From Heterobasidion occidentale (Eukaryota; Basidiomycota; Agaricomycetes; Russulales; Bondarzewiaceae): a stretch of 64,000 nt of DNA. Of the stretch, positions 1 to 64,000 are shown piece by piece. Position numbers and translations under genes: made by a program. Location: the NCBI GenBank assembly GCA_039111635.1, contig JBCAQO010000012.1, forward strand, positions 186,001 through 250,000, given 5' to 3'. How positions within the stretch are numbered: the first letter of the stretch is position 1; each line of letters opens with the position of its first letter. The notes under the pieces were generated by a model, which did not search any database, had not been told where the DNA came from, and was given only the letters and a program-made list of their open reading frames with translations.

Positions 1-3310
<3,310 letters not shown>

Positions 3311-4055
3311 CGTTCGTGAATTAGATAACAAACAACAACGGGTATGGGTGTAGTGGTTATCTTTAGTGACGGAGACTCAGGTAGATGTGTTGGCGGAAAG
3401 TAGGTTAGTGTCGAGTGGCGCGTCGATCGTATCGTTTAAATCTGATGCTGAGACCTTCACAAGACCCTACAAGACCTCGCGAGCGTTAAGAGTGGAAGAT
3501 TGACAAATCCCAGCCCAGCGTCTCTCCTAGGCCCATCATTGCACCAGATTGCACCTGAGCGTCCTCAGCTCAGTCGTACTGCCCGGCGCAACGGCCGAGA
3601 TGGTCTTCAGGACGATCCGATAGCGACTCCAGCTGCGAATTTCATCGATGCGATATACATGAGCCGCGATTTTGACCTGCTCCCGCATCACGCTCTCGAG
3701 CGTCCGGGGTGCGTGAGACTCTTGTCCCGTCCCCAGCATTGCCTAGAAGCTATCTCACAGCGAGAACCGATAAGTGAATCATGCGACATTTCCATCAGCA
3801 GGTCTGATGCGCTTCGCGTAAGTGGTGCGTTTCCTGATCCGTGAGCAATCCTGAATATCGGCATTAGCACCCAAAGTTTGAAGAGGCTGTCACTCACGCT
3901 ATCTACGCCACAAAGGCAGAGAAGACATGCCATTGCTCGCGTGCGTTGGGTGACTCTTGCGAGAGAACATAGATATTGTCGTCGGTGCTTGTCTCAGTCG
4001 ATTGAATCGGTAGGCGGAGACAGGACTCGGTGGCGTCCGTCGGAACAGGCAGCAC
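3311..4055. other. 5' flank of GMC gene copy 1
   Basis: This is 745 bases upstream of the GMC start codon, duplicated at 46329-47073. It would hold the GMC promoter. A minus-strand open stretch of 67 codons (3536-3739) looks mildly protein-like, but it has no recognisable motif or convincing gene structure. I see no clear TATA box and no RNA gene. Confidence 0.5.
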
Positions 4056-4155
4056 NNNNNNNNNNNNNNNNNNNNNNNNNNNNNNNNNNNNNNNNNNNNN
4101 NNNNNNNNNNNNNNNNNNNNNNNNNNNNNNNNNNNNNNNNNNNNNNNNNNNNNNN
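4056..4155. other. Assembly gap of 100 N
   Basis: Exactly 100 N bases, the usual placeholder for a gap of unknown size. The left side is the end of duplicated copy 1. The right side does not resemble the sequence that follows copy 2 at 47073, so the two sides are joined by scaffolding only. Confidence 0.99.
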
Positions 4156-4368
4156 ACGAGAAACAGCACTAATGAACCCAAGGTAGTGCCGTTCGAAGCA
4201 AGGATGTGTGGCTGATATTAATGATTACTAGGTATAGGCTTCTCCACACCAAACTTCATGTCTTCAGACTGGAGTTATGTCCTCCGCAAGGTTATCCCAA
4301 CTTGACATCGTGCCGACAACAAACATTGCCTCATGCCAACTCCCATCGTGCTTCACAACCTAGCTTGC

Positions 4369-4376
4369 TATATAAA
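4369..4376 (+). promoter_or_regulatory. TATA box upstream of FAD-monooxygenase remnant
   Basis: TATATAAA lies about 130 bases upstream of the remnant's likely start. It is followed by a pyrimidine-rich stretch (4385-4440) typical of fungal core promoters. The position fits a transcript starting near 4400-4410. Confidence 0.5.
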
Positions 4377-4503
4377 GCACAGATTCTCTTTGTTTCCCCT
4401 ACATCTTCCACAGCTCTCTGCTGTCTCTCTGTTATTTTACACGCCTTCACTGGATAATATAAGATATCTCAAGCTCAATCGCAACTGTTGAACAAAAGTC
4501 TCT

Positions 4504-4708
4504 ATGAGCTTGGATTTGCTCAGACGTTCCCAAGGACTCATCTGGAATTAGCATCATCATCGTTGGCTACGGCTTTGCTAGCCTGGTTTGTGCTATTGAG
4601 TCTTTCAGGAAGGGCCATTTGGTTGTCATACTTGAGAAGGATCTGGAACATAGACAGCTCAGTACACCATCATTCAACCTTTTTCTAGATTCAAAGTCTA
4701 AGCACTGA
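4504..4708 (+). pseudogene. FAD-dependent monooxygenase, N-terminal remnant
   Basis: The frame around 4540-4640 reads [20 protein letters not shown] followed by [11 protein letters not shown]. This is the beta-alpha-beta FAD-binding start of salicylate-hydroxylase-type flavin monooxygenases, where GxGxxG is usual; here the motif is GYGFAS, so its last glycine is serine. The frame has no start codon of its own. The nearest ATG (4504) is in another frame and hits a stop at the motif, so one small indel separates start and domain. The frame ends at 4706-4708 and I find no downstream monooxygenase domains before the LTR at 5139. It is a broken gene or fragment, with its promoter apparently still recognisable. 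Confidence 0.55.
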
Positions 4709-5138
4709 CATTTTTTTCTCCAGGCGATGTGCATTATACCACGGCCTTGATTGCCATGATCAGCTTTGATATCACTACTGACTCCTCACCTGTTGTTGTA
4801 GATCATCGCGCTTGATCTGAATTTGGGCCCTTTCATTGACCGTTGGGTCTGCATGACATACATGCTTCTTCCTCCCGTTTATAGGTCTCCTCACCTCCTG
4901 ACATTGTCATCGCACTCAAATAGCCTTTGGCCATCTGCGGACATGCAGAATGTACACTTTCACAACTACAAGGGAGACTAGTTCAGAAGGGAGACTTTTC
5001 CCAAGCACTCTATGGAACGCATGTTTACGAACTGCTCGTTCGATAACCCAATAGTAACAGGTTCTTCCCTAGGTCGCACAATGGACTGAGTGGTGGGGGT
5101 GGTCTCGACTGTACAGACAATGATACAGGAAGGAATAA
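4709..5138. other. Spacer between monooxygenase remnant and LTR
   Basis: 430 bases without a convincing coding frame, RNA gene or repeat. It may contain unrecognised decayed exons of the monooxygenase. Confidence 0.4.
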
Positions 5139-5686
5139 TGTTGATTCTACCGCAGCAAGACGGTAGGGAACAAAGGTTTACACAGTAAAGACTGTGTAGG
5201 AACGAGGTGTTCGTGTCTTCCTATACGAACAGAACAAGGTTCTGTATGTGAAGATACAGAAAGAACAAGGAGAATAGACTGAAGATCCTCAGCCTATCTA
5301 TGGGCCTTATATACTGTATAGGGTCTAGGGTAAGAGTCCGTATGCTTCTCCGGGTACCCATCCCAGGAGAGCTGTGGTCGCCGTCTCTCTCAGCCGGTGC
5401 CTACTCTTGTACTTCTCCAGTCGCACCTATCCATCCTGGTGCGACGAGGTGCTTACCCATAAGCCCTAAGCCCATGGCATGTGAATGCCTATCTTACTTC
5501 TCCGCTGTACCCATGACCCTTCCCATATATCCTATACCGATGTCTTGAAGAACCATCGGTCCAGTCGGATCATAAGGACACGCCAAATACCTTGATGTAC
5601 GCTCCGTAGTGGAGCCGCCTAGCATGTGATGCTTGAACCATCAGATAGACCAGCCCCGACGGGCTCCAATTGGTCAAGTCATAACA
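5139..5686 (-). mobile_element. 3' LTR of retrotransposon D
   Basis: On the minus strand this 548-base segment starts TGTTATGACTTG and ends AGAATCAACA, giving TG...CA termini with matching TGTT/AACA ends. A TATATAAGG promoter box lies at about 5303-5316 on the minus strand. Directly inside the element (5687-5697) is a purine run on the minus strand (AAAGGGGGTAA), the expected polypurine tract next to a 3' LTR. Together these define the strand and show that the body of the element extends to higher coordinates. I did not find the matching 5' LTR; the element is cut at 8870 by element C. Confidence 0.75.
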
Positions 5687-6513
5687 TTACCCCCTTTCTA
5701 GGTCCCAACTCCTGAGGGGACTACTCGCCTCCGCGAGCCTCATCGTCTTTCCGTCAGCAATTTGTTTCTTGACCCATGAGACCAGATGCGACTTCTGGTA
5801 TGACTTCGTTTTCTGGGGTGAAGCTTGACTTACGTCGCTGGATCACCTAGGAGTTTTCCGTCTCCGTTGACTTCATTTGATATGGATACCTAGCAATATC
5901 GCCACAATATTGCGTCTTCTCCGATGTTTTCCTTCATTGGATGTTTTGATGCGAGGCAGTTCCTTGAGTCAAAGGCAACCCTCGAAGCAGGACTCCCTGC
6001 TTGTGTTTGGTAAGCCAGTGCCAGCTCTGGCTGTGTCAAAGAAGGTGCTGATGCGAATGATTTAATGGATGAGTTAGAAACTCGTCTGTGGATGGGTGTG
6101 TGTGTTGTTCTTCTTCAGAAATGCCGAAGGCCATGTTTCAGTGTTTCCAGGATAGATCTTCATCTCCGTGATCTCCGGTATCGAGGGGACTCCAGGTGTG
6201 TGGGTTGATTCTTTACTAAGGCTTAGGCCCACCAACCTATCAAGAATAGACATTCTTGACTTTTTTGAGTCCGGCAAGACCCCTTTGAAGATCCCTAACT
6301 CTGTCAGCCCCATACGGTGGCCCGTCCTGGTTAGAGATTGGTGTTTGTCCAGAGTTTGTTTGTCACATGGGAGCGAGCATGCAGCCACGCTCCACGTATC
6401 AAACACGAGGTAAGGATTTTGAAGAATAGACTTTGAACCCCATGGTTTCTTGAGTAAACCATGGTATCCACCTTGATGGTAATTATTTGGGGTCAGCGTA
6501 AGGTATGTCCTGG

Positions 6514-8094
6514 TAGTTTAACGTCGTGCCGGACGTCCGTAGTTTTGCGTCTTTGCGGACGTCCTCTAGTTTATCCTTAAGTCTTCGCGGACTGAGGCTA
6601 GTTTATACATAAGTCGTTGCGGACTGCCCTGCTAGTTTACACCAAGGTCGTTGCGGACCTATCCATCTTCCAAAGTAGGAGTACCTGTAAACAATGGAAG
6701 ACCTTTTCTGCGCGCCGGAACATTCATCGGTGATGCGCATAGAGCCCTAGACCAAGTACAGCCGTCTTGACAGGGTTCCCATTGAGGCAAGATGGTGACG
6801 GTTTATACTATATCAACCGGATAACTTATAGAGTTGCCAGAATAGACTTGAGAGCCTATTTTGACACAACTCACATGGCCCTGTGAATGAAGGGCTGCTC
6901 AGTTTATCGTCATGAAGGACGGCAACTAGTTTATAGTCATTGCGGACGTCCGCTATTGCCTGGCTTGAACCTCCCGGGCCTCGATAGATTTATTCCTCCG
7001 GGGTGAGGGTAGTTTAAGGTCATTTTGGACTAGTTGGTGGCTAAGGTCGTAGCCATCAACCACATCTCCTATGCTGAAAGGAGCAGATAGTTTATCGTCA
7101 TTGCGGACTAGATCAACATCGTGGGGTCAACAACGATGTCGATCGACATCTCCTATGCTGAAAGGAGTGGTAGTTTAACGTCTTTGCGGACGTTGGCCCT
7201 GTAAAGGAAAGGGCAATCCCAGTTTACCGTCATGGAGGACATTCTAAACCTGAGGCACTATCCCAGTTGCCTCTTGACTGGCCCTTGAAGCGGAATCCTT
7301 GCTTCGGACTTCAAGGGTAGAATGGGCACACCATGGCGTAGTCATGGTCCTGTCGGATGGCTGACAACCCGCTCCATGTCCCCAAACCCCTCGCACGGAA
7401 TTGAACCGTGTCAACCCCATATTCTTTTACTGTAAGGCGTATGGAATATGGAAGCGCCTTGACCTAGTTGGCAGGGTTCTGCAATGGTGGAGGCCCTCCC
7501 TTCCACCATCTGCCAGAATGCAACCACGCTCCGATGGTCCTTGGTAGCTTTAACGTTGTTCCGGACGGTAACTAGTTTATAGTCATTGCAGACCAAGCCT
7601 TCCGTAGTTTTACATCGTTGCAGATGTATTTTGTCCTTTTTGGCTACTTAGTGGAGTGCGGCCACTAGGCACCAGCATCGCAGATAGGGCCCCCTAATGC
7701 GGAAACGACCCTGTAAAACTGGAGATCCAAAGTGGGACGTCCAAGACACCTGTCAGACCTTGACAGCGAGGTAGGTCCACCGTTCCCCAACGGTGAACAT
7801 GCAACACGATTTCCCACCAATATTCTTGCATCATCATAGCTTCTTGGTCGCACCACACAATCGAGGAGCCGGCATATCAGTACCAGTTATTTGTTGAATC
7901 CAAGGACCTCCTAATGCGGAAAGGGTCCTGTAAAACTGGGGATCCAAGCGGGACGCCCGATTCGCTTGTCAGAATACCTCTTGACAACGAGAGTGTTAGA
8001 TGCTTGTCCTTCCAGACTGGAGGGTTGAAACGCGCATGGCCAGGTACTTCCCCTGCCTTCTTATCTTTTCACAGTTTAACGTCATGCAGGACGT
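6514..8094. repeat. Array of about 15 degenerate AGTTTA..GTC..GCGGAC boxes
   Basis: Irregularly spaced copies of a ~20-base box occur across 1.6 kb. On the plus strand the consensus is TAGTTTA, a 2-6 base spacer, then GTCNTTGCGGAC. I count about fifteen copies, the first at 6514 and the last at about 8072. Several copies directly follow short inverted repeats, for example CTCCT/AGGAG at 7066-7083 and 7150-7167, and GCCCT/AGGGC at 6878-6895 and 7196-7214. On the minus strand the box can be read as a heptapeptide-like VRxDxKL, but spacer lengths and frames vary and stops intervene, so a coding role is doubtful. Confidence 0.75.
7686..7990. repeat. Imperfect direct repeat within element D
   Basis: Two ~85-base blocks, about 7686-7775 and 7905-7990, share the order CCTAATGCGGAAA, CCTGTAAAACTGG, GATCCAA, GGGACG and CTTGTCAGA/CCTGTCAGA followed by TTGACA. 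They are diverged tandem-like copies lying inside the box array and may be larger versions of the hairpin-plus-box unit. Confidence 0.6.
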
Positions 8095-8191
8095 ACCTTC
8101 GGCATCCTGTGCGTGAAACCAGTACCTGTGGTGCGGAGGGTCCTTTCCTCTCCGCTACCTTCTGAGACAAGGGGTTCCTTAACTCCCTTGT

Positions 8192-8869
8192 CTAATATCC
8201 TCCACCAATGTCCCCGAAATCTCCGTACCCCTCGTCGGGTCGGTAATATGGGTCGGCGTCATCGTAATTCCCATTATCGACCTCATTCCATGCGTCTAAT
8301 TCCGCTCGAGTCCAGGCAGCAGTTCGCTGAGCTGGTCGCTGGCGGACTTGAGTTCGTCTGCCAAAGTGAGGATGCGCTCCCTCAGTTCGATTATCTTGAG
8401 GATGGTTTGGAGCCGGCGAATCTCTTGGTCAAGTTCTTCTAAGACTGTCTCGGCCAGATTCGGGTGCTGCTCTTGTCCTTGGGTTCCCTCGTCTCTCGTT
8501 CCTCCTGTACCTTGGAGGATGCTCCTCATTGCTGCCTCCGGCGTCCTGCCCGGTGGATTGTCCTGTCGATACGGGAGAAAGGGTCTCTCGATCTCGTCGT
8601 GCCTGTCGCTGTACCGTAGTCCAGACATATTCTGTCTGGACAGCTGCGTCTCGACTGGTTGGCGCTGGCATGGTTCTGCTGGCTTCGTCGTTCTCTGGTT
8701 GGACACGGAATGGGTCAATCCGAACGGGCTGGGGGTGAGGAGAGAGTACTGGATCTGCGCTCAAGATGAGGGCAGGTAAGAGCTCCAGGTTGATGAAGGA
8801 GGAGAACTCGTCGAGATGGATGAGTAGGGCGTACACCCCATTATTTCCTCTGGCATACCAGGAGGCCAC
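8192..8869 (-). pseudogene. Post-pol ORF of element D, frame-broken
   Basis: Three minus-strand reading segments follow one another: one from 8869 leftwards beginning ASWYARGNNGVYALLIHL, one through about 8500-8300 with a coiled-coil-like stretch (LEELDQEIRRLQTILKIIEL), and a final acidic, Tyr/Gly-rich tail ending DFGDIGGGY with a stop at 8192-8194. Each join needs a one-base shift. The position, between pol and a polypurine tract, is the same as that of the zinc-knuckle ORF3 of element A. A weak resemblance exists between the YARGNNGVYALLIHLDEF segment and the TGLNGARLEIEEY segment of A's ORF3, but no zinc knuckle is seen here. Function unknown. Confidence 0.45.
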
Positions 8870-9683
8870 TGTTAAGAGCCGCCTCATAACACATGATATA
8901 TGATCACCTGATCATATGACATGCGGTCTATGACCAACGGATATGACCTATACCCGGTGACCGACCCCTTGACTTCACCAACAGACATTGAGTTATCTTA
9001 TCTTATCTTTCGTTCCTGGATTAACGATCAGTTACATCACTGACATCATTGATTGCATCATGCTTCTCTGATTGCATCATAGATTACATCATTTCGATCG
9101 TTGATCGTTTGCTTCTATTTACCTCGGTACCTTAAGAAGCACGGACCTTCTGTAGATCTTGCCCTAAAGCAGATCGCGTATATATAGAACGAGCCAGAGA
9201 CCTGTCTCGCCAGCTCATTCACCTTTGTTACTCCCCACCTGTTCTTACTCTTGACCTTTGGTACTAGCCATACCTCTGCTACATCATAGTCTTTGCCACT
9301 AGGCCAGATTATCGATTGTCAATAGAACATCTGCTTGAGCATCGGTTTGACTTGCCCTGCGCTTCTCTCTATCATCATCCTCAACCACTCAGTCGTCATC
9401 TCAATACTGGCTGAGTTCTATACAGGACTAGCAGTATTCTATCTCGACTTTAGTGGGCAGCATATCTACTGTCATCCAGGACCGCATCAGGTTGTACCCT
9501 CACATCTGTGGGAAAACCTTTGTGCTTTCTTGGAGACACGATACCATCACGAATCCCTCGTGCATTCCGAATTGCGCATACAGTTAGCCGCTGGTGCTTT
9601 CATTGGACGCACTTAGATTTGGCACGTCCCTCAGTGACTCAGGAGCCTCCTGGCACATCACGTGCGAAGACCAGGTCTTAACA
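8870..9683 (+). mobile_element. 5' LTR of element C
   Basis: The segment starts TGTTAAGAGCC and ends GGTCTTAACA. It is a diverged relative of the LTRs of elements A and B: both start with a TGTTA palindrome, share a GATCGTTGA...CGGTACCT..AGAAG.GCACGGACC block (here about 9100-9150) and are followed by the same CTTGAACGAGCTC sequence. A TATATA box lies at 9180-9185, with AGCTCATTCA about 30 bases downstream (9212-9221). No matching 3' LTR for this subfamily is present, and the right part of C is missing. Confidence 0.8.
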
Positions 9684-9696
9684 CTTGAACGAGCTC
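9684..9696 (+). promoter_or_regulatory. Primer-binding site of element C
   Basis: CTTGAACGAGCTC follows the LTR directly and is identical to the site next to the 5' LTR of element A. It does not start with TGG, so it does not fit the 3' CCA end of a tRNA. Ten bases (TGAACGAGCT) are complementary, with one mismatch, to AGCTCATTCA in the LTR about 30 bases after the TATA box. This fits self-priming as in Tf1-type elements. Confidence 0.55.
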
Positions 9697-9994
9697 ACCT
9701 GCCCCTGCCTCACTCTGGACGGACTACCCTCCCCAAACACCGAGATTGTCGGCGTCATCACCTTCCATCTACACGAAGGCGATTTGCGCCGAACACATAC
9801 CCTCTCCATCACCCTTGTAGCAGAACCACCCGAGGTCATTAGCAGTGCGCTTAACCAAATCACCGACAGTTTGTTCAGACCGCTACTCCACCAACCCCCA
9901 TACCGATACCGACTTGAAAGAGACGGATTCGTTACGTTCCCCATCTCTATCAGGATCACACCCCACTACTCCAACCTTCGCCCAGCCAGCGAAG

Positions 9995-11229
9995 ATGAGT
10001 ACCGCCAAGACCCCGGAACCGGAACCCCCGGACAAAGTCTTTCAGCTGCCCGGCGTACCAGACCGACTACTACAAGTCACCCAGGGAAACAGAAATTGGG
10101 TCCAGTATATGCAGATGTTCGGGGCGATCGCCCTCCTAGCCAGAGCGGACGATCGACTCAAGAAGAAACACTACCTGAGAGGACTCAAGAAAGAACTCGC
10201 CGTGCGAGTCCTTCAGGACGGAGTACCAGATCGTTTTGAAGATCTAATAACTCAAACAGGGAAGCACGCGGAGTCAATGGAAGAAGAAGCTTTTCAAGAA
10301 GCCTACAGACCAATCCTATCGCCATACCAAGGAAGGAAAAGGAAGCGCGAAGGTACTGACAACGACATTTGTTTTAGTTGCAGTGAACCGGGACACTGGG
10401 CAAGGGACTGCCCAAACCAAAGGAACAAGAAGCCGAAGAAGACCCTATGGGAAAGGATGCAAGGGACCCCAGAGCGGAACCGATACCAGGAAAAGAAGCT
10501 CACGGAAGCTTCGGAGATCCAGCGTCTCTTGGAACAGATCCCGGATAGACGCCAGCCAACGCCTATTCCGACAAGCAATCGGTTCTCGCCGATCGCACAC
10601 TTGTGCGAAGAAGTCGAAGTCAGAGAAGATCCCGAACCAGCCATCTCGATCTCTTTGATCTCCCAGATTGTAAAAACGGGTGCACCATCACTTCGAATCG
10701 AAGTAGACCTCATAGAAGCCAACAGGACGGCAAGGACCTCCGCATTAATTGATAGCGGAGCAACCGGCAATTTTATTAATCGCCGGTTTGTAGAAGAACA
10801 TCGAGTTGCGACTATCCCCACTCGACCCATCCCCATAACCCATGTGGGAGGAGAACAATTAGGAAAGCCCATTACTGCACGGCAAATCTAGGTGTCCGCA
10901 TTCACGGAGAAAATCACGGGACACATCAGGAACGGACCTCATTATTTGTCTCGGACATAGGAAAAGAGGACGTTATTTTAGGAACCGACTGGTTGTTGAA
11001 GCACAACCCAGAAGTCGACTGGCATGCCTACGGGCTGCACCTCACGAGATGCCCACCCTCCTGTCTAATACAAGGAGGGCCGGTCAAGGCCAAAAGAGCC
11101 TTCAAGAAGAAAACAATATTCCCCACTCTCGAGGAGAACAGGATAGAGGCCGAGAGCTATCAGCACCGGGACTACAGTGTCCCATCACAGAAGGCGGGAA
11201 TACCTAGGAAAGGCCGGAAAGTGGGAAAC
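9995..11229 (+). pseudogene. Element C gag and protease, truncated
   Basis: From the ATG at 9995 the frame encodes a Ty3/gypsy Gag: a capsid-like helical region, a CCHC zinc knuckle (CFSCSEPGHWARDC, near 10370-10411) and then the retroviral-type aspartic protease active site (DSGATGNFIN, near 10750-10780). The frame stops at 10889-10891. One base shift later it continues as protease C-terminal sequence (IGKEDVILGTDWLL, HNPEVDWHAYG), closely matching the protease of element A. It ends abruptly at 11229, where LTR1 of element A begins; no reverse transcriptase follows. The gag is only distantly like that of A while the protease tail is very similar, so C is a separate subfamily. Confidence 0.8.
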
Positions 11230-12062
11230 TGTTAGGTCGGAGACCTATCACGTGCACCGATGCACGAAGGGGTCCCTAGGCTAAACCTCCACTGGTTCGT
11301 ATAGTCGTAGACTCCAATGGATGAAGACGATGGATCGTCTTTGGGCTCTTTCGAGGAACTCGGGGTCGCTGTCGGCTTTGTTCTCGAAGAGATTGAGAAG
11401 GTGATCTTCGAGGTCTTCTCGATGATGAGGGAACCGGATGATCTTCTCCTGTCCAACAGATGACACGAGGGGGTGTCCAACTGAGAACGCGGAAGGCAGC
11501 TAACCCGGTGTAGAAGCGGATAAGTAGAGGGAGGGGAGGGAAGGGAGACGAGTCCAGTGCTTCGTCAGACCGTGCAAAGAGTTTCTCAGATCTGACAGAG
11601 ATCACGAAGCGTGGGCTAGGAAGGTAGCCAGACGCCGGGTGCAGTGCAGAGATCGAGTGTATTACAGGTGAACGAGCTGAGCTTCTTAGAAGCTCATCTC
11701 GGCTATTTACGTACAGAAGTGTCTAGGGCAGGATCCAGATCTGGTCCGTGCGCTTCTCAGGTACCGAAGTCAACGATCGAGATCCGTAAGCTAGAATGCC
11801 TCATCGACCTGCCATGTAACCAAATATAGTAATCCGAATCACTAATGTCCATCCACATCTTCGATCGATCAAGAACCAGGAACGGGGGTCAGGAACCAAT
11901 GTCTGTCCACATCAAGAATCAGGAACAAGAGATCAGTGTTCATGCGTTAGCATGTAAATGGTAAGGAGTCATGAAAAGCGGTCCGAGTCTGTAACAAGTC
12001 CGAAGCACTTGACCAGCCCATCCATTCACGTGCGAAGCACGTGTTAGGACGCGGTCCTAACA
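11230..12062 (-). mobile_element. LTR1, 3' LTR of element A
   Basis: 833 bases with TGTTAGG...CCTAACA termini. On the minus strand it opens with a palindrome (arms TGTTAGGAC and GTCCTAACA around a 3-base centre, 12042-12062), followed by two CACGTG palindromes. The sequence complementary to the primer-binding site is at 11669-11678. It is bordered on the inside by the polypurine tract at 12063-12076. Confidence 0.93.
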
Positions 12063-12076
12063 CTACCCCCTCTCTA
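12063..12076 (-). promoter_or_regulatory. Polypurine tract of element A
   Basis: On the minus strand AGAGAGGGGGTAG directly precedes the 3' LTR. An identical tract precedes LTR3 of element B at 24020-24033. It is the expected plus-strand primer site for reverse transcription. Confidence 0.8.
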
Positions 12077-13748
12077 TACAAGTCTTCGGCGCTTGGCGGG
12101 TGCACCGATGGTAGGAGCGGGTCTCCTCAGGTGAACTTCGTCGAAGGTGGGGATGTTCCGAGCGGGGTATCCAGTCCAGTTCGCGGTGTCGATCAAGTGA
12201 TCCAACGCCTGCTTGTGGTATCCGTATTCTTCAGCCGTCCTATCCATCTGCAGACGAAGGCGCCGGGACTGCATGCGATGCCTATCGTAGTCTTGAAGAA
12301 AGCCGCGCGCCGTAACGTCCGTTCTCTGGCGAATGCCCGTGATTGGACATCCCACGACGAGATGGCCGGCGCGTCCACATTCCCAGCAGGTACGAGTAGC
12401 GGGGTCGGTGGGTGGAGAAGGCGGGAGAGCAGGAGGGTTAGGCCAAACGTTTTCTGAGTCCATGGCGTCGGCAGGCCATCCCTCTTCAGTTGCGACAGGA
12501 ATGTCCGGCGACTGGGGGGAGGTTTCGTTGACAATGATAGGATGGGTGAGGTCGTCGCCGAGTAAGGGGGGGGATGGGGACACAGCAGGGGGTGATGGGG
12601 GTGGTACCGGTAACGGCTGAAGTACCTGGCGATCCCGGACGACTTGTTCGGGGTCGTAAGGGGGACTGGTGGGCCGCATGGATTCCGTGGTTTCTTCCGT
12701 CGGCGGGTCGAAAGAGTCGGGCAACCGGGAGGACTGGTTCCGTGATTGCCGGAGGATCGACAACCATGGGTTCTTCGACGTCGACCTGGTGAAAACCGTG
12801 TTCTTGGATATCCGGCTTGGTCATAACCCAGGGCCTGACGTTATCTTCCGGGACACTTCCGCTTGACCAGTAGCTTGCGACGGGGTGAACTCCGCGACTG
12901 TTCAGGGGGAAGGAGTGAGTCGGCAAGAGTCCCTTAGGAACGTACTCCTCTATCTCTAGACGCGCCCCATTAAGTCCTGTAAAATAGAACCAACGGATTG
13001 TGTTCTCCTTGTACCTGATCCGAGCCAGAGTTTCGAGCCAAGCCACGACGGTGTGCGTCTGGAGGAGGACGGAACTGCTGCCGAAGATGCCTCCTAGCCG
13101 GAAGTTAATCATGTCGTTGCGGATGGCGGGGAGATTGATCAGCCCTTTCATGCGGTAGGAGGTGACGGTGATGTTGGCGAGGAGGATAGCTTGGGTTTGA
13201 TTGAGCGGTCCAGAGAATACTTGATAACATTGGGCCCAAACCGCTTGCTGTAAATAAAACAGGAAGGCACGAGGGTTCTTCAAGCCGGGCTGGTTTAGAA
13301 TGATGGGGGCCTCGTCCTCAGCGAGCGTGAGGTGGTAGACACTGTTATCGGTCCTCAGGTCTTGGTAGAGGCGGAGGTCGTGAAGGGGGTTGGGTAGGGC
13401 GCGGATGCGGATACGAGGGTTTTCGTTGTGCACGGCGAAAGCCAACGATGGGACGACGATGTGGGGGTTCGGCATTTCAGCCGGGAAACGGGGAATGACG
13501 AATTCGGTGAGGGGGTCGGCGACATGGACGCCTTCCGAGGGGATGTAATCCTCGCTGTCGTAGTCCGAGTCCGTGTCGTCAACGAGCGTGGGGGTGGTAG
13601 TGGGAGGGGTGACGGTGCGGAGGATGAAGGGGTTGGGGGACGGGGTGTTGGAAGCGTGAGGGGAGGTGGTAGCGGAAGTCATTCTGATGTTACTAAGAAT
13701 ATAGCGGGGGGAGTGAGCTAAGAAGAGGTGCGCAGGGGCAAGTGACAT
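12074..13748 (-). pseudogene. ORF3 of element A: post-pol zinc-knuckle protein
   Basis: This extra ORF lies between pol and the 3' LTR. It starts at the ATG at 13748, or possibly at the in-frame ATG near 13680. It encodes about 550 residues: a Ser/Thr/Pro-rich acidic N-terminus, a folded-looking central region (VIPRFPAEMPNPHIVVPSLA, FLFYLQQAVW, RIRYKENTIRWFYFTGLNGA), a Pro-rich linker and a CCHC zinc knuckle (CWECGRAGHLVVGC) followed by an Arg-rich tail ending KRRRLV. One frame break lies near 12705. Element B carries the same ORF with breaks at other places, so an intact ancestral frame is implied. It is not a known env protein: no signal peptide or fusion-protein features are visible. Nucleic-acid binding is likely from the knuckle; the role is unknown. 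Confidence 0.8.
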
Positions 13749-13800
13749 TCAATGGTAGCTGGGATGCTGAGGAACGTCTTTGTCCGATGTAGGGTGTCTT

Positions 13801-13965
13801 TTATACGACGGAGGAGATGCCAATGGTGGCGGCGGCGTGAAGGGATCCGAGGACAAGGGCGATAGCGATGGAGACAGCGGTGAGAGCAAGAGTCGCGACG
13901 ATGGTATAAACGGCTACTGTGGACAGAGTGGGGTCGAAAGGGGTCATAGCCGTTTGCCTGGCCAT
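13801..13965 (-). CDS. Small single-pass membrane ORF of element A
   Basis: A 54-residue ORF starts at ATG 13965 (MARQTAMTPFDPTL) and ends at 13801. It overlaps the last 22 bases of pol in another frame. After a short polar N-terminus it is a long hydrophobic run (TVAVYTIVATLALTAVSIAI and on to the C-terminus), long enough for one or two membrane spans. Element B has the same ORF (22136-22300) with the frame kept and only conservative changes. Conservation at the protein level in two copies supports coding. Function unknown; a viroporin-like or membrane-anchor role would be a guess. Confidence 0.6.
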   Translation of the reverse strand: MARQTAMTPFDPTLSTVAVYTIVATLALTAVSIAIALVLGSLHAAATIGISSVV

Positions 13966-16900
13966 GCCAATCCTCGGTTGGTCTGCTTTTGTAGCTCCTG
14001 GTATGCTTGAGCCCGCCAATTAGAGTTGTCCGATCGTTTCTGCTGCAGCTTTGATCGAGACGAATCTATATTGGGCTTCTTTGGCTGCGCTTCTCGATCG
14101 TTGATCGCCGGTGGTGGCACTTTTGATCGAGGAACCAGGGGCGGCCTCTTTAGCTGCGTCATTCGTTTGTTGATCTCTTCCACGATCTGGGGGATAGCTA
14201 ATCCTGTAGCGAGAAGCTTCTTTCCGATCGGATGCTTCTCGAGCTTCTTTCTGATTTGATCTTCTTCGGCTACTCTGTTGAGTTCTAATTCGATCACCAG
14301 GGCCAGAATGGAGGCTTCCATTCCTTTGACTGCCCGAGGGTGCCGGCGGTAGAAGTCCTTTATGGCTTCTTGTGCGTTAGTGACGTTTGCCGCGGCTTCC
14401 CAAGAGTTGTCCGATTCCGGGTAGCCCTTCCATTTGATCAGGTACTGCAGGATCTTCCATCGTCCGAAGCGCCTAGCTCCGACGATGGCTTCGACTTCGA
14501 ATTCTTCTTGCCCTTCGATCAGGTCCGGAGCTGGTTTAGGGTAGTTCGGGCCATAGACTTCGTTTTCCTTGTAGGGCGTGAGTCGACTAGCATGGAAGAC
14601 GTCGTGAATGCGCTTCCAGCTGTTGGGCAGCTTCAGCCTGAAGTTGACATTTCCTATGGTGTCAGTGATTTCAAATGGCCCAAAGCGTTTGGGTCTCAGT
14701 TTCTCTGATGGGTGATCGGTGTGGATGTTCTTCCCATCGAGCCATACTTGATCTCCTTTCTTGAAAGGCGGCAGGTCCGTTCCAAAACGGTCGTGCTGTA
14801 TCCTCATGGCTTCGGCTGCAATTTCGAGGCTGGCTTGTGCTTCCTTCCTAGCACGTTGCAGAGCTTCGAGGCGAGCGTTGGCGGTGGGGACATTCGTGTT
14901 TCCGATGATGGCTGGGTAAGCCCGTGGTTGATATCCATGGAGAAGTTCAAATGGTGACTTCTGCGTGGCTGAGTGCTGATGGGTGTTGTGGGCATATTCC
15001 GCGTAGGGGATTAATCCAGCCCAATCGTCTTGTGAAGAGCTGCAAAATGCTCTTAGGTATTGTTCTAATTCCTGATTCATTCGTTCAGTAGCACCGTCCG
15101 TCTGCGGGTGATAGGCTGTGCTTAAAGCAGATTTGATTCCCAATTCTTTGAGCAGGGCTTGCGCTACTTTTGAAGCGAATTGAGTTCCTCTATCCGATAT
15201 GATTTTATCTGGCAGCCCATAGCGTCTCCAGGTGTTTTCTAACAAGATTTTGGCTGTTCCATCAGAGTCGGTAGTCTTCAGGCATGGGGTTATTACTGCC
15301 GTTTTGGTGAATCGATCGGTTACTACATGTAGCGAGTCGTATCCATTTGATTCTGGTAGATCTGTAATAAAATCCATGGTTATTGTTCCGAAGGGTCGAT
15401 CTGGGATTTCCGTTGGTTGTAGGGGTACCATGGTAGGATGTGTGTCGTTCTTGGTGGATTGACAGATGGCGCATCCTTCCACATATTGGTGAACTGTGTT
15501 TGATATTCCTGGCCAAGTAAATTCCTGTCCGACTAAGGCTAGAGTTCCTCTTTGTCCTGGATGTCCTGCTGCTAGATTGTCATGGTTTAATTTGATGATA
15601 TCTTGGCGAAGTTGTTCGTTCCGGGGGACATATATTTTTCCTCGGTGAAGGACCAATCCTTCTTCTTCGTTCCATTCTTGTAAACCTTTCTTCATGTTTC
15701 GAGGTCCTAAGGTTTTAATCTTGGCTAGGGTTTCTACTAGCCATTCGTCTTTCCTATTTTCTTCAATGATTCGTTTCCGAAGGTCGTCGTCTATTATGGT
15801 AATGCCTCCTCGTCCAGTTGCCCTAATGTGAAGTATTTGATGAGGGTCCCAACTGTTGTCTGTATTAATGGCATTGATTTCTGCGAAAGGTCTTTGGATC
15901 TTTTCTGTGTTCTTGAAAAGTTTGGGCTCCAGGAGTGTTTCGCCTGAATTGTCAAATTCCACCCCCTTTTTATGGTCTGGGCGCCGTGACAGACCGTCGG
16001 ATTTATTAGTGACTCCTGCCTTGTGCGTCAACTTGTAGTCGAAACGCGAGAGGTAGAGTGACCATCGTGCTTGTCGACGGTTTAGTTTCTGGCTTGAACG
16101 GAACCATTCTAGGTTCTTGTGGTCCGTCCAGACGTCTACCGGGTGGTCGGCGCCCTCCAAATAGTGTCGCCAAGCTTCAAAAGCTCGAACAACTGCTAGC
16201 AACTCTTTATCATAGATTGGGTAGTTGCGTTCTGTAGGTGAGAGTGACTTGGAAATATAAGCACATGGGTGCCATTTTCCATCTTCGCCAACTTGCGATA
16301 AAACTGCTCCGGTGGCGAAGTCGGAGGCGTCGCATTCAATGCGAAACGGATTCCTTGTGTCTGGCATAACGAGCACCGGAGATTCTGTAAATATTCGTTT
16401 TAGCGTTTGAAACGCTTCTTCGCATGCTGGTGTCCAATCCCAGGTGCGTTCTTTCTGTGTTAACTCAAATAGCGGTCGTGCTATCTTCGAGTAATCTTTG
16501 ATAAACCTGCGATAAAAGTTGCAAAAACCTAAAAACGATTGCACTTCTTTGACTTTTCCAGGGTCGGCCAGTCCATAATGCCGGCTACTTTAATCGGGTC
16601 CATTTCCAGATGTCCGTGTGATATAACATATCCGAGATAGTCGATTTTCTTTTTGTGGAAGTGGCACTTCGAGGGTTGTAGGTACAGGTCGTTGTCTTGT
16701 AGTATCTGTAAAACCTTTCGAACCGTCTTGATGTGATCGTCCATTGTTTTAGAGAATACTAAGATGTCGTCCATATAGATTGCCACTAATCCGGCGTAGA
16801 TGAGGTCTTTGAAGAGGGCGTTCATCATAGTTTGGAATGTTGCCGGTGAGTTGGTTAATCCAAAGAACATCACCAGAGGTTCGTACATCCCTAGATTGGT

Positions 16901-18459
16901 GACGAACGCGGCCAGTTTCTCGCTTCCTTCTTTCATGCGTACGTTGTTATATCCTGTATCAACATCCATTAGTGAAAAGTACACGGCTTCGGCTAGAAGG
17001 TCCAGTAATTCTTGAATAATCGGCAAAGGGTATTTGTTCTTGATCGTTATTTCATTGAGTTTGCGATAGTCCATTACTGGTCGTAGTTTCCCATTCTTTT
17101 TCTTGATGAAGAAGAATGGGGATGCCATGTGCGATTTGGATTCTCTGATGAATCCTTTCTGGAGGTTTTCATCTATGAATTTCTTGAGTTCCACTTGCTC
17201 TCCAGGGCTAAGACTGTATAGCTTGGGTTTGAGCGAGTGATCCATTCCTTCTTTGATCTCTATTTTGTGATCCCAAGGTCGAGAGAGCGGTAACTGTCCC
17301 TTTGGTCGACCTTCAAAAACCTTCCTGTAATTCCAGTATTCCTTCGGTACTATTTCTTCGAAGGATAGTTCGGGTTTTCCTTTGGCGGCTTCTTCTGCAA
17401 GTCTTTGCGAGTTGGTGTGCTTTGTTTGTTTCCCTGTCGGTGCTTTGGCAGGTTTGCTTCCTTGAGCCGGTGTGTTGGCATGTGGAAGTTCCGTGGTTTC
17501 GGCGCGATGTATATCGACGCCTTCTTCGGAGTCGTTGTACAATTCCAGTGCCTGTAATGTTCCCGTATCTAGGCATCTAACGAGGTAGACTCCATCTTCT
17601 TCAAGATCCTTGGAGGGAAGTGCCGGAAGTCCGTCACCGTCCTCCGGAACGTCTTCTTCAGCCCATGTCGGAACCTTATAATTTCTGGTTCGGGCCTTCA
17701 GACGTTCAGCATTCAACCTTCGAGTTGTGAACTCCGGACTTGTAGGTATTGTCCGCGGATGTGGTACTGTGGTGTTTCCCACTTTCCGACCTGGTACTGC
17801 TTTTCCCGGCTTTTGCACTGCTATTGAGTAGTCGCCCGTTTGCGGTACTGTTTCCATGCGCCGTATGCTTGGTTTAGGACGTCCTGGTTTTCTTGTAGCT
17901 CTTTTAGCTTTTACCGGTCCTCCTTTTATTTGGCAGGAGGGCGGGCATCTGGTAAAGTGTAGCCCGTAGGCATGCCAGTCGACTTCTGGGTTATGTTCCA
18001 ATAACCAGTCGGTTCCTAAAATGACGTCCTCTTTTCCTATTTCCGCGATATAGAATCTTGCTGATTCTGTATGCGACCCCCCTTTTTCACCTAGAACCTG
18101 TAATTTGAGGTTGGCGAATCGTGTAATGGGTCCTCCCTTGAACTCGGTGTTCTGGACCGTACTAACTGGGATAGGGGTGGGGGTTTTGTGTGTAGTGATT
18201 CGATGTGCTTCTACGAAGCGAGGGTGCATGAAGATTCCAGTGGCTCCACTGTCCACTAGTGCCTGTGTAGCAGCTTTTCTATTCTTGCCTATGAGCATTG
18301 TCTCGAGTCGGAGGGATGGTGCACCATGTGATTTCATTTCCGAAAGATACAATACATCTGGATGTCCATGCTCTTGGTCAGCATCTTTACTGGCCAGAGG
18401 AGCGTACCGATTTCCCGCAAGAATCCTACTCTCCACATCCGCTGCCGATGGGAGAGGCC
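13944..18459 (-). CDS. pol: Pol polyprotein of element A (one frame break)
   Basis: The order along the protein is aspartic protease (VDSGATGIF, near 18240), reverse transcriptase (RPVMDYRKLNEITIKNKYPL; catalytic YMDDILVFS near 16760-16790), RNase H (CDASDFATGAVLSQ; DHKNLEWF), integrase with the HHCC zinc site (HPGQRGT...CAICQ) and D,D,E core (MDFITDLP; SDRGTQFAS; GATERMNQE), a GPF module (KLRPKRFGPFEI) and a chromodomain (WKILQYLIKWKGYPESDNSW). The chromodomain places it among chromoviruses. Pol is in the -1 frame relative to gag and overlaps the gag stop, so frameshifted translation is likely. A single missing base near 16560, just after the reverse transcriptase (MDWPT), splits the frame in two; otherwise it is open. 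It ends at 13944. Confidence 0.92.
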
Positions 18460-19773
18460 TTAAAAATTCTTCGAGTCGCTAAAGGCTCGAACTTCCTCGA
18501 TTTCTTCCATGCTGAGTCCCATCATCATCTGGCAGATGTGGTTGACTCTGTTTTTTCCTTCTTCGACGTCTTCATCGTCGAATTGTCCTTCGTCCATTTC
18601 TGCTTCGCGCACTGGTCTGCGACGAGGGGGTTGGAATCTTCTCTTGGGTCGAGAAGGACAGTTGCGCGCCATGTGCCCGGGTTTCTTGCAAAAGAAGCAC
18701 TTGCCTTCTTTGGCAAGTCGATCTCTCTCCGCCGGGGTAAGCTTCTTGAAGCGAGTTCGGACAGCATCGGCCTCCATTTCCGCTGCGTCTACGTCCATAG
18801 GTTCGTATTGGGGCTCCCTATCGTGCCGTGGGGGTGCCCTCTCGTCGTAAAAGGTACGCGGAGTGTAGATTTGGAATTTTCCTTTTCGGAGGTCGTATGC
18901 TCGGTCCCTTGCGATGCGCATCCTTTCGTGTTTCTTGGCCTTCTCGACTAGTTCTTCCCATGTCCCGTCTGCAGAGGGATCTTCATAAATTCCTTTTGCC
19001 AACTCCCACTTGAGTCCTCGCAGGAAATGGGTTTTCTTGGTTTCTCCGTCTACACCAGCAAGTGCTGCGAGCTGTTCAAACAGCTGAAGGTAGGTGTTAA
19101 ATGATTCTTTTCCTTGATTGACTCGGGCCAGTTTGTCGCGAGCATCGGCTTCTTTGTTGAACTCCTCGAAGTTGGTGGCTATCTTTTTGCGGACGGATGT
19201 GAAGCCGACCGTATCTGCCCAAGTATATCTGTTCCAATCCTTCAGCGTGTTCCTGGCCTGAGTAAAGTTTCTTGCCCATATCCCTGCCGAGCCTTCCTTC
19301 ATATACGATAGAGCGTAAGCGATTTTGGCGAATTCGTTCGCATAATCCTTCTTCCTAGCCAGGAACATTAAATCGATTTCGTGGAGGAATTGCTCGGTTC
19401 GTTTTCTGTTTCCATTGAAGGTGGTGGGTTTGGCCATAGCTGGTCCCTTGGACTCATTACCTCCAGTATCTGCCGACATTGTATCGGGCGGGGGCTCTGG
19501 ATCGTCAGGTGGTTCTGGATTTCCACTTGGTGCTTCAAAATACTCCGGTTCGGGGACAAACTCCGGTGTTGGGGCTCGGAAGTCTTCTTGGGGAGTGGTT
19601 TCTTGTAAGGGGGATGCAGCGGGCGTGTTTCTTCTAGAGATTCGACTTCCACTGGCTGTTTCTCTGGGTAGAGTATGGGTATGTGCGGTCTTTGGCGAGT
19701 CACTATTGCCTATTTGTCGGTGATTCAGGCTTGTCGAAGGTCTTTCTCGCGATGTAGTCCTCGATCTTAACAA
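18460..19773 (-). CDS. gag: Gag polyprotein of element A
   Basis: An intact 437-residue Gag. The N-terminus is Ser/Thr/Pro-rich and probably disordered. The central part (about residues 110-290) is the retrotransposon Gag capsid domain, with KPTTFNGNRKRTEQFLHEID and LAALAGVDGETKKTHFLRGL. A CCHC zinc knuckle (CFFCKKPGHMARNC) follows near residue 370, then a basic stretch and an acidic tail. The start at 19773 may not be the true one; an in-frame MSADTGGNES lies about 100 residues further on, corresponding to MSTAKTPEPE of element C. Pol follows in the -1 frame. Confidence 0.9.
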   Translation of the reverse strand: MLRSRTTSRERPSTSLNHRQIGNSDSPKTAHTHTLPRETASGSRISRRNTPAASPLQETTPQEDFRAPTPEFVPEPEYFEAPSGNPEPPDDPEPPPDTMSADTGGNESKGPAMAKPTTFNGNRKRTEQFLHEIDLMFLARKKDYANEFAKIAYALSYMKEGSAGIWARNFTQARNTLKDWNRYTWADTVGFTSVRKKIATNFEEFNKEADARDKLARVNQGKESFNTYLQLFEQLAALAGVDGETKKTHFLRGLKWELAKGIYEDPSADGTWEELVEKAKKHERMRIARDRAYDLRKGKFQIYTPRTFYDERAPPRHDREPQYEPMDVDAAEMEADAVRTRFKKLTPAERDRLAKEGKCFFCKKPGHMARNCPSRPKRRFQPPRRRPVREAEMDEGQFDDEDVEEGKNRVNHICQMMMGLSMEEIEEVRAFSDSKNF

Positions 19774-20794
19774 GGTGTAGGTCGTGTGGCGTGCGGGGAC
19801 GGTCTCTCCCCCAAGCAGCGTATCGTATTCGCTCTTTCCTTGTCTTTGAAGAATCCGGTGAGGAATCCCGCGTAGTAGAAGTGTTCTTTCTTTCGTCGTA
19901 ATAAAGTTGATCCTTGTCGACGTCTTCGGGTAAATCTCCGTAGACTTCTGCTGGGTCTGTTCTTAGCCGGGAGGATATCCCGCTGCGACTTCGTCCGTTG
20001 TTCTTTATTCTTTGAAGAAGAAGGGTACTGCCTGTCTTCTTCCTGCCTGTAGTGCTTCCTGTAAGTCTGGGTCCCTTTGAATAATTTCGTTGATGGAATA
20101 TCAATTTGGTCGATGAGCTGGATGATCTCGGAGAATGTGTGTCCTGAGATGAGGGTCCGGAGATGATAAGTTTTGTGGGCGAACTCTCCTCTTCTGACAA
20201 TGAAACGATCCTTCAATTCTGTTCGGACTGGTGGGGAGTTAGGAGCTTCCAGTGTGTTTTCCTATGTTGAGGAGAAGGTCCAGTGGATGAGGATTGAGAC
20301 GTGGTCTCTGTTCTCCTTGGTCTTGACGAGTTTCCACTCTGATTCCGTCTGTGTCGATATCCTTGCGATGGTTCTTCTGAGATCGGGATAACGGCGACGG
20401 GGAAATCGTCTGGTCTTCCATCGTGTATCTCGACGCAGTTCCTTGCTCTGATGACGTCGGCCTCTCCGTTATCTGTGAGGGTGAACGGTGTCTTTGGTTC
20501 GTTGACGAAGCAAATCCGGGAAAATCTATATCCAGTTTTAAGGATGTCTATAAATATTTCGGGTGCTTGTTGTAGCCTAAGTGTGGCTATTCCTGAGTAA
20601 ACCTTTCCTGGGTTCCGGTGTCTTGCGACTTCTATAGCTCCGGGTAGTTTATTCTTCTTGAGGAGTCGCGCTACTGGGGTGGCCGTTAGGTTTACCCTGT
20701 TGGCGATTGCTAGAATGTTGTTGACGGATGAGAGAAAGAGCTGTCGCTGCTGGGGATCCAGCTTGAATAGAGTAGGGATAATGAGCTCGTTCAA
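19703..20794 (-). other. Pre-gag open region (ORF0) of element A
   Basis: Between the primer-binding site and gag, about 1.1 kb is open in two consecutive frames. The first (20213-20794, 193 codons) begins right in the primer-binding site with no ATG in frame, reading NELIIPTLFKLDPQQRQLFL. The second (19703-20200, 165 codons) is Ser-rich, then acidic and basic (DPAEVYGDLPEDVDKDQLYY) and ends inside the gag start. Together they could form one ORF of about 350 residues if a single frame break is allowed. A third overlapping frame (19767-20216) starts with ATG. Which is used is unclear, and so is the function. Confidence 0.4.
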
Positions 20795-20795
20795 G
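20783..20795 (-). promoter_or_regulatory. Primer-binding site of element A
   Basis: On the minus strand CTTGAACGAGCTC follows the 5' LTR. Its internal TGAACGAGCT is perfectly complementary to AGCTCGTTCA in the LTR, found on the minus strand at 21234-21243 and on the plus strand of LTR3 at 24417-24426. That LTR sequence lies about 30 bases downstream of a TATA-like GTAAATAG, so it would be at the 5' end of the RNA. This is the arrangement of Tf1-type self-priming. Confidence 0.65.
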
Positions 20796-21628
20796 TGTTA
20801 GGTCGGAGACCTATCACGTGCACCGATGCACGAAGGGGTCCCTAGGCTAAACCTCCACTGGTTCGTATAGTCGTAGACTCCAATGGATGAAGACGATGGA
20901 TCCGTCTTTGGGCTCTTTCGAGGAACTCGGGGTCGCTGTCCGGCTTTGTTCTCGAAGAGATTGAGAAGGTGATCTTCGAGGTCTTCTCGATGATGAGGAG
21001 GAACCGGATGATCTTCTCCTGTCCAACAGATGACACGAGGGGTGTCCAACTGAGACGCGGAAGCAGCTAACCCGGTGTAGAAGCGGATAAGTAGAGGGGG
21101 GGAGGGAAGGGAGACGAGTCCAGTGCTTCGTCAGACCGTGCAAAGAGTTCTCAGATCTGACAGAGATCACGAAGCGTGGGCTAGGAAGGTAGCCAGACGC
21201 CGGGTGCAGTGCAGAGATCGAGTGTATTACAGGTGAACGAGCTGAGCTTCCTTAGAAGCTCATCTCGGCTATTTACGTACAGAAGTGTCTAGGTCAGGAT
21301 CCAGATCTGGTCCGTGCGCTTCTCAGGTACCGAAGTCAACGATCGAGATCCGTAAGCTAGAATGCCTCATCGACCTGCCATGTAACCAAATATAGTAATC
21401 CGAATCACTAATGTCCATCCACATCTTCGATCGATCAAGAACCAGGAACGGGGGTCAGGAACCAATGTCTGTCCACATCAAGAATCAGGAACAAGAGATC
21501 AGCGTTCATGCGTTAGCATGTAAATGGTAAGGAGTCATGAAAAGCGGTCCGAGTCTGTAACAAGTCCGAAGCACTTGACCAGCCCATCCATTCACGTGCG
21601 AAGCACGTGTTAGGACGCGGTCCTAACA
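20796..21628 (-). mobile_element. LTR2, 5' LTR of element A
   Basis: 833 bases with the same termini and palindromes as LTR1. A TATA-like sequence (GTAAATAG on the minus strand) lies near 21268-21275, and the putative RNA start with the self-priming sequence at 21234-21243. Its outer edge abuts element B at 21629 with no intervening host sequence. Confidence 0.93.
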
Positions 21629-21630
21629 CT

Positions 21631-22157
21631 AGGCGCTTCGGACGATGGAAGATCCTGCAGTACCTGATCAAATGGAAGGGCTACCCGGAATCGGACAACT
21701 CTTGGGAAGCCGCGGCAAACGTCACTAACGCACAAGAAGCCATAAAGGACTTCTACCGCCGGCACCCTCGGGCGGTCAAAGGAATGGAAGCCTCCATCCT
21801 GGCCCTGGTGATCGAATTAGAACTCAACAGAGTAGCCAAAGAAGATCAAATCAGAAAGAAGCTCGAGAAGCATCCGATCGGAAAGAAGCTTCTCGCTACA
21901 GGATTAGCTATCCCCCAGATCATGGAAGAGATCAACAAACGGATGACGCAGCTAAAGAGGCCGCCCTGGTTCCTCGATCAAATGTGCCACCACCGGCGAT
22001 CAACGATCGAGAAGCGCAGCCAAAGAAGCACTTAGATTCGTCTCGATCAAAGCTGCAGCAGAAGCGATCGGACAACTCTAATTGGCGGACTCAAGCATAC
22101 CAGGAGCTACAAAAGCAGACCAACCGAGGATTGGCATGGCCAGGCAAACGACTATGA
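21631..22157 (+). pseudogene. Element B pol, chromodomain and C-terminal fragment
   Basis: The fragment encodes the chromodomain (LIKWKGYPESDNSWEAAANV) and the following helical tail found in pol of element A. A one-base deletion near 21965 shifts the frame compared with A; allowing for it, the homologous stop is at 22155-22157. It lacks every upstream pol domain. Confidence 0.75.
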
Positions 22158-22300
22158 CCCCTTTCGACCCCACTCTATCCACAGTAGCCGTTTATACCGT
22201 CGTCGCGACTCTTGCTCTCACCGCTGTCTCCATCGCCATCGCCCTTGTTCTCGGATCTGTTCACGCTGCTGCCACCATTGGCATCTCCTCCGCCGTATAA
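22136..22300 (+). CDS. Small single-pass membrane ORF of element B
   Basis: A 54-residue ORF from ATG 22136, the counterpart of 13801-13965. It reads MARQTTMTPFDPTL followed by a long hydrophobic segment (VATLALTAVSIAIALVLGSV). It overlaps the end of pol as in A. The few differences from A are conservative (I to V, A to T, L to V), and the frame and length are the same. Confidence 0.6.
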   Translation: MARQTTMTPFDPTLSTVAVYTVVATLALTAVSIAIALVLGSVHAAATIGISSAV

Positions 22301-22353
22301 AAGACACCCTGCATCGGACAGAGACATTTCTCAGCATCCCAGCTACAACTTAA

Positions 22354-24022
22354 ATGTCCCTTGCCCCCCACAACTCTTCTTACACAACTCCCCCGCTATA
22401 TTCTTAGCAACATCAGAATGTCTTCCGCTACCGCTTCCCCTCACGCCTCCAACACCTCCTCCCCCACCCCTTCCTCTGCGCACCATCTCCCCGCCTACTA
22501 CCACACCCACGCTCATTGACGACACAGACTCGGGTTACGACAGCAAGGATGACATCCCCTCGGAAGGCGTCCCGGTCGCGGATCCTCTTACAGAGTTTGT
22601 TATTCCCCGTTTCCCGGCCGAAATGCCAAACCCCCACATTGCCGTTCCTCCATTGGCTTTCGCCATTCACAACGAAAACCCTCGCCTCCGAATCCGCGCC
22701 ATACCCAACCCCCTTCACGATATCCGTCTCTACCAGGACCTGAAGACGAATAATAGCGTTTACCACCTCACACTCGCCGAGGACGAAGCCCCTATCATTC
22801 TGAACCAGCCTGGCTTGAGGAACCCCCGTGCTTTCCTTTTCTATTTACAGCAAGCAGTCTGGCGCAAGCCTATCAGGTTTTCTCTGGACCACTCAACCAG
22901 ACCCAAGCCATCCTCCTCGCCAACCTCACAGTCACCTCCTACCGCATGAAAGGATTGATCAATCTCCCCGCCATCCGCAACGACATGGTAAATTTCCGAC
23001 TGGGAGAGATCTTTACCACTAGTTCCATCCTCCTACAGGCGCACGCCATACCCGCCTGGCTCGACATACTGGCTCGGATCCGCTACAAGGAAAACACGAT
23101 CCGCTGGTTCCGATTCGCAGGACATAATGGAGCACGTCTGGAGATTGAAGAATACGTCCCTAAAGGGCTACTGCCGACCCACTCCTTCCCACTTAACAGT
23201 CGAGGGGTCCACCCCATTGCGTGCTACTGGCCTGGCGGATGTACCCCGGAGGATAACGTTAGGCCCTGGGTCATGACCAAACCGGATATACAGGAACAGG
23301 GGTTTCACCAGGTTGACGCTGAAGAACCCATGGCTGTCGATCCCCCGGTCGACACCGAACCCGAGCTCCTAGCGGCAGAACCGTTTCGGCCCACCGATGA
23401 GGAGACCGCCGAATTCATGCGGCCCACCAGTCCCCCCTACGACCCCGAACAAGTCGTCCGGGATCGCCAGGTACTTCAGCCGCTACCAGTACCACCCCCG
23501 TCACCCCCTGCTGTGTCCCCATCCCCCCCCTTACTCGGCGACGACCTCACCCATCCTGTCATTGTCGACGAAGCCTCCCCCCAGTCGCCGGACATTCCTG
23601 TCGCAACTGAAGAAGGATGGCCTGCCGACGCCAGGGACTCCGAGAACGTTTGGCCTAACCCTCCTACTCTCCCGCCTTCTCCACCCACCGACCCCTCCAC
23701 TCGTACCTGCTGGGAATGCGGACGCGCCGGCCATCTCGTCGTGGGATGTCCAATCACGGGCATTCGCCAAAGAACGGACGTTACGGCGCGCGGCTTTCTT
23801 CAAGATTACGATAGGCATCGCATGCAGTCCCGGCGCCTTCGTCTACAGATGGATAGGACGGCTGAGGAATACGGGTACCACAAGCAGGCATTAGACCATT
23901 TAATCGACACCGCTAACTGGACCGGATATCCCGCTCGAAACATCCCCACCTTCGACGAAATCCACCTGAGGAGACCTGCCCCCACCATCGGTGCACCCGC
24001 CAAACGCCGAAGACTTGTATAG
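22354..24022 (+). pseudogene. ORF3 of element B, frame-broken
   Basis: This is the same post-pol ORF as in element A. ATG at 22354 corresponds to A's first ATG but soon hits a stop; ATG 22418 corresponds to the second in-frame ATG of A. Frame breaks lie near 22470 and 22862, places that are intact in A. From 22946 the frame is open to the stop at 24020-24022 and includes RIRYKENTIRWFRFAG, a Pro-rich linker, the zinc knuckle CWECGRAGHLVVGC and the terminal KRRRLV. Comparison of A and B is the main evidence that this is a real protein. Confidence 0.75.
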
Positions 24023-24033
24023 AGAGGGGGTAG
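24020..24033 (+). promoter_or_regulatory. Polypurine tract of element B
   Basis: AGAGAGGGGGTAG directly upstream of LTR3, identical to the tract of element A. Confidence 0.8.
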
Positions 24034-24867
24034 TGTTAGGACCGCGTCCTAACACGTGCTTCGCATGTGAGTGGATGGGCTGGTCAAGTGCTTCGGACTT
24101 GTTGCAGACTTGGACCGCTTTCCATGACTCCTTACCATTTACATGCTAACGCATGAACGCTGACTTCTGGTTCCTGATTCTTGATGTGGACAGACATTGG
24201 TTCCTGACCCCCGTTCCTGGTTCTTGATCAACCGAAGATGTGGATGGACATTAGTGATCGGATTACTATATTTGGATACATGGCAGGTCGATGAGGCATT
24301 CTAGCTTACGGATCTCGATCGTTGACTTCGGTACCTGAGAAGCGCACGGACCAGATCTGGATCCTGCCCTAGACACTTCTGTACGTAAATAGCCGAGATG
24401 AGCTTCTAAGAAGCTCAGCTCGTTCACCTGTAATACACTCGATCTCTGCACTGCACCCGGCGTCTGGCTACCTTCCTAGCCCACGCTTCGTGATCTCTGT
24501 CAGATCTGAGAAACTCTTTGCACGGTCTGACGAAGCACTGGACTCGTCTCCCTTCCCTCCCCTCCCTCTACTCATCCGCTTCTATACCGGGCTAGCTGCC
24601 TACCGCGTTCTCAGTTGGACACCCCCTCGTGTCATCTGCTGGACAGGAGAAGATCATCCGGTTCCTCCTCATCATCGAGAAGACCTCGAAGATCACCTTC
24701 TCAATCTCTTCGAGAACAAAGCCGACAGCGACCCCGAGTTCCTCGAAAGAGCCCAAAGACGATCTATCGTCTTCATCCATTGGAGTCTACGACTATACGA
24801 ACCAGTGGAGGTTTAGCCTAGGGACCCCTTCGTGCATCGGTGCACGTGATAGGTCTCCGACCTAACA
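24034..24867 (+). mobile_element. LTR3, 3' LTR of element B
   Basis: 834 bases, in the opposite orientation to LTR1 and LTR2, starting TGTTAGGACC and ending GACCTAACA. The 21-base start palindrome is at 24034-24054. A TATA-like GTACGTAAATAG is at 24381-24392 and the self-priming sequence AGCTCGTTCA at 24417-24426. Compared with LTR1/2 it has clear substitutions, so B is an older or distinct insertion. Confidence 0.93.
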
Positions 24868-26190
24868 GGGGTCTAAAAAGGGACATTGGAGGTAGCATCA
24901 TAATCAGGGTAAGGGGTATTGGCCTTGAAGCTGCCACTCTCTCAGATCCGTCTCCTTACACTGTGCCGTGCGATGGCCAACTACGCGTCGAAGATGGGTG
25001 CAGTGCTCCCATGGGTCTTCCACTGCAGGAAGCTGGCCTGGAGAAAGGGGTGCAGATGTATCGAGGAGCCAGGTACGGCAGAGATGGTGGAAAAGGGAAA
25101 AGGGGAAGGGAAGTGATGCCCATATTGAGGGTATGGATAAAAGAATGTCACGACCAGAGTAGGTGGAGATCCAGAATTCTGTCCAATGCAATTCAACTGC
25201 CCTGACACCACAGACCACACCACAGAGGTACTGGAAGCGCCGAGGGTCAATTACTGCGATGCGGGAGCCTATGCAAATGAGTTTGACAGGACGACAAGAG
25301 ACATGCCAGGAGGAAAGATAGTTGGGAGATTGCGCAATAGCATGGGGGTATGCATGGACGGGTATGAACGTGACGATTGGTGGAAGAGGAGCGGCTAGGA
25401 TAGGAGAGGGAGAGTTCTGTCCTGAAGGTGAAGGTGAAGCCTCATCTGGAGACGGTGAGGGCATCATGCTCATATGAAGCTGAGATTTATGGGACGAGCA
25501 AAGGTGGGCTTTTATGCATGGATGGAAGATGAGGGCAGATCATATGTGTCATATGGGCGGAGACGGCATGTCATAAGGATTAAGCGGCGCAGTCGATAGG
25601 CAAATATGTGGAACCATAGAATGGCATTACATGATGGCATAATTGGAAATGAGCACTTAGAGCATAAGGGATAAGGGAGGGTGGGCCAAGGAGAGAGTTG
25701 TGTTGGAAAGTATGCTGCAACGGCAGCAGATAGGATGACTGGAAGGAATAGAGTGTCTAAGTGAGGAGACTACGAGCTCATGTCGTCCGTAGACCTCATT
25801 CTAGGGTCAGGTCATACTTTCCTTCTCTTAGAAACCAAAATGTGCCGTTCGACGCCGGAAAAGCCCTCGGAGCTCGGCGCTGACGCGCCGGTTTTACGCC
25901 GGATCCAGGTACTAACATCCCAGGTGGTTTTCAGGGGTCCTCGCCCACCCCGATCGTGTTCGTGTCGGCCAGGATCGACGCGCAGATGTCGTCTTGTCCG
26001 TGAACCGCTCGGAGACGCTCATTATTCAGTGCCCTTGTACCCGCTGGACGATGACAACCGCGTAGCCGCGTCCTGGTCGCTCCTCTTCTGAACTCATTGG
26101 TCCGCAGATATCCACCGACAGCGTCCGTGTGGTACACATCCTATCCTACACAATCTCTCTACCCTCACACCTCTCTTCTCGCTCTACACC
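24868..26190. other. Spacer between the retroelement nest and the DUF6534 array
   Basis: 1.3 kb without a recognisable gene. A 189-codon minus-strand frame (24904-25473) exists but is rich in Pro/Ser and shows no domain. The part after 25500 is purine-rich, with several CATATG/TCATATG words. From about 26140 the pyrimidine-rich CTCTCTACCCTCACACC stretch is probably the promoter and 5' leader of the first DUF6534 gene. The missing 5' half of element D is not recognisable here. Confidence 0.4.
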
Positions 26191-27923
26191 ATGTCGACTC
26201 AAGACCTGCCCAACTTCGCCAAAACCATGTACGTCCGCCACCCATGCCTCCGCCGCCCCGCTCACGAACGCCTACCCAACCGCGCCCGCGCGCCAGCCAA
26301 GGCCCCACGCTCGTCGGCGCCTTCCTCAACCTCATCCTCTACGGCACCTTCCTCGCGCAGGCCGCGTTCTACTTCTCCACGCACAAGCGGTGCGTCGCGC
26401 CTCCTAGCTCCCCGCGTCTGACCCCAGCGCATCGCTCAAGCATGCCCGTCTGCCAGCGATCACCAGCGCTTCAGGCTCTTCGTGCGTGCGCCCGACGTCG
26501 TGTTCTTATCCCCTTTGTCAGCCCCACCGCTCATCCACGTGCGCGCGCGCGCAGGTCGCGGCCCTCGTCCTGCTGGAAACCGTCAACTCCGTCTTCGCGA
26601 TGTACTACTCCTACGATCGCCTCGTGAACAACTTCGGTGCGCCCCGCGTCTTCTCTCCTGTCCGACGCGTCCGTGGTCTCACGCGCGCGCGCGCGAACTT
26701 CGCAGGGAACATGGGCGCCCAGGCGGTCTCGAACTGGGGTCAGCGTCTTCCGCCGTCTGCTGTCCGGCCGTCTATCAGGCTGACCTTACCTCGCGCGCTT
26801 CGCAGCGTTTGGCATCGGTGAGTGCGTGCGTGCGTGCGTCGCGCTCCTGCGCCGCTGCTAGGCCCCCTCTGACCTCTGACGCGATATTTGACACAGGCCC
26901 TCTCACGAACGTATGTAAGCCCTCTTGACCCCACCCGCGCTCCCGCCGAACCCGCCGAACCCCCACCCCAACTGGGGCCTTGCAGGGCCTCATCGCGCTC
27001 GCGGTGCAGACGTTCTTCGCGTGGCGCATAAAGGTGCTCACGCACAGCACTTGGATGGTCGCCGGCATCGTCGCCCTCTCCGTGATCTCCTGCCGTGAGT
27101 CCCCGCCCGCCCGCCCGCCCGCCCCACTCCTCTCCTCCTCCCCTTTGCGTCGCCCCGCTCACGCCTCGTCTCGTCTCGTCTCGGTGTGCGTCGTCTCGTC
27201 GCGCGCGCGCACGCAGTCGCCGCGACCGCCATCTTCCTCGTCGCCGCGATCCTCGTCCCGAGCCCGACCGTCTCCGCCGCGCGCATCTTCCGCCCCGTCG
27301 TCATCACCTGGCTCGTCGCCTCCGCCGCCGCGGACACCCTCATCAGCGGCGTCCTCGTCACCTACCTCGTGAGTCCGCGCGTCCCCGCGCGCCCGTGCGT
27401 ACGCTGATCGCTGGCCCCGTCGTCGTGGCGTGGTAGAGGAGACACAGGACCGGGTTTCCCGACACGGACGACGTGGTCAATAAGCTCATCCGGCGTGCGT
27501 CGCCCCTCCCTCCCTCCCTTCCTTGATTTGCTTTTACCTGACGAGCGTGCACAGTCACCGTCCAGACGGGCGCGATCACCTCGATATGGGCCATCGCAGA
27601 CCTGGCGGTTTATCTCGGCGACGTGAGTGACTCTCTGCCTTCACGCTGACACCTGACCGAACCCACTGTCCGACCGACCGACCGACCGGTGCACCGCCGC
27701 CCCCAGCCAACCGCACAGTAGGCCGCCTTCTCCTCTCCTCTCCTCTCCTCCCCCCTCCCCTCCCCTCCCCTCCGCACCATCGCGGCGTTCTGACCAGTCC
27801 ACTCGTCCACCCGCAGCCACCTCATCTTCAACCTCGCGCTCGCCAAGCTCTACTCCAACTCGCTCCTCTCAAGCCTCAACGCGCGCCTCGGCTGGAAATA
27901 CACCTCCGCGCTCGGCGCGAGCG

Positions 27924-27954
<31 letters not shown>

Positions 27955-28468
27955 GAGCAGCAGCTCGGGCGCCGCGCGGATCGAGTTCGAGCGGGTGAGT
28001 GCGCGGATCGGCCGTGTGTGGGTTGGGTTGCTGGTTCGCTCGCTGATCGCGCGTGGTGGACACGCTTTGCTTTGCGGTAGCCGCCTGAGACCGTCCTGTC
28101 GCTCGCGCCGTCCGCCGGCCGCCCAGAGGTGCGCCGCGTTCCCAGTTGGCTCTCTCGCGCACGACGAGGTCTGATCGCCGTCTGTCCGTCCGTCTGTCCG
28201 TCTGTATGCGCGCGTTCCCTCCCTTTCTCTTTTTCTTCCTTCCTTCCTCCTGCAGGTCTTCGTCGACACCGAGGCGCACGAGATGCGCGACATGTCGATG
28301 CGGAAAAGCGCCGCCGACGACTACGACTACGACGACGGCGACGACGACAGTCCTGGTGGCGGCGACGGCGATGATGGCAGCGGTCCCGGCGGTGGCAAAG
28401 GCGGTGGCGGTGGTCGTGATCATGACGGGCGGGAGTCGCGGGAGGACAAGGACCCGCCGCGGCTGTGA
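26191..28468 (+). CDS. DUF6534 membrane protein, array gene 1
   Basis: Fifteen exons can be placed with GT-AG borders: 26191-26228, 26297-26389, 26457-26481, 26555-26636, 26706-26738, 26806-26817, 26897-26910, 26986-27094, 27217-27368, 27437-27494, 27555-27622, 27707-27717, 27817-27994, 28081-28128, 28256-28468. They join in frame to 377 codons plus stop. About seven hydrophobic segments are seen (e.g. LVGAFLNLILYGTFLAQ, AFGIGPLTN then LIALAVQTFFAW, VVITWLVASAAADTLISG). The family block TVQTGAITSIW...HLIFNLALAKLYSNSLLSSL is the DUF6534 hallmark. The C-terminal exon has VFVDTEAHEMRD, shared by the array, then an Asp/Gly-rich tail unique to this gene; exon 13 adds a poly-Gly run. Function unknown; an integral membrane protein. 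Much more GC-rich than its paralogues. Confidence 0.87.
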
Positions 28469-31313
28469 TCCTTAGTAAGTAAGTGAGTTGGCGCCTGGCA
28501 GAGCGGATCGTCGGAGTGGATCGGCTCCGGGGGTCGTGCGCTTCCGCCCCCCACCTTACCCCCTTCGGATCGTCTGTGTTGGCGCGGCGCGGCGCGGCTT
28601 TCGTGCTGCCTTGGCACGGGAAGACCTCGTCCTCTGCGTCTTGGGTCCTCGCGTCTTGGGTCGGCGCGTTGCAGGTCGTAAGCGGGTGGCGGCCGCGCTG
28701 GATCTACGCTCAGCACGCCCTCGGCGTCGTGGACGAAACGCTGGACGAGCGAGCGCGGGGGGGACTGTCATTTTGTGTCGCGCAGCGTACATACTACACG
28801 CATACATGATGCTCACATACGAGAGAATGAGCACGTCGCGCCCGGGGGCCCGGGGCCAGGTCACGCGTTCGGATAGGCGGACACCATACCGTCGACAGCT
28901 GTGCGCCAGCCTGCCTCATCAGGGCTCTGTCCGCGGTGATCGACAGAACAGACGCCGACACCGCTCGTTGAACGGCGACGCGGACTGGTGCTGGGCGCTG
29001 CACACTGCATGACCTGCGGAGGGTCTGCGCGTCGTCGACTCCGAACTCGGGTGAGGGAGCCACGCGCTGCATCGCCTGAGTCGCGGACGCGCGGAGGGAG
29101 CCGACGTGGTGCCGACGTTCTGTCGATCTCAGTCTCCCGGACGTCGGACGACGGAAGCGGCGGCTGGGCGAGGATCACACTCTAGACTGGCCGGAAACCT
29201 CGCCTGCGGAGACCGGCGGCGGCGTTCCCGCCGCTTGTTCCGACGGCGCAGGGGGAGCTCGGAGTGCTCGCCGCCTGCGCTAACGCTCGATCGGGCGCGG
29301 CGACGCGGGAGCGCTCGAGTGGACCGAGTTCGTCAGGCTGAACTACTTGCGACTCGTCGGAGAGTTTGGTTATCAGACGCTCGGCGAATGGACGCCCTCT
29401 GCTCCAAGCTGTCCAGAACAGCGCGGGCTCGCGGCCCAGTGTCTTCGCTACGTGTGGTACAGTCGAACGACCCTGCACAAGCCTCGCGGGTCGGGGGCAC
29501 CCGCGGGCACCGCGTTTCTGAAGCTCGTCCGCCGATGGCGTCCTGGGCCTTTCGTGTCTGTCGCGCAGATTCTGATGCGGTATCATCATCGTATCTGAGC
29601 GTGGGTGATTTGCGTGTGGCTATTGCTTCTTTGCGGGACGCTCGCGGGCCGCGAGTCCTGCGAAGGTAAGATCCCTTCCCTTCTCAGGGAAGGCACTCGC
29701 CCGTTCACAGCGCATGTCGCCCTAGCTATGGAGTCGACTGAACTGAGACAAGAACGACGCCGGATCTCGTTTTGGGGCTGCGTAACTTGTGTGTCTTCCT
29801 TGGAAACTTAGAAAGACACACAAGATCATCGAGCAGGACGTATGGCGTGCCATATGCGAGAGCGAGGGCAGACGCGTAAGATGGTGTGAATTGGTGAGAA
29901 CGTAACCACGGTAGGACAGGGCACAAGAAGTCGCAGTGTCAACGACAGAGCAAAAAGTATACGGCTTCCTTAACATTTCACAGCTTTAAGACGGCATAAA
30001 GACAAATACGGGGAGAGGACAACGCCACGCAGTCATCGCGATTGGCGACAGTTCGCGACCACCGTGCCACGCCCGCGGCGCAGCGATGGCGCTGCGGTTG
30101 ACAGATCGCTGATAATGGGGGCTTGGGTCATCGGGATCTGGGAGCCAGCGAGAGTTAGACAGCATGCCCGGCCGGCGGGAGCCTCCAATCACGTCGCTCG
30201 AACACACTGCAGGACGCCACAACAGGCCACATCCTTCTTTTCATACTTGCGTTTGCGCCATGACCAGACGACCAAGGGCTCGACACTGCCTCCCCTCAGC
30301 CCGACATCACCGTTTCAGTTGTGCGAGTCGACATGCGAGCCCCATATAGGAGATATTTCAATCATGCCAGATACGTCTTGATATAGCCCATTCAGTTCAG
30401 AGTAGGATTCCTTCAAGGTCACGTCCCGGCGTGAGATGTTAAGTTCAGTGGGTATTCGAGTTGGCTGTACATAGGAAAGGTGAGTGCCTGTCTTTGGCAA
30501 GGGAATGACCTTCTGTTTAACATCCGCCGGCGCCGTTCTCACGAGTACAGCCTAGTCTCCTAAAGGCAACGCTGACGCCGTTCCTTCTACCTCCGACGTG
30601 GGGGCACCATGAGCTCCGCTTCCGAGTTGGCTTGCTATCATAAATCGTTTCAGACACGCTGAGATCTTTTCGGAATGATCAGCGATCCAGCGTGCGAGCG
30701 ACAGCCCCACTTCTTTCCGAATTCCGGCATGCAAAGAGCTGATGAGAAGCAAAGCATACTGCATGTGGGGCTCTGAAGGCACAGAGTGAGTGGTCGAGTT
30801 GGCCCTGAGGATGTTTGTCTCAAACGGGGGAAACTTTGCCTCTGGACCCTGGTGTCCGTTTTTCACGTCATCGTGCATCCGGTGGGCTGTACTCCACATT
30901 AACGGTACGCTAATTCTTATCGCGCGACAGGATCTGATGGTGCCAAAGGGATTAACGGCTCGGGGCTCAAGTTTTCATTGGCGAATTGAATAGGAGACAG
31001 TGTCCACGAGCGTTCCGAATCAACTCCTGTGTTCCAGCCCCTCCTGGGCCATCAGATGGAGGTGCGGCGAAGGTGCGGCGCCTATCAGATGATTCATGGG
31101 TCACAGCTCGCATCAGATGCCAAAATCTCTGTCTACTGGTCAATCTTGTCCTTGCCCCTTGTCGTCGTTATTGGTGTGGCGACCTTGAGGTAGGCTCCCC
31201 ATGCAGGCGCATCAAGTCACCGGGTTTGCATTGTGTCAATATAACCCAACGTTTCAGGGTTTAAGGCTGGGCTTCCGTGCGTCAAATCCATTCCTGCCCT
31301 TCGCCCTTGTACC
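28469..31313. other. GC-rich spacer between array genes 1 and 2
   Basis: 2.8 kb with no convincing gene. Up to about 29700 it is very GC- and CpG-rich like gene 1, then composition drops. Long open frames in the GC-rich part occur on both strands and look like composition effects. Two minus-strand open stretches (30315-30542 and 30552-30899) have a more protein-like composition, but I recognise no domain and see no clear gene structure. The promoter of gene 2 must lie before 31314. Confidence 0.4.
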
Positions 31314-33135
31314 ATGGCCAGCCCTACCGATGACCTGCAAAATTTCGCGCAGACTGTGTACGTCTTCCCCCCGTCGTCGATCTTCCTCGTTGATTGACCA
31401 CTTGCTTTCCATAGACAAGGGCCCACTCTCATAGGGCTGTTTCTCAACCTCATCTTAAACGGCACCAATATCTCGCAGGCGCATTTCTACTTCTCCACGT
31501 TCAAACGGTTCGCTCGCTTTACGGGTGCTCATCGGATAACTGACACTGAACCGTGCATCCCAGAGATCAACGATGGTTTAAGATATTTGTGCTCATTCAT
31601 TCGGATGGTCATCCGATAACAAATGTGTTCTTATGAAAATACAGATTGCCAGCCTTGTGTTCTTTGAGACCATCAACTCGGTGTTTGCGATGTATTATAG
31701 CTACGATAGGCTCGTTAATAACTTTGGTACGCCGCCTCCTGCCTTCCTGAGAGAATGATCAGTCTTTGATAAGTCGGTGTAGGAGATATGCCTGCTCAGG
31801 CGGTCTCGAATTGGGGTATGTACTAAATCCTATGATTTGCGATGAGGTCTGTATTGAGCAACTGCGATATCCTTTCAGCTTTTGGTATCGGCAAGTCTTT
31901 TTCTTCGTTTTCTCGGTATCGCGTTTCTTACGGTGCACCCACAGGTCCTCTCACTAATGTAGGCGCTTCGCATCCAAGCATCTACGTTGAAGCTGACTAA
32001 ATGCATTGTAGGGCATCATCGCGATGTCTGTCCAGACATTCTTCGCTTGGAGGGTGAAGGTCCTCACGAATCAGGTTTGGATGATGGTCGCGATCACCTT
32101 TCTGTCCGTCATCTCGTCTCGTGAGCACTCCTTGTTATGCATTGCTATTCATAGCCTCACCTCGTCCAGTTGCTGCTATGGCAATCTTCTTCGTGGCCGC
32201 CATTCTTATCCCCAGCCCCACGGTGTCGGCGGCCCAGATTTACAAACCCGTTGTCATCACCTGGCTGGTTGGCTCCGCGCTCGCGGATACGCTCATCAGC
32301 GGCGTCTTAGTCTTCCATCTGGTACGACACTTCCTGTGAATTCATTGAAGAAACTGAAGCCGTTCCTCCCAGAGAAGAAACAGGAGCGCCTTTTCCACGA
32401 CAAATGACGCTATCAACAGAATCATTCGGCGTGCGTGTCTTTCGGGTTGCATTGGCTTCTGCTTTCGGTTCTTATTCGATGTCGGTTACAGTTACTGTCC
32501 AAACTGGTGTGATCACATCAGTGTGGGCTATCATAGACCTTGGTGTTTACCTAGGCGACGTGAGTCCCCATCCTTTTAGTCATCGCACTCAGTTAACTCA
32601 TTACTGCGCCCTCATCATAGCCGACCGCCCAGTAAGCAGTTTAACCCATCGAACGTGGAATTTGCATTGATTATAATGTACCCCCGCATTCAGTCATGTG
32701 ATCTTCAACCTCTCCCTCGCTAAACTGTATTCAAACTCTCTTCTTTCGAGTCTCAACTCTCGCGAGGGCTGGAAATATACATCGGCCCTAGATGCCAGCG
32801 GGAGAAGCGAGGACGCAACGAGAGGTCCACAGAGGATAAGGGTCGGTCGAGCCTGATTTTGACATCGTTTTCATATCGTTCTTACAGTTGTTTCTTACTA
32901 ACTTACAGCCGCCAAACGTTGTCTTCTCATCGCAATCTGTTCGGCCTGAAGTACGTCGAATATTTGCGCTTGGGTCTACTCGTCTTGACTCGTTTATCTA
33001 TCGCTGCAGGTATTCATAGACATCGAATCTCACGAGCTGCGCGATACGTCGGCCGACGCGAAGCGCGCTGCGGACACTGCGACGTCAGGCTATTACCGCG
33101 ACTCCCCTAATACTAAACAATCCGTCACGCTTTAA
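31314..33135 (+). CDS. DUF6534 membrane protein, array gene 2
   Basis: The same 15-exon plan as gene 1: 31314-31357, 31415-31507, 31564-31588, 31645-31726, 31783-31815, 31879-31890, 31945-31958, 32012-32120, 32170-32321, 32373-32430, 32492-32559, 32621-32631, 32694-32841, 32909-32950, 33010-33135, giving 338 residues with no frame break. Hydrophobic segments and the FNLSLAKLYSNSLLSSLNSR block match the family; the last exon starts with VFIDIESHELRD. The 12-nt sixth exon (CTTTTGGTATCG) is followed by GCAAGT, so this intron appears to be GC-AG rather than GT-AG. Likely a polytopic membrane protein of unknown function. Confidence 0.88.
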
Positions 33136-34289
33136 TCGGGTTTTTCTCGCAACTTTCGATGTACACTTATTTGGGCGTAGGTTCCGGCTCTGGCCTGTTT
33201 GCACGACTGTGATATATGGACATATTGTAACTCATGACTCCCGTTCGTGAGCTTCGGTCAGGCTCAAGCGTATAAAGTAAGTGCCTCTCTCGTGTCCTTT
33301 TAAAGGTCAGGTTTGGATACTCGCGCCCCGGCGGATTCGCTACGCTCATTTTATTACCATACCATCATATGGCAAGGTAAGAGCTCAGGGATGGTGAGGG
33401 CTACGACATCATGCTGGTACAGGAGGGTGTCGCATTGGCTTTCGTTGTACAGTGACCTTCGCCCGAGTCGCGATAGCCCATCGGGATTGTCGTCAGCGGT
33501 AGGCAAGTCTTATCCCTATGCACAAGACGACTATCTTCTGGTGTTGGGTCGCCCAAGGAAACTCAGTCTTATCGCATCAACGATGAAGATGGCCATGAGA
33601 AGGTCGGAGTGATCCCCTCATACTGCGCGTGCGCGTAAAGTCCGAGCATTGCGTTATGTACCAGGCACGTCAGGAAGGAACCGCAGTACCCAAAGAATTG
33701 TTGGACACCTTCAGACTTGGTTGAAGTTCTCCATGTCGCCCGGAGGCCGGCGCCCGTCGTACCGCGGCAATTTCCGGTGCCCCTTGTCAACTCCCTTCAT
33801 CAGTCTGTAACCGACGCACAGCTCTGCACTACTTCTGCACTGCGCTCATGTCTGAATCTAGGGCGTATTTCAATGGGACGTCAACCCGTGATCACTGGTA
33901 GCAGGCGAACTGTTCTTTAGATCGCACGCCTGTACTCTACGATGGCAAAGCGGACCTGCGGGATTTCCGCGCCGAAGTCGGTCATCATTTCCTCATCGAA
34001 AGGATTTGAGGCAAGGGCAGCCCTGCTGACCGAGCATCAGACGAAAACGAAGCGTCTATCAGGGATTCTTTGTGTTACCACCGAGTTCATCAGATGAGCC
34101 ATCCCAATCAGGTGGACAAGTACTTGTCCGAGTCGCTCGAAGTTCAACACTGTGATGGCCTTCAGTCACTGCGCTCGTCAAGTCGCGGGACGCTGTTTTC
34201 TATAAGGGTTTCGCTGGACTCTACGGCATCGGTCCTTACTGGTGTGAGGCTTGTCCCTACGCTGCACCCCGATTTACTGGAGACTCGCG
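33136..34289. other. Spacer between array genes 2 and 3
   Basis: 1.15 kb with only short, unrelated open frames. No RNA gene or repeat was recognised. The last part is presumably the promoter of gene 3. Confidence 0.4.
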
Positions 34290-36131
34290 ATGGCTAGTGC
34301 TCTGAGCGCCCTTCCCGATTTTGCGGTGACCGTGTATGTCTCTCAAATTCTCTCCTCGATCCTACTCACTTTGCTACGGTCACCCGCAGGCAGGGACCCA
34401 CCCTCATTGGACTGTTTCTTAACTTAATTTTGTATGGCACATTCATCTCGCAGGCGCATTTTTACTTCTCAACTTTCAAACGGTTCGTCCACCATGTTAA
34501 TATGCTAAATAAGTGAAGAAAATTAAACTTCTGTCTCTAGAGACCAGCGACGGTTCAAAATATTTGTGCGCCTTTACGTTTAGTGTTTCTGGCGGCCGTA
34601 GAGCTCACAAGTATTTTCGCCATGCTGCAGATCGCTAGTCTTGTATTTTTCGAAACCGTCAACTCGGTGTTTGCGATGTATTATAGCTATGATCGTCTCG
34701 TCAACAATTTTGGTGCGCCGCACGTCGCCCACGGAGTGTCTGCATGACTCACCTAAAGGACATCAATAGGAGATATGACCGCTCAGGCAGTTTCGGATTG
34801 GGGTGAGTCTGAGCTCTTCCATTGCGAATATTTCAGGCTGATTTAGCCAAAAAAATATTTTAGCTTTCGGCATCGGTGCGTTTTTCGCTCGTTTGTCTGA
34901 AAATGCCTGCTGTCTGACTGCACACCACCAGGCCCTTTGACAAATGTACGTATCAAGCATCGACACTCGTCGTGGAACAATCACTTATCGTATCAAAGGG
35001 CATCATTGCGATGTCCGTACAGACTTTTTTTGCGTGGAGGGTCAAAGTCCTCACAAGCAACATGTGGATAATGATCGTGATCGTGTTTCTAGCGACCGTA
35101 TCAGCTCGTGAGTGCTTCAAGTCATGTCAATTGATGCGACAATGGGCCTGATCTCCTTGGACAGTCGCTGCCATCACGATGTTCTTCGTTGCCGCGATCC
35201 TCGTCCCAAGTCCCACGGTGTCTGCTGCGCAATTCCAACCTGTGGTCATAATCTGGCTGGTTTGCTCCTCTCTGGCCGACACGCTCATCAGCCTCGTCCT
35301 GGTATTCTACTTGGTAAGGGTCCATCACCAGACCTTTTCAAGGAAGCTGAACAACATGCGGCTTCAGAGAAGACACAAAAGCGGCTTCGTTACAACGAAT
35401 GATGCAATCAATAAGATTATTCGGCGTACGTGATGCTTCTCTTATATCCCTATTTTGCGGTTCTTATTAGACACGGATCGCAGTCACTGTTCAGACCGGT
35501 GCCATCACATCGGTGTGGGCCGTTGTAGACCTCGGGGTTTATCTGGGTGACGTGAGTCAGTCCCTTCTTATCACCACCCTCAACTGATCGATGTGGATTT
35601 CATGAACAGTCTACTGCGCAGTGAGTAAAACCTGTTCATCAAACGCGGTCGACATCCTGAAGCTGTCCACTAAACTCAGCCATGTGATCTTCAACCTCTC
35701 CCTCGCCAAACTTTATTCAAACTCTCTTTTGTCGAGTCTCAACTCGCGCGAAGGCTGGAAGTATACGTCGGGTTTGGGTGACAGCGGTAGAAGTACGGAT
35801 GGTAATCACACCACTCGCGGAAAGCAAAGGGTGAGCACTTGATTTTCAGGGCCTCTTCGTTTCTCTATTCTCACACTTCCTTCTCATCGAGAAGCCACAG
35901 CCGAAGGTCGTGACCTTCTCATCAACAGCCGTGCGTCCAGAGGTACATAGAACCATCTATCTCCCGGCCCGATTACTCGCTAAATTTACTCATGCGTGGC
36001 CGTAGGTATACATAGATATTGAATCTCACGAGCTGCGCGACGTATCATCAAACATGAAACATGTCCCTGATACCAAGATGTCGACTGATCACGAGATGTC
36101 CTCCACAACAAAAGAATCTGAGACTCTCTGA
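34290..36131 (+). CDS. DUF6534 membrane protein, array gene 3
   Basis: Exons: 34290-34333, 34390-34482, 34541-34565, 34631-34712, 34770-34802, 34864-34875, 34932-34945, 34999-35107, 35165-35313, 35368-35425, 35484-35551, 35610-35620, 35680-35830, 35901-35942, 36006-36131; these sum to 338 codons plus stop, in frame. It starts MASALSALPDFAVTV and carries the family segments FYFSTFKR, FAMYYSYDRLVNNFG and FNLSLAKLYSNSLLSSLNSR. The last exon begins VYIDIESHELRD. Exon 9 is one codon shorter than in genes 1, 2 and 4. It is closest in sequence to gene 2. Confidence 0.88.
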
Positions 36132-36693
36132 TCGTCTTCATGGTAGATCAGCGTGTGCACATACCTTGGCTATGCTTTCATTGTTTCGAGCTTTGTGTGC
36201 TTCTGTGATCTACCGTCTACTGTGTAATGGTCGACACTGTACTCTGTCCCACGAAAAAAAATTGTATATAGGAGAGACCCACCCCATCGATTCGTCATCG
36301 ACTATTTATCAGTCTGCTGAGGAGACTAACGAAACGATGTTTGTCGCCTTTCCAGCCTTAATTCACTATGTTTGATTCGATTGACATAACCAAGGAGTTG
36401 TCATTAAGGGATTTTGTTTGAAATACGTTTTTGATCGGTGACAGAGCGCCACTAGGCAGCAACGTTGACCACTCTCTTTCAACCTCTGACGTGGTCTCTA
36501 GATATCCGTATCTGACGTCAGGGCTTCAATACGGCCCTAGCTGCGAGAATGTGCAAAAGGCACCCCCCAGAAGCAGATCCTTCGAGCTTGCACATAGGAT
36601 TAAAGCAGGCCCCAGAGCGTCAATCGGAGTTGGCTTTTTGGCGCCTCGCAATCCCACAAACATAAGTGAGTCGCTTGTTGCTACTACCCTGAC
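36132..36693. other. Spacer between array gene 3 and LST8-like gene
   Basis: 560 bases with no gene, serving as the gene 3 terminator region and the 5' flank of the LST8-like gene. Nothing specific recognised. Confidence 0.4.
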
Positions 36694-38226
36694 GATGCCA
36701 TCTCAGAACGCTGCTGCAAAAGCAAATTTGTCTCACCATGATATGTCTGTCATACTTGTCACTGGCTCGTACGATCATGAAATACGCTTTTGGGAGGCCT
36801 GGAGTGGTATCTGCTCGAGGACTATTGCTCGTTCTGGAGAGATAGGCGTGCGGTCCATTCTCTACCTTGACATCCGTCCTTATTAGCTCATGCAGTGGCA
36901 TTGCACGTAGCAAGTAAATCGACTTGCTATCTCACCAGAGTGAGAAAAAACATGGCCTCTTTCTCCCAGCTGGTCTGCTAACTTACCCTTATAGCAAGCG
37001 ATTGTTGGCTGCTGCAATTCATAAGAAAGTCAACGTCTATGAGATCGCAAGTTCATCCTCAACACCGGTATATTGCCATTGTTGTGTCTCTCTCTCCACA
37101 ATAACTATCTTTCCTCCCGTCGTCTAGGCCATCACTTTCGAGGCGCATACGATGAATGATACATCGGTGTTTTTCATAGCCAAGGAAATGGCTAGTAACA
37201 GGGAGCGAGGATGGGATGATAAAATATGGGATTTACGGTCAGCCTACTGATCGCAACAATTTCTGTATCACTATTGACTCTATTCCAATAGAAGCACGAA
37301 TCTCCACCGAAGCTATAACAACGAGGCTCCAGGTGAGATAGTCTTTTCTAACTGTAATACATATATCTCAGACGCGCTATCCTTTTAGTCAACGATGTCT
37401 GTGTGCACCCCAATCAAGGCGAGCTGATCTCCTGCGATCAAGCGGGTCGAATCAGGCAATGGGATTTGTCCGAGAACATATTTACCCACGAACTCGTAGT
37501 GATATTTCATACTTCATCATTGGACCTACAGATTGATTCTTTCTTCCGACAAAGACTCCTGCTGGAGACTTGCCCATACGTTTCTGTGACACTTGCCTCA
37601 GATGTTTCATGCTTGGTAGCCGGCAACAACAAGGTATTTATTTTCGATGACCTACGGCATCCTCACTAATGTTTTCAGGGCGAGTGCTACGCGTGGAAAA
37701 TTAACGAAGAAAGTTCGCAGCTATCCCGTTTCCAACCGTCACCAAATTTCAGGCTCATTCAAAGTACCTCACTCGATGTCTTCTCAGCCCCGATTTAAAG
37801 TGGAGTTAGCCCGCGAACATCCAGCTTCTCTTCCTTCTTGATATGCAGATATCTTGCAACATGTTCAGCCGATGCGACAGTGAAAATCTGGTCAACATCA
37901 CCCAATCACGAATTCAAGCTGGATAAAGTACTCCAAGGTCATCAGCGATGGGTGTGGGATTGCGCTTTCAGTGCTGACGGGGCATATCTAGTCACAGGCG
38001 AGTATCCTTCAACCTAAAAAGTAGCCACAGACGTTCAGCCGCGACCTACCAGCTTCTTCCGATCACACTGCGCGGCTATGGGAAATGGCATCTGGTGAGA
38101 GACGGTTAGACAATACAACGGGCATCATAAAGGTCCTGGTTCTCTAGTATTCGATTGAGGTGAGGCTTCTGATGGACATCAAATCCAGCGGCGGTCTGCT
38201 GCGCTCTCCATGATGGCGCCGCTTGA
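36694..38226 (+). pseudogene. LST8-like WD40 protein, degenerate copy
   Basis: Exon pieces match LST8, the WD40 beta-propeller subunit of TOR complexes, in order: VILVTGSYDHEIRFWEAWSG and ICSRTIARSG near 36750-36840; LLAAAIHKKVNVYEI; DKIWDLR; VNDVCVHPNQGELISCDQAG with IRQWDLSENIFTHEL near 37390-37500; [33 protein letters not shown] and [20 protein letters not shown] near 37850-37990; SSDHTARLWEMASGE; VRQYNGHHK and a short AAVCCALHDGAA end (stop at 38224-38226). Introns are in plausible places. Part of the first-second blade is missing or unreadable (about 36840-36990), and a frame shift is needed near 38105. LST8 is normally single-copy and strongly conserved, so this is probably a decaying extra copy. 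Confidence 0.65.
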
Positions 38227-40567
38227 TGATCACTATATTGTCTACCTGAAATCGTATGAAAGTCATTATCGCCTTGTTCAAGCCTAGATTTTTGTTTCAC
38301 TGGGTAGCTTATTGCCCTATCCCAATCACTCTCCACGCGAACTGCATTTGCTGTACCGGAATGCGCGCAAATTCAAGGTCCAGTGCGATCCTTGAATCCA
38401 GGATTGCAACGTATCATTACTTACAAGCATTTCGTGTGGACCCTTATGATCTAAGAGAACAAGATTAGTAGACGAGATGCCCGATCTGTATGCAGTGCCT
38501 GCTTTGCCACAAATCCTCGTCTAAGTATTGTTGAGGCGACGAAAGGTTATCCGAAGCTCTTCCCATCTCGATGATAGAAGTGTGTAAAGACCTTGCAAAG
38601 CAAGGTAAATGTAAGGTATTGCTTTTGCCGAAGAACATTCGACAACTGACACCCGGTCTCTCGCACTCAGCTGTATATGAATACCGAGGCAATGAGCCTG
38701 CTGCATAGTAGGTTTATATCAATGTCATGAGCTATCAATGTCAAGGCGGCAAACCACCCCATTGCTTTGAGGAACTTTATTCATAGAAGGCTGGAATTCG
38801 TGGTACTTATTTGCAGTCCACATACGTAGTGTGTTGTTTGAACGAAGGAACCAGAGAAGAGCTGATGCGCTGATGTTCGAGCATGAGGGCGATCAGACTT
38901 AACGGTACATCTCAAAGGATTCAGTAAGGGAATGATTGTGATTTTGGGCCAAAATCTGTTTCCAAACGTGCAACCTATTACCTATCCTGATACAAAAAGG
39001 GTGAATTGCTTCGTCGAGGATGTGCAATTACCTTCACACATTGGTGGTGAGAATTCCATGATCAGACGTGATACACCGGCTTCCACGGGTACTGTCAATC
39101 CAGGTCCATCTTGAACCTCTTCGCACAAGTCCACTACAAGTCCTTGGTCTATCAACCCTATTAGAATGAAATATGTGATTAGATACTGGTCAGTTGTGCT
39201 CGTATGCTCTCTCCGAGCTCGGAGGCTGATGGGAGTAATGGACTAGTAATGACCAGAATCAACTGCTTACTGTCTCTTATTCACTGCGTCGTACGAATAA
39301 TACGTCACTGGAGTCATGATCCCGCTGGAAGCCCAAGACGTCAAGAGATCAAACTCAACATGCATAATCTCGCGAGAATCTTCTTCTATTGTCGGTCACA
39401 GGTTGTACCACATGAGCTAGGAATCCAATGGGACAACGGTTGGCAGCGGAAAATGATGGAAGAAACATGCGTGGAGTAGAATAGAGACTGGGTGGGACGG
39501 GTGATGTTTGCAATACGAGTAGTCTAACGTTGAGAAGCTTGTTTTGATGGACCATTCCGATCATGGGTGTCGATCTGGATGCATCTGCGTTGAGAGATCG
39601 AGGTGAGCATGAGTTCAGCTATATACAGAAAAAAAAAGCTCACTAGACTTTAGCAGCTGTCCGTGCGATCAGTCCACCTCGTCGCGAAGGTGAACTACAA
39701 GATAACGACACTGGCAACAAGGGTGATACGAGAGGCTAGGTCATCTGTGTACACTCAACGTACTCGACCGTTACGCGGAGATGATGCAAAGAAGCGAATT
39801 CTGCATCTAGAATGCCATTGCGTCCAAAGCTTGTCATGGGCGACCCCAGTGTCCCGCACGGCTGTGATTTCATTTGCGGCAGCTGATGACGACGAGCGTA
39901 TAGATTTCGCTGCGCCTAATCGAGTAATTGACTATAGAAGTACAGCTGCAGTCGCGATGGTAGTCGACATTGGCCAAGTGGTCCGGGTAACGCGCCAAAG
40001 ACGAGGTCGATGAGCAAGTGCAACATTTGAAATCATTTTCTGGTTGAAAGTTGTACCGCGGCAAAGTCCGATGCTTGAAGCTGGCCGTGCCGGAATCTCC
40101 TCCGTCTCCTTCCGTCTCTCATCCTCCATCAGACGAATGCGAATTTTGTCTCTGTCTATGCCGCGACCGGTGACCTCTTATCGAGACCCATCAGACATAC
40201 CTTTTTTTTTCGCAATCGGTCGTCTTCAAATCGAACGCGGGTGCAACCAACTACGGTTATGCTCAACGTCGTGTGAAGGCACTGTGGGGCCTTCATCAGA
40301 TCCGAAGCACGGTCTTTGCTAGTCCTGTACCCATGGTCATGACTTGACCAAAGTGCACTTATTTTCTAGTCACAGCTAGTCCCCGACCAGCCAATCGTTA
40401 CGACGACCAATGGTATCCTATGGTATCATGGCCCTTGGGCCATCCTTTTGGGCCCGCTTTCGTCTAATAATTTACACATCCACGGATGTCTAATACGAGG
40501 GACTCTTTGCTGAATTTTGTATCGACTTGCCCCGAATTCCTGTGCTTCGATCTTTCGCGAACATCAC
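38227..40567. other. Spacer between LST8-like gene and array gene 4
   Basis: 2.3 kb with short open frames on both strands and no recognisable domain. A 116-codon plus-strand frame (39663-40013) and a 92-codon one (40044-40322) have no identifiable motif. No repeats shared with the rest of the window were noticed. Confidence 0.4.
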
Positions 40568-42431
40568 ATGGCTAGTGCGCAGAATGTCCTACCAAATTTT
40601 GCGCGGACTGTGTGCGTCTTTCGAGTTCAGAGTTGTGCTCCTTGGTCATTAATTCATCTCACTCTGTACGCTACTACTAGTCAAGGCCCTGCGCTCATAG
40701 GGCTTTTCTTCAACCTGATTCTCTATGGCACACTGCTCACTCAAACACATTATTATCTCTCCACATATAAAAGGTTCGTTTCCCTTCTTGCATGCGCATT
40801 CAAAGGCTGAGTCTGTTTTTAGAGACTCTCGACGGCTGAAGATATTTGTGCGCATAATTTCTTTCTCTCTCTCTCTGGTATCCAACCATCTTTGACATAT
40901 CCTGTGGACTTGCAGGTTGTATGTCTTGTTATTGTTGAAACCGTGAATTCGGTGTTTGCAATGTATTATACCTATGATCGCCTTGTGAACAACTTTGGTG
41001 CGCTGCGTCTCACTCTCTCGACATGAAAATTTTATCGAGAGGGTATGTACAGGAGACATGAACGCTCAGGCCGTGTCCCAATTGGGGTATGCTTAATTAT
41101 CATCATGGACAGCGGAATTTGAGACTGACGTGACGTCGTCGCCAATAAGTCTTCGGAATGGGTCAGTGCTCGTCCCCAGTTTCTGTTATTTTCGATCGTG
41201 GAGAATTCGTTTTTGATAACGTGCTTTAGGACCTGTTACGAATGTGATTCTAGTTCTCCAAGCTCAATATGAATGCTGTGCTTATAGTTCCACAGGGCAT
41301 CGTTGCGATGTTGGTTCAGATCTTCTTTTCGTGGAGGGTCAGGGTCCTCACGAACATGTTATGGGTGATGATCGGGATTGTTCTTCTGGCCGTCGTGTCG
41401 TGTCGTGAGTGGCCTGAATTTGAAGATCGTATGCTTATGTCTGACGTTCTCGTACAGTCGCCACTGTTACTGTTTTCCTTGTCGCGACGATTCTCGTTCC
41501 AAGTCCCACAGCGTCTGCAGCTCAATACTTGCAGCCTGTTGTCATCGTCTGGTTGGTCTCGTCTGTGTCGGCAGATACTATTATCAGCACTGTTCTTGTC
41601 TACTATCTGGTGAGAGCGCCGTCCCATCGACAATTTAGAGTTCGTGCTAACGCCGTCACAGCAAAGGCACAAAACGGGCTTCGTGAGAACAGACGACACC
41701 ATCAATAAGATCATCAGACGTATGCATCTTCTCTTTTCATCCCATCACTTCCTGGCGACGTTCATGGAACGTGATTCGTAGTCACTGTTCAGACCGGTAT
41801 TATGACTTCCGTGTGGGCTACTGTGGACCTTGGCGTTTATCTGGGCGACGTGAGTGAAAAATCATTTTCAGCCGCCTGTGCTTGACAAGATGACTGATTT
41901 ATTTGCCGTGTATAGTCGACCGCGCAGTAAGCAACTCAGCTCGTACTCGGAGTCGCGCATTCGGAATACTCATCATTGCCCTCGTACTCAGCCATTTGAT
42001 TTTCAACCTCTCCCTTGCCAAGTTATATTCAAACTCTCTTCTTTCAAGTCTCAACGCGCGAGAGGGATTGATGTGTAGTTCGACAGAATACAGCACTAGC
42101 ATGAACGGAAGTCACAGCACAAGCAAGCACAAAGTGAGCAGCACAACCCACCTGTCTCCATCTGCTCATTCCGCATACAATATACCCACATCACCGCCTT
42201 TCAGCCACCGCCGAGTGCAGTCACTTTCGCTTCACATTATGTGCATCCTGAGGTACGTATCAATGAGCTTGCAAAACCCATTCGTTCTATAATGCATTGT
42301 TGCAGGTGTTCATTGACATAGAGGCGCACGAGATGCGAGACCCCTCGTCGATTGGCAAGCATACCCTCGACGCTCCAATGACAGGAACCGATGAGGCCTC
42401 ATCCATAATGAAACCTGCTGATGCGCTCTGA
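40568..42431 (+). CDS. DUF6534 membrane protein, array gene 4 (one extra base)
   Basis: Exons: 40568-40611, 40681-40773, 40823-40847, 40916-40997, 41053-41086, 41150-41161, 41230-41243, 41296-41404, 41458-41609, 41662-41719, 41782-41849, 41916-41926, 41992-42133, 42205-42252, 42306-42431. All exon sizes match the family except exon 5, which has 34 instead of 33 bases: a CCC run near 41079 has one C more than expected from the paralogues (the conserved S-N-W), and this shifts the frame. The rest stays in the family frame, with FNLSLAKLYSNSLLSSLNAR and VFIDIEAHEMRD. Either a recent lesion or a base-calling error. Confidence 0.8.
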
Positions 42432-42870
42432 CTTCGCTCTTCGTTGATCTGGTTGTACGTACTGTTCTATAATTGTGACTGCTGCTGAATCGAGCACATA
42501 ATGTGATTTTAGTTTTTGTATTGGTTCTTATGATCTTCTTGTTTACTATGTACTCAAGCTACCCCACTTGTTTTTTACTTATCGCAGTTATGTATGTGTC
42601 ATGAAATTATAACTTCTATGATTCAGCCCAGCCTTGCGGATGTTTTCAAGCGAGCTCCAAGTCCAGTGACCCTTGGCCAATACACCGTATGTTGATCGCC
42701 ATGCCCTCAAAACAGTTTCAGTCTAGAGAGCTGATGTAACATTCGTCAGCCCGGCGCTCAATCAGAAGTCCTCATACACTCTCATAAGGTGTATGAAATC
42801 AATAGCACAGCTTGTCTACACTGCGATATCCGTTGAATACATTTGTTACATTTGTCGTACTGGAGTTCGT
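42432..42870. other. Convergent 3' spacer, array gene 4 and GMC gene
   Basis: 439 bases between two converging stop codons. AT-richer than the flanks, as expected for shared 3' untranslated regions. No gene seen. Confidence 0.5.
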
Positions 42871-47073
<4,203 letters not shown>

Positions 47074-47466
47074 CGCGATGCGTCTTACGTCAGCTGCCTT
47101 CCCCCTGGCTCCCCCCTTGTCCCGTCAGCTTGGCCGGGCCACCCCACGACGGCGGCACCGTGGTGCAAAACTCCAATCCACATCACCAGAGATGCTCGTA
47201 CCATCAGTACCATCAGATGGCCCTTTTTGACTCTGCGTTTCAAAGGCTATGTCAAATGCATCCGAAGCACCATTTCTGCGATCAAATACTAGTTTTCGGC
47301 GTTATCTGGTAGGCAGCGCGTACATGTCGTCCTCTCTTTCAGGTCGCATCAAACCGTCCTGTTGCGTATCATATATTAACACCAGGATGCATCAAAGTTG
47401 GTTCCCTTGGTTGAAATCTGTTTTCACGTTCAATCCTCCCCCAATTCTCTGCCTTGTACATCTAGC

Positions 47467-49344
47467 ATGTCGGACACCACCCCAATCGTCCTGCCTAATT
47501 TTGCCAAGATTGTGTATGTCTTTCAAACTGCCTTGACCCGCACGCCCTTACATGGACCGGCTTTGTGTAGACAGGGCCCCACGCTCATTGGGCTGTTCTT
47601 CAACCTCATATTGTATGGAACTTTTCTTTCGCAGGCGCATTATTATTTCAGTACATTTAAGAGGTGCGTCGTGTTGGTGGCTATACTCGTAATGCCGACA
47701 TGCTGATTTGCACGCCTCCAGGGATCAGCGATGGTTCAAAATATATGTGCGTGCGCTTCCCATTCTTTCCCCTGCCGGTGACGAAACTCATTGATGTGCG
47801 CGGTCTTACCAAACAGATCACCGTATTAGTCTTTCTAGAGACGATAAATTCGGTGTTCGCAATGTTCTATAGTTACGACCGGCTCGTGAATAACTTCGGT
47901 GGGCTACCCTGTTGTTGATCTTGCCGTTGGCACGACTAATATGAAAATTTCCAGGAAATCAGCTCGCCCAAGCCGTTTCCAATTGGGGTATGACATTGGT
48001 GTTTCTGTGTATTGTACACTGTGACTGATACGCTGCCATTTTTTTCAAGCCTTTGGAATCGGTCAGTGTTCCTTTTATCCTTCTACACTTGGCTTTGTTC
48101 TTATATTCGGTTTTAGGCCCCCTCACCAATGTATGTCTCACGCAGTATTCATCCTCACCTGACACAAAACCTCAACTAAGCGTTCACTCCTTTCCCCAGG
48201 GTGTAATCGGAATGACAGTCCAGATATTTTTCGCCTGGCGAGTCAAAGTGCTCACGCATAGTCTGTGGGCAATGGTTGGCATCAGCTTCCTGGCTGTCGT
48301 CTCATGTCGTAAGTCCCGAATGATATCATATCTGGCTTTCGTCGACCGACGTTCTTTGCGCAGTTTGTGCCGTCACTATCTTCTTCGTGGCTACGATCCT
48401 TGTGCTTAGTCCCACGGTGTCGGCGGCAAAATTCCAGCCTGTCGTCATCGTCTGGCTGGTGTGCTCGGCGACGGCGGACACGCTTATCAGTCTCATCCTT
48501 GTTGTTTACCTAGTAAGTCTATCTTCCTTGTGCCTAATCGTGGTCGGCCGTCTGATCTTGTATCGCTGCGCAGAGGAAGCATAAGACGGGATTTGTTACG
48601 ACGGACGACACGATCAACAAGATCATCAGGCGTACATAAATTTCCATTTTACCTGTTTTGCATGGGCTTATCGGCCTCATACGTCTTCCCCTTACAGTTA
48701 CTGTTCAGACGGGTCTAATCACGTCGGTATGGGCCATCATAGATTTGGGTGTTTACTTGGGTGACGTGAGTGCTGATCCACTCTTCTCCGTGATATCTGT
48801 TCTCACTAAAATAACTCGCCTGCAGTCAACTGGAAAGTAAGCGCAGATTATTTTCGTCAAATATTACAGACGTGCTGACATCTGCGTCGTGCAAACTCGA
48901 AGCCACCTAATCTTCAACCTTGCGCTTGCGAAGCTTTACACAAACTCGCTTTTGTCAAGTTTGAACTCGAGAGAGGGGTGGAAGTATACATCGGCGATGG
49001 AGAACAGTGGGCAAGGCATGGATAATAACCAATCTCGGGCAAATCCGAGGGTGAGTATTTCATCCCGCCCGTCGGTTTATCGCCCGTGCTCTCCTTGTGT
49101 GCTCACGACGAACTCCACCTTTCTAGCCACCTCAGGTCGTCTCCTTCACAACAGCGTCCGTCCGCCCAGAGGTCCGTTGCTGTCATTCCCTCCTGATTTT
49201 CAAACCATCTGACATCGATCACAGGTGTTTATCAACATCGAGGCGCACGAAATGCGCGACGTCACGCTCGGGAAGCACGACGGGGTAGCACCCGGTAGCT
49301 ACCAGTCATCCGACCTGAACGACAAGGAAGCCCAAGCATTGTAA
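47467..49344 (+). CDS. DUF6534 membrane protein, array gene 5
   Basis: Exons: 47467-47513, 47571-47663, 47722-47746, 47817-47898, 47955-47987, 48050-48061, 48117-48130, 48200-48308, 48364-48512, 48574-48631, 48698-48765, 48826-48836, 48903-49050, 49127-49171, 49225-49344. They sum to 337 codons plus stop with no break. It begins MSDTTPIVLPNFAKIV and contains FAMFYSYDRLVNNF, the TVQTGLITSVWAIIDLGVYL membrane segment and FNLALAKLYTNSLLSSLNSR. The last exon starts VFINIEAHEMRD. It has the same micro-exons as the other members and is separated from gene 4 by the GMC gene. Confidence 0.88.
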
Positions 49345-50753
49345 CGCCGAAGCTTGGCTGAGCTCTGCTCCTCGTTCCGCACGTTCAGTGACATGGAAAG
49401 GACTTTTTTTCCCCCTGGATTCTAGATGTGAATAGTGTAATCATGCTCGTTAGTTGCCGTACCTGACTGTGTGTAACCCTGTGAATTATAGTCTTTATGT
49501 ATTGGTTGATTTCTCATTCATGTTATATATTTGGGCGAGGGCACGCATCGAGCTTTCCAACAGAAGTGGGGTTGATGCTTCTCGATTTGTATTGCCTAAA
49601 CGTGTTGGAAACTCTTGAACTTGAAGACGGCAATTTCGGCAACGACGAGCGGTTGCAAATGTCGACGCCACATTTGAGTCACATTTGTCGATCCTGCACA
49701 ACTTGGCTCTTACAGCTTACAGTGCCAGACAGTGCCTTGGCCCAAGAGGTCGATCCGCCGGGAGCATGAGGCGCAGCGGAGATCTTCAGAGGACGATCGA
49801 GGAGAGGAAGCTTGCCTATTACTGTAACTCCGCCGCTGATCTGCCAATCATGTGCGTGGATAAGGCGCCAAGAAAACCTTACAAAGATCTAGTGCGCTTA
49901 TCAATTACATTTACTGCTGATAAGGGTTTTTCAAGGAGTCCATGTTTCTATTTTTAGGTGACTGAGAAGTCTCGTTCCGCACAACCAGGTGCATGATCAA
50001 GACGACAGCTCTCCGATATCGAGCTGGATTGGGTTCCATCCTGCGAGCTTTGTGCCTGCGCTTCCTTTCGGCGTGAGCGTTGTGAGCCTCAAGGCCCATG
50101 CATCAAATTCATACCTCATCATAAACCATGCATCTGTCGAGGTCTGTCGGCGTATGTTGAAAAAACTCGCAGGTCAGTCGTTCCTAGTCCTTTGAGTCAA
50201 CTTTTCCACACGGTTTTGAAATTCAAAATTCCTGCGGCCAAACGTTTCTCTCTTCTAAGGACCGTCTCAGAATCTGAAAAAGTCTGCAGAATGCTTGAGA
50301 CCACCCCACCCCATTCTTCGGAGCGCCCGCACAAAAGCCGCAGGGATTCTTTCTTCCGTGCTGACCACAACAGAGAGCAGTCTTTCTGTCGTACAGACTT
50401 GGATCGCTCTATATGGTTAGAGCTGTTGGATCGGGCTGTTGCTGAAAACAATTGCGTATGTGATTCCGCTCTAACCTCGGATGGCAGTCTTCCAGACAAC
50501 AACTTGAAGGGTGGGAAATCTAGAGGAACTTACATTTTACACTTGCCTGACAAGTGGTGTTCTATTAGGTATTTCTACGATAACGTTCTTCGCGACTCGG
50601 TGATGCTGACGGATAGCCGCTGACACGGAGGCATGTCGATTTTCACTTTGCCGCTCTACCACCGGATGTCTTTAATTGGCCACCACACGTTCGCGACCAG
50701 CCCTTGAGCGCTGCGCCCGTCTTCCTGATCCTGATCCTCTCTTTTGGTCTTGG
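49345..50753. other. Spacer between array genes 5 and 6
   Basis: 1.4 kb. A 143-codon plus-strand frame (50192-50623) is the longest, with no recognisable motif; it does not look like a DUF6534 exon. Otherwise nothing found. The gene 6 promoter should be in the last few hundred bases. Confidence 0.4.
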
Positions 50754-52663
50754 ATGGATGACGTGTCTCAGGTTAACTTTGCCAGGACAATGTAAGTGCT
50801 GTGATTTGTTCGATGGCTATGCTATGACTATGCTATGGTGATCTGATTATTGATCGTGGGGATAGACAGGGTCCGATCATTGTTGGGGCTTTTTTGAACC
50901 TCATCCTATATGGCGTCTTCCTCGCTCAGGCCCACCAGTATCTCTCCACGTTCAAACGGTTCGCGTTCGTTCGCTTTTCGAGGCGTGTGCTTACTTATGG
51001 ATTATTTTGTGTAGAGATCGATCATGGCTGAAGATACTCGTGAGTCATCGAGACTGCGTAGCAATGCATGACTTGACTGACACTCTCCCTGCGAATTTAG
51101 ATTGTGTACTTGGTGGTCGGGGAGACTGCGAATTCGGTGTTTGTGATGTTTTATAGTTACGATCGGCTAGTCAACCATTTCGGTGAGTGTTCAAGCAGTA
51201 CCAGTTGTGCCAGGGCAATACGAAGACACCATTCAATTCCAGGCAACATGGCTGCGCAGGCAACTACGAATTGGCGTACGAAAATCCAGACAAATGTTGT
51301 ATATTGGTATTGACCGTTGCTTTGGTTTCCTTTAGCATTCGGTGTAGGTAAATAATGCCTTCAATTTCAACCATGATTGAACATGTCTGACGATGCATTC
51401 CATGTCGTACAGTCTGTTTTTTTGGTGTGAGCTCCAACGTGTACTCGAATGCATATTATCCAGCTAAAGGACTTCCAGGGCATCTTGGAAATGGCTGTCC
51501 AGTGCTTTTTCGCGTATAGGATCAAGGTATTGCACCCTTTACCCTTGTTGAGGCCGGATTTCAATGGTCTTGACTTTCCTTCGGGCATCTTAAATTTCAG
51601 GTGCTCACAGGCAAGCTTTGGTCGGCCGTCATCATCTGCCTTTTCGCCTTTGTTGCTTGCGGTAAGTTTTCACATTTATTCAAGGTGCATGAGCTTAGTG
51701 CAGTATTCTGTCGAGTAGTGGGTGCAATTGGTGTTCTCGTTGCAGCCACCGTTGCAGCACCGACCCCCGTAGACAGCGCCAACTTTCGGCCGATCATCAT
51801 CCTCTGGCTAGCGTTTTCGGTAGCCGCTGACACGATGATTACTGTTATACTTTGTCATCATCTCGTGAGTTATCCCCGGGACAACCCCTTCGATAGGCTC
51901 ACATTGTGTCATTAGCAAACGCATAAGACAGGGTTTTCAGAAACCGACAACGTGATCAACAAAATCACACGATGTGAGTTCGCGTTCATAGGACTCTCTA
52001 GTCTCACAGACTGATGGAGCCCTCAGTTACTGTTCAGACTGGTCTAATCACATCCCTATGCGCCATCATCGACCTCATTCTTTACCTTACGGAGGTGTGT
52101 ATGTTGTTTATCTATCACTTCTGCAGAAAAGAGATTTGATATCTTCCCCATAGAAAACAGGGCAGTGAGTGTCGTCTAGGCAAATTCATGCTCTATGTAG
52201 CATCTGACAGACAAATCAACACCTTTCCTTCAGCCATCTTATTTTTAATCTCCCGTTGGCGAAGCTGTACACGATATCTCTGTTGTCGAGTTTGAACTCC
52301 CGCCAAGGCTGGCAATTCAGCTCACACGTGGAGTCCAATATGGACCAAATGTCAGGGAGAAAGGAGGCATGTCATCTCGTCCATGTGTTTTTGTTACGGG
52401 ACTGATATCCAACGTTCCTGTAGCCAACTACCACTGTTGGCATCTCCTTCGCCACAGTATCTGAGTTACCGGAGGTGCGATTTGTATTACACATACTCGA
52501 TAGTGGACGATTGCTCACACGGGATGACTGTCGATGGCAGGGGTATGTCGACATCGAAACTCTTGAAATGAGCGACGCATCTCCATCGCCCAGTGTTGAC
52601 CGACGAAAAATCATCAGTATAAGCTCGGATGCACCTTCGCGGGCGACAAGTTCGATAGCATGA
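50754..52663 (+). CDS. DUF6534 membrane protein, array gene 6 (most diverged)
   Basis: Exons that match the family plan: 50754-50791, 50866-50958, 51015-51039, 51101-51182, 51243-51275, 51336-51347, 51413-51426, 51479-51526 and 51601-51661 (the usual 109-nt exon split by an extra intron), 51716-51864, 51916-51973, 52028-52095, 52154-52164, then about 52234-52370, 52423-52474, 52541-52663. The micro-exon sizes are kept even where the encoded residues have changed. The borders of the last three exons are unsure, because my choice leaves the frame off by one. FNLPLAKLYTISLLSSLNSR and YVDIETLEMSD correspond to the family's conserved C-terminal parts. Likely functional or only lightly damaged. Confidence 0.72.
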
Positions 52664-54363
52664 AGGACCTCTACATGAAGGTTTGGGACGAATATACCTA
52701 TTTGGGTGGAGCGTTGATACAGTACATAAGTAGTTAACAACATGTAATTTTACGACGCCGTTTTTGCGCGCTTGGGGTTTCCAGGTTCCACTAACAATGG
52801 TCTATCAGAAAGTAAGACAAACTATACGCGGGTAAGCTTTGAGACACAATGCTGTCTACGAGCCGCACTTGAGTCTGATCGGTATACTAGTATGTGTGTC
52901 GCGGCGATTAGAGTACAGTGTATAATAATGATCGAGGTGAACTTCAGTTACTTGCCCCGCACGCTCCACAACACAAACGCCATTCCTGCCCTCATATCCA
53001 TCCTTCATCAGCCGTGCTATGCTATAATTTGCCTACGGCCCTCGAGAGCCTCACAGTGCGCGCATGGTATCTTGCTAGTCCACGACATCGAGGACCGACA
53101 CACCTTGGTTCGCCGAGCGGTCGATCTGACTGGTGGAAATGCGAAGGATGCCAGAGATTCCTGGATCACTGGCGAGGGTATTTGATCTGTCGTCCATCAA
53201 TTGTCAAAAAAGGACGTTGAACAACGAGTAGCAAAAGCATACCTAATCTGAGATATATTGGCAGAGATGGAGGTAAGATCAGTACCGATGGTGGCACTTT
53301 CTGGTTTGACACCATGAGGGTTTTGAGTTGCCCCGGAGAGATGCTATTTGGGAAGTCAACTGCACCTGCCAATGGGCAGACGAGCTCTTCCGGTCGAGGA
53401 GGATTCGATACAACATATGCTTCTATCTCTTCAACAGGGGGTTCACTAGCAACAACGGAGACGGCATTGCGACGGGTGCGCCTAGGTACTGAGGAGGAAG
53501 AGTTCATGACAGAAGCAAGGGGGCGAGAAGATGCAGAAGACTGGGCGAATAAGGTCGAGGTAGAACATATATACCACTGGAAACGCATCCGTATCAAGTG
53601 ATGGTCAATCACATCGGCCTCAAAGCGCGTGTATCCATTTCCTTTGTTCGGTCAGAACCTCCACGGGTGCTTGTTGGACATCATGATAAAGAACATCCTT
53701 ATCCAAAATAGACTGAACGCTCGAGCCGAGCGCTAAGTAACGAGAAGCGTTAGATATGGGATTCAGCAGGGCCATCTAGGTCATCCTCGTACGGAAGGAA
53801 AAATGGCAGAAAACCATTATTGGTCGAAGATCGATTTTCGGCAAACGCCGAGTCAGCGCCGCCTTATCGGACACCGAGCGCTCAATTTCCCTGTTAATTT
53901 TTCTTAACCTCACACAAGGCTCTGAACAGCAACTTCCTACCAAACCACCAATCTTTCTCATAGTCTGTCACTACTGCATTGCACCCCTCAACCTATATCA
54001 TCACTATGAACACTGACGAATCGTGCATGGGGTTTCTGCACAGGTCCAAAAACCCAATAGAGAAGCAATGTAGAGCCGCATGTCCCGCTGAGGTCCGTTT
54101 CTCACTACTCTGAAGGCAACATGGTATCTGTGAATTTTTACATGCTAGAGATCTCAATACTCCCCGTCGAATCCGCGAGACAATCAATGTAGCGGGAGAC
54201 AGAGGGCGATGAAGGATACCACTCACAATCTCGACATGTTCACCGTTCGCAGACAGCTCGAGCTGTCAACCAGTGCTCAAATTCAAGAAGTAGTGAGCTC
54301 CATGTGCTTAGTGGCACGATGAATTGCATTCACCCTATATCACCGTTTTTTAGTATTTTCAGA
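52664..54363. other. Spacer between array gene 6 and kinase-like remnant
   Basis: 1.7 kb. A 148-codon minus-strand frame (53166-53612) contains a Pro-rich segment and ends with a hydrophobic stretch (YLRLGMLLLLVV); I do not recognise it, and it may be chance. Nothing else found. Confidence 0.35.
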
Positions 54364-55509
54364 ACCCAAACCACTTGGTTGCATTCTCCAAGATTATGGC
54401 AAAACTGCCTTGGGCGCATCAGGATCCGTCTACCGTGCGATTTCATGCGCGTAGTCTGGATGATCGTGGCCTTAGCGTCGTGAATGATCGCGCGAAGCAC
54501 AAAGCAAGCGCTCGATACTGTGCAGGCAAGGGTAGAGACGGTCACAGCGTCCTCGGTGAAGCGAACTGCGAAGCGCCATTTTCCATCTCATGCGCCATTT
54601 CATGTGGTTTAGGGACTGTACGTAATTCTTATAACTGATTCTGCATCTCGCTCAACTATTACTTCCAGTTTCTTCTTGTCGAGGCTGTTCGTGGCGGTGA
54701 AAGAAACGCTCGAGATGTGGAGCTCAGAAGAACTTTCCTGAACCTCCGATCACAAGATGTTGGAAATAATCCGAATACATCCAGGACATCTGCCAGCCCT
54801 TTTATGGATGTCAAATCTCTTCTAACGTCCGGTCCGGAAAGCTCTGATGCGAGTTATCAGCAACCTGTTACATGCAGTGTTCCTGTCTCGGAGGTCTTGA
54901 ATGTCCAATCTAACCTCCTCGAGGTCGATCTTCTGTCTCTGGGTGCGATGGCGTACGAGGTAATTCATGGCTGCAAGCCGACGCACGGTTCTGAATTTCT
55001 TCGAGGCCTCCGTCGTCTCCAAAACGACCGTGTAGTCTTCAAATCCAAGGAAACCATGGACGAGCCAACGCAAGTGTCGATCTATCAGTCCTTGCTGGAG
55101 GATCTTATAGGCCATATTCTACTCGACGGAATACAGGATTCCGGGCTCCGGTGAGCACAGGCTGTTCCGCCGTTGGATTTGCAATTCATCTTCTCTATGA
55201 TTCTGCTGATAGGTCGAATTCTGAGGTCAACTGTCAGACCTCCGCACAGAAAGTCCGTCAGATGTTGGGGGCTCCAATGCTTCCTTGCATGGACTCCAGA
55301 GACCTTCGACAAACATCTTGGGCGTCGACCTCGACTACACCATCATCATCTGACATCTCGGATATCTCGGCTGCCATCGACACTTCCGATTCTTTTGTTT
55401 CTGTTGTTCTTGACGAACCCGCTGCACCTGTGGCCTCGACGAAGACTTGTTCTTTTGCCTCTAGGTCATTGGCTCGTCTCAGCCGGTTTTTTCTCTGCAG
55501 AGCTCCTTG
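54364..55509 (+). pseudogene. Protein-kinase-like remnant
   Basis: Near 54400 one frame reads CILQDYGKTALGASGSVYRA, resembling the glycine-rich ATP loop. A later frame (54669-55154) reads VDLLSLGAMAYEVIHGCKPT, like kinase subdomain IX (DVWSLG), and then LLEDLIGHILL like subdomain XI. I cannot find the HRD or DFG motifs between them, and the parts lie in different frames, so this is at best a decayed or pseudo-kinase. A Ser/Thr-rich stretch (55151-55510, ending SRFFLCRAP) may be its C-terminal tail. Low certainty. Confidence 0.35.
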
Positions 55510-55881
55510 AATCTGGTCTGCTCGCGATCGCAATGACTGTTGTCTCTGACAATCTTTGGCTCTAGATTCTACGCTTGTCACTGGGAGGCTTGAATCTCGT
55601 TTCCCCCTTTTCGGCTTGTTCCAGGCTTCTGTGGGTGGACTTTGGCTTGTATCCTTCTCCGAAAGTACATAGGAAGTTCTACATGTATTTTGTATAATGT
55701 TCTGTGTTAAATTTCTGACATTCCTAAACGTTCATTCGGAAGTGTGTGTGAAAGTCATTGTTGTGACCAATGTCACGTCGGAGATGTCACAAGTTAGCTA
55801 AGACATCACCTGGAAAACCGCAAACTTGAATCTCGACGTCGACGACGCCGACGACCTCAACTCCTCCACAACTCACCCATC
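55510..55881. other. 5' flank of BRR2
   Basis: 370 bases before the BRR2 start codon. The last part (55810-55880) is pyrimidine/CGACGACG-rich leader sequence with CTCCACAACTCACCCATC just before the ATG. No obvious TATA box. Confidence 0.45.
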
Positions 55882-58800
55882 ATGTCTGGGCAGAAGCGGG
55901 ATTTGTCTGGCTACAACTATGGCGCCATCTCTTCTTTGGTCTTAACAGCAGACAGATCTGCTTTGCCACGACGCGACAGGGAACCAGATGGCGCACCTAC
56001 GTCTCTCGCTGGACGAATTGACCCTAAAGAGATGGGGTCGCGTGTTCAGAGACAGGCACCGAAGGATGTTGATAAGAAGAAGAAAAAGGCTTCCGACAAG
56101 CAGGATCCGACGGAAAGGCAGCTGGCCAAACGCAAAGCCGAGACGACTGGTTTTGGCTACACAGACATCATCGAGGCCACTCAGGATGTTGAAGGTCTTA
56201 CGTATCGACCACGAACTACTGAGACGCGCGAGGTCTACGAACTTATTCTTTCCACCGTCCATCGGAGTCTTGGGGACCAGGCTCAGGATGTCGTTCGCAG
56301 CGCTGCAGACATGGTCCTTGAGACGTTGAAGAGCGATGCAATGAAAGATTTCGACAAGAAAAAGGAGGTCGAGCAGATCGTCGGGTCGATATCCAATGAG
56401 GCTTTTTCCCAGCTGGTCAATCTTTCCAAGAAGATTACCGACTACGGTGCCGAAGATGAGACCATGGTAGATCCGGACATGGAGAGGAAAGATGCAGAGA
56501 TTGACGAGGAAATGGGTGTCGCCGTTGTCTTCGATGAAGAGGAGCAAGAGAGTGAGGAAGAGGAAGGGTACGAGGTACGGGACGAATCTGACGACGATGA
56601 GGGTGATGAGGGTGAAGGTGACGAGCCACCGCCAGACGAAGGCGGCGAGGAGGGGCTCGTTATTGGAGGAGCGACATCAGCACCAGGACGGGCCAAGGCT
56701 AAGCAGGACAAAGATATTGTCTCTCCACACTCCATTGACGGTTTCTGGGTGCAGCGACAGGTATCCGAAGTCTACCCTGACCCCGTTACAGCCGCCGACA
56801 AGGCCTCGTCTGTGCTTTCAATTCTTGGCTCCGAGTCCAGTTTGCGCGACTGTGAAAACCAGCTTATGGAGCTGTTCGACTATCAGAGCTACGATGTCAT
56901 CACCAAGTTCCTCAAAAACCGCGAGGTTGTCGTCTGGTGCACGAAGCTCGCACGCAGTGATGCGGACGAACGGGTCAATGTCGAGGTTGCGATGCGGGAG
57001 AAGGGGCTTGGTTGGATCCTACGGGAACTTACTGGTGATCGTCAGGCGAAAGCGCGCACAGACGCCATGGATGTCGATGACGAGGCGAAGCCCGCCAATG
57101 TTCCAAAGACGGCGACTCTTGCGCCAGGCTCGACATTACAGCCGAAGAAGACGGTCGACCTTGAGAGCATGGCATTCAGCCAAGGCGGTCACTTAATGTC
57201 AAACAAGAAGTGCAAACTTCCGGAGGGTTCGTTCAAGCGCGCGAAGAAAGGTTACGAAGAAATCCATGTCCCAGCACCTAAGCAGAAGACAACTGCCGCC
57301 AGCGACCTCGTCCCAATTACCGACCTTCCTGCCTGGGCAAGAGAAGCCTTCCCTGGTACCAAGTCGTTGAACAGAGTACAGAGCAAACTCTACCCCGTTG
57401 CCTTCGGGACAGATGAGCCCATTCTCCTCTGTGCTCCTACAGGAGCTGGCAAGGTGAGTTCACTTGTCATGTTTGTCGTATCGCGATCTCAATAATATCG
57501 TTCAGACCAACGTCGCTATGTTGACGATCTTGAACGAGATGTCCAAATACCGGGACGAGGCCACAGGCGCTTTCGACCTGGATGCCTTCAAGATTGTTTA
57601 TGTTGCTCCTATGAAGGCCCTCGTGCAGGAGATGGTTGGAAACTTCAACTCTCGCCTCAACCCGTTCGGGATCAAAGTTGGCGAATTAACAGGTGACTCG
57701 CAAATGACGAAGCAACAGATCTCCGAAACCCAGATCATCGTCACGACACCCGAAAAGTGGGATGTTATCACCCGGAAAAGTTCTGACACCAGTTACACCA
57801 ACCTCGTACGACTGCTCATCATTGATGAGATTCACTTGTTGCACGACGAACGTGGTCCGGTCTTGGAGAGCATAGTGGCGCGCACGATCCGGCGCATGGA
57901 ACAGACATCTGACTACGTGCGTCTGGTAGGCCTCTCTGCTACGCTCCCAAATTACGAAGACGTTGCAACTTTCCTTCGTGTCGACGAGTCCAAGGGGCTG
58001 TTCTATTTTGATGCTTCGTACCGCCCTTGTGCACTCCAGCAGCAATTTGTTGGCGTCACGGAGAAGAAGGCTATCAAGCGCTACCAGGTGATGAACGAGG
58101 TCTGCTACGAGAAGGTCCTGGATCAGCAGGCAAAAACCAGACGTTGGTCTTTGTTCATTCTCGGAAGGAGACAGCCAAGACAGCCAAGTTCATCCGTGAT
58201 ATGGCGATCGAGAAGGAGACGATCACACAGTTCGTCAAGCCTGATTCCGCCGTCCGCGAGATTTTGACCGAGGAAGCCAACAACGTCAAAGATGCCAACC
58301 TCCGCGACCTTCTCCCATTCGGCTTTGCTGTTCATCACGCTGGCATGTCACGCGAGGATCGTGGGCTTGTTGAAGAACTGTTCGCCGACGGGTCTGTCCA
58401 GGTGCTCGTGTGTACTGCTACTCTAGCCTGGGGTGTGAACCTGCCTGCGCATACCGTGATTATCAAGGGGACTCAGATCTATAACCCTGAGAAGGGTCGG
58501 TGGGTTGAGTTGTCCTCCCAGGATGTCTTGCAGATGCTCGGGCGTGCAGGTCGCCCGCAGTACGATACCTATGGTGAGGGCGTCATCATCACCAACCATT
58601 CGGAGCTGCAATACTACCTAAGCTTGATGAACCAGCAACTTCCCATTGAATCACAATTCGTGTCGAAGCTGGCCGACAACTTGAATGCGGAGATTGTTTT
58701 GGGGACCATACGAAACAGATGAAGCAGTTCAATGGCTTGGATATTCTTACTTGTGCGTGTATTACTAGGATTCTCGGGCGAGTTGAGTCACTGATATCTC

Positions 58801-61800
58801 GCAGGTACGTCCGTATGCTCAAGTCACCTGGGCTTTATGGCATTGGTGTCGACTACCAAGAGGACGACGGCAATCTGATCCAGAAGCGTGCAGACATCGC
58901 CCACTCAGCCGCGGTCCTGCTGGAGAAATGCCATCTCATCAAATATGAGCGCGCATCTGGTAGGTTCCAGAGCACGGAGCTGGGCCGCATTGCGTCTCAC
59001 TACTACGTAACGCACAACTCCATGGCTACTTACAACCAACACTTGAAGCCGACCATGTCTACCCTGGAATTGTTCCGGGTATTTGCGCTGTCGAATGAGT
59101 TCAAGTTGATCCCCGTTCGTCAGGAGGTAAGCGTGATGATTCGTTTCCATACGAGATGGCATCTCATCACAACTTTTCGGCGGCTGCAGGAGAAACTCGA
59201 GCTTGGCAAGTTGTTGGAACGCGTTCCTATACCTGTCAAGGAAGGTGTAGAGGAGCCTGCTTCCAAGATCAATGTTCTTCTGCAGGCGTATATTTCCCAG
59301 TTGAAACTTGATGGTAAGTCAACATCGTTCGTTTGTACAGAGATATTTGACTGATCTGTCCTCACATAGGGTTTGCGCTTGTTGCTGACATGGTTTTCGT
59401 TCAGCAGTCCGCTGGACGGTTCGTACATCTCGTCGTACATGACATCGCATAGTCACTAATTGGTCGTTCGCAGTATTCTCCGTGCCGTCTTTGAAATCTG
59501 TTTGAAGCGAGGCTGGGCTATTCCAGCTCGCGCTGCTCTAGACATGTGTAAAATGGTCGAGAAGCGCATGTGGGGTTCCATGACTCCTCTGCGCCAGTTC
59601 AAGGGTGTTCCCTCTGAAATCATCAGGAAGGCCGAAGGAAAACAATTTGTAAGTTCGTTCGCCGCTGCAGTGTTCGCTTTTTGACTTCTGTGTCATCAGC
59701 CATGGTATCGCTACTTCGATCTTGTGAGTTATATCTTGCCTTCAGCTTTTTGTCACTAATCAAAATGTTTATCAGAGCCCGCCTGAAATTGGCGAGCTGT
59801 TAGGCATTCCTAATGCGGGACGGCTTGTTCACCATCTTGTACACAATTCCCTAAGCTACAGTAGGAGTTCACTCGTTCGATCCTGTTCGCACATGTATTG
59901 ATTGCCTTTTAGGCTACAAGCTCAGGTTCAGCCTATCACACGCTCCCTTCTTCGTATCGATCTCTCCATAATCCCTGATTTTCGTTGGGATGAGAAGGTC
60001 CATGGAAATGCTGAAAGCTTCCTGATCACGGTCGAGGATGTCGATGGAGAAGTCATACTTTTTCACGACTCCTTCGTTCTTCGTCAGAGGTACGCTGAAG
60101 ATGAGCACAATGTGACGCTCACTGTGCCGATGTTTGAGCCGGTCCCACCGAATTACTACATCACTGTCAACTCGGACCGGTGGCTACACGCAGAAACTCG
60201 ACTTCCTATCTCCTTCAAGCACCTCATCCTACCTGAGAAGTTCCCTCCACCTACACCCCTTCTCGATCTTCAACCTCTTCCTCTCTCCGCACTCCACAAC
60301 AAGGAGTTTGAAAGCATCTACTCGACTACACTTCAGACGTTCAACAAGATTCAGACACAAGTGTTCCAAGCGCTTTATACCTCAGATGAGAACATCTTCA
60401 TTGGCGCGCCCACAGGCAGCGGGAAAACCATCTGTGCCGAGTTCGCTCTGCTGCGGTTGTGGAGCAAACGCGAACAGAAGCGCGCAGTCTGCATCGAGCC
60501 ATATCAAGAGATGGTAGACCAGCGAGTAGCCGAGTGGCGGAATAAGTTCGGTCAACTGCAGGATGGGAAGGAGATTGTAGGTTTGACGGGTGAAACGAGC
60601 GCAGACTTGCGCTTGCTCGAGAAGGGTGACGTCATCGTATGCACGCCCTGCAGGTGAGAGGCTTACTCCTTGTGATACATACAATGTTTCTGATTATTTG
60701 TTGTAGTGGGACGTGGTCTCCAGGCGTTGGCGGCAGCGTAAGAATGTTCAGAACATCGGTCTCCTCATTGCGGATGAGGTTCAGCTCGTTGGTGGCGAAG
60801 TTGGACCCACATACGAGGTTGTCATCTCAAGGACACGGTACGTGTCTGCCCAGACGAGGTCAAGACCCGCATTGTCGCGTGTGGTGTCTCGCTGGCCAAC
60901 GCTCGTGACCTTGGTGAATGGATAGGTGCACCTTCACATGCCATTTTCAACTTCCCTCCTAGGTGATTCTTATCCTACGATCTTGCTTGTATCCAGCTTA
61001 TGCTTTCGCCCCAGTGCCCGGCCATTGGACATGGATATTCACTTGCAGAGCTTCACTATTCCCCATTTCCCGTCCCTTATGATCGCCATGTCCAAACCCG
61101 CCTACCTGTCTATCCTCGAGTATGCTCCGACCAAGCCTGTCATCATCTTTGTGCCCTCTCGCAAGCAGTGCAAGATGACCGTCGATGATTTGTTACTGCA
61201 TTGCAGCGCCGATGACAACGAGGACCGGTTCCTGAACATTGAGCTGGCGGACTTGCAGCCTCATCTAGACCATGTTAGCGATCGGACGTTAGTGGAGACG
61301 CTCAAGCACGGAGTTGCTTATTATCACGAGGCCCTCAGCAAGCAAGATAAGCGGATTGTGGAGCGTCTTTTCCAGTCCGGTGCAGTGCAAGTGCTCATAG
61401 CTTCGAAGGTCAGCCTCACTTTGTTCACAACGTGCGCGACTTTCTTATAACTTCATCAGGACACTGCGTGGAGCATCCCTGTGGCCAGCTACATGGTCAT
61501 CATCATGGGCGTACAGTTCTATGAAGGAAAAGAGCATCGCTATGTCGACTATCCTGTCATGGACGTCCTGCAGATGATGGGTCGGGCCTGTCGTCCGACT
61601 GAAGATGACAGGAGTCGATGCGTGCTGATGTGTCAACAGACTCGCAAGGACTTTTACAAGAAGTTCCTTGCAGAAGGCTTGCCCATCGAATCGCACCTTC
61701 CCACACATCTTCTCCATGATTACTTCCTCGCTGAAATCGCTGTCCGGACGATTGAGAACAAGCAAGACGCAATGGTAAGTCAATATGATTATTTCCTTCG

Positions 61801-63235
61801 ATAGCCTCTCAATGGCCTTGCAGGACATCTTGACCTGGACGTACTTCTACCGACGCATGACGCAAAACGCCAACTACTACAACTTGCACAACGTCAGCCA
61901 TCAACATCTTTCCGATCACCTGTCTGAGCTTGTTGAGAATACCCTCAATGATCTTGTGAACTCGAAATGTATTTCCATTGGTAAGAATTTCTTGGTTTCG
62001 ACTTCACAGCGTGTACTCAATGTGATATCACAGAGGATGAGATGGACGTATCTCCTCTCAACTTGGGAATGATTGCAGCCTATTACAACATTTCGTGTAA
62101 GTGTTCTCTGATTTTCCATCATTTCTTGACGGTTCTCATAATCTGTCCTCGTATATAGACGTTACTGTCGAAGTGTACACTCTGTCGTTAAAAGAGCGTA
62201 CAAAACTCAAGGGTCTTCTGAGGTTGTCTCTTCTTCTGCCGAGTTTGAGAACATTCCTATTCGCCGACACGAGGATTCCCTGCTTCGTCGGATCTACGAC
62301 CGCGTACCGGTGAAATTGGATCACGCTGACTTCGAGGCGCCCCACTTCAAGACGTTCTTACTCCTCCAGGCACATTTCTCCCGCCTGACTCTTCCCCCAG
62401 ACTTGGTCGCAGACCAAGCCTTGGTCCTCGAAAAGGTTTTGAATCTGCTCTCGGCATGTGTGGATGTAATGTCGTCCAACGCTTGGCTCAACGCTCTGGG
62501 CGCCATGGATTTGTCGCAAATGTGCGTGCAAGCGATGTGGGAGACCGACTCCCCACTGAAGCAAATCCCTCACTTCGAGCCCGACGTTAGTACATCATAT
62601 CGTCTGAATGATTTGAACTTACAACGTTTCGTCTCGCAGGTCATCAAACGATGCAAGGAGGCTGGAATCGAATCTGTCTACGATGTCATGGAGATGGAAG
62701 ATGACAAGCGGAATGCACTTCTCCAGATGGATTCCCCACAGATGTAAGCTCTCAATTCTGGCTCATCGTACGTCGTTTAACTGTCACTCATTCAGGCGAC
62801 GTTGCCGCGTTCGTCAACTCCTACCCCACGCTTGATGTCACACACGAGCTCGTCAAGGGAGAGTACACAGCGGGCGCCCCCATCGTGTTGCAGGTTGCAC
62901 TCAGCAAGGATGCAGATGACGAGGAGGAGGCTGGTGATGCCTCCGTCGTCGCGCCGTACTTCCCTGGAAAGAAGCTCGCCAACTGGTGGGTCGTGGTCGG
63001 CGAACCCAGCACACGACAGCTGCACTCCATCAAGCGCGTGACTGTCACCCGGAGCCTCAACGTCAAGCTCGAGTTCACGCTGCCGAAGGGCACGCACTCA
63101 CTCAAGCTGTACGTCATCTGCGACTCGTACGTCGGCGCCGATCACGACATCCCGCTCGACCCCATCGATGTTGCGGAGGGCGAGGACAGCGATAGTGACG
63201 ACGACGATGCCAGCGACGATGCCATGGAGGAGTAG
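55882..63235 (+). CDS. BRR2: Pre-mRNA-splicing helicase BRR2 (U5 snRNP)
   Basis: A Ski2-like RNA helicase of the U5 snRNP that unwinds U4/U6 during spliceosome activation; nuclear. Exons by my reading: 55882-57453, 57506-58752, 58805-59126, 59190-59313, 59370-59418, 59474-59648, 59700-59723, 59776-59858, 59913-60652, 60707-60962, 61015-61408, 61460-61774, 61824-61980, 62034-62096, 62159-62585, 62640-62742, 62796-63235, summing to about 2160 residues, the normal family length. Seen in order: N-terminal region with a long acidic stretch; cassette 1 with CAPTGAGK|T (split by intron 1), [24 protein letters not shown] and [11 protein letters not shown]; Sec63-like part; cassette 2 with GAPTGSGKT and [14 protein letters not shown]; second Sec63 part; acidic end. 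Seven 1-2 nt breaks (about 58131, 58718, 59848, 60650, 60858, 62216, 62745) interrupt the frame, probably base-calling errors. Confidence 0.93.
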
Positions 63236-63516
63236 ATGGGCGGATTCTCCGCGGACTGCGTGTGGCCCAAAATGTATCAGTAGTGGTTGTTTGCTTTTTT
63301 GTTTCCGTGTAATGATGTACCATATGTACCCGTTGGCGAACAACGTTATTCTTGCTTCTCGCACGAGTGAACCGAAGTAGATCTGCAAGTCAGGGGAGTG
63401 CAGGCTCTGATCCTAGTCGTCTGTGGACTACTATCCTTCGTGAAACCCAATTATCAAATAGTGTAGATACATCCAACAATAAACCAACATGTGAATCCAA
63501 TCACGACATGGTCTAT
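63236..63516. other. Convergent 3' spacer, BRR2 and unknown gene
   Basis: 281 bases between the BRR2 stop and the stop of the minus-strand gene at the right edge. AT-rich, consistent with two 3' untranslated regions. Confidence 0.5.
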
Positions 63517-64000
63517 TCAGTACTCAGCCTTGACTAGGCCGACATCGATGACCGCCATCCGGCTCGTGTCCAGCGCACCAGCCTTCAGCTTCTCGAGCGC
63601 ATCTTTGAGGTCTCTAAATATCCTCTCCTTGTCCGTCGCCTAGAGCGTACACACCGTCGCGGTGAGCGTGCCAAAGACGCGAAAATCGACTCGGCGCACC
63701 TGGAAATGCGTCACACGCCCCGAAGTGCTGGGACACACAGAGAAGAGGGTCTCGCGGATCGCCTAGCAAGTGATCGTTAAGGGGATCGGCGTGTGCGTGT
63801 GGTGACAGGGGCTGGGAGCGCGTACCTCGGAGGGCGGAGGGCGGTATACGAGCTTGAAGGGCTGCAGGCCGACGTCGGGCGAAAGGGCGGCCGCGGATCT
63901 TGCCTTCGCCTTCGCCGGCGTGGACGTAGGCGTGGGCGCTCCCGCCCTCGCGTCTTTTCTAGCGTCCGCTCCTGCTGTTCTGGGACTCGTGAAAGGAGGA
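63517..64000 (-). CDS. Unidentified gene, 3' end, runs off the window
   Basis: The minus strand reads an Ala/Pro/Lys-rich low-complexity segment, then LQPFKLVYRPPPSE, an intron (about 63764-63826, GTACGC...TTGCTAG), AIRETLFSVCPSTSGRVTHF and VRRVDFRVFGTLTATVCTL, followed in the same frame by TAG and then ATDKERIFRDLKDALEKLKA up to VGLVKAEY and a stop at 63517. The in-frame TAG near 63641-63643 sits where the frame otherwise continues sensibly, so it may be a substitution, an error, part of a very short mis-read intron, or a true stop. I do not recognise the family. Confidence 0.5.

What the first reader, a model, noticed from the sequence alone, without database searches (positions are those of the whole stretch)
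12074..13965. Chromovirus with two extra post-pol ORFs: membrane peptide and zinc-knuckle ORF3
Between pol and the 3' LTR, element A carries a 54-residue hydrophobic ORF overlapping pol and a ~550-residue ORF3 ending in a CCHC knuckle and an Arg-rich tail. Sister element B has both in the same order, with conservative changes and frame breaks at different places, implying selection on both proteins. Fungal chromoviruses usually end with pol; a membrane ORF plus a second nucleic-acid-binding protein in the env position is unusual and may be an undescribed accessory module.
Basis: partly seen in the sequence, partly recalled or inferred. Interest (0 to 1): 0.75.

Follow-up and report, generated by a model that had tools for sequence, protein, structure and literature searches.

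The report
Retrotransposon accessory genes, one dimorphic
A common fungal retrotransposon carries two extra genes that selection keeps working, a tiny membrane peptide and a zinc-knuckle protein, and most of the second gene exists in two old, swappable versions inside otherwise similar elements.

Summary
Element A (minus strand) is a chromodomain Ty3/Gypsy element. After pol it has a 54-residue one-helix membrane ORF (13801-13965) and ORF3 (12074-13748; one frame break in A, 557 codons in uninterrupted copies) ending in a CX2CX4HX4C knuckle and a KRRRLV tail. Capped searches found at least 150 membrane-ORF and 104 ORF3 places in this genome.

In 30 copies homologous throughout, median pairwise dN/dS is 0.155 (membrane ORF), 0.133 and 0.220 (two ORF3 parts) and 0.121 (pol part). 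Shifted frames give 1.24-2.17 (40 copies). Both genes are under purifying selection. ORF3 relatives occur in five Heterobasidion irregulare proteins; membrane-ORF relatives in four unnamed ENA-source proteins.

New: ORF3 codons 1-347 come in two deep versions (16 and 22 of 38 copies) with 69 near-fixed differences, against 0 in the pol part, membrane ORF and LTR.

Function is inferred: a Gag-like nucleic-acid-binding accessory protein plus a membrane peptide, probably made from separate RNA. Both structure predictions failed. dN/dS stays below 1, so selection for difference is not shown. My searches found no description of this module.

The parts
11230..12062 (-). 3' LTR of element A (TG...CA); BLAST limits 11227-12065
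   Evidence: 98.5% identical to the 5' LTR; ends read
12063..12075 (-). polypurine tract against the 3' LTR, touching the ORF3 stop
   Evidence: sequence
12074..13748 (-). ORF3, broken in A near 12698; frames 12486-13748 and 12074-12763
   Evidence: dN/dS
12077..12094 (-). basic C-terminus KRRRLV, largely kept in the Heterobasidion relatives
12347..12388 (-). CX2CX4HX4C zinc knuckle of ORF3
   Evidence: sequence; Pfam zf-CCHC E 0.076, below its cut-off; profile matches nucleocapsid knuckles, best E 0.0017
12707..13752 (-). dimorphic cassette: ORF3 codons 1-347 and 5 nt before the start
   Evidence: 69 near-fixed differences in ORF3-N plus 1 in the spacer between types; 0 in pol part, membrane ORF, LTR
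13799..13805 (-). TATAAAA over the membrane-ORF stop, before ORF3; candidate ORF3 promoter
   Evidence: only TATAWAW on the coding strand of A; 14-nt string with it in 37 of 40 copies
13801..13965 (-). membrane ORF, 54 aa; predicted helix about 13846-13902
13998..14025 (-). splice-acceptor-like element (CTAAT ... CAG) in the end of pol
   Evidence: both motifs in 40 of 40 copies; 18-codon window here has pS 0, lowest of 160 windows in 30 copies
13944..16544 (-). pol: RNase H, integrase, SH3-like, chromodomain
   Evidence: Pfam
16529..18436 (-). pol: protease and reverse transcriptase
   Evidence: Pfam
18460..19773 (-). gag with Retrotrans_gag and zinc knuckle
   Evidence: Pfam; 96 places in the genome
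20796..21628 (-). 5' LTR of element A; BLAST limits 20793-21631
22136..22300 (+). membrane ORF of element B
22353..24022 (+). ORF3 of element B, type II, frame-broken (start approximate)

Best explanation
Shown: the membrane ORF and ORF3 are two genuine genes of a multi-copy chromodomain Ty3/Gypsy family, under purifying selection about as strong as on pol, and ORF3 codons 1-347 are an exchangeable cassette in two deep versions within a homogeneous backbone. Inferred: both are translated independently of pol, from separate RNA (spliced, or started at an internal promoter). ORF3 is a Gag-like accessory protein: its N-terminal domain makes protein contacts, the knuckle and basic tail bind element RNA or cDNA and help it into the nucleus, and the membrane peptide places assembly at a membrane. 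Template switching between co-packaged RNAs moves the ORF3 cassette between backbones. Two versions persist either because like restricts like, as with canonical Ty1 and Ty1' gag in yeast, or because a second version entered and has not been lost.
For: Copies and relatives. Selection; variants shared by two or more copies have N/S per site 0.11 (membrane ORF), 0.15 and 0.18 (ORF3) and 0.14 (pol), lower than singletons (0.41, 0.33, 0.86, 0.30). Cassette: pS 0.323 in ORF3 1-350 against 0.096 in pol and 0.105 in the membrane ORF; two groups; near-fixed differences confined to it; region trees conflict; two-peaked ORF3 identity over 104 places against one-peaked gag over 96. Separate translation: ORF3 start lies 217-221 nt from the membrane-ORF start in different copies, so no fixed frame with pol. 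Signals. Knuckle. Ty1 parallel: PMC7055915, passages.
Against: No function is tested. ORF3 shows no relation to this element's gag beyond the knuckle (hhalign probability 3.2 and 1.1%) and no Retrotrans_gag match. Structure models are unusable (pLDDT 34 and 39). The knuckle is degenerate in Heterobasidion P0001 and absent from gene model P0010. Only 10 of 40 copies have an ORF3 of 500 or more uninterrupted codons. dN/dS in ORF3-N is below 1, so selection for difference is not shown. The one GTRNGT donor in the first 2.9 kb of A is inside the LTR and its motif is in the 3' LTR region of 28 of 40 copies.
Confidence: 0.45

Rival explanations
1. ORF3 is a nuclear regulator or suppressor of host silencing, not a particle protein; the membrane peptide acts on its own, for example as a small pore-forming peptide.
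For: Knuckle, basic tail and NLS-like end. A small membrane protein next to a zinc-knuckle nucleic-acid-binding protein also occurs in some plant RNA viruses (recalled, no call). Two ORF3 versions would fit an arms race.
Against: No direct evidence; no family match.
Confidence: 0.22
2. Env-like module: membrane peptide and ORF3 together let the element pass between cells or nuclei.
For: Position after pol and a conserved acceptor-like element at the end of pol, as for env messages.
Against: ORF3 has no membrane segment (best 19-residue window 1.13) and no envelope match in Pfam; the membrane peptide is only 54 residues.
Confidence: 0.1
3. About the two versions only: no balancing selection; a sister family's ORF3 entered by transfer or hybridisation and recombination spread it.
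For: High dS with low dN/dS needs only age and exchange. Each region has its own tree. Ty1 gag has such a history in yeast (PMC7055915, passages).
Against: Near-equal numbers of the two types (16 and 22 of 38) and the limits at the ORF3 start and codon 347 need a further reason, though chance is not excluded.
Confidence: 0.5
4. Captured host gene or passenger reading frames without function.
For: ORF3 has no Pfam match apart from the weak knuckle.
Against: dN/dS far below 1, more than 100 places, relatives in five proteins of another genus. An unsampled host gene as distant source is not strictly excluded.
Confidence: 0.05

Closest known systems
Fungal chromodomain Ty3/Gypsy elements (25-species survey, PMC2864245; passages and the whole of section 5 read)
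   Same: gag, protease, RT, RNase H, integrase, chromodomain; a figure legend lists an additional ORF of unknown function in some elements
   Different: The survey says most full-length elements have one or two ORFs; the part read gives no sequence or test of the additional ORF, and figures and supplements were not open to me
Heterobasidion irregulare hypothetical proteins (P0001, P0008-P0011)
   Same: ORF3 relatives; three of five share the MSL start and the KRRRLV end, several are named CCHC-type in the database
   Different: 35% identity by BLASTP (P0001), 42-48% in alignments; longer linker in most; whether they lie in elements with the membrane ORF was not tested
Canonical Ty1 and Ty1' of yeast (PMC7055915, passages)
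   Same: Two divergent versions of one coding region, with recombinants between them
   Different: There it is gag of a Ty1/Copia-type element (recalled class) and mobility was tested; here it is an extra ORF after pol and no mobility is known
Env-like and other additional ORFs of plant LTR elements (PMC7264820, abstract and passages)
   Same: Sense ORF between pol and the 3' LTR
   Different: Different proteins; ORF3 has no membrane segment; the hydrophobic part is a separate 54-residue ORF

Membership tests
Chromovirus (chromodomain Ty3/Gypsy) | protease, RT, RNase H, integrase in Ty3/Gypsy order | tested here: met
   Pfam
Chromovirus (chromodomain Ty3/Gypsy) | chromodomain at the integrase C-terminal side | tested here: met
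   PF00385 E 5e-14, over cut-off
Chromovirus (chromodomain Ty3/Gypsy) | paired LTRs with TG...CA ends | tested here: met
Chromovirus (chromodomain Ty3/Gypsy) | target-site duplication at copy A | tested here: not met
   flanks GAAAC and CTAGG differ; fits a rearranged copy, other copies not checked
Chromovirus (chromodomain Ty3/Gypsy) | RT placed in a named fungal clade | not tested
   no reference RT set used
Gag or nucleocapsid (for ORF3) | CX2CX4HX4C knuckle | tested here: met
   sequence; Pfam score below cut-off
Gag or nucleocapsid (for ORF3) | Retrotrans_gag or other capsid family match | tested here: not met
Gag or nucleocapsid (for ORF3) | capsid fold | tested here: inconclusive
   pLDDT 34 and 39
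Env-like ORF | membrane segment in the long ORF after pol | tested here: not met
   best window 1.13 in ORF3-N, 0.76 in ORF3-C
Env-like ORF | spliced separate message | not testable with these tools
   conserved acceptor-like element only; no RNA data
Ty1-type self-restriction | two divergent versions with recombinants | tested here: met
Ty1-type self-restriction | version-specific inhibition of mobility | not testable with these tools
   needs mobility data

The most novel reading that the evidence does not exclude
A retrotransposon accessory gene under negative frequency-dependent selection: ORF3 works as a self-recognition or restriction-escape gene kept in two old, exchangeable versions at near-equal numbers, within a module (membrane peptide plus knuckle protein) not described before.
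Probability: 0.22. Interest if true: 0.85.

Novelty: new variant of a known kind. Interest (0 to 1): 0.6.

Why it matters
Extra ORFs of LTR elements are mostly of unknown use. Here two are shown to be under selection in dozens of copies, and one contains a sharply bounded two-version cassette in a uniform backbone. If the Ty1-like reading holds, the family offers a natural test of whether retrotransposons recognise or limit their own kind through a gene outside gag.

Tried and rejected
Two structure predictions of ORF3 pieces (348 and 241 residues) gave mean pLDDT 34 and 39, so no fold search was run. ORF3-N against solved structures: no match at E 1. Neutral passenger ORFs: rejected by dN/dS. 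The frame break shared by A and a copy on contig C8 looked like movement of a broken element, but the two agree at 99.2% over 5.87 kb and the alignment runs past A's LTR end, as in a segmental duplication. Recurrent ORF pairs (130+466, 199+358 codons) looked like a programmed frameshift, but the breaks are one- or two-base gaps at different positions. First averages included copies with non-homologous flanks; the repeat used 30 of 40 copies (dropped L008, L012, L016, L023, L024, L025, L026, L035, L037, L038). Type counts used 38 of 40 (L023, L025 dropped). For near-fixed differences L037 and L038 were also dropped in pol, and in total five of 40 copies in ORF3-C and eight of 40 in the LTR were left out.

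Full report
What is there. The window lies in a 45-Mb assembly of 159 contigs. Element A lies on the minus strand between LTRs 98.5% identical. It has gag with a knuckle, a protease-RT frame and an RNase H-integrase-chromodomain frame, then a 54-residue ORF (13801-13965) and ORF3 (12074-13748), which ends against the polypurine tract. Element B is a 3' fragment on the plus strand, 21629-24868, with the same two ORFs.

Both are genes. ORF3 was found at 104 places in the genome (403 candidates, 104 scored, 109 matches) and the membrane ORF at 150 (165 candidates, 150 scored); both are lower bounds. One of the 150 has a stop inside. I fetched 40 of these 150, a choice that favours copies close to A in the membrane ORF; 38 have homologous ORF3. 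Only 10 of 40 have an ORF3 of 500 or more uninterrupted codons from its start. Frame breaks relative to one copy are about as dense in pol: of 30 copies, 13 have none in 1490 nt of pol, 8 none in 1050 nt of ORF3-N and 16 none in 575 nt of ORF3-C. Many are single-base gaps and some may be assembly errors (inference).

Selection. In 30 copies homologous over the whole stretch (435 pairs), median pairwise dN/dS is 0.121 for the pol part, 0.155 for the membrane ORF, 0.133 for ORF3 codons 1-350 and 0.220 for codons 365-557. In all 40 copies (780 pairs) it is 0.129 and 0.182 for the two ORFs, and 1.24 to 2.17 in shifted frames, one of these from only 113 usable pairs. Variants seen in two or more copies have a lower N/S than singletons in all four regions, as expected from selection on active lineages and neutral decay of single insertions.

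Relatives. Two ORF3 searches of 5.8 billion proteins found five Heterobasidion irregulare proteins and three fragments from other sources; only about 8000 candidates were scored each time. One search with the membrane ORF found four ENA-source proteins at 80-89% identity. ORF3 has no Pfam match over cut-off. A profile search of solved structures matches retroviral nucleocapsid knuckles only at the knuckle, best E 0.0017. There is no likeness to this element's gag beyond the knuckle.

Two versions of ORF3. pS is 0.096 in pol, 0.105 in the membrane ORF, 0.323 in ORF3 1-350 and 0.131 in ORF3 365-557; the LTR differs by 4%. In the 178 of 435 pairs with close pol end and LTR, ORF3-N still differs by about 11% at the median, up to 23%. 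ORF3-N distances split 38 copies into 16 and 22 at a 12% cut; lower cuts give 6 or 12 groups. Between the two, 69 sites in ORF3-N are near-fixed (13 fully fixed), with 1 in the spacer, 1 in ORF3-C and 0 in the pol part, membrane ORF and LTR; apart from the ORF3-C site they run from 5 nt before the ORF3 start to codon 347. The groups were defined on ORF3-N itself, so the telling part is the absence elsewhere. Trees of pol, ORF3-N, ORF3-C and LTR reject one another, except an AU value of 0.056 for pol data on the ORF3-C tree; AU used 2000 replicates, fewer than the program advises. Over the genome, ORF3 identity to A has two peaks (49 of 104 places at 73-79%, 22 at 85-88%); gag has one (42 of 96 at 94% or more, tailing down to 77%). 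These identities cover unequal spans and include A's out-of-frame tail. B matches the type I copies at 83% and the rest at 92% on average (L023 and L025 were not taken out there).

Expression. The ORF3 ATG lies 217-221 nt from the membrane-ORF ATG in different copies, so ORF3 does not depend on a fixed frame with pol. An 18-codon window ending just before the membrane ORF has no synonymous change in 30 copies, the lowest of 160 windows; CTAAT and CAG motifs there are in 40 of 40 copies, and a TATAAAA string over the membrane-ORF stop is in 37 of 40. A splice donor is less clear: one GTRNGT in the first 2.9 kb, within the LTR, its motif found downstream of ORF3 in 28 of 40 copies. These are leads, not proof.

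Literature. PMC2864245: found passages and the whole of section 5. PMC7264820 and PMC7055915: found passages. Other papers: listings and starts of abstracts only. The searches listed no paper whose title or abstract start describes this module; they cover open PMC text only, and supplements and figures were not open to me.

Judgement. The genes and the cassette are shown. What the proteins do is inferred from motif, position and analogy. A Gag-like accessory role is my first choice, with regulator and env-like roles open. Whether selection keeps the two versions is undecided: dN/dS in ORF3-N is well below 1, and age with recombination could suffice.

Noticed in passing
window 20213-20794 (-): An open frame right after the 5' LTR, before gag, without an ATG in A. 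150 places match it in the genome (346 candidates, 150 scored). In 11 copies (55 pairs) median dN/dS over its first 134 codons is 0.29, against 0.59 and 0.97 in shifted frames. Two divergent copies have ATG where others have a threonine codon. It may be a further gene or a gag extension with an unusual start.
   Followed up: partly
window 11222-11230 and 21628-21634: Element A has no target-site duplication (GAAAC and CTAGG) and abuts fragment B, so the locus is rearranged.
   Followed up: partly
L004 (contig C8, 2825579-2831441) and element A: The two are 99.2% identical over 5.87 kb, past A's LTR end, and share the ORF3 frame break: probably a duplicated segment.
   Followed up: partly
window 1-3275 and 43011-46293: A nearly identical direct repeat of about 3.3 kb, beginning at the window edge.
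   Followed up: no
window 26295-52347: Six diverged copies (61-86% to a reference copy) of a gene-like stretch in tandem order, coding-looking and rich in hydrophobic residues by eye.
   Followed up: no
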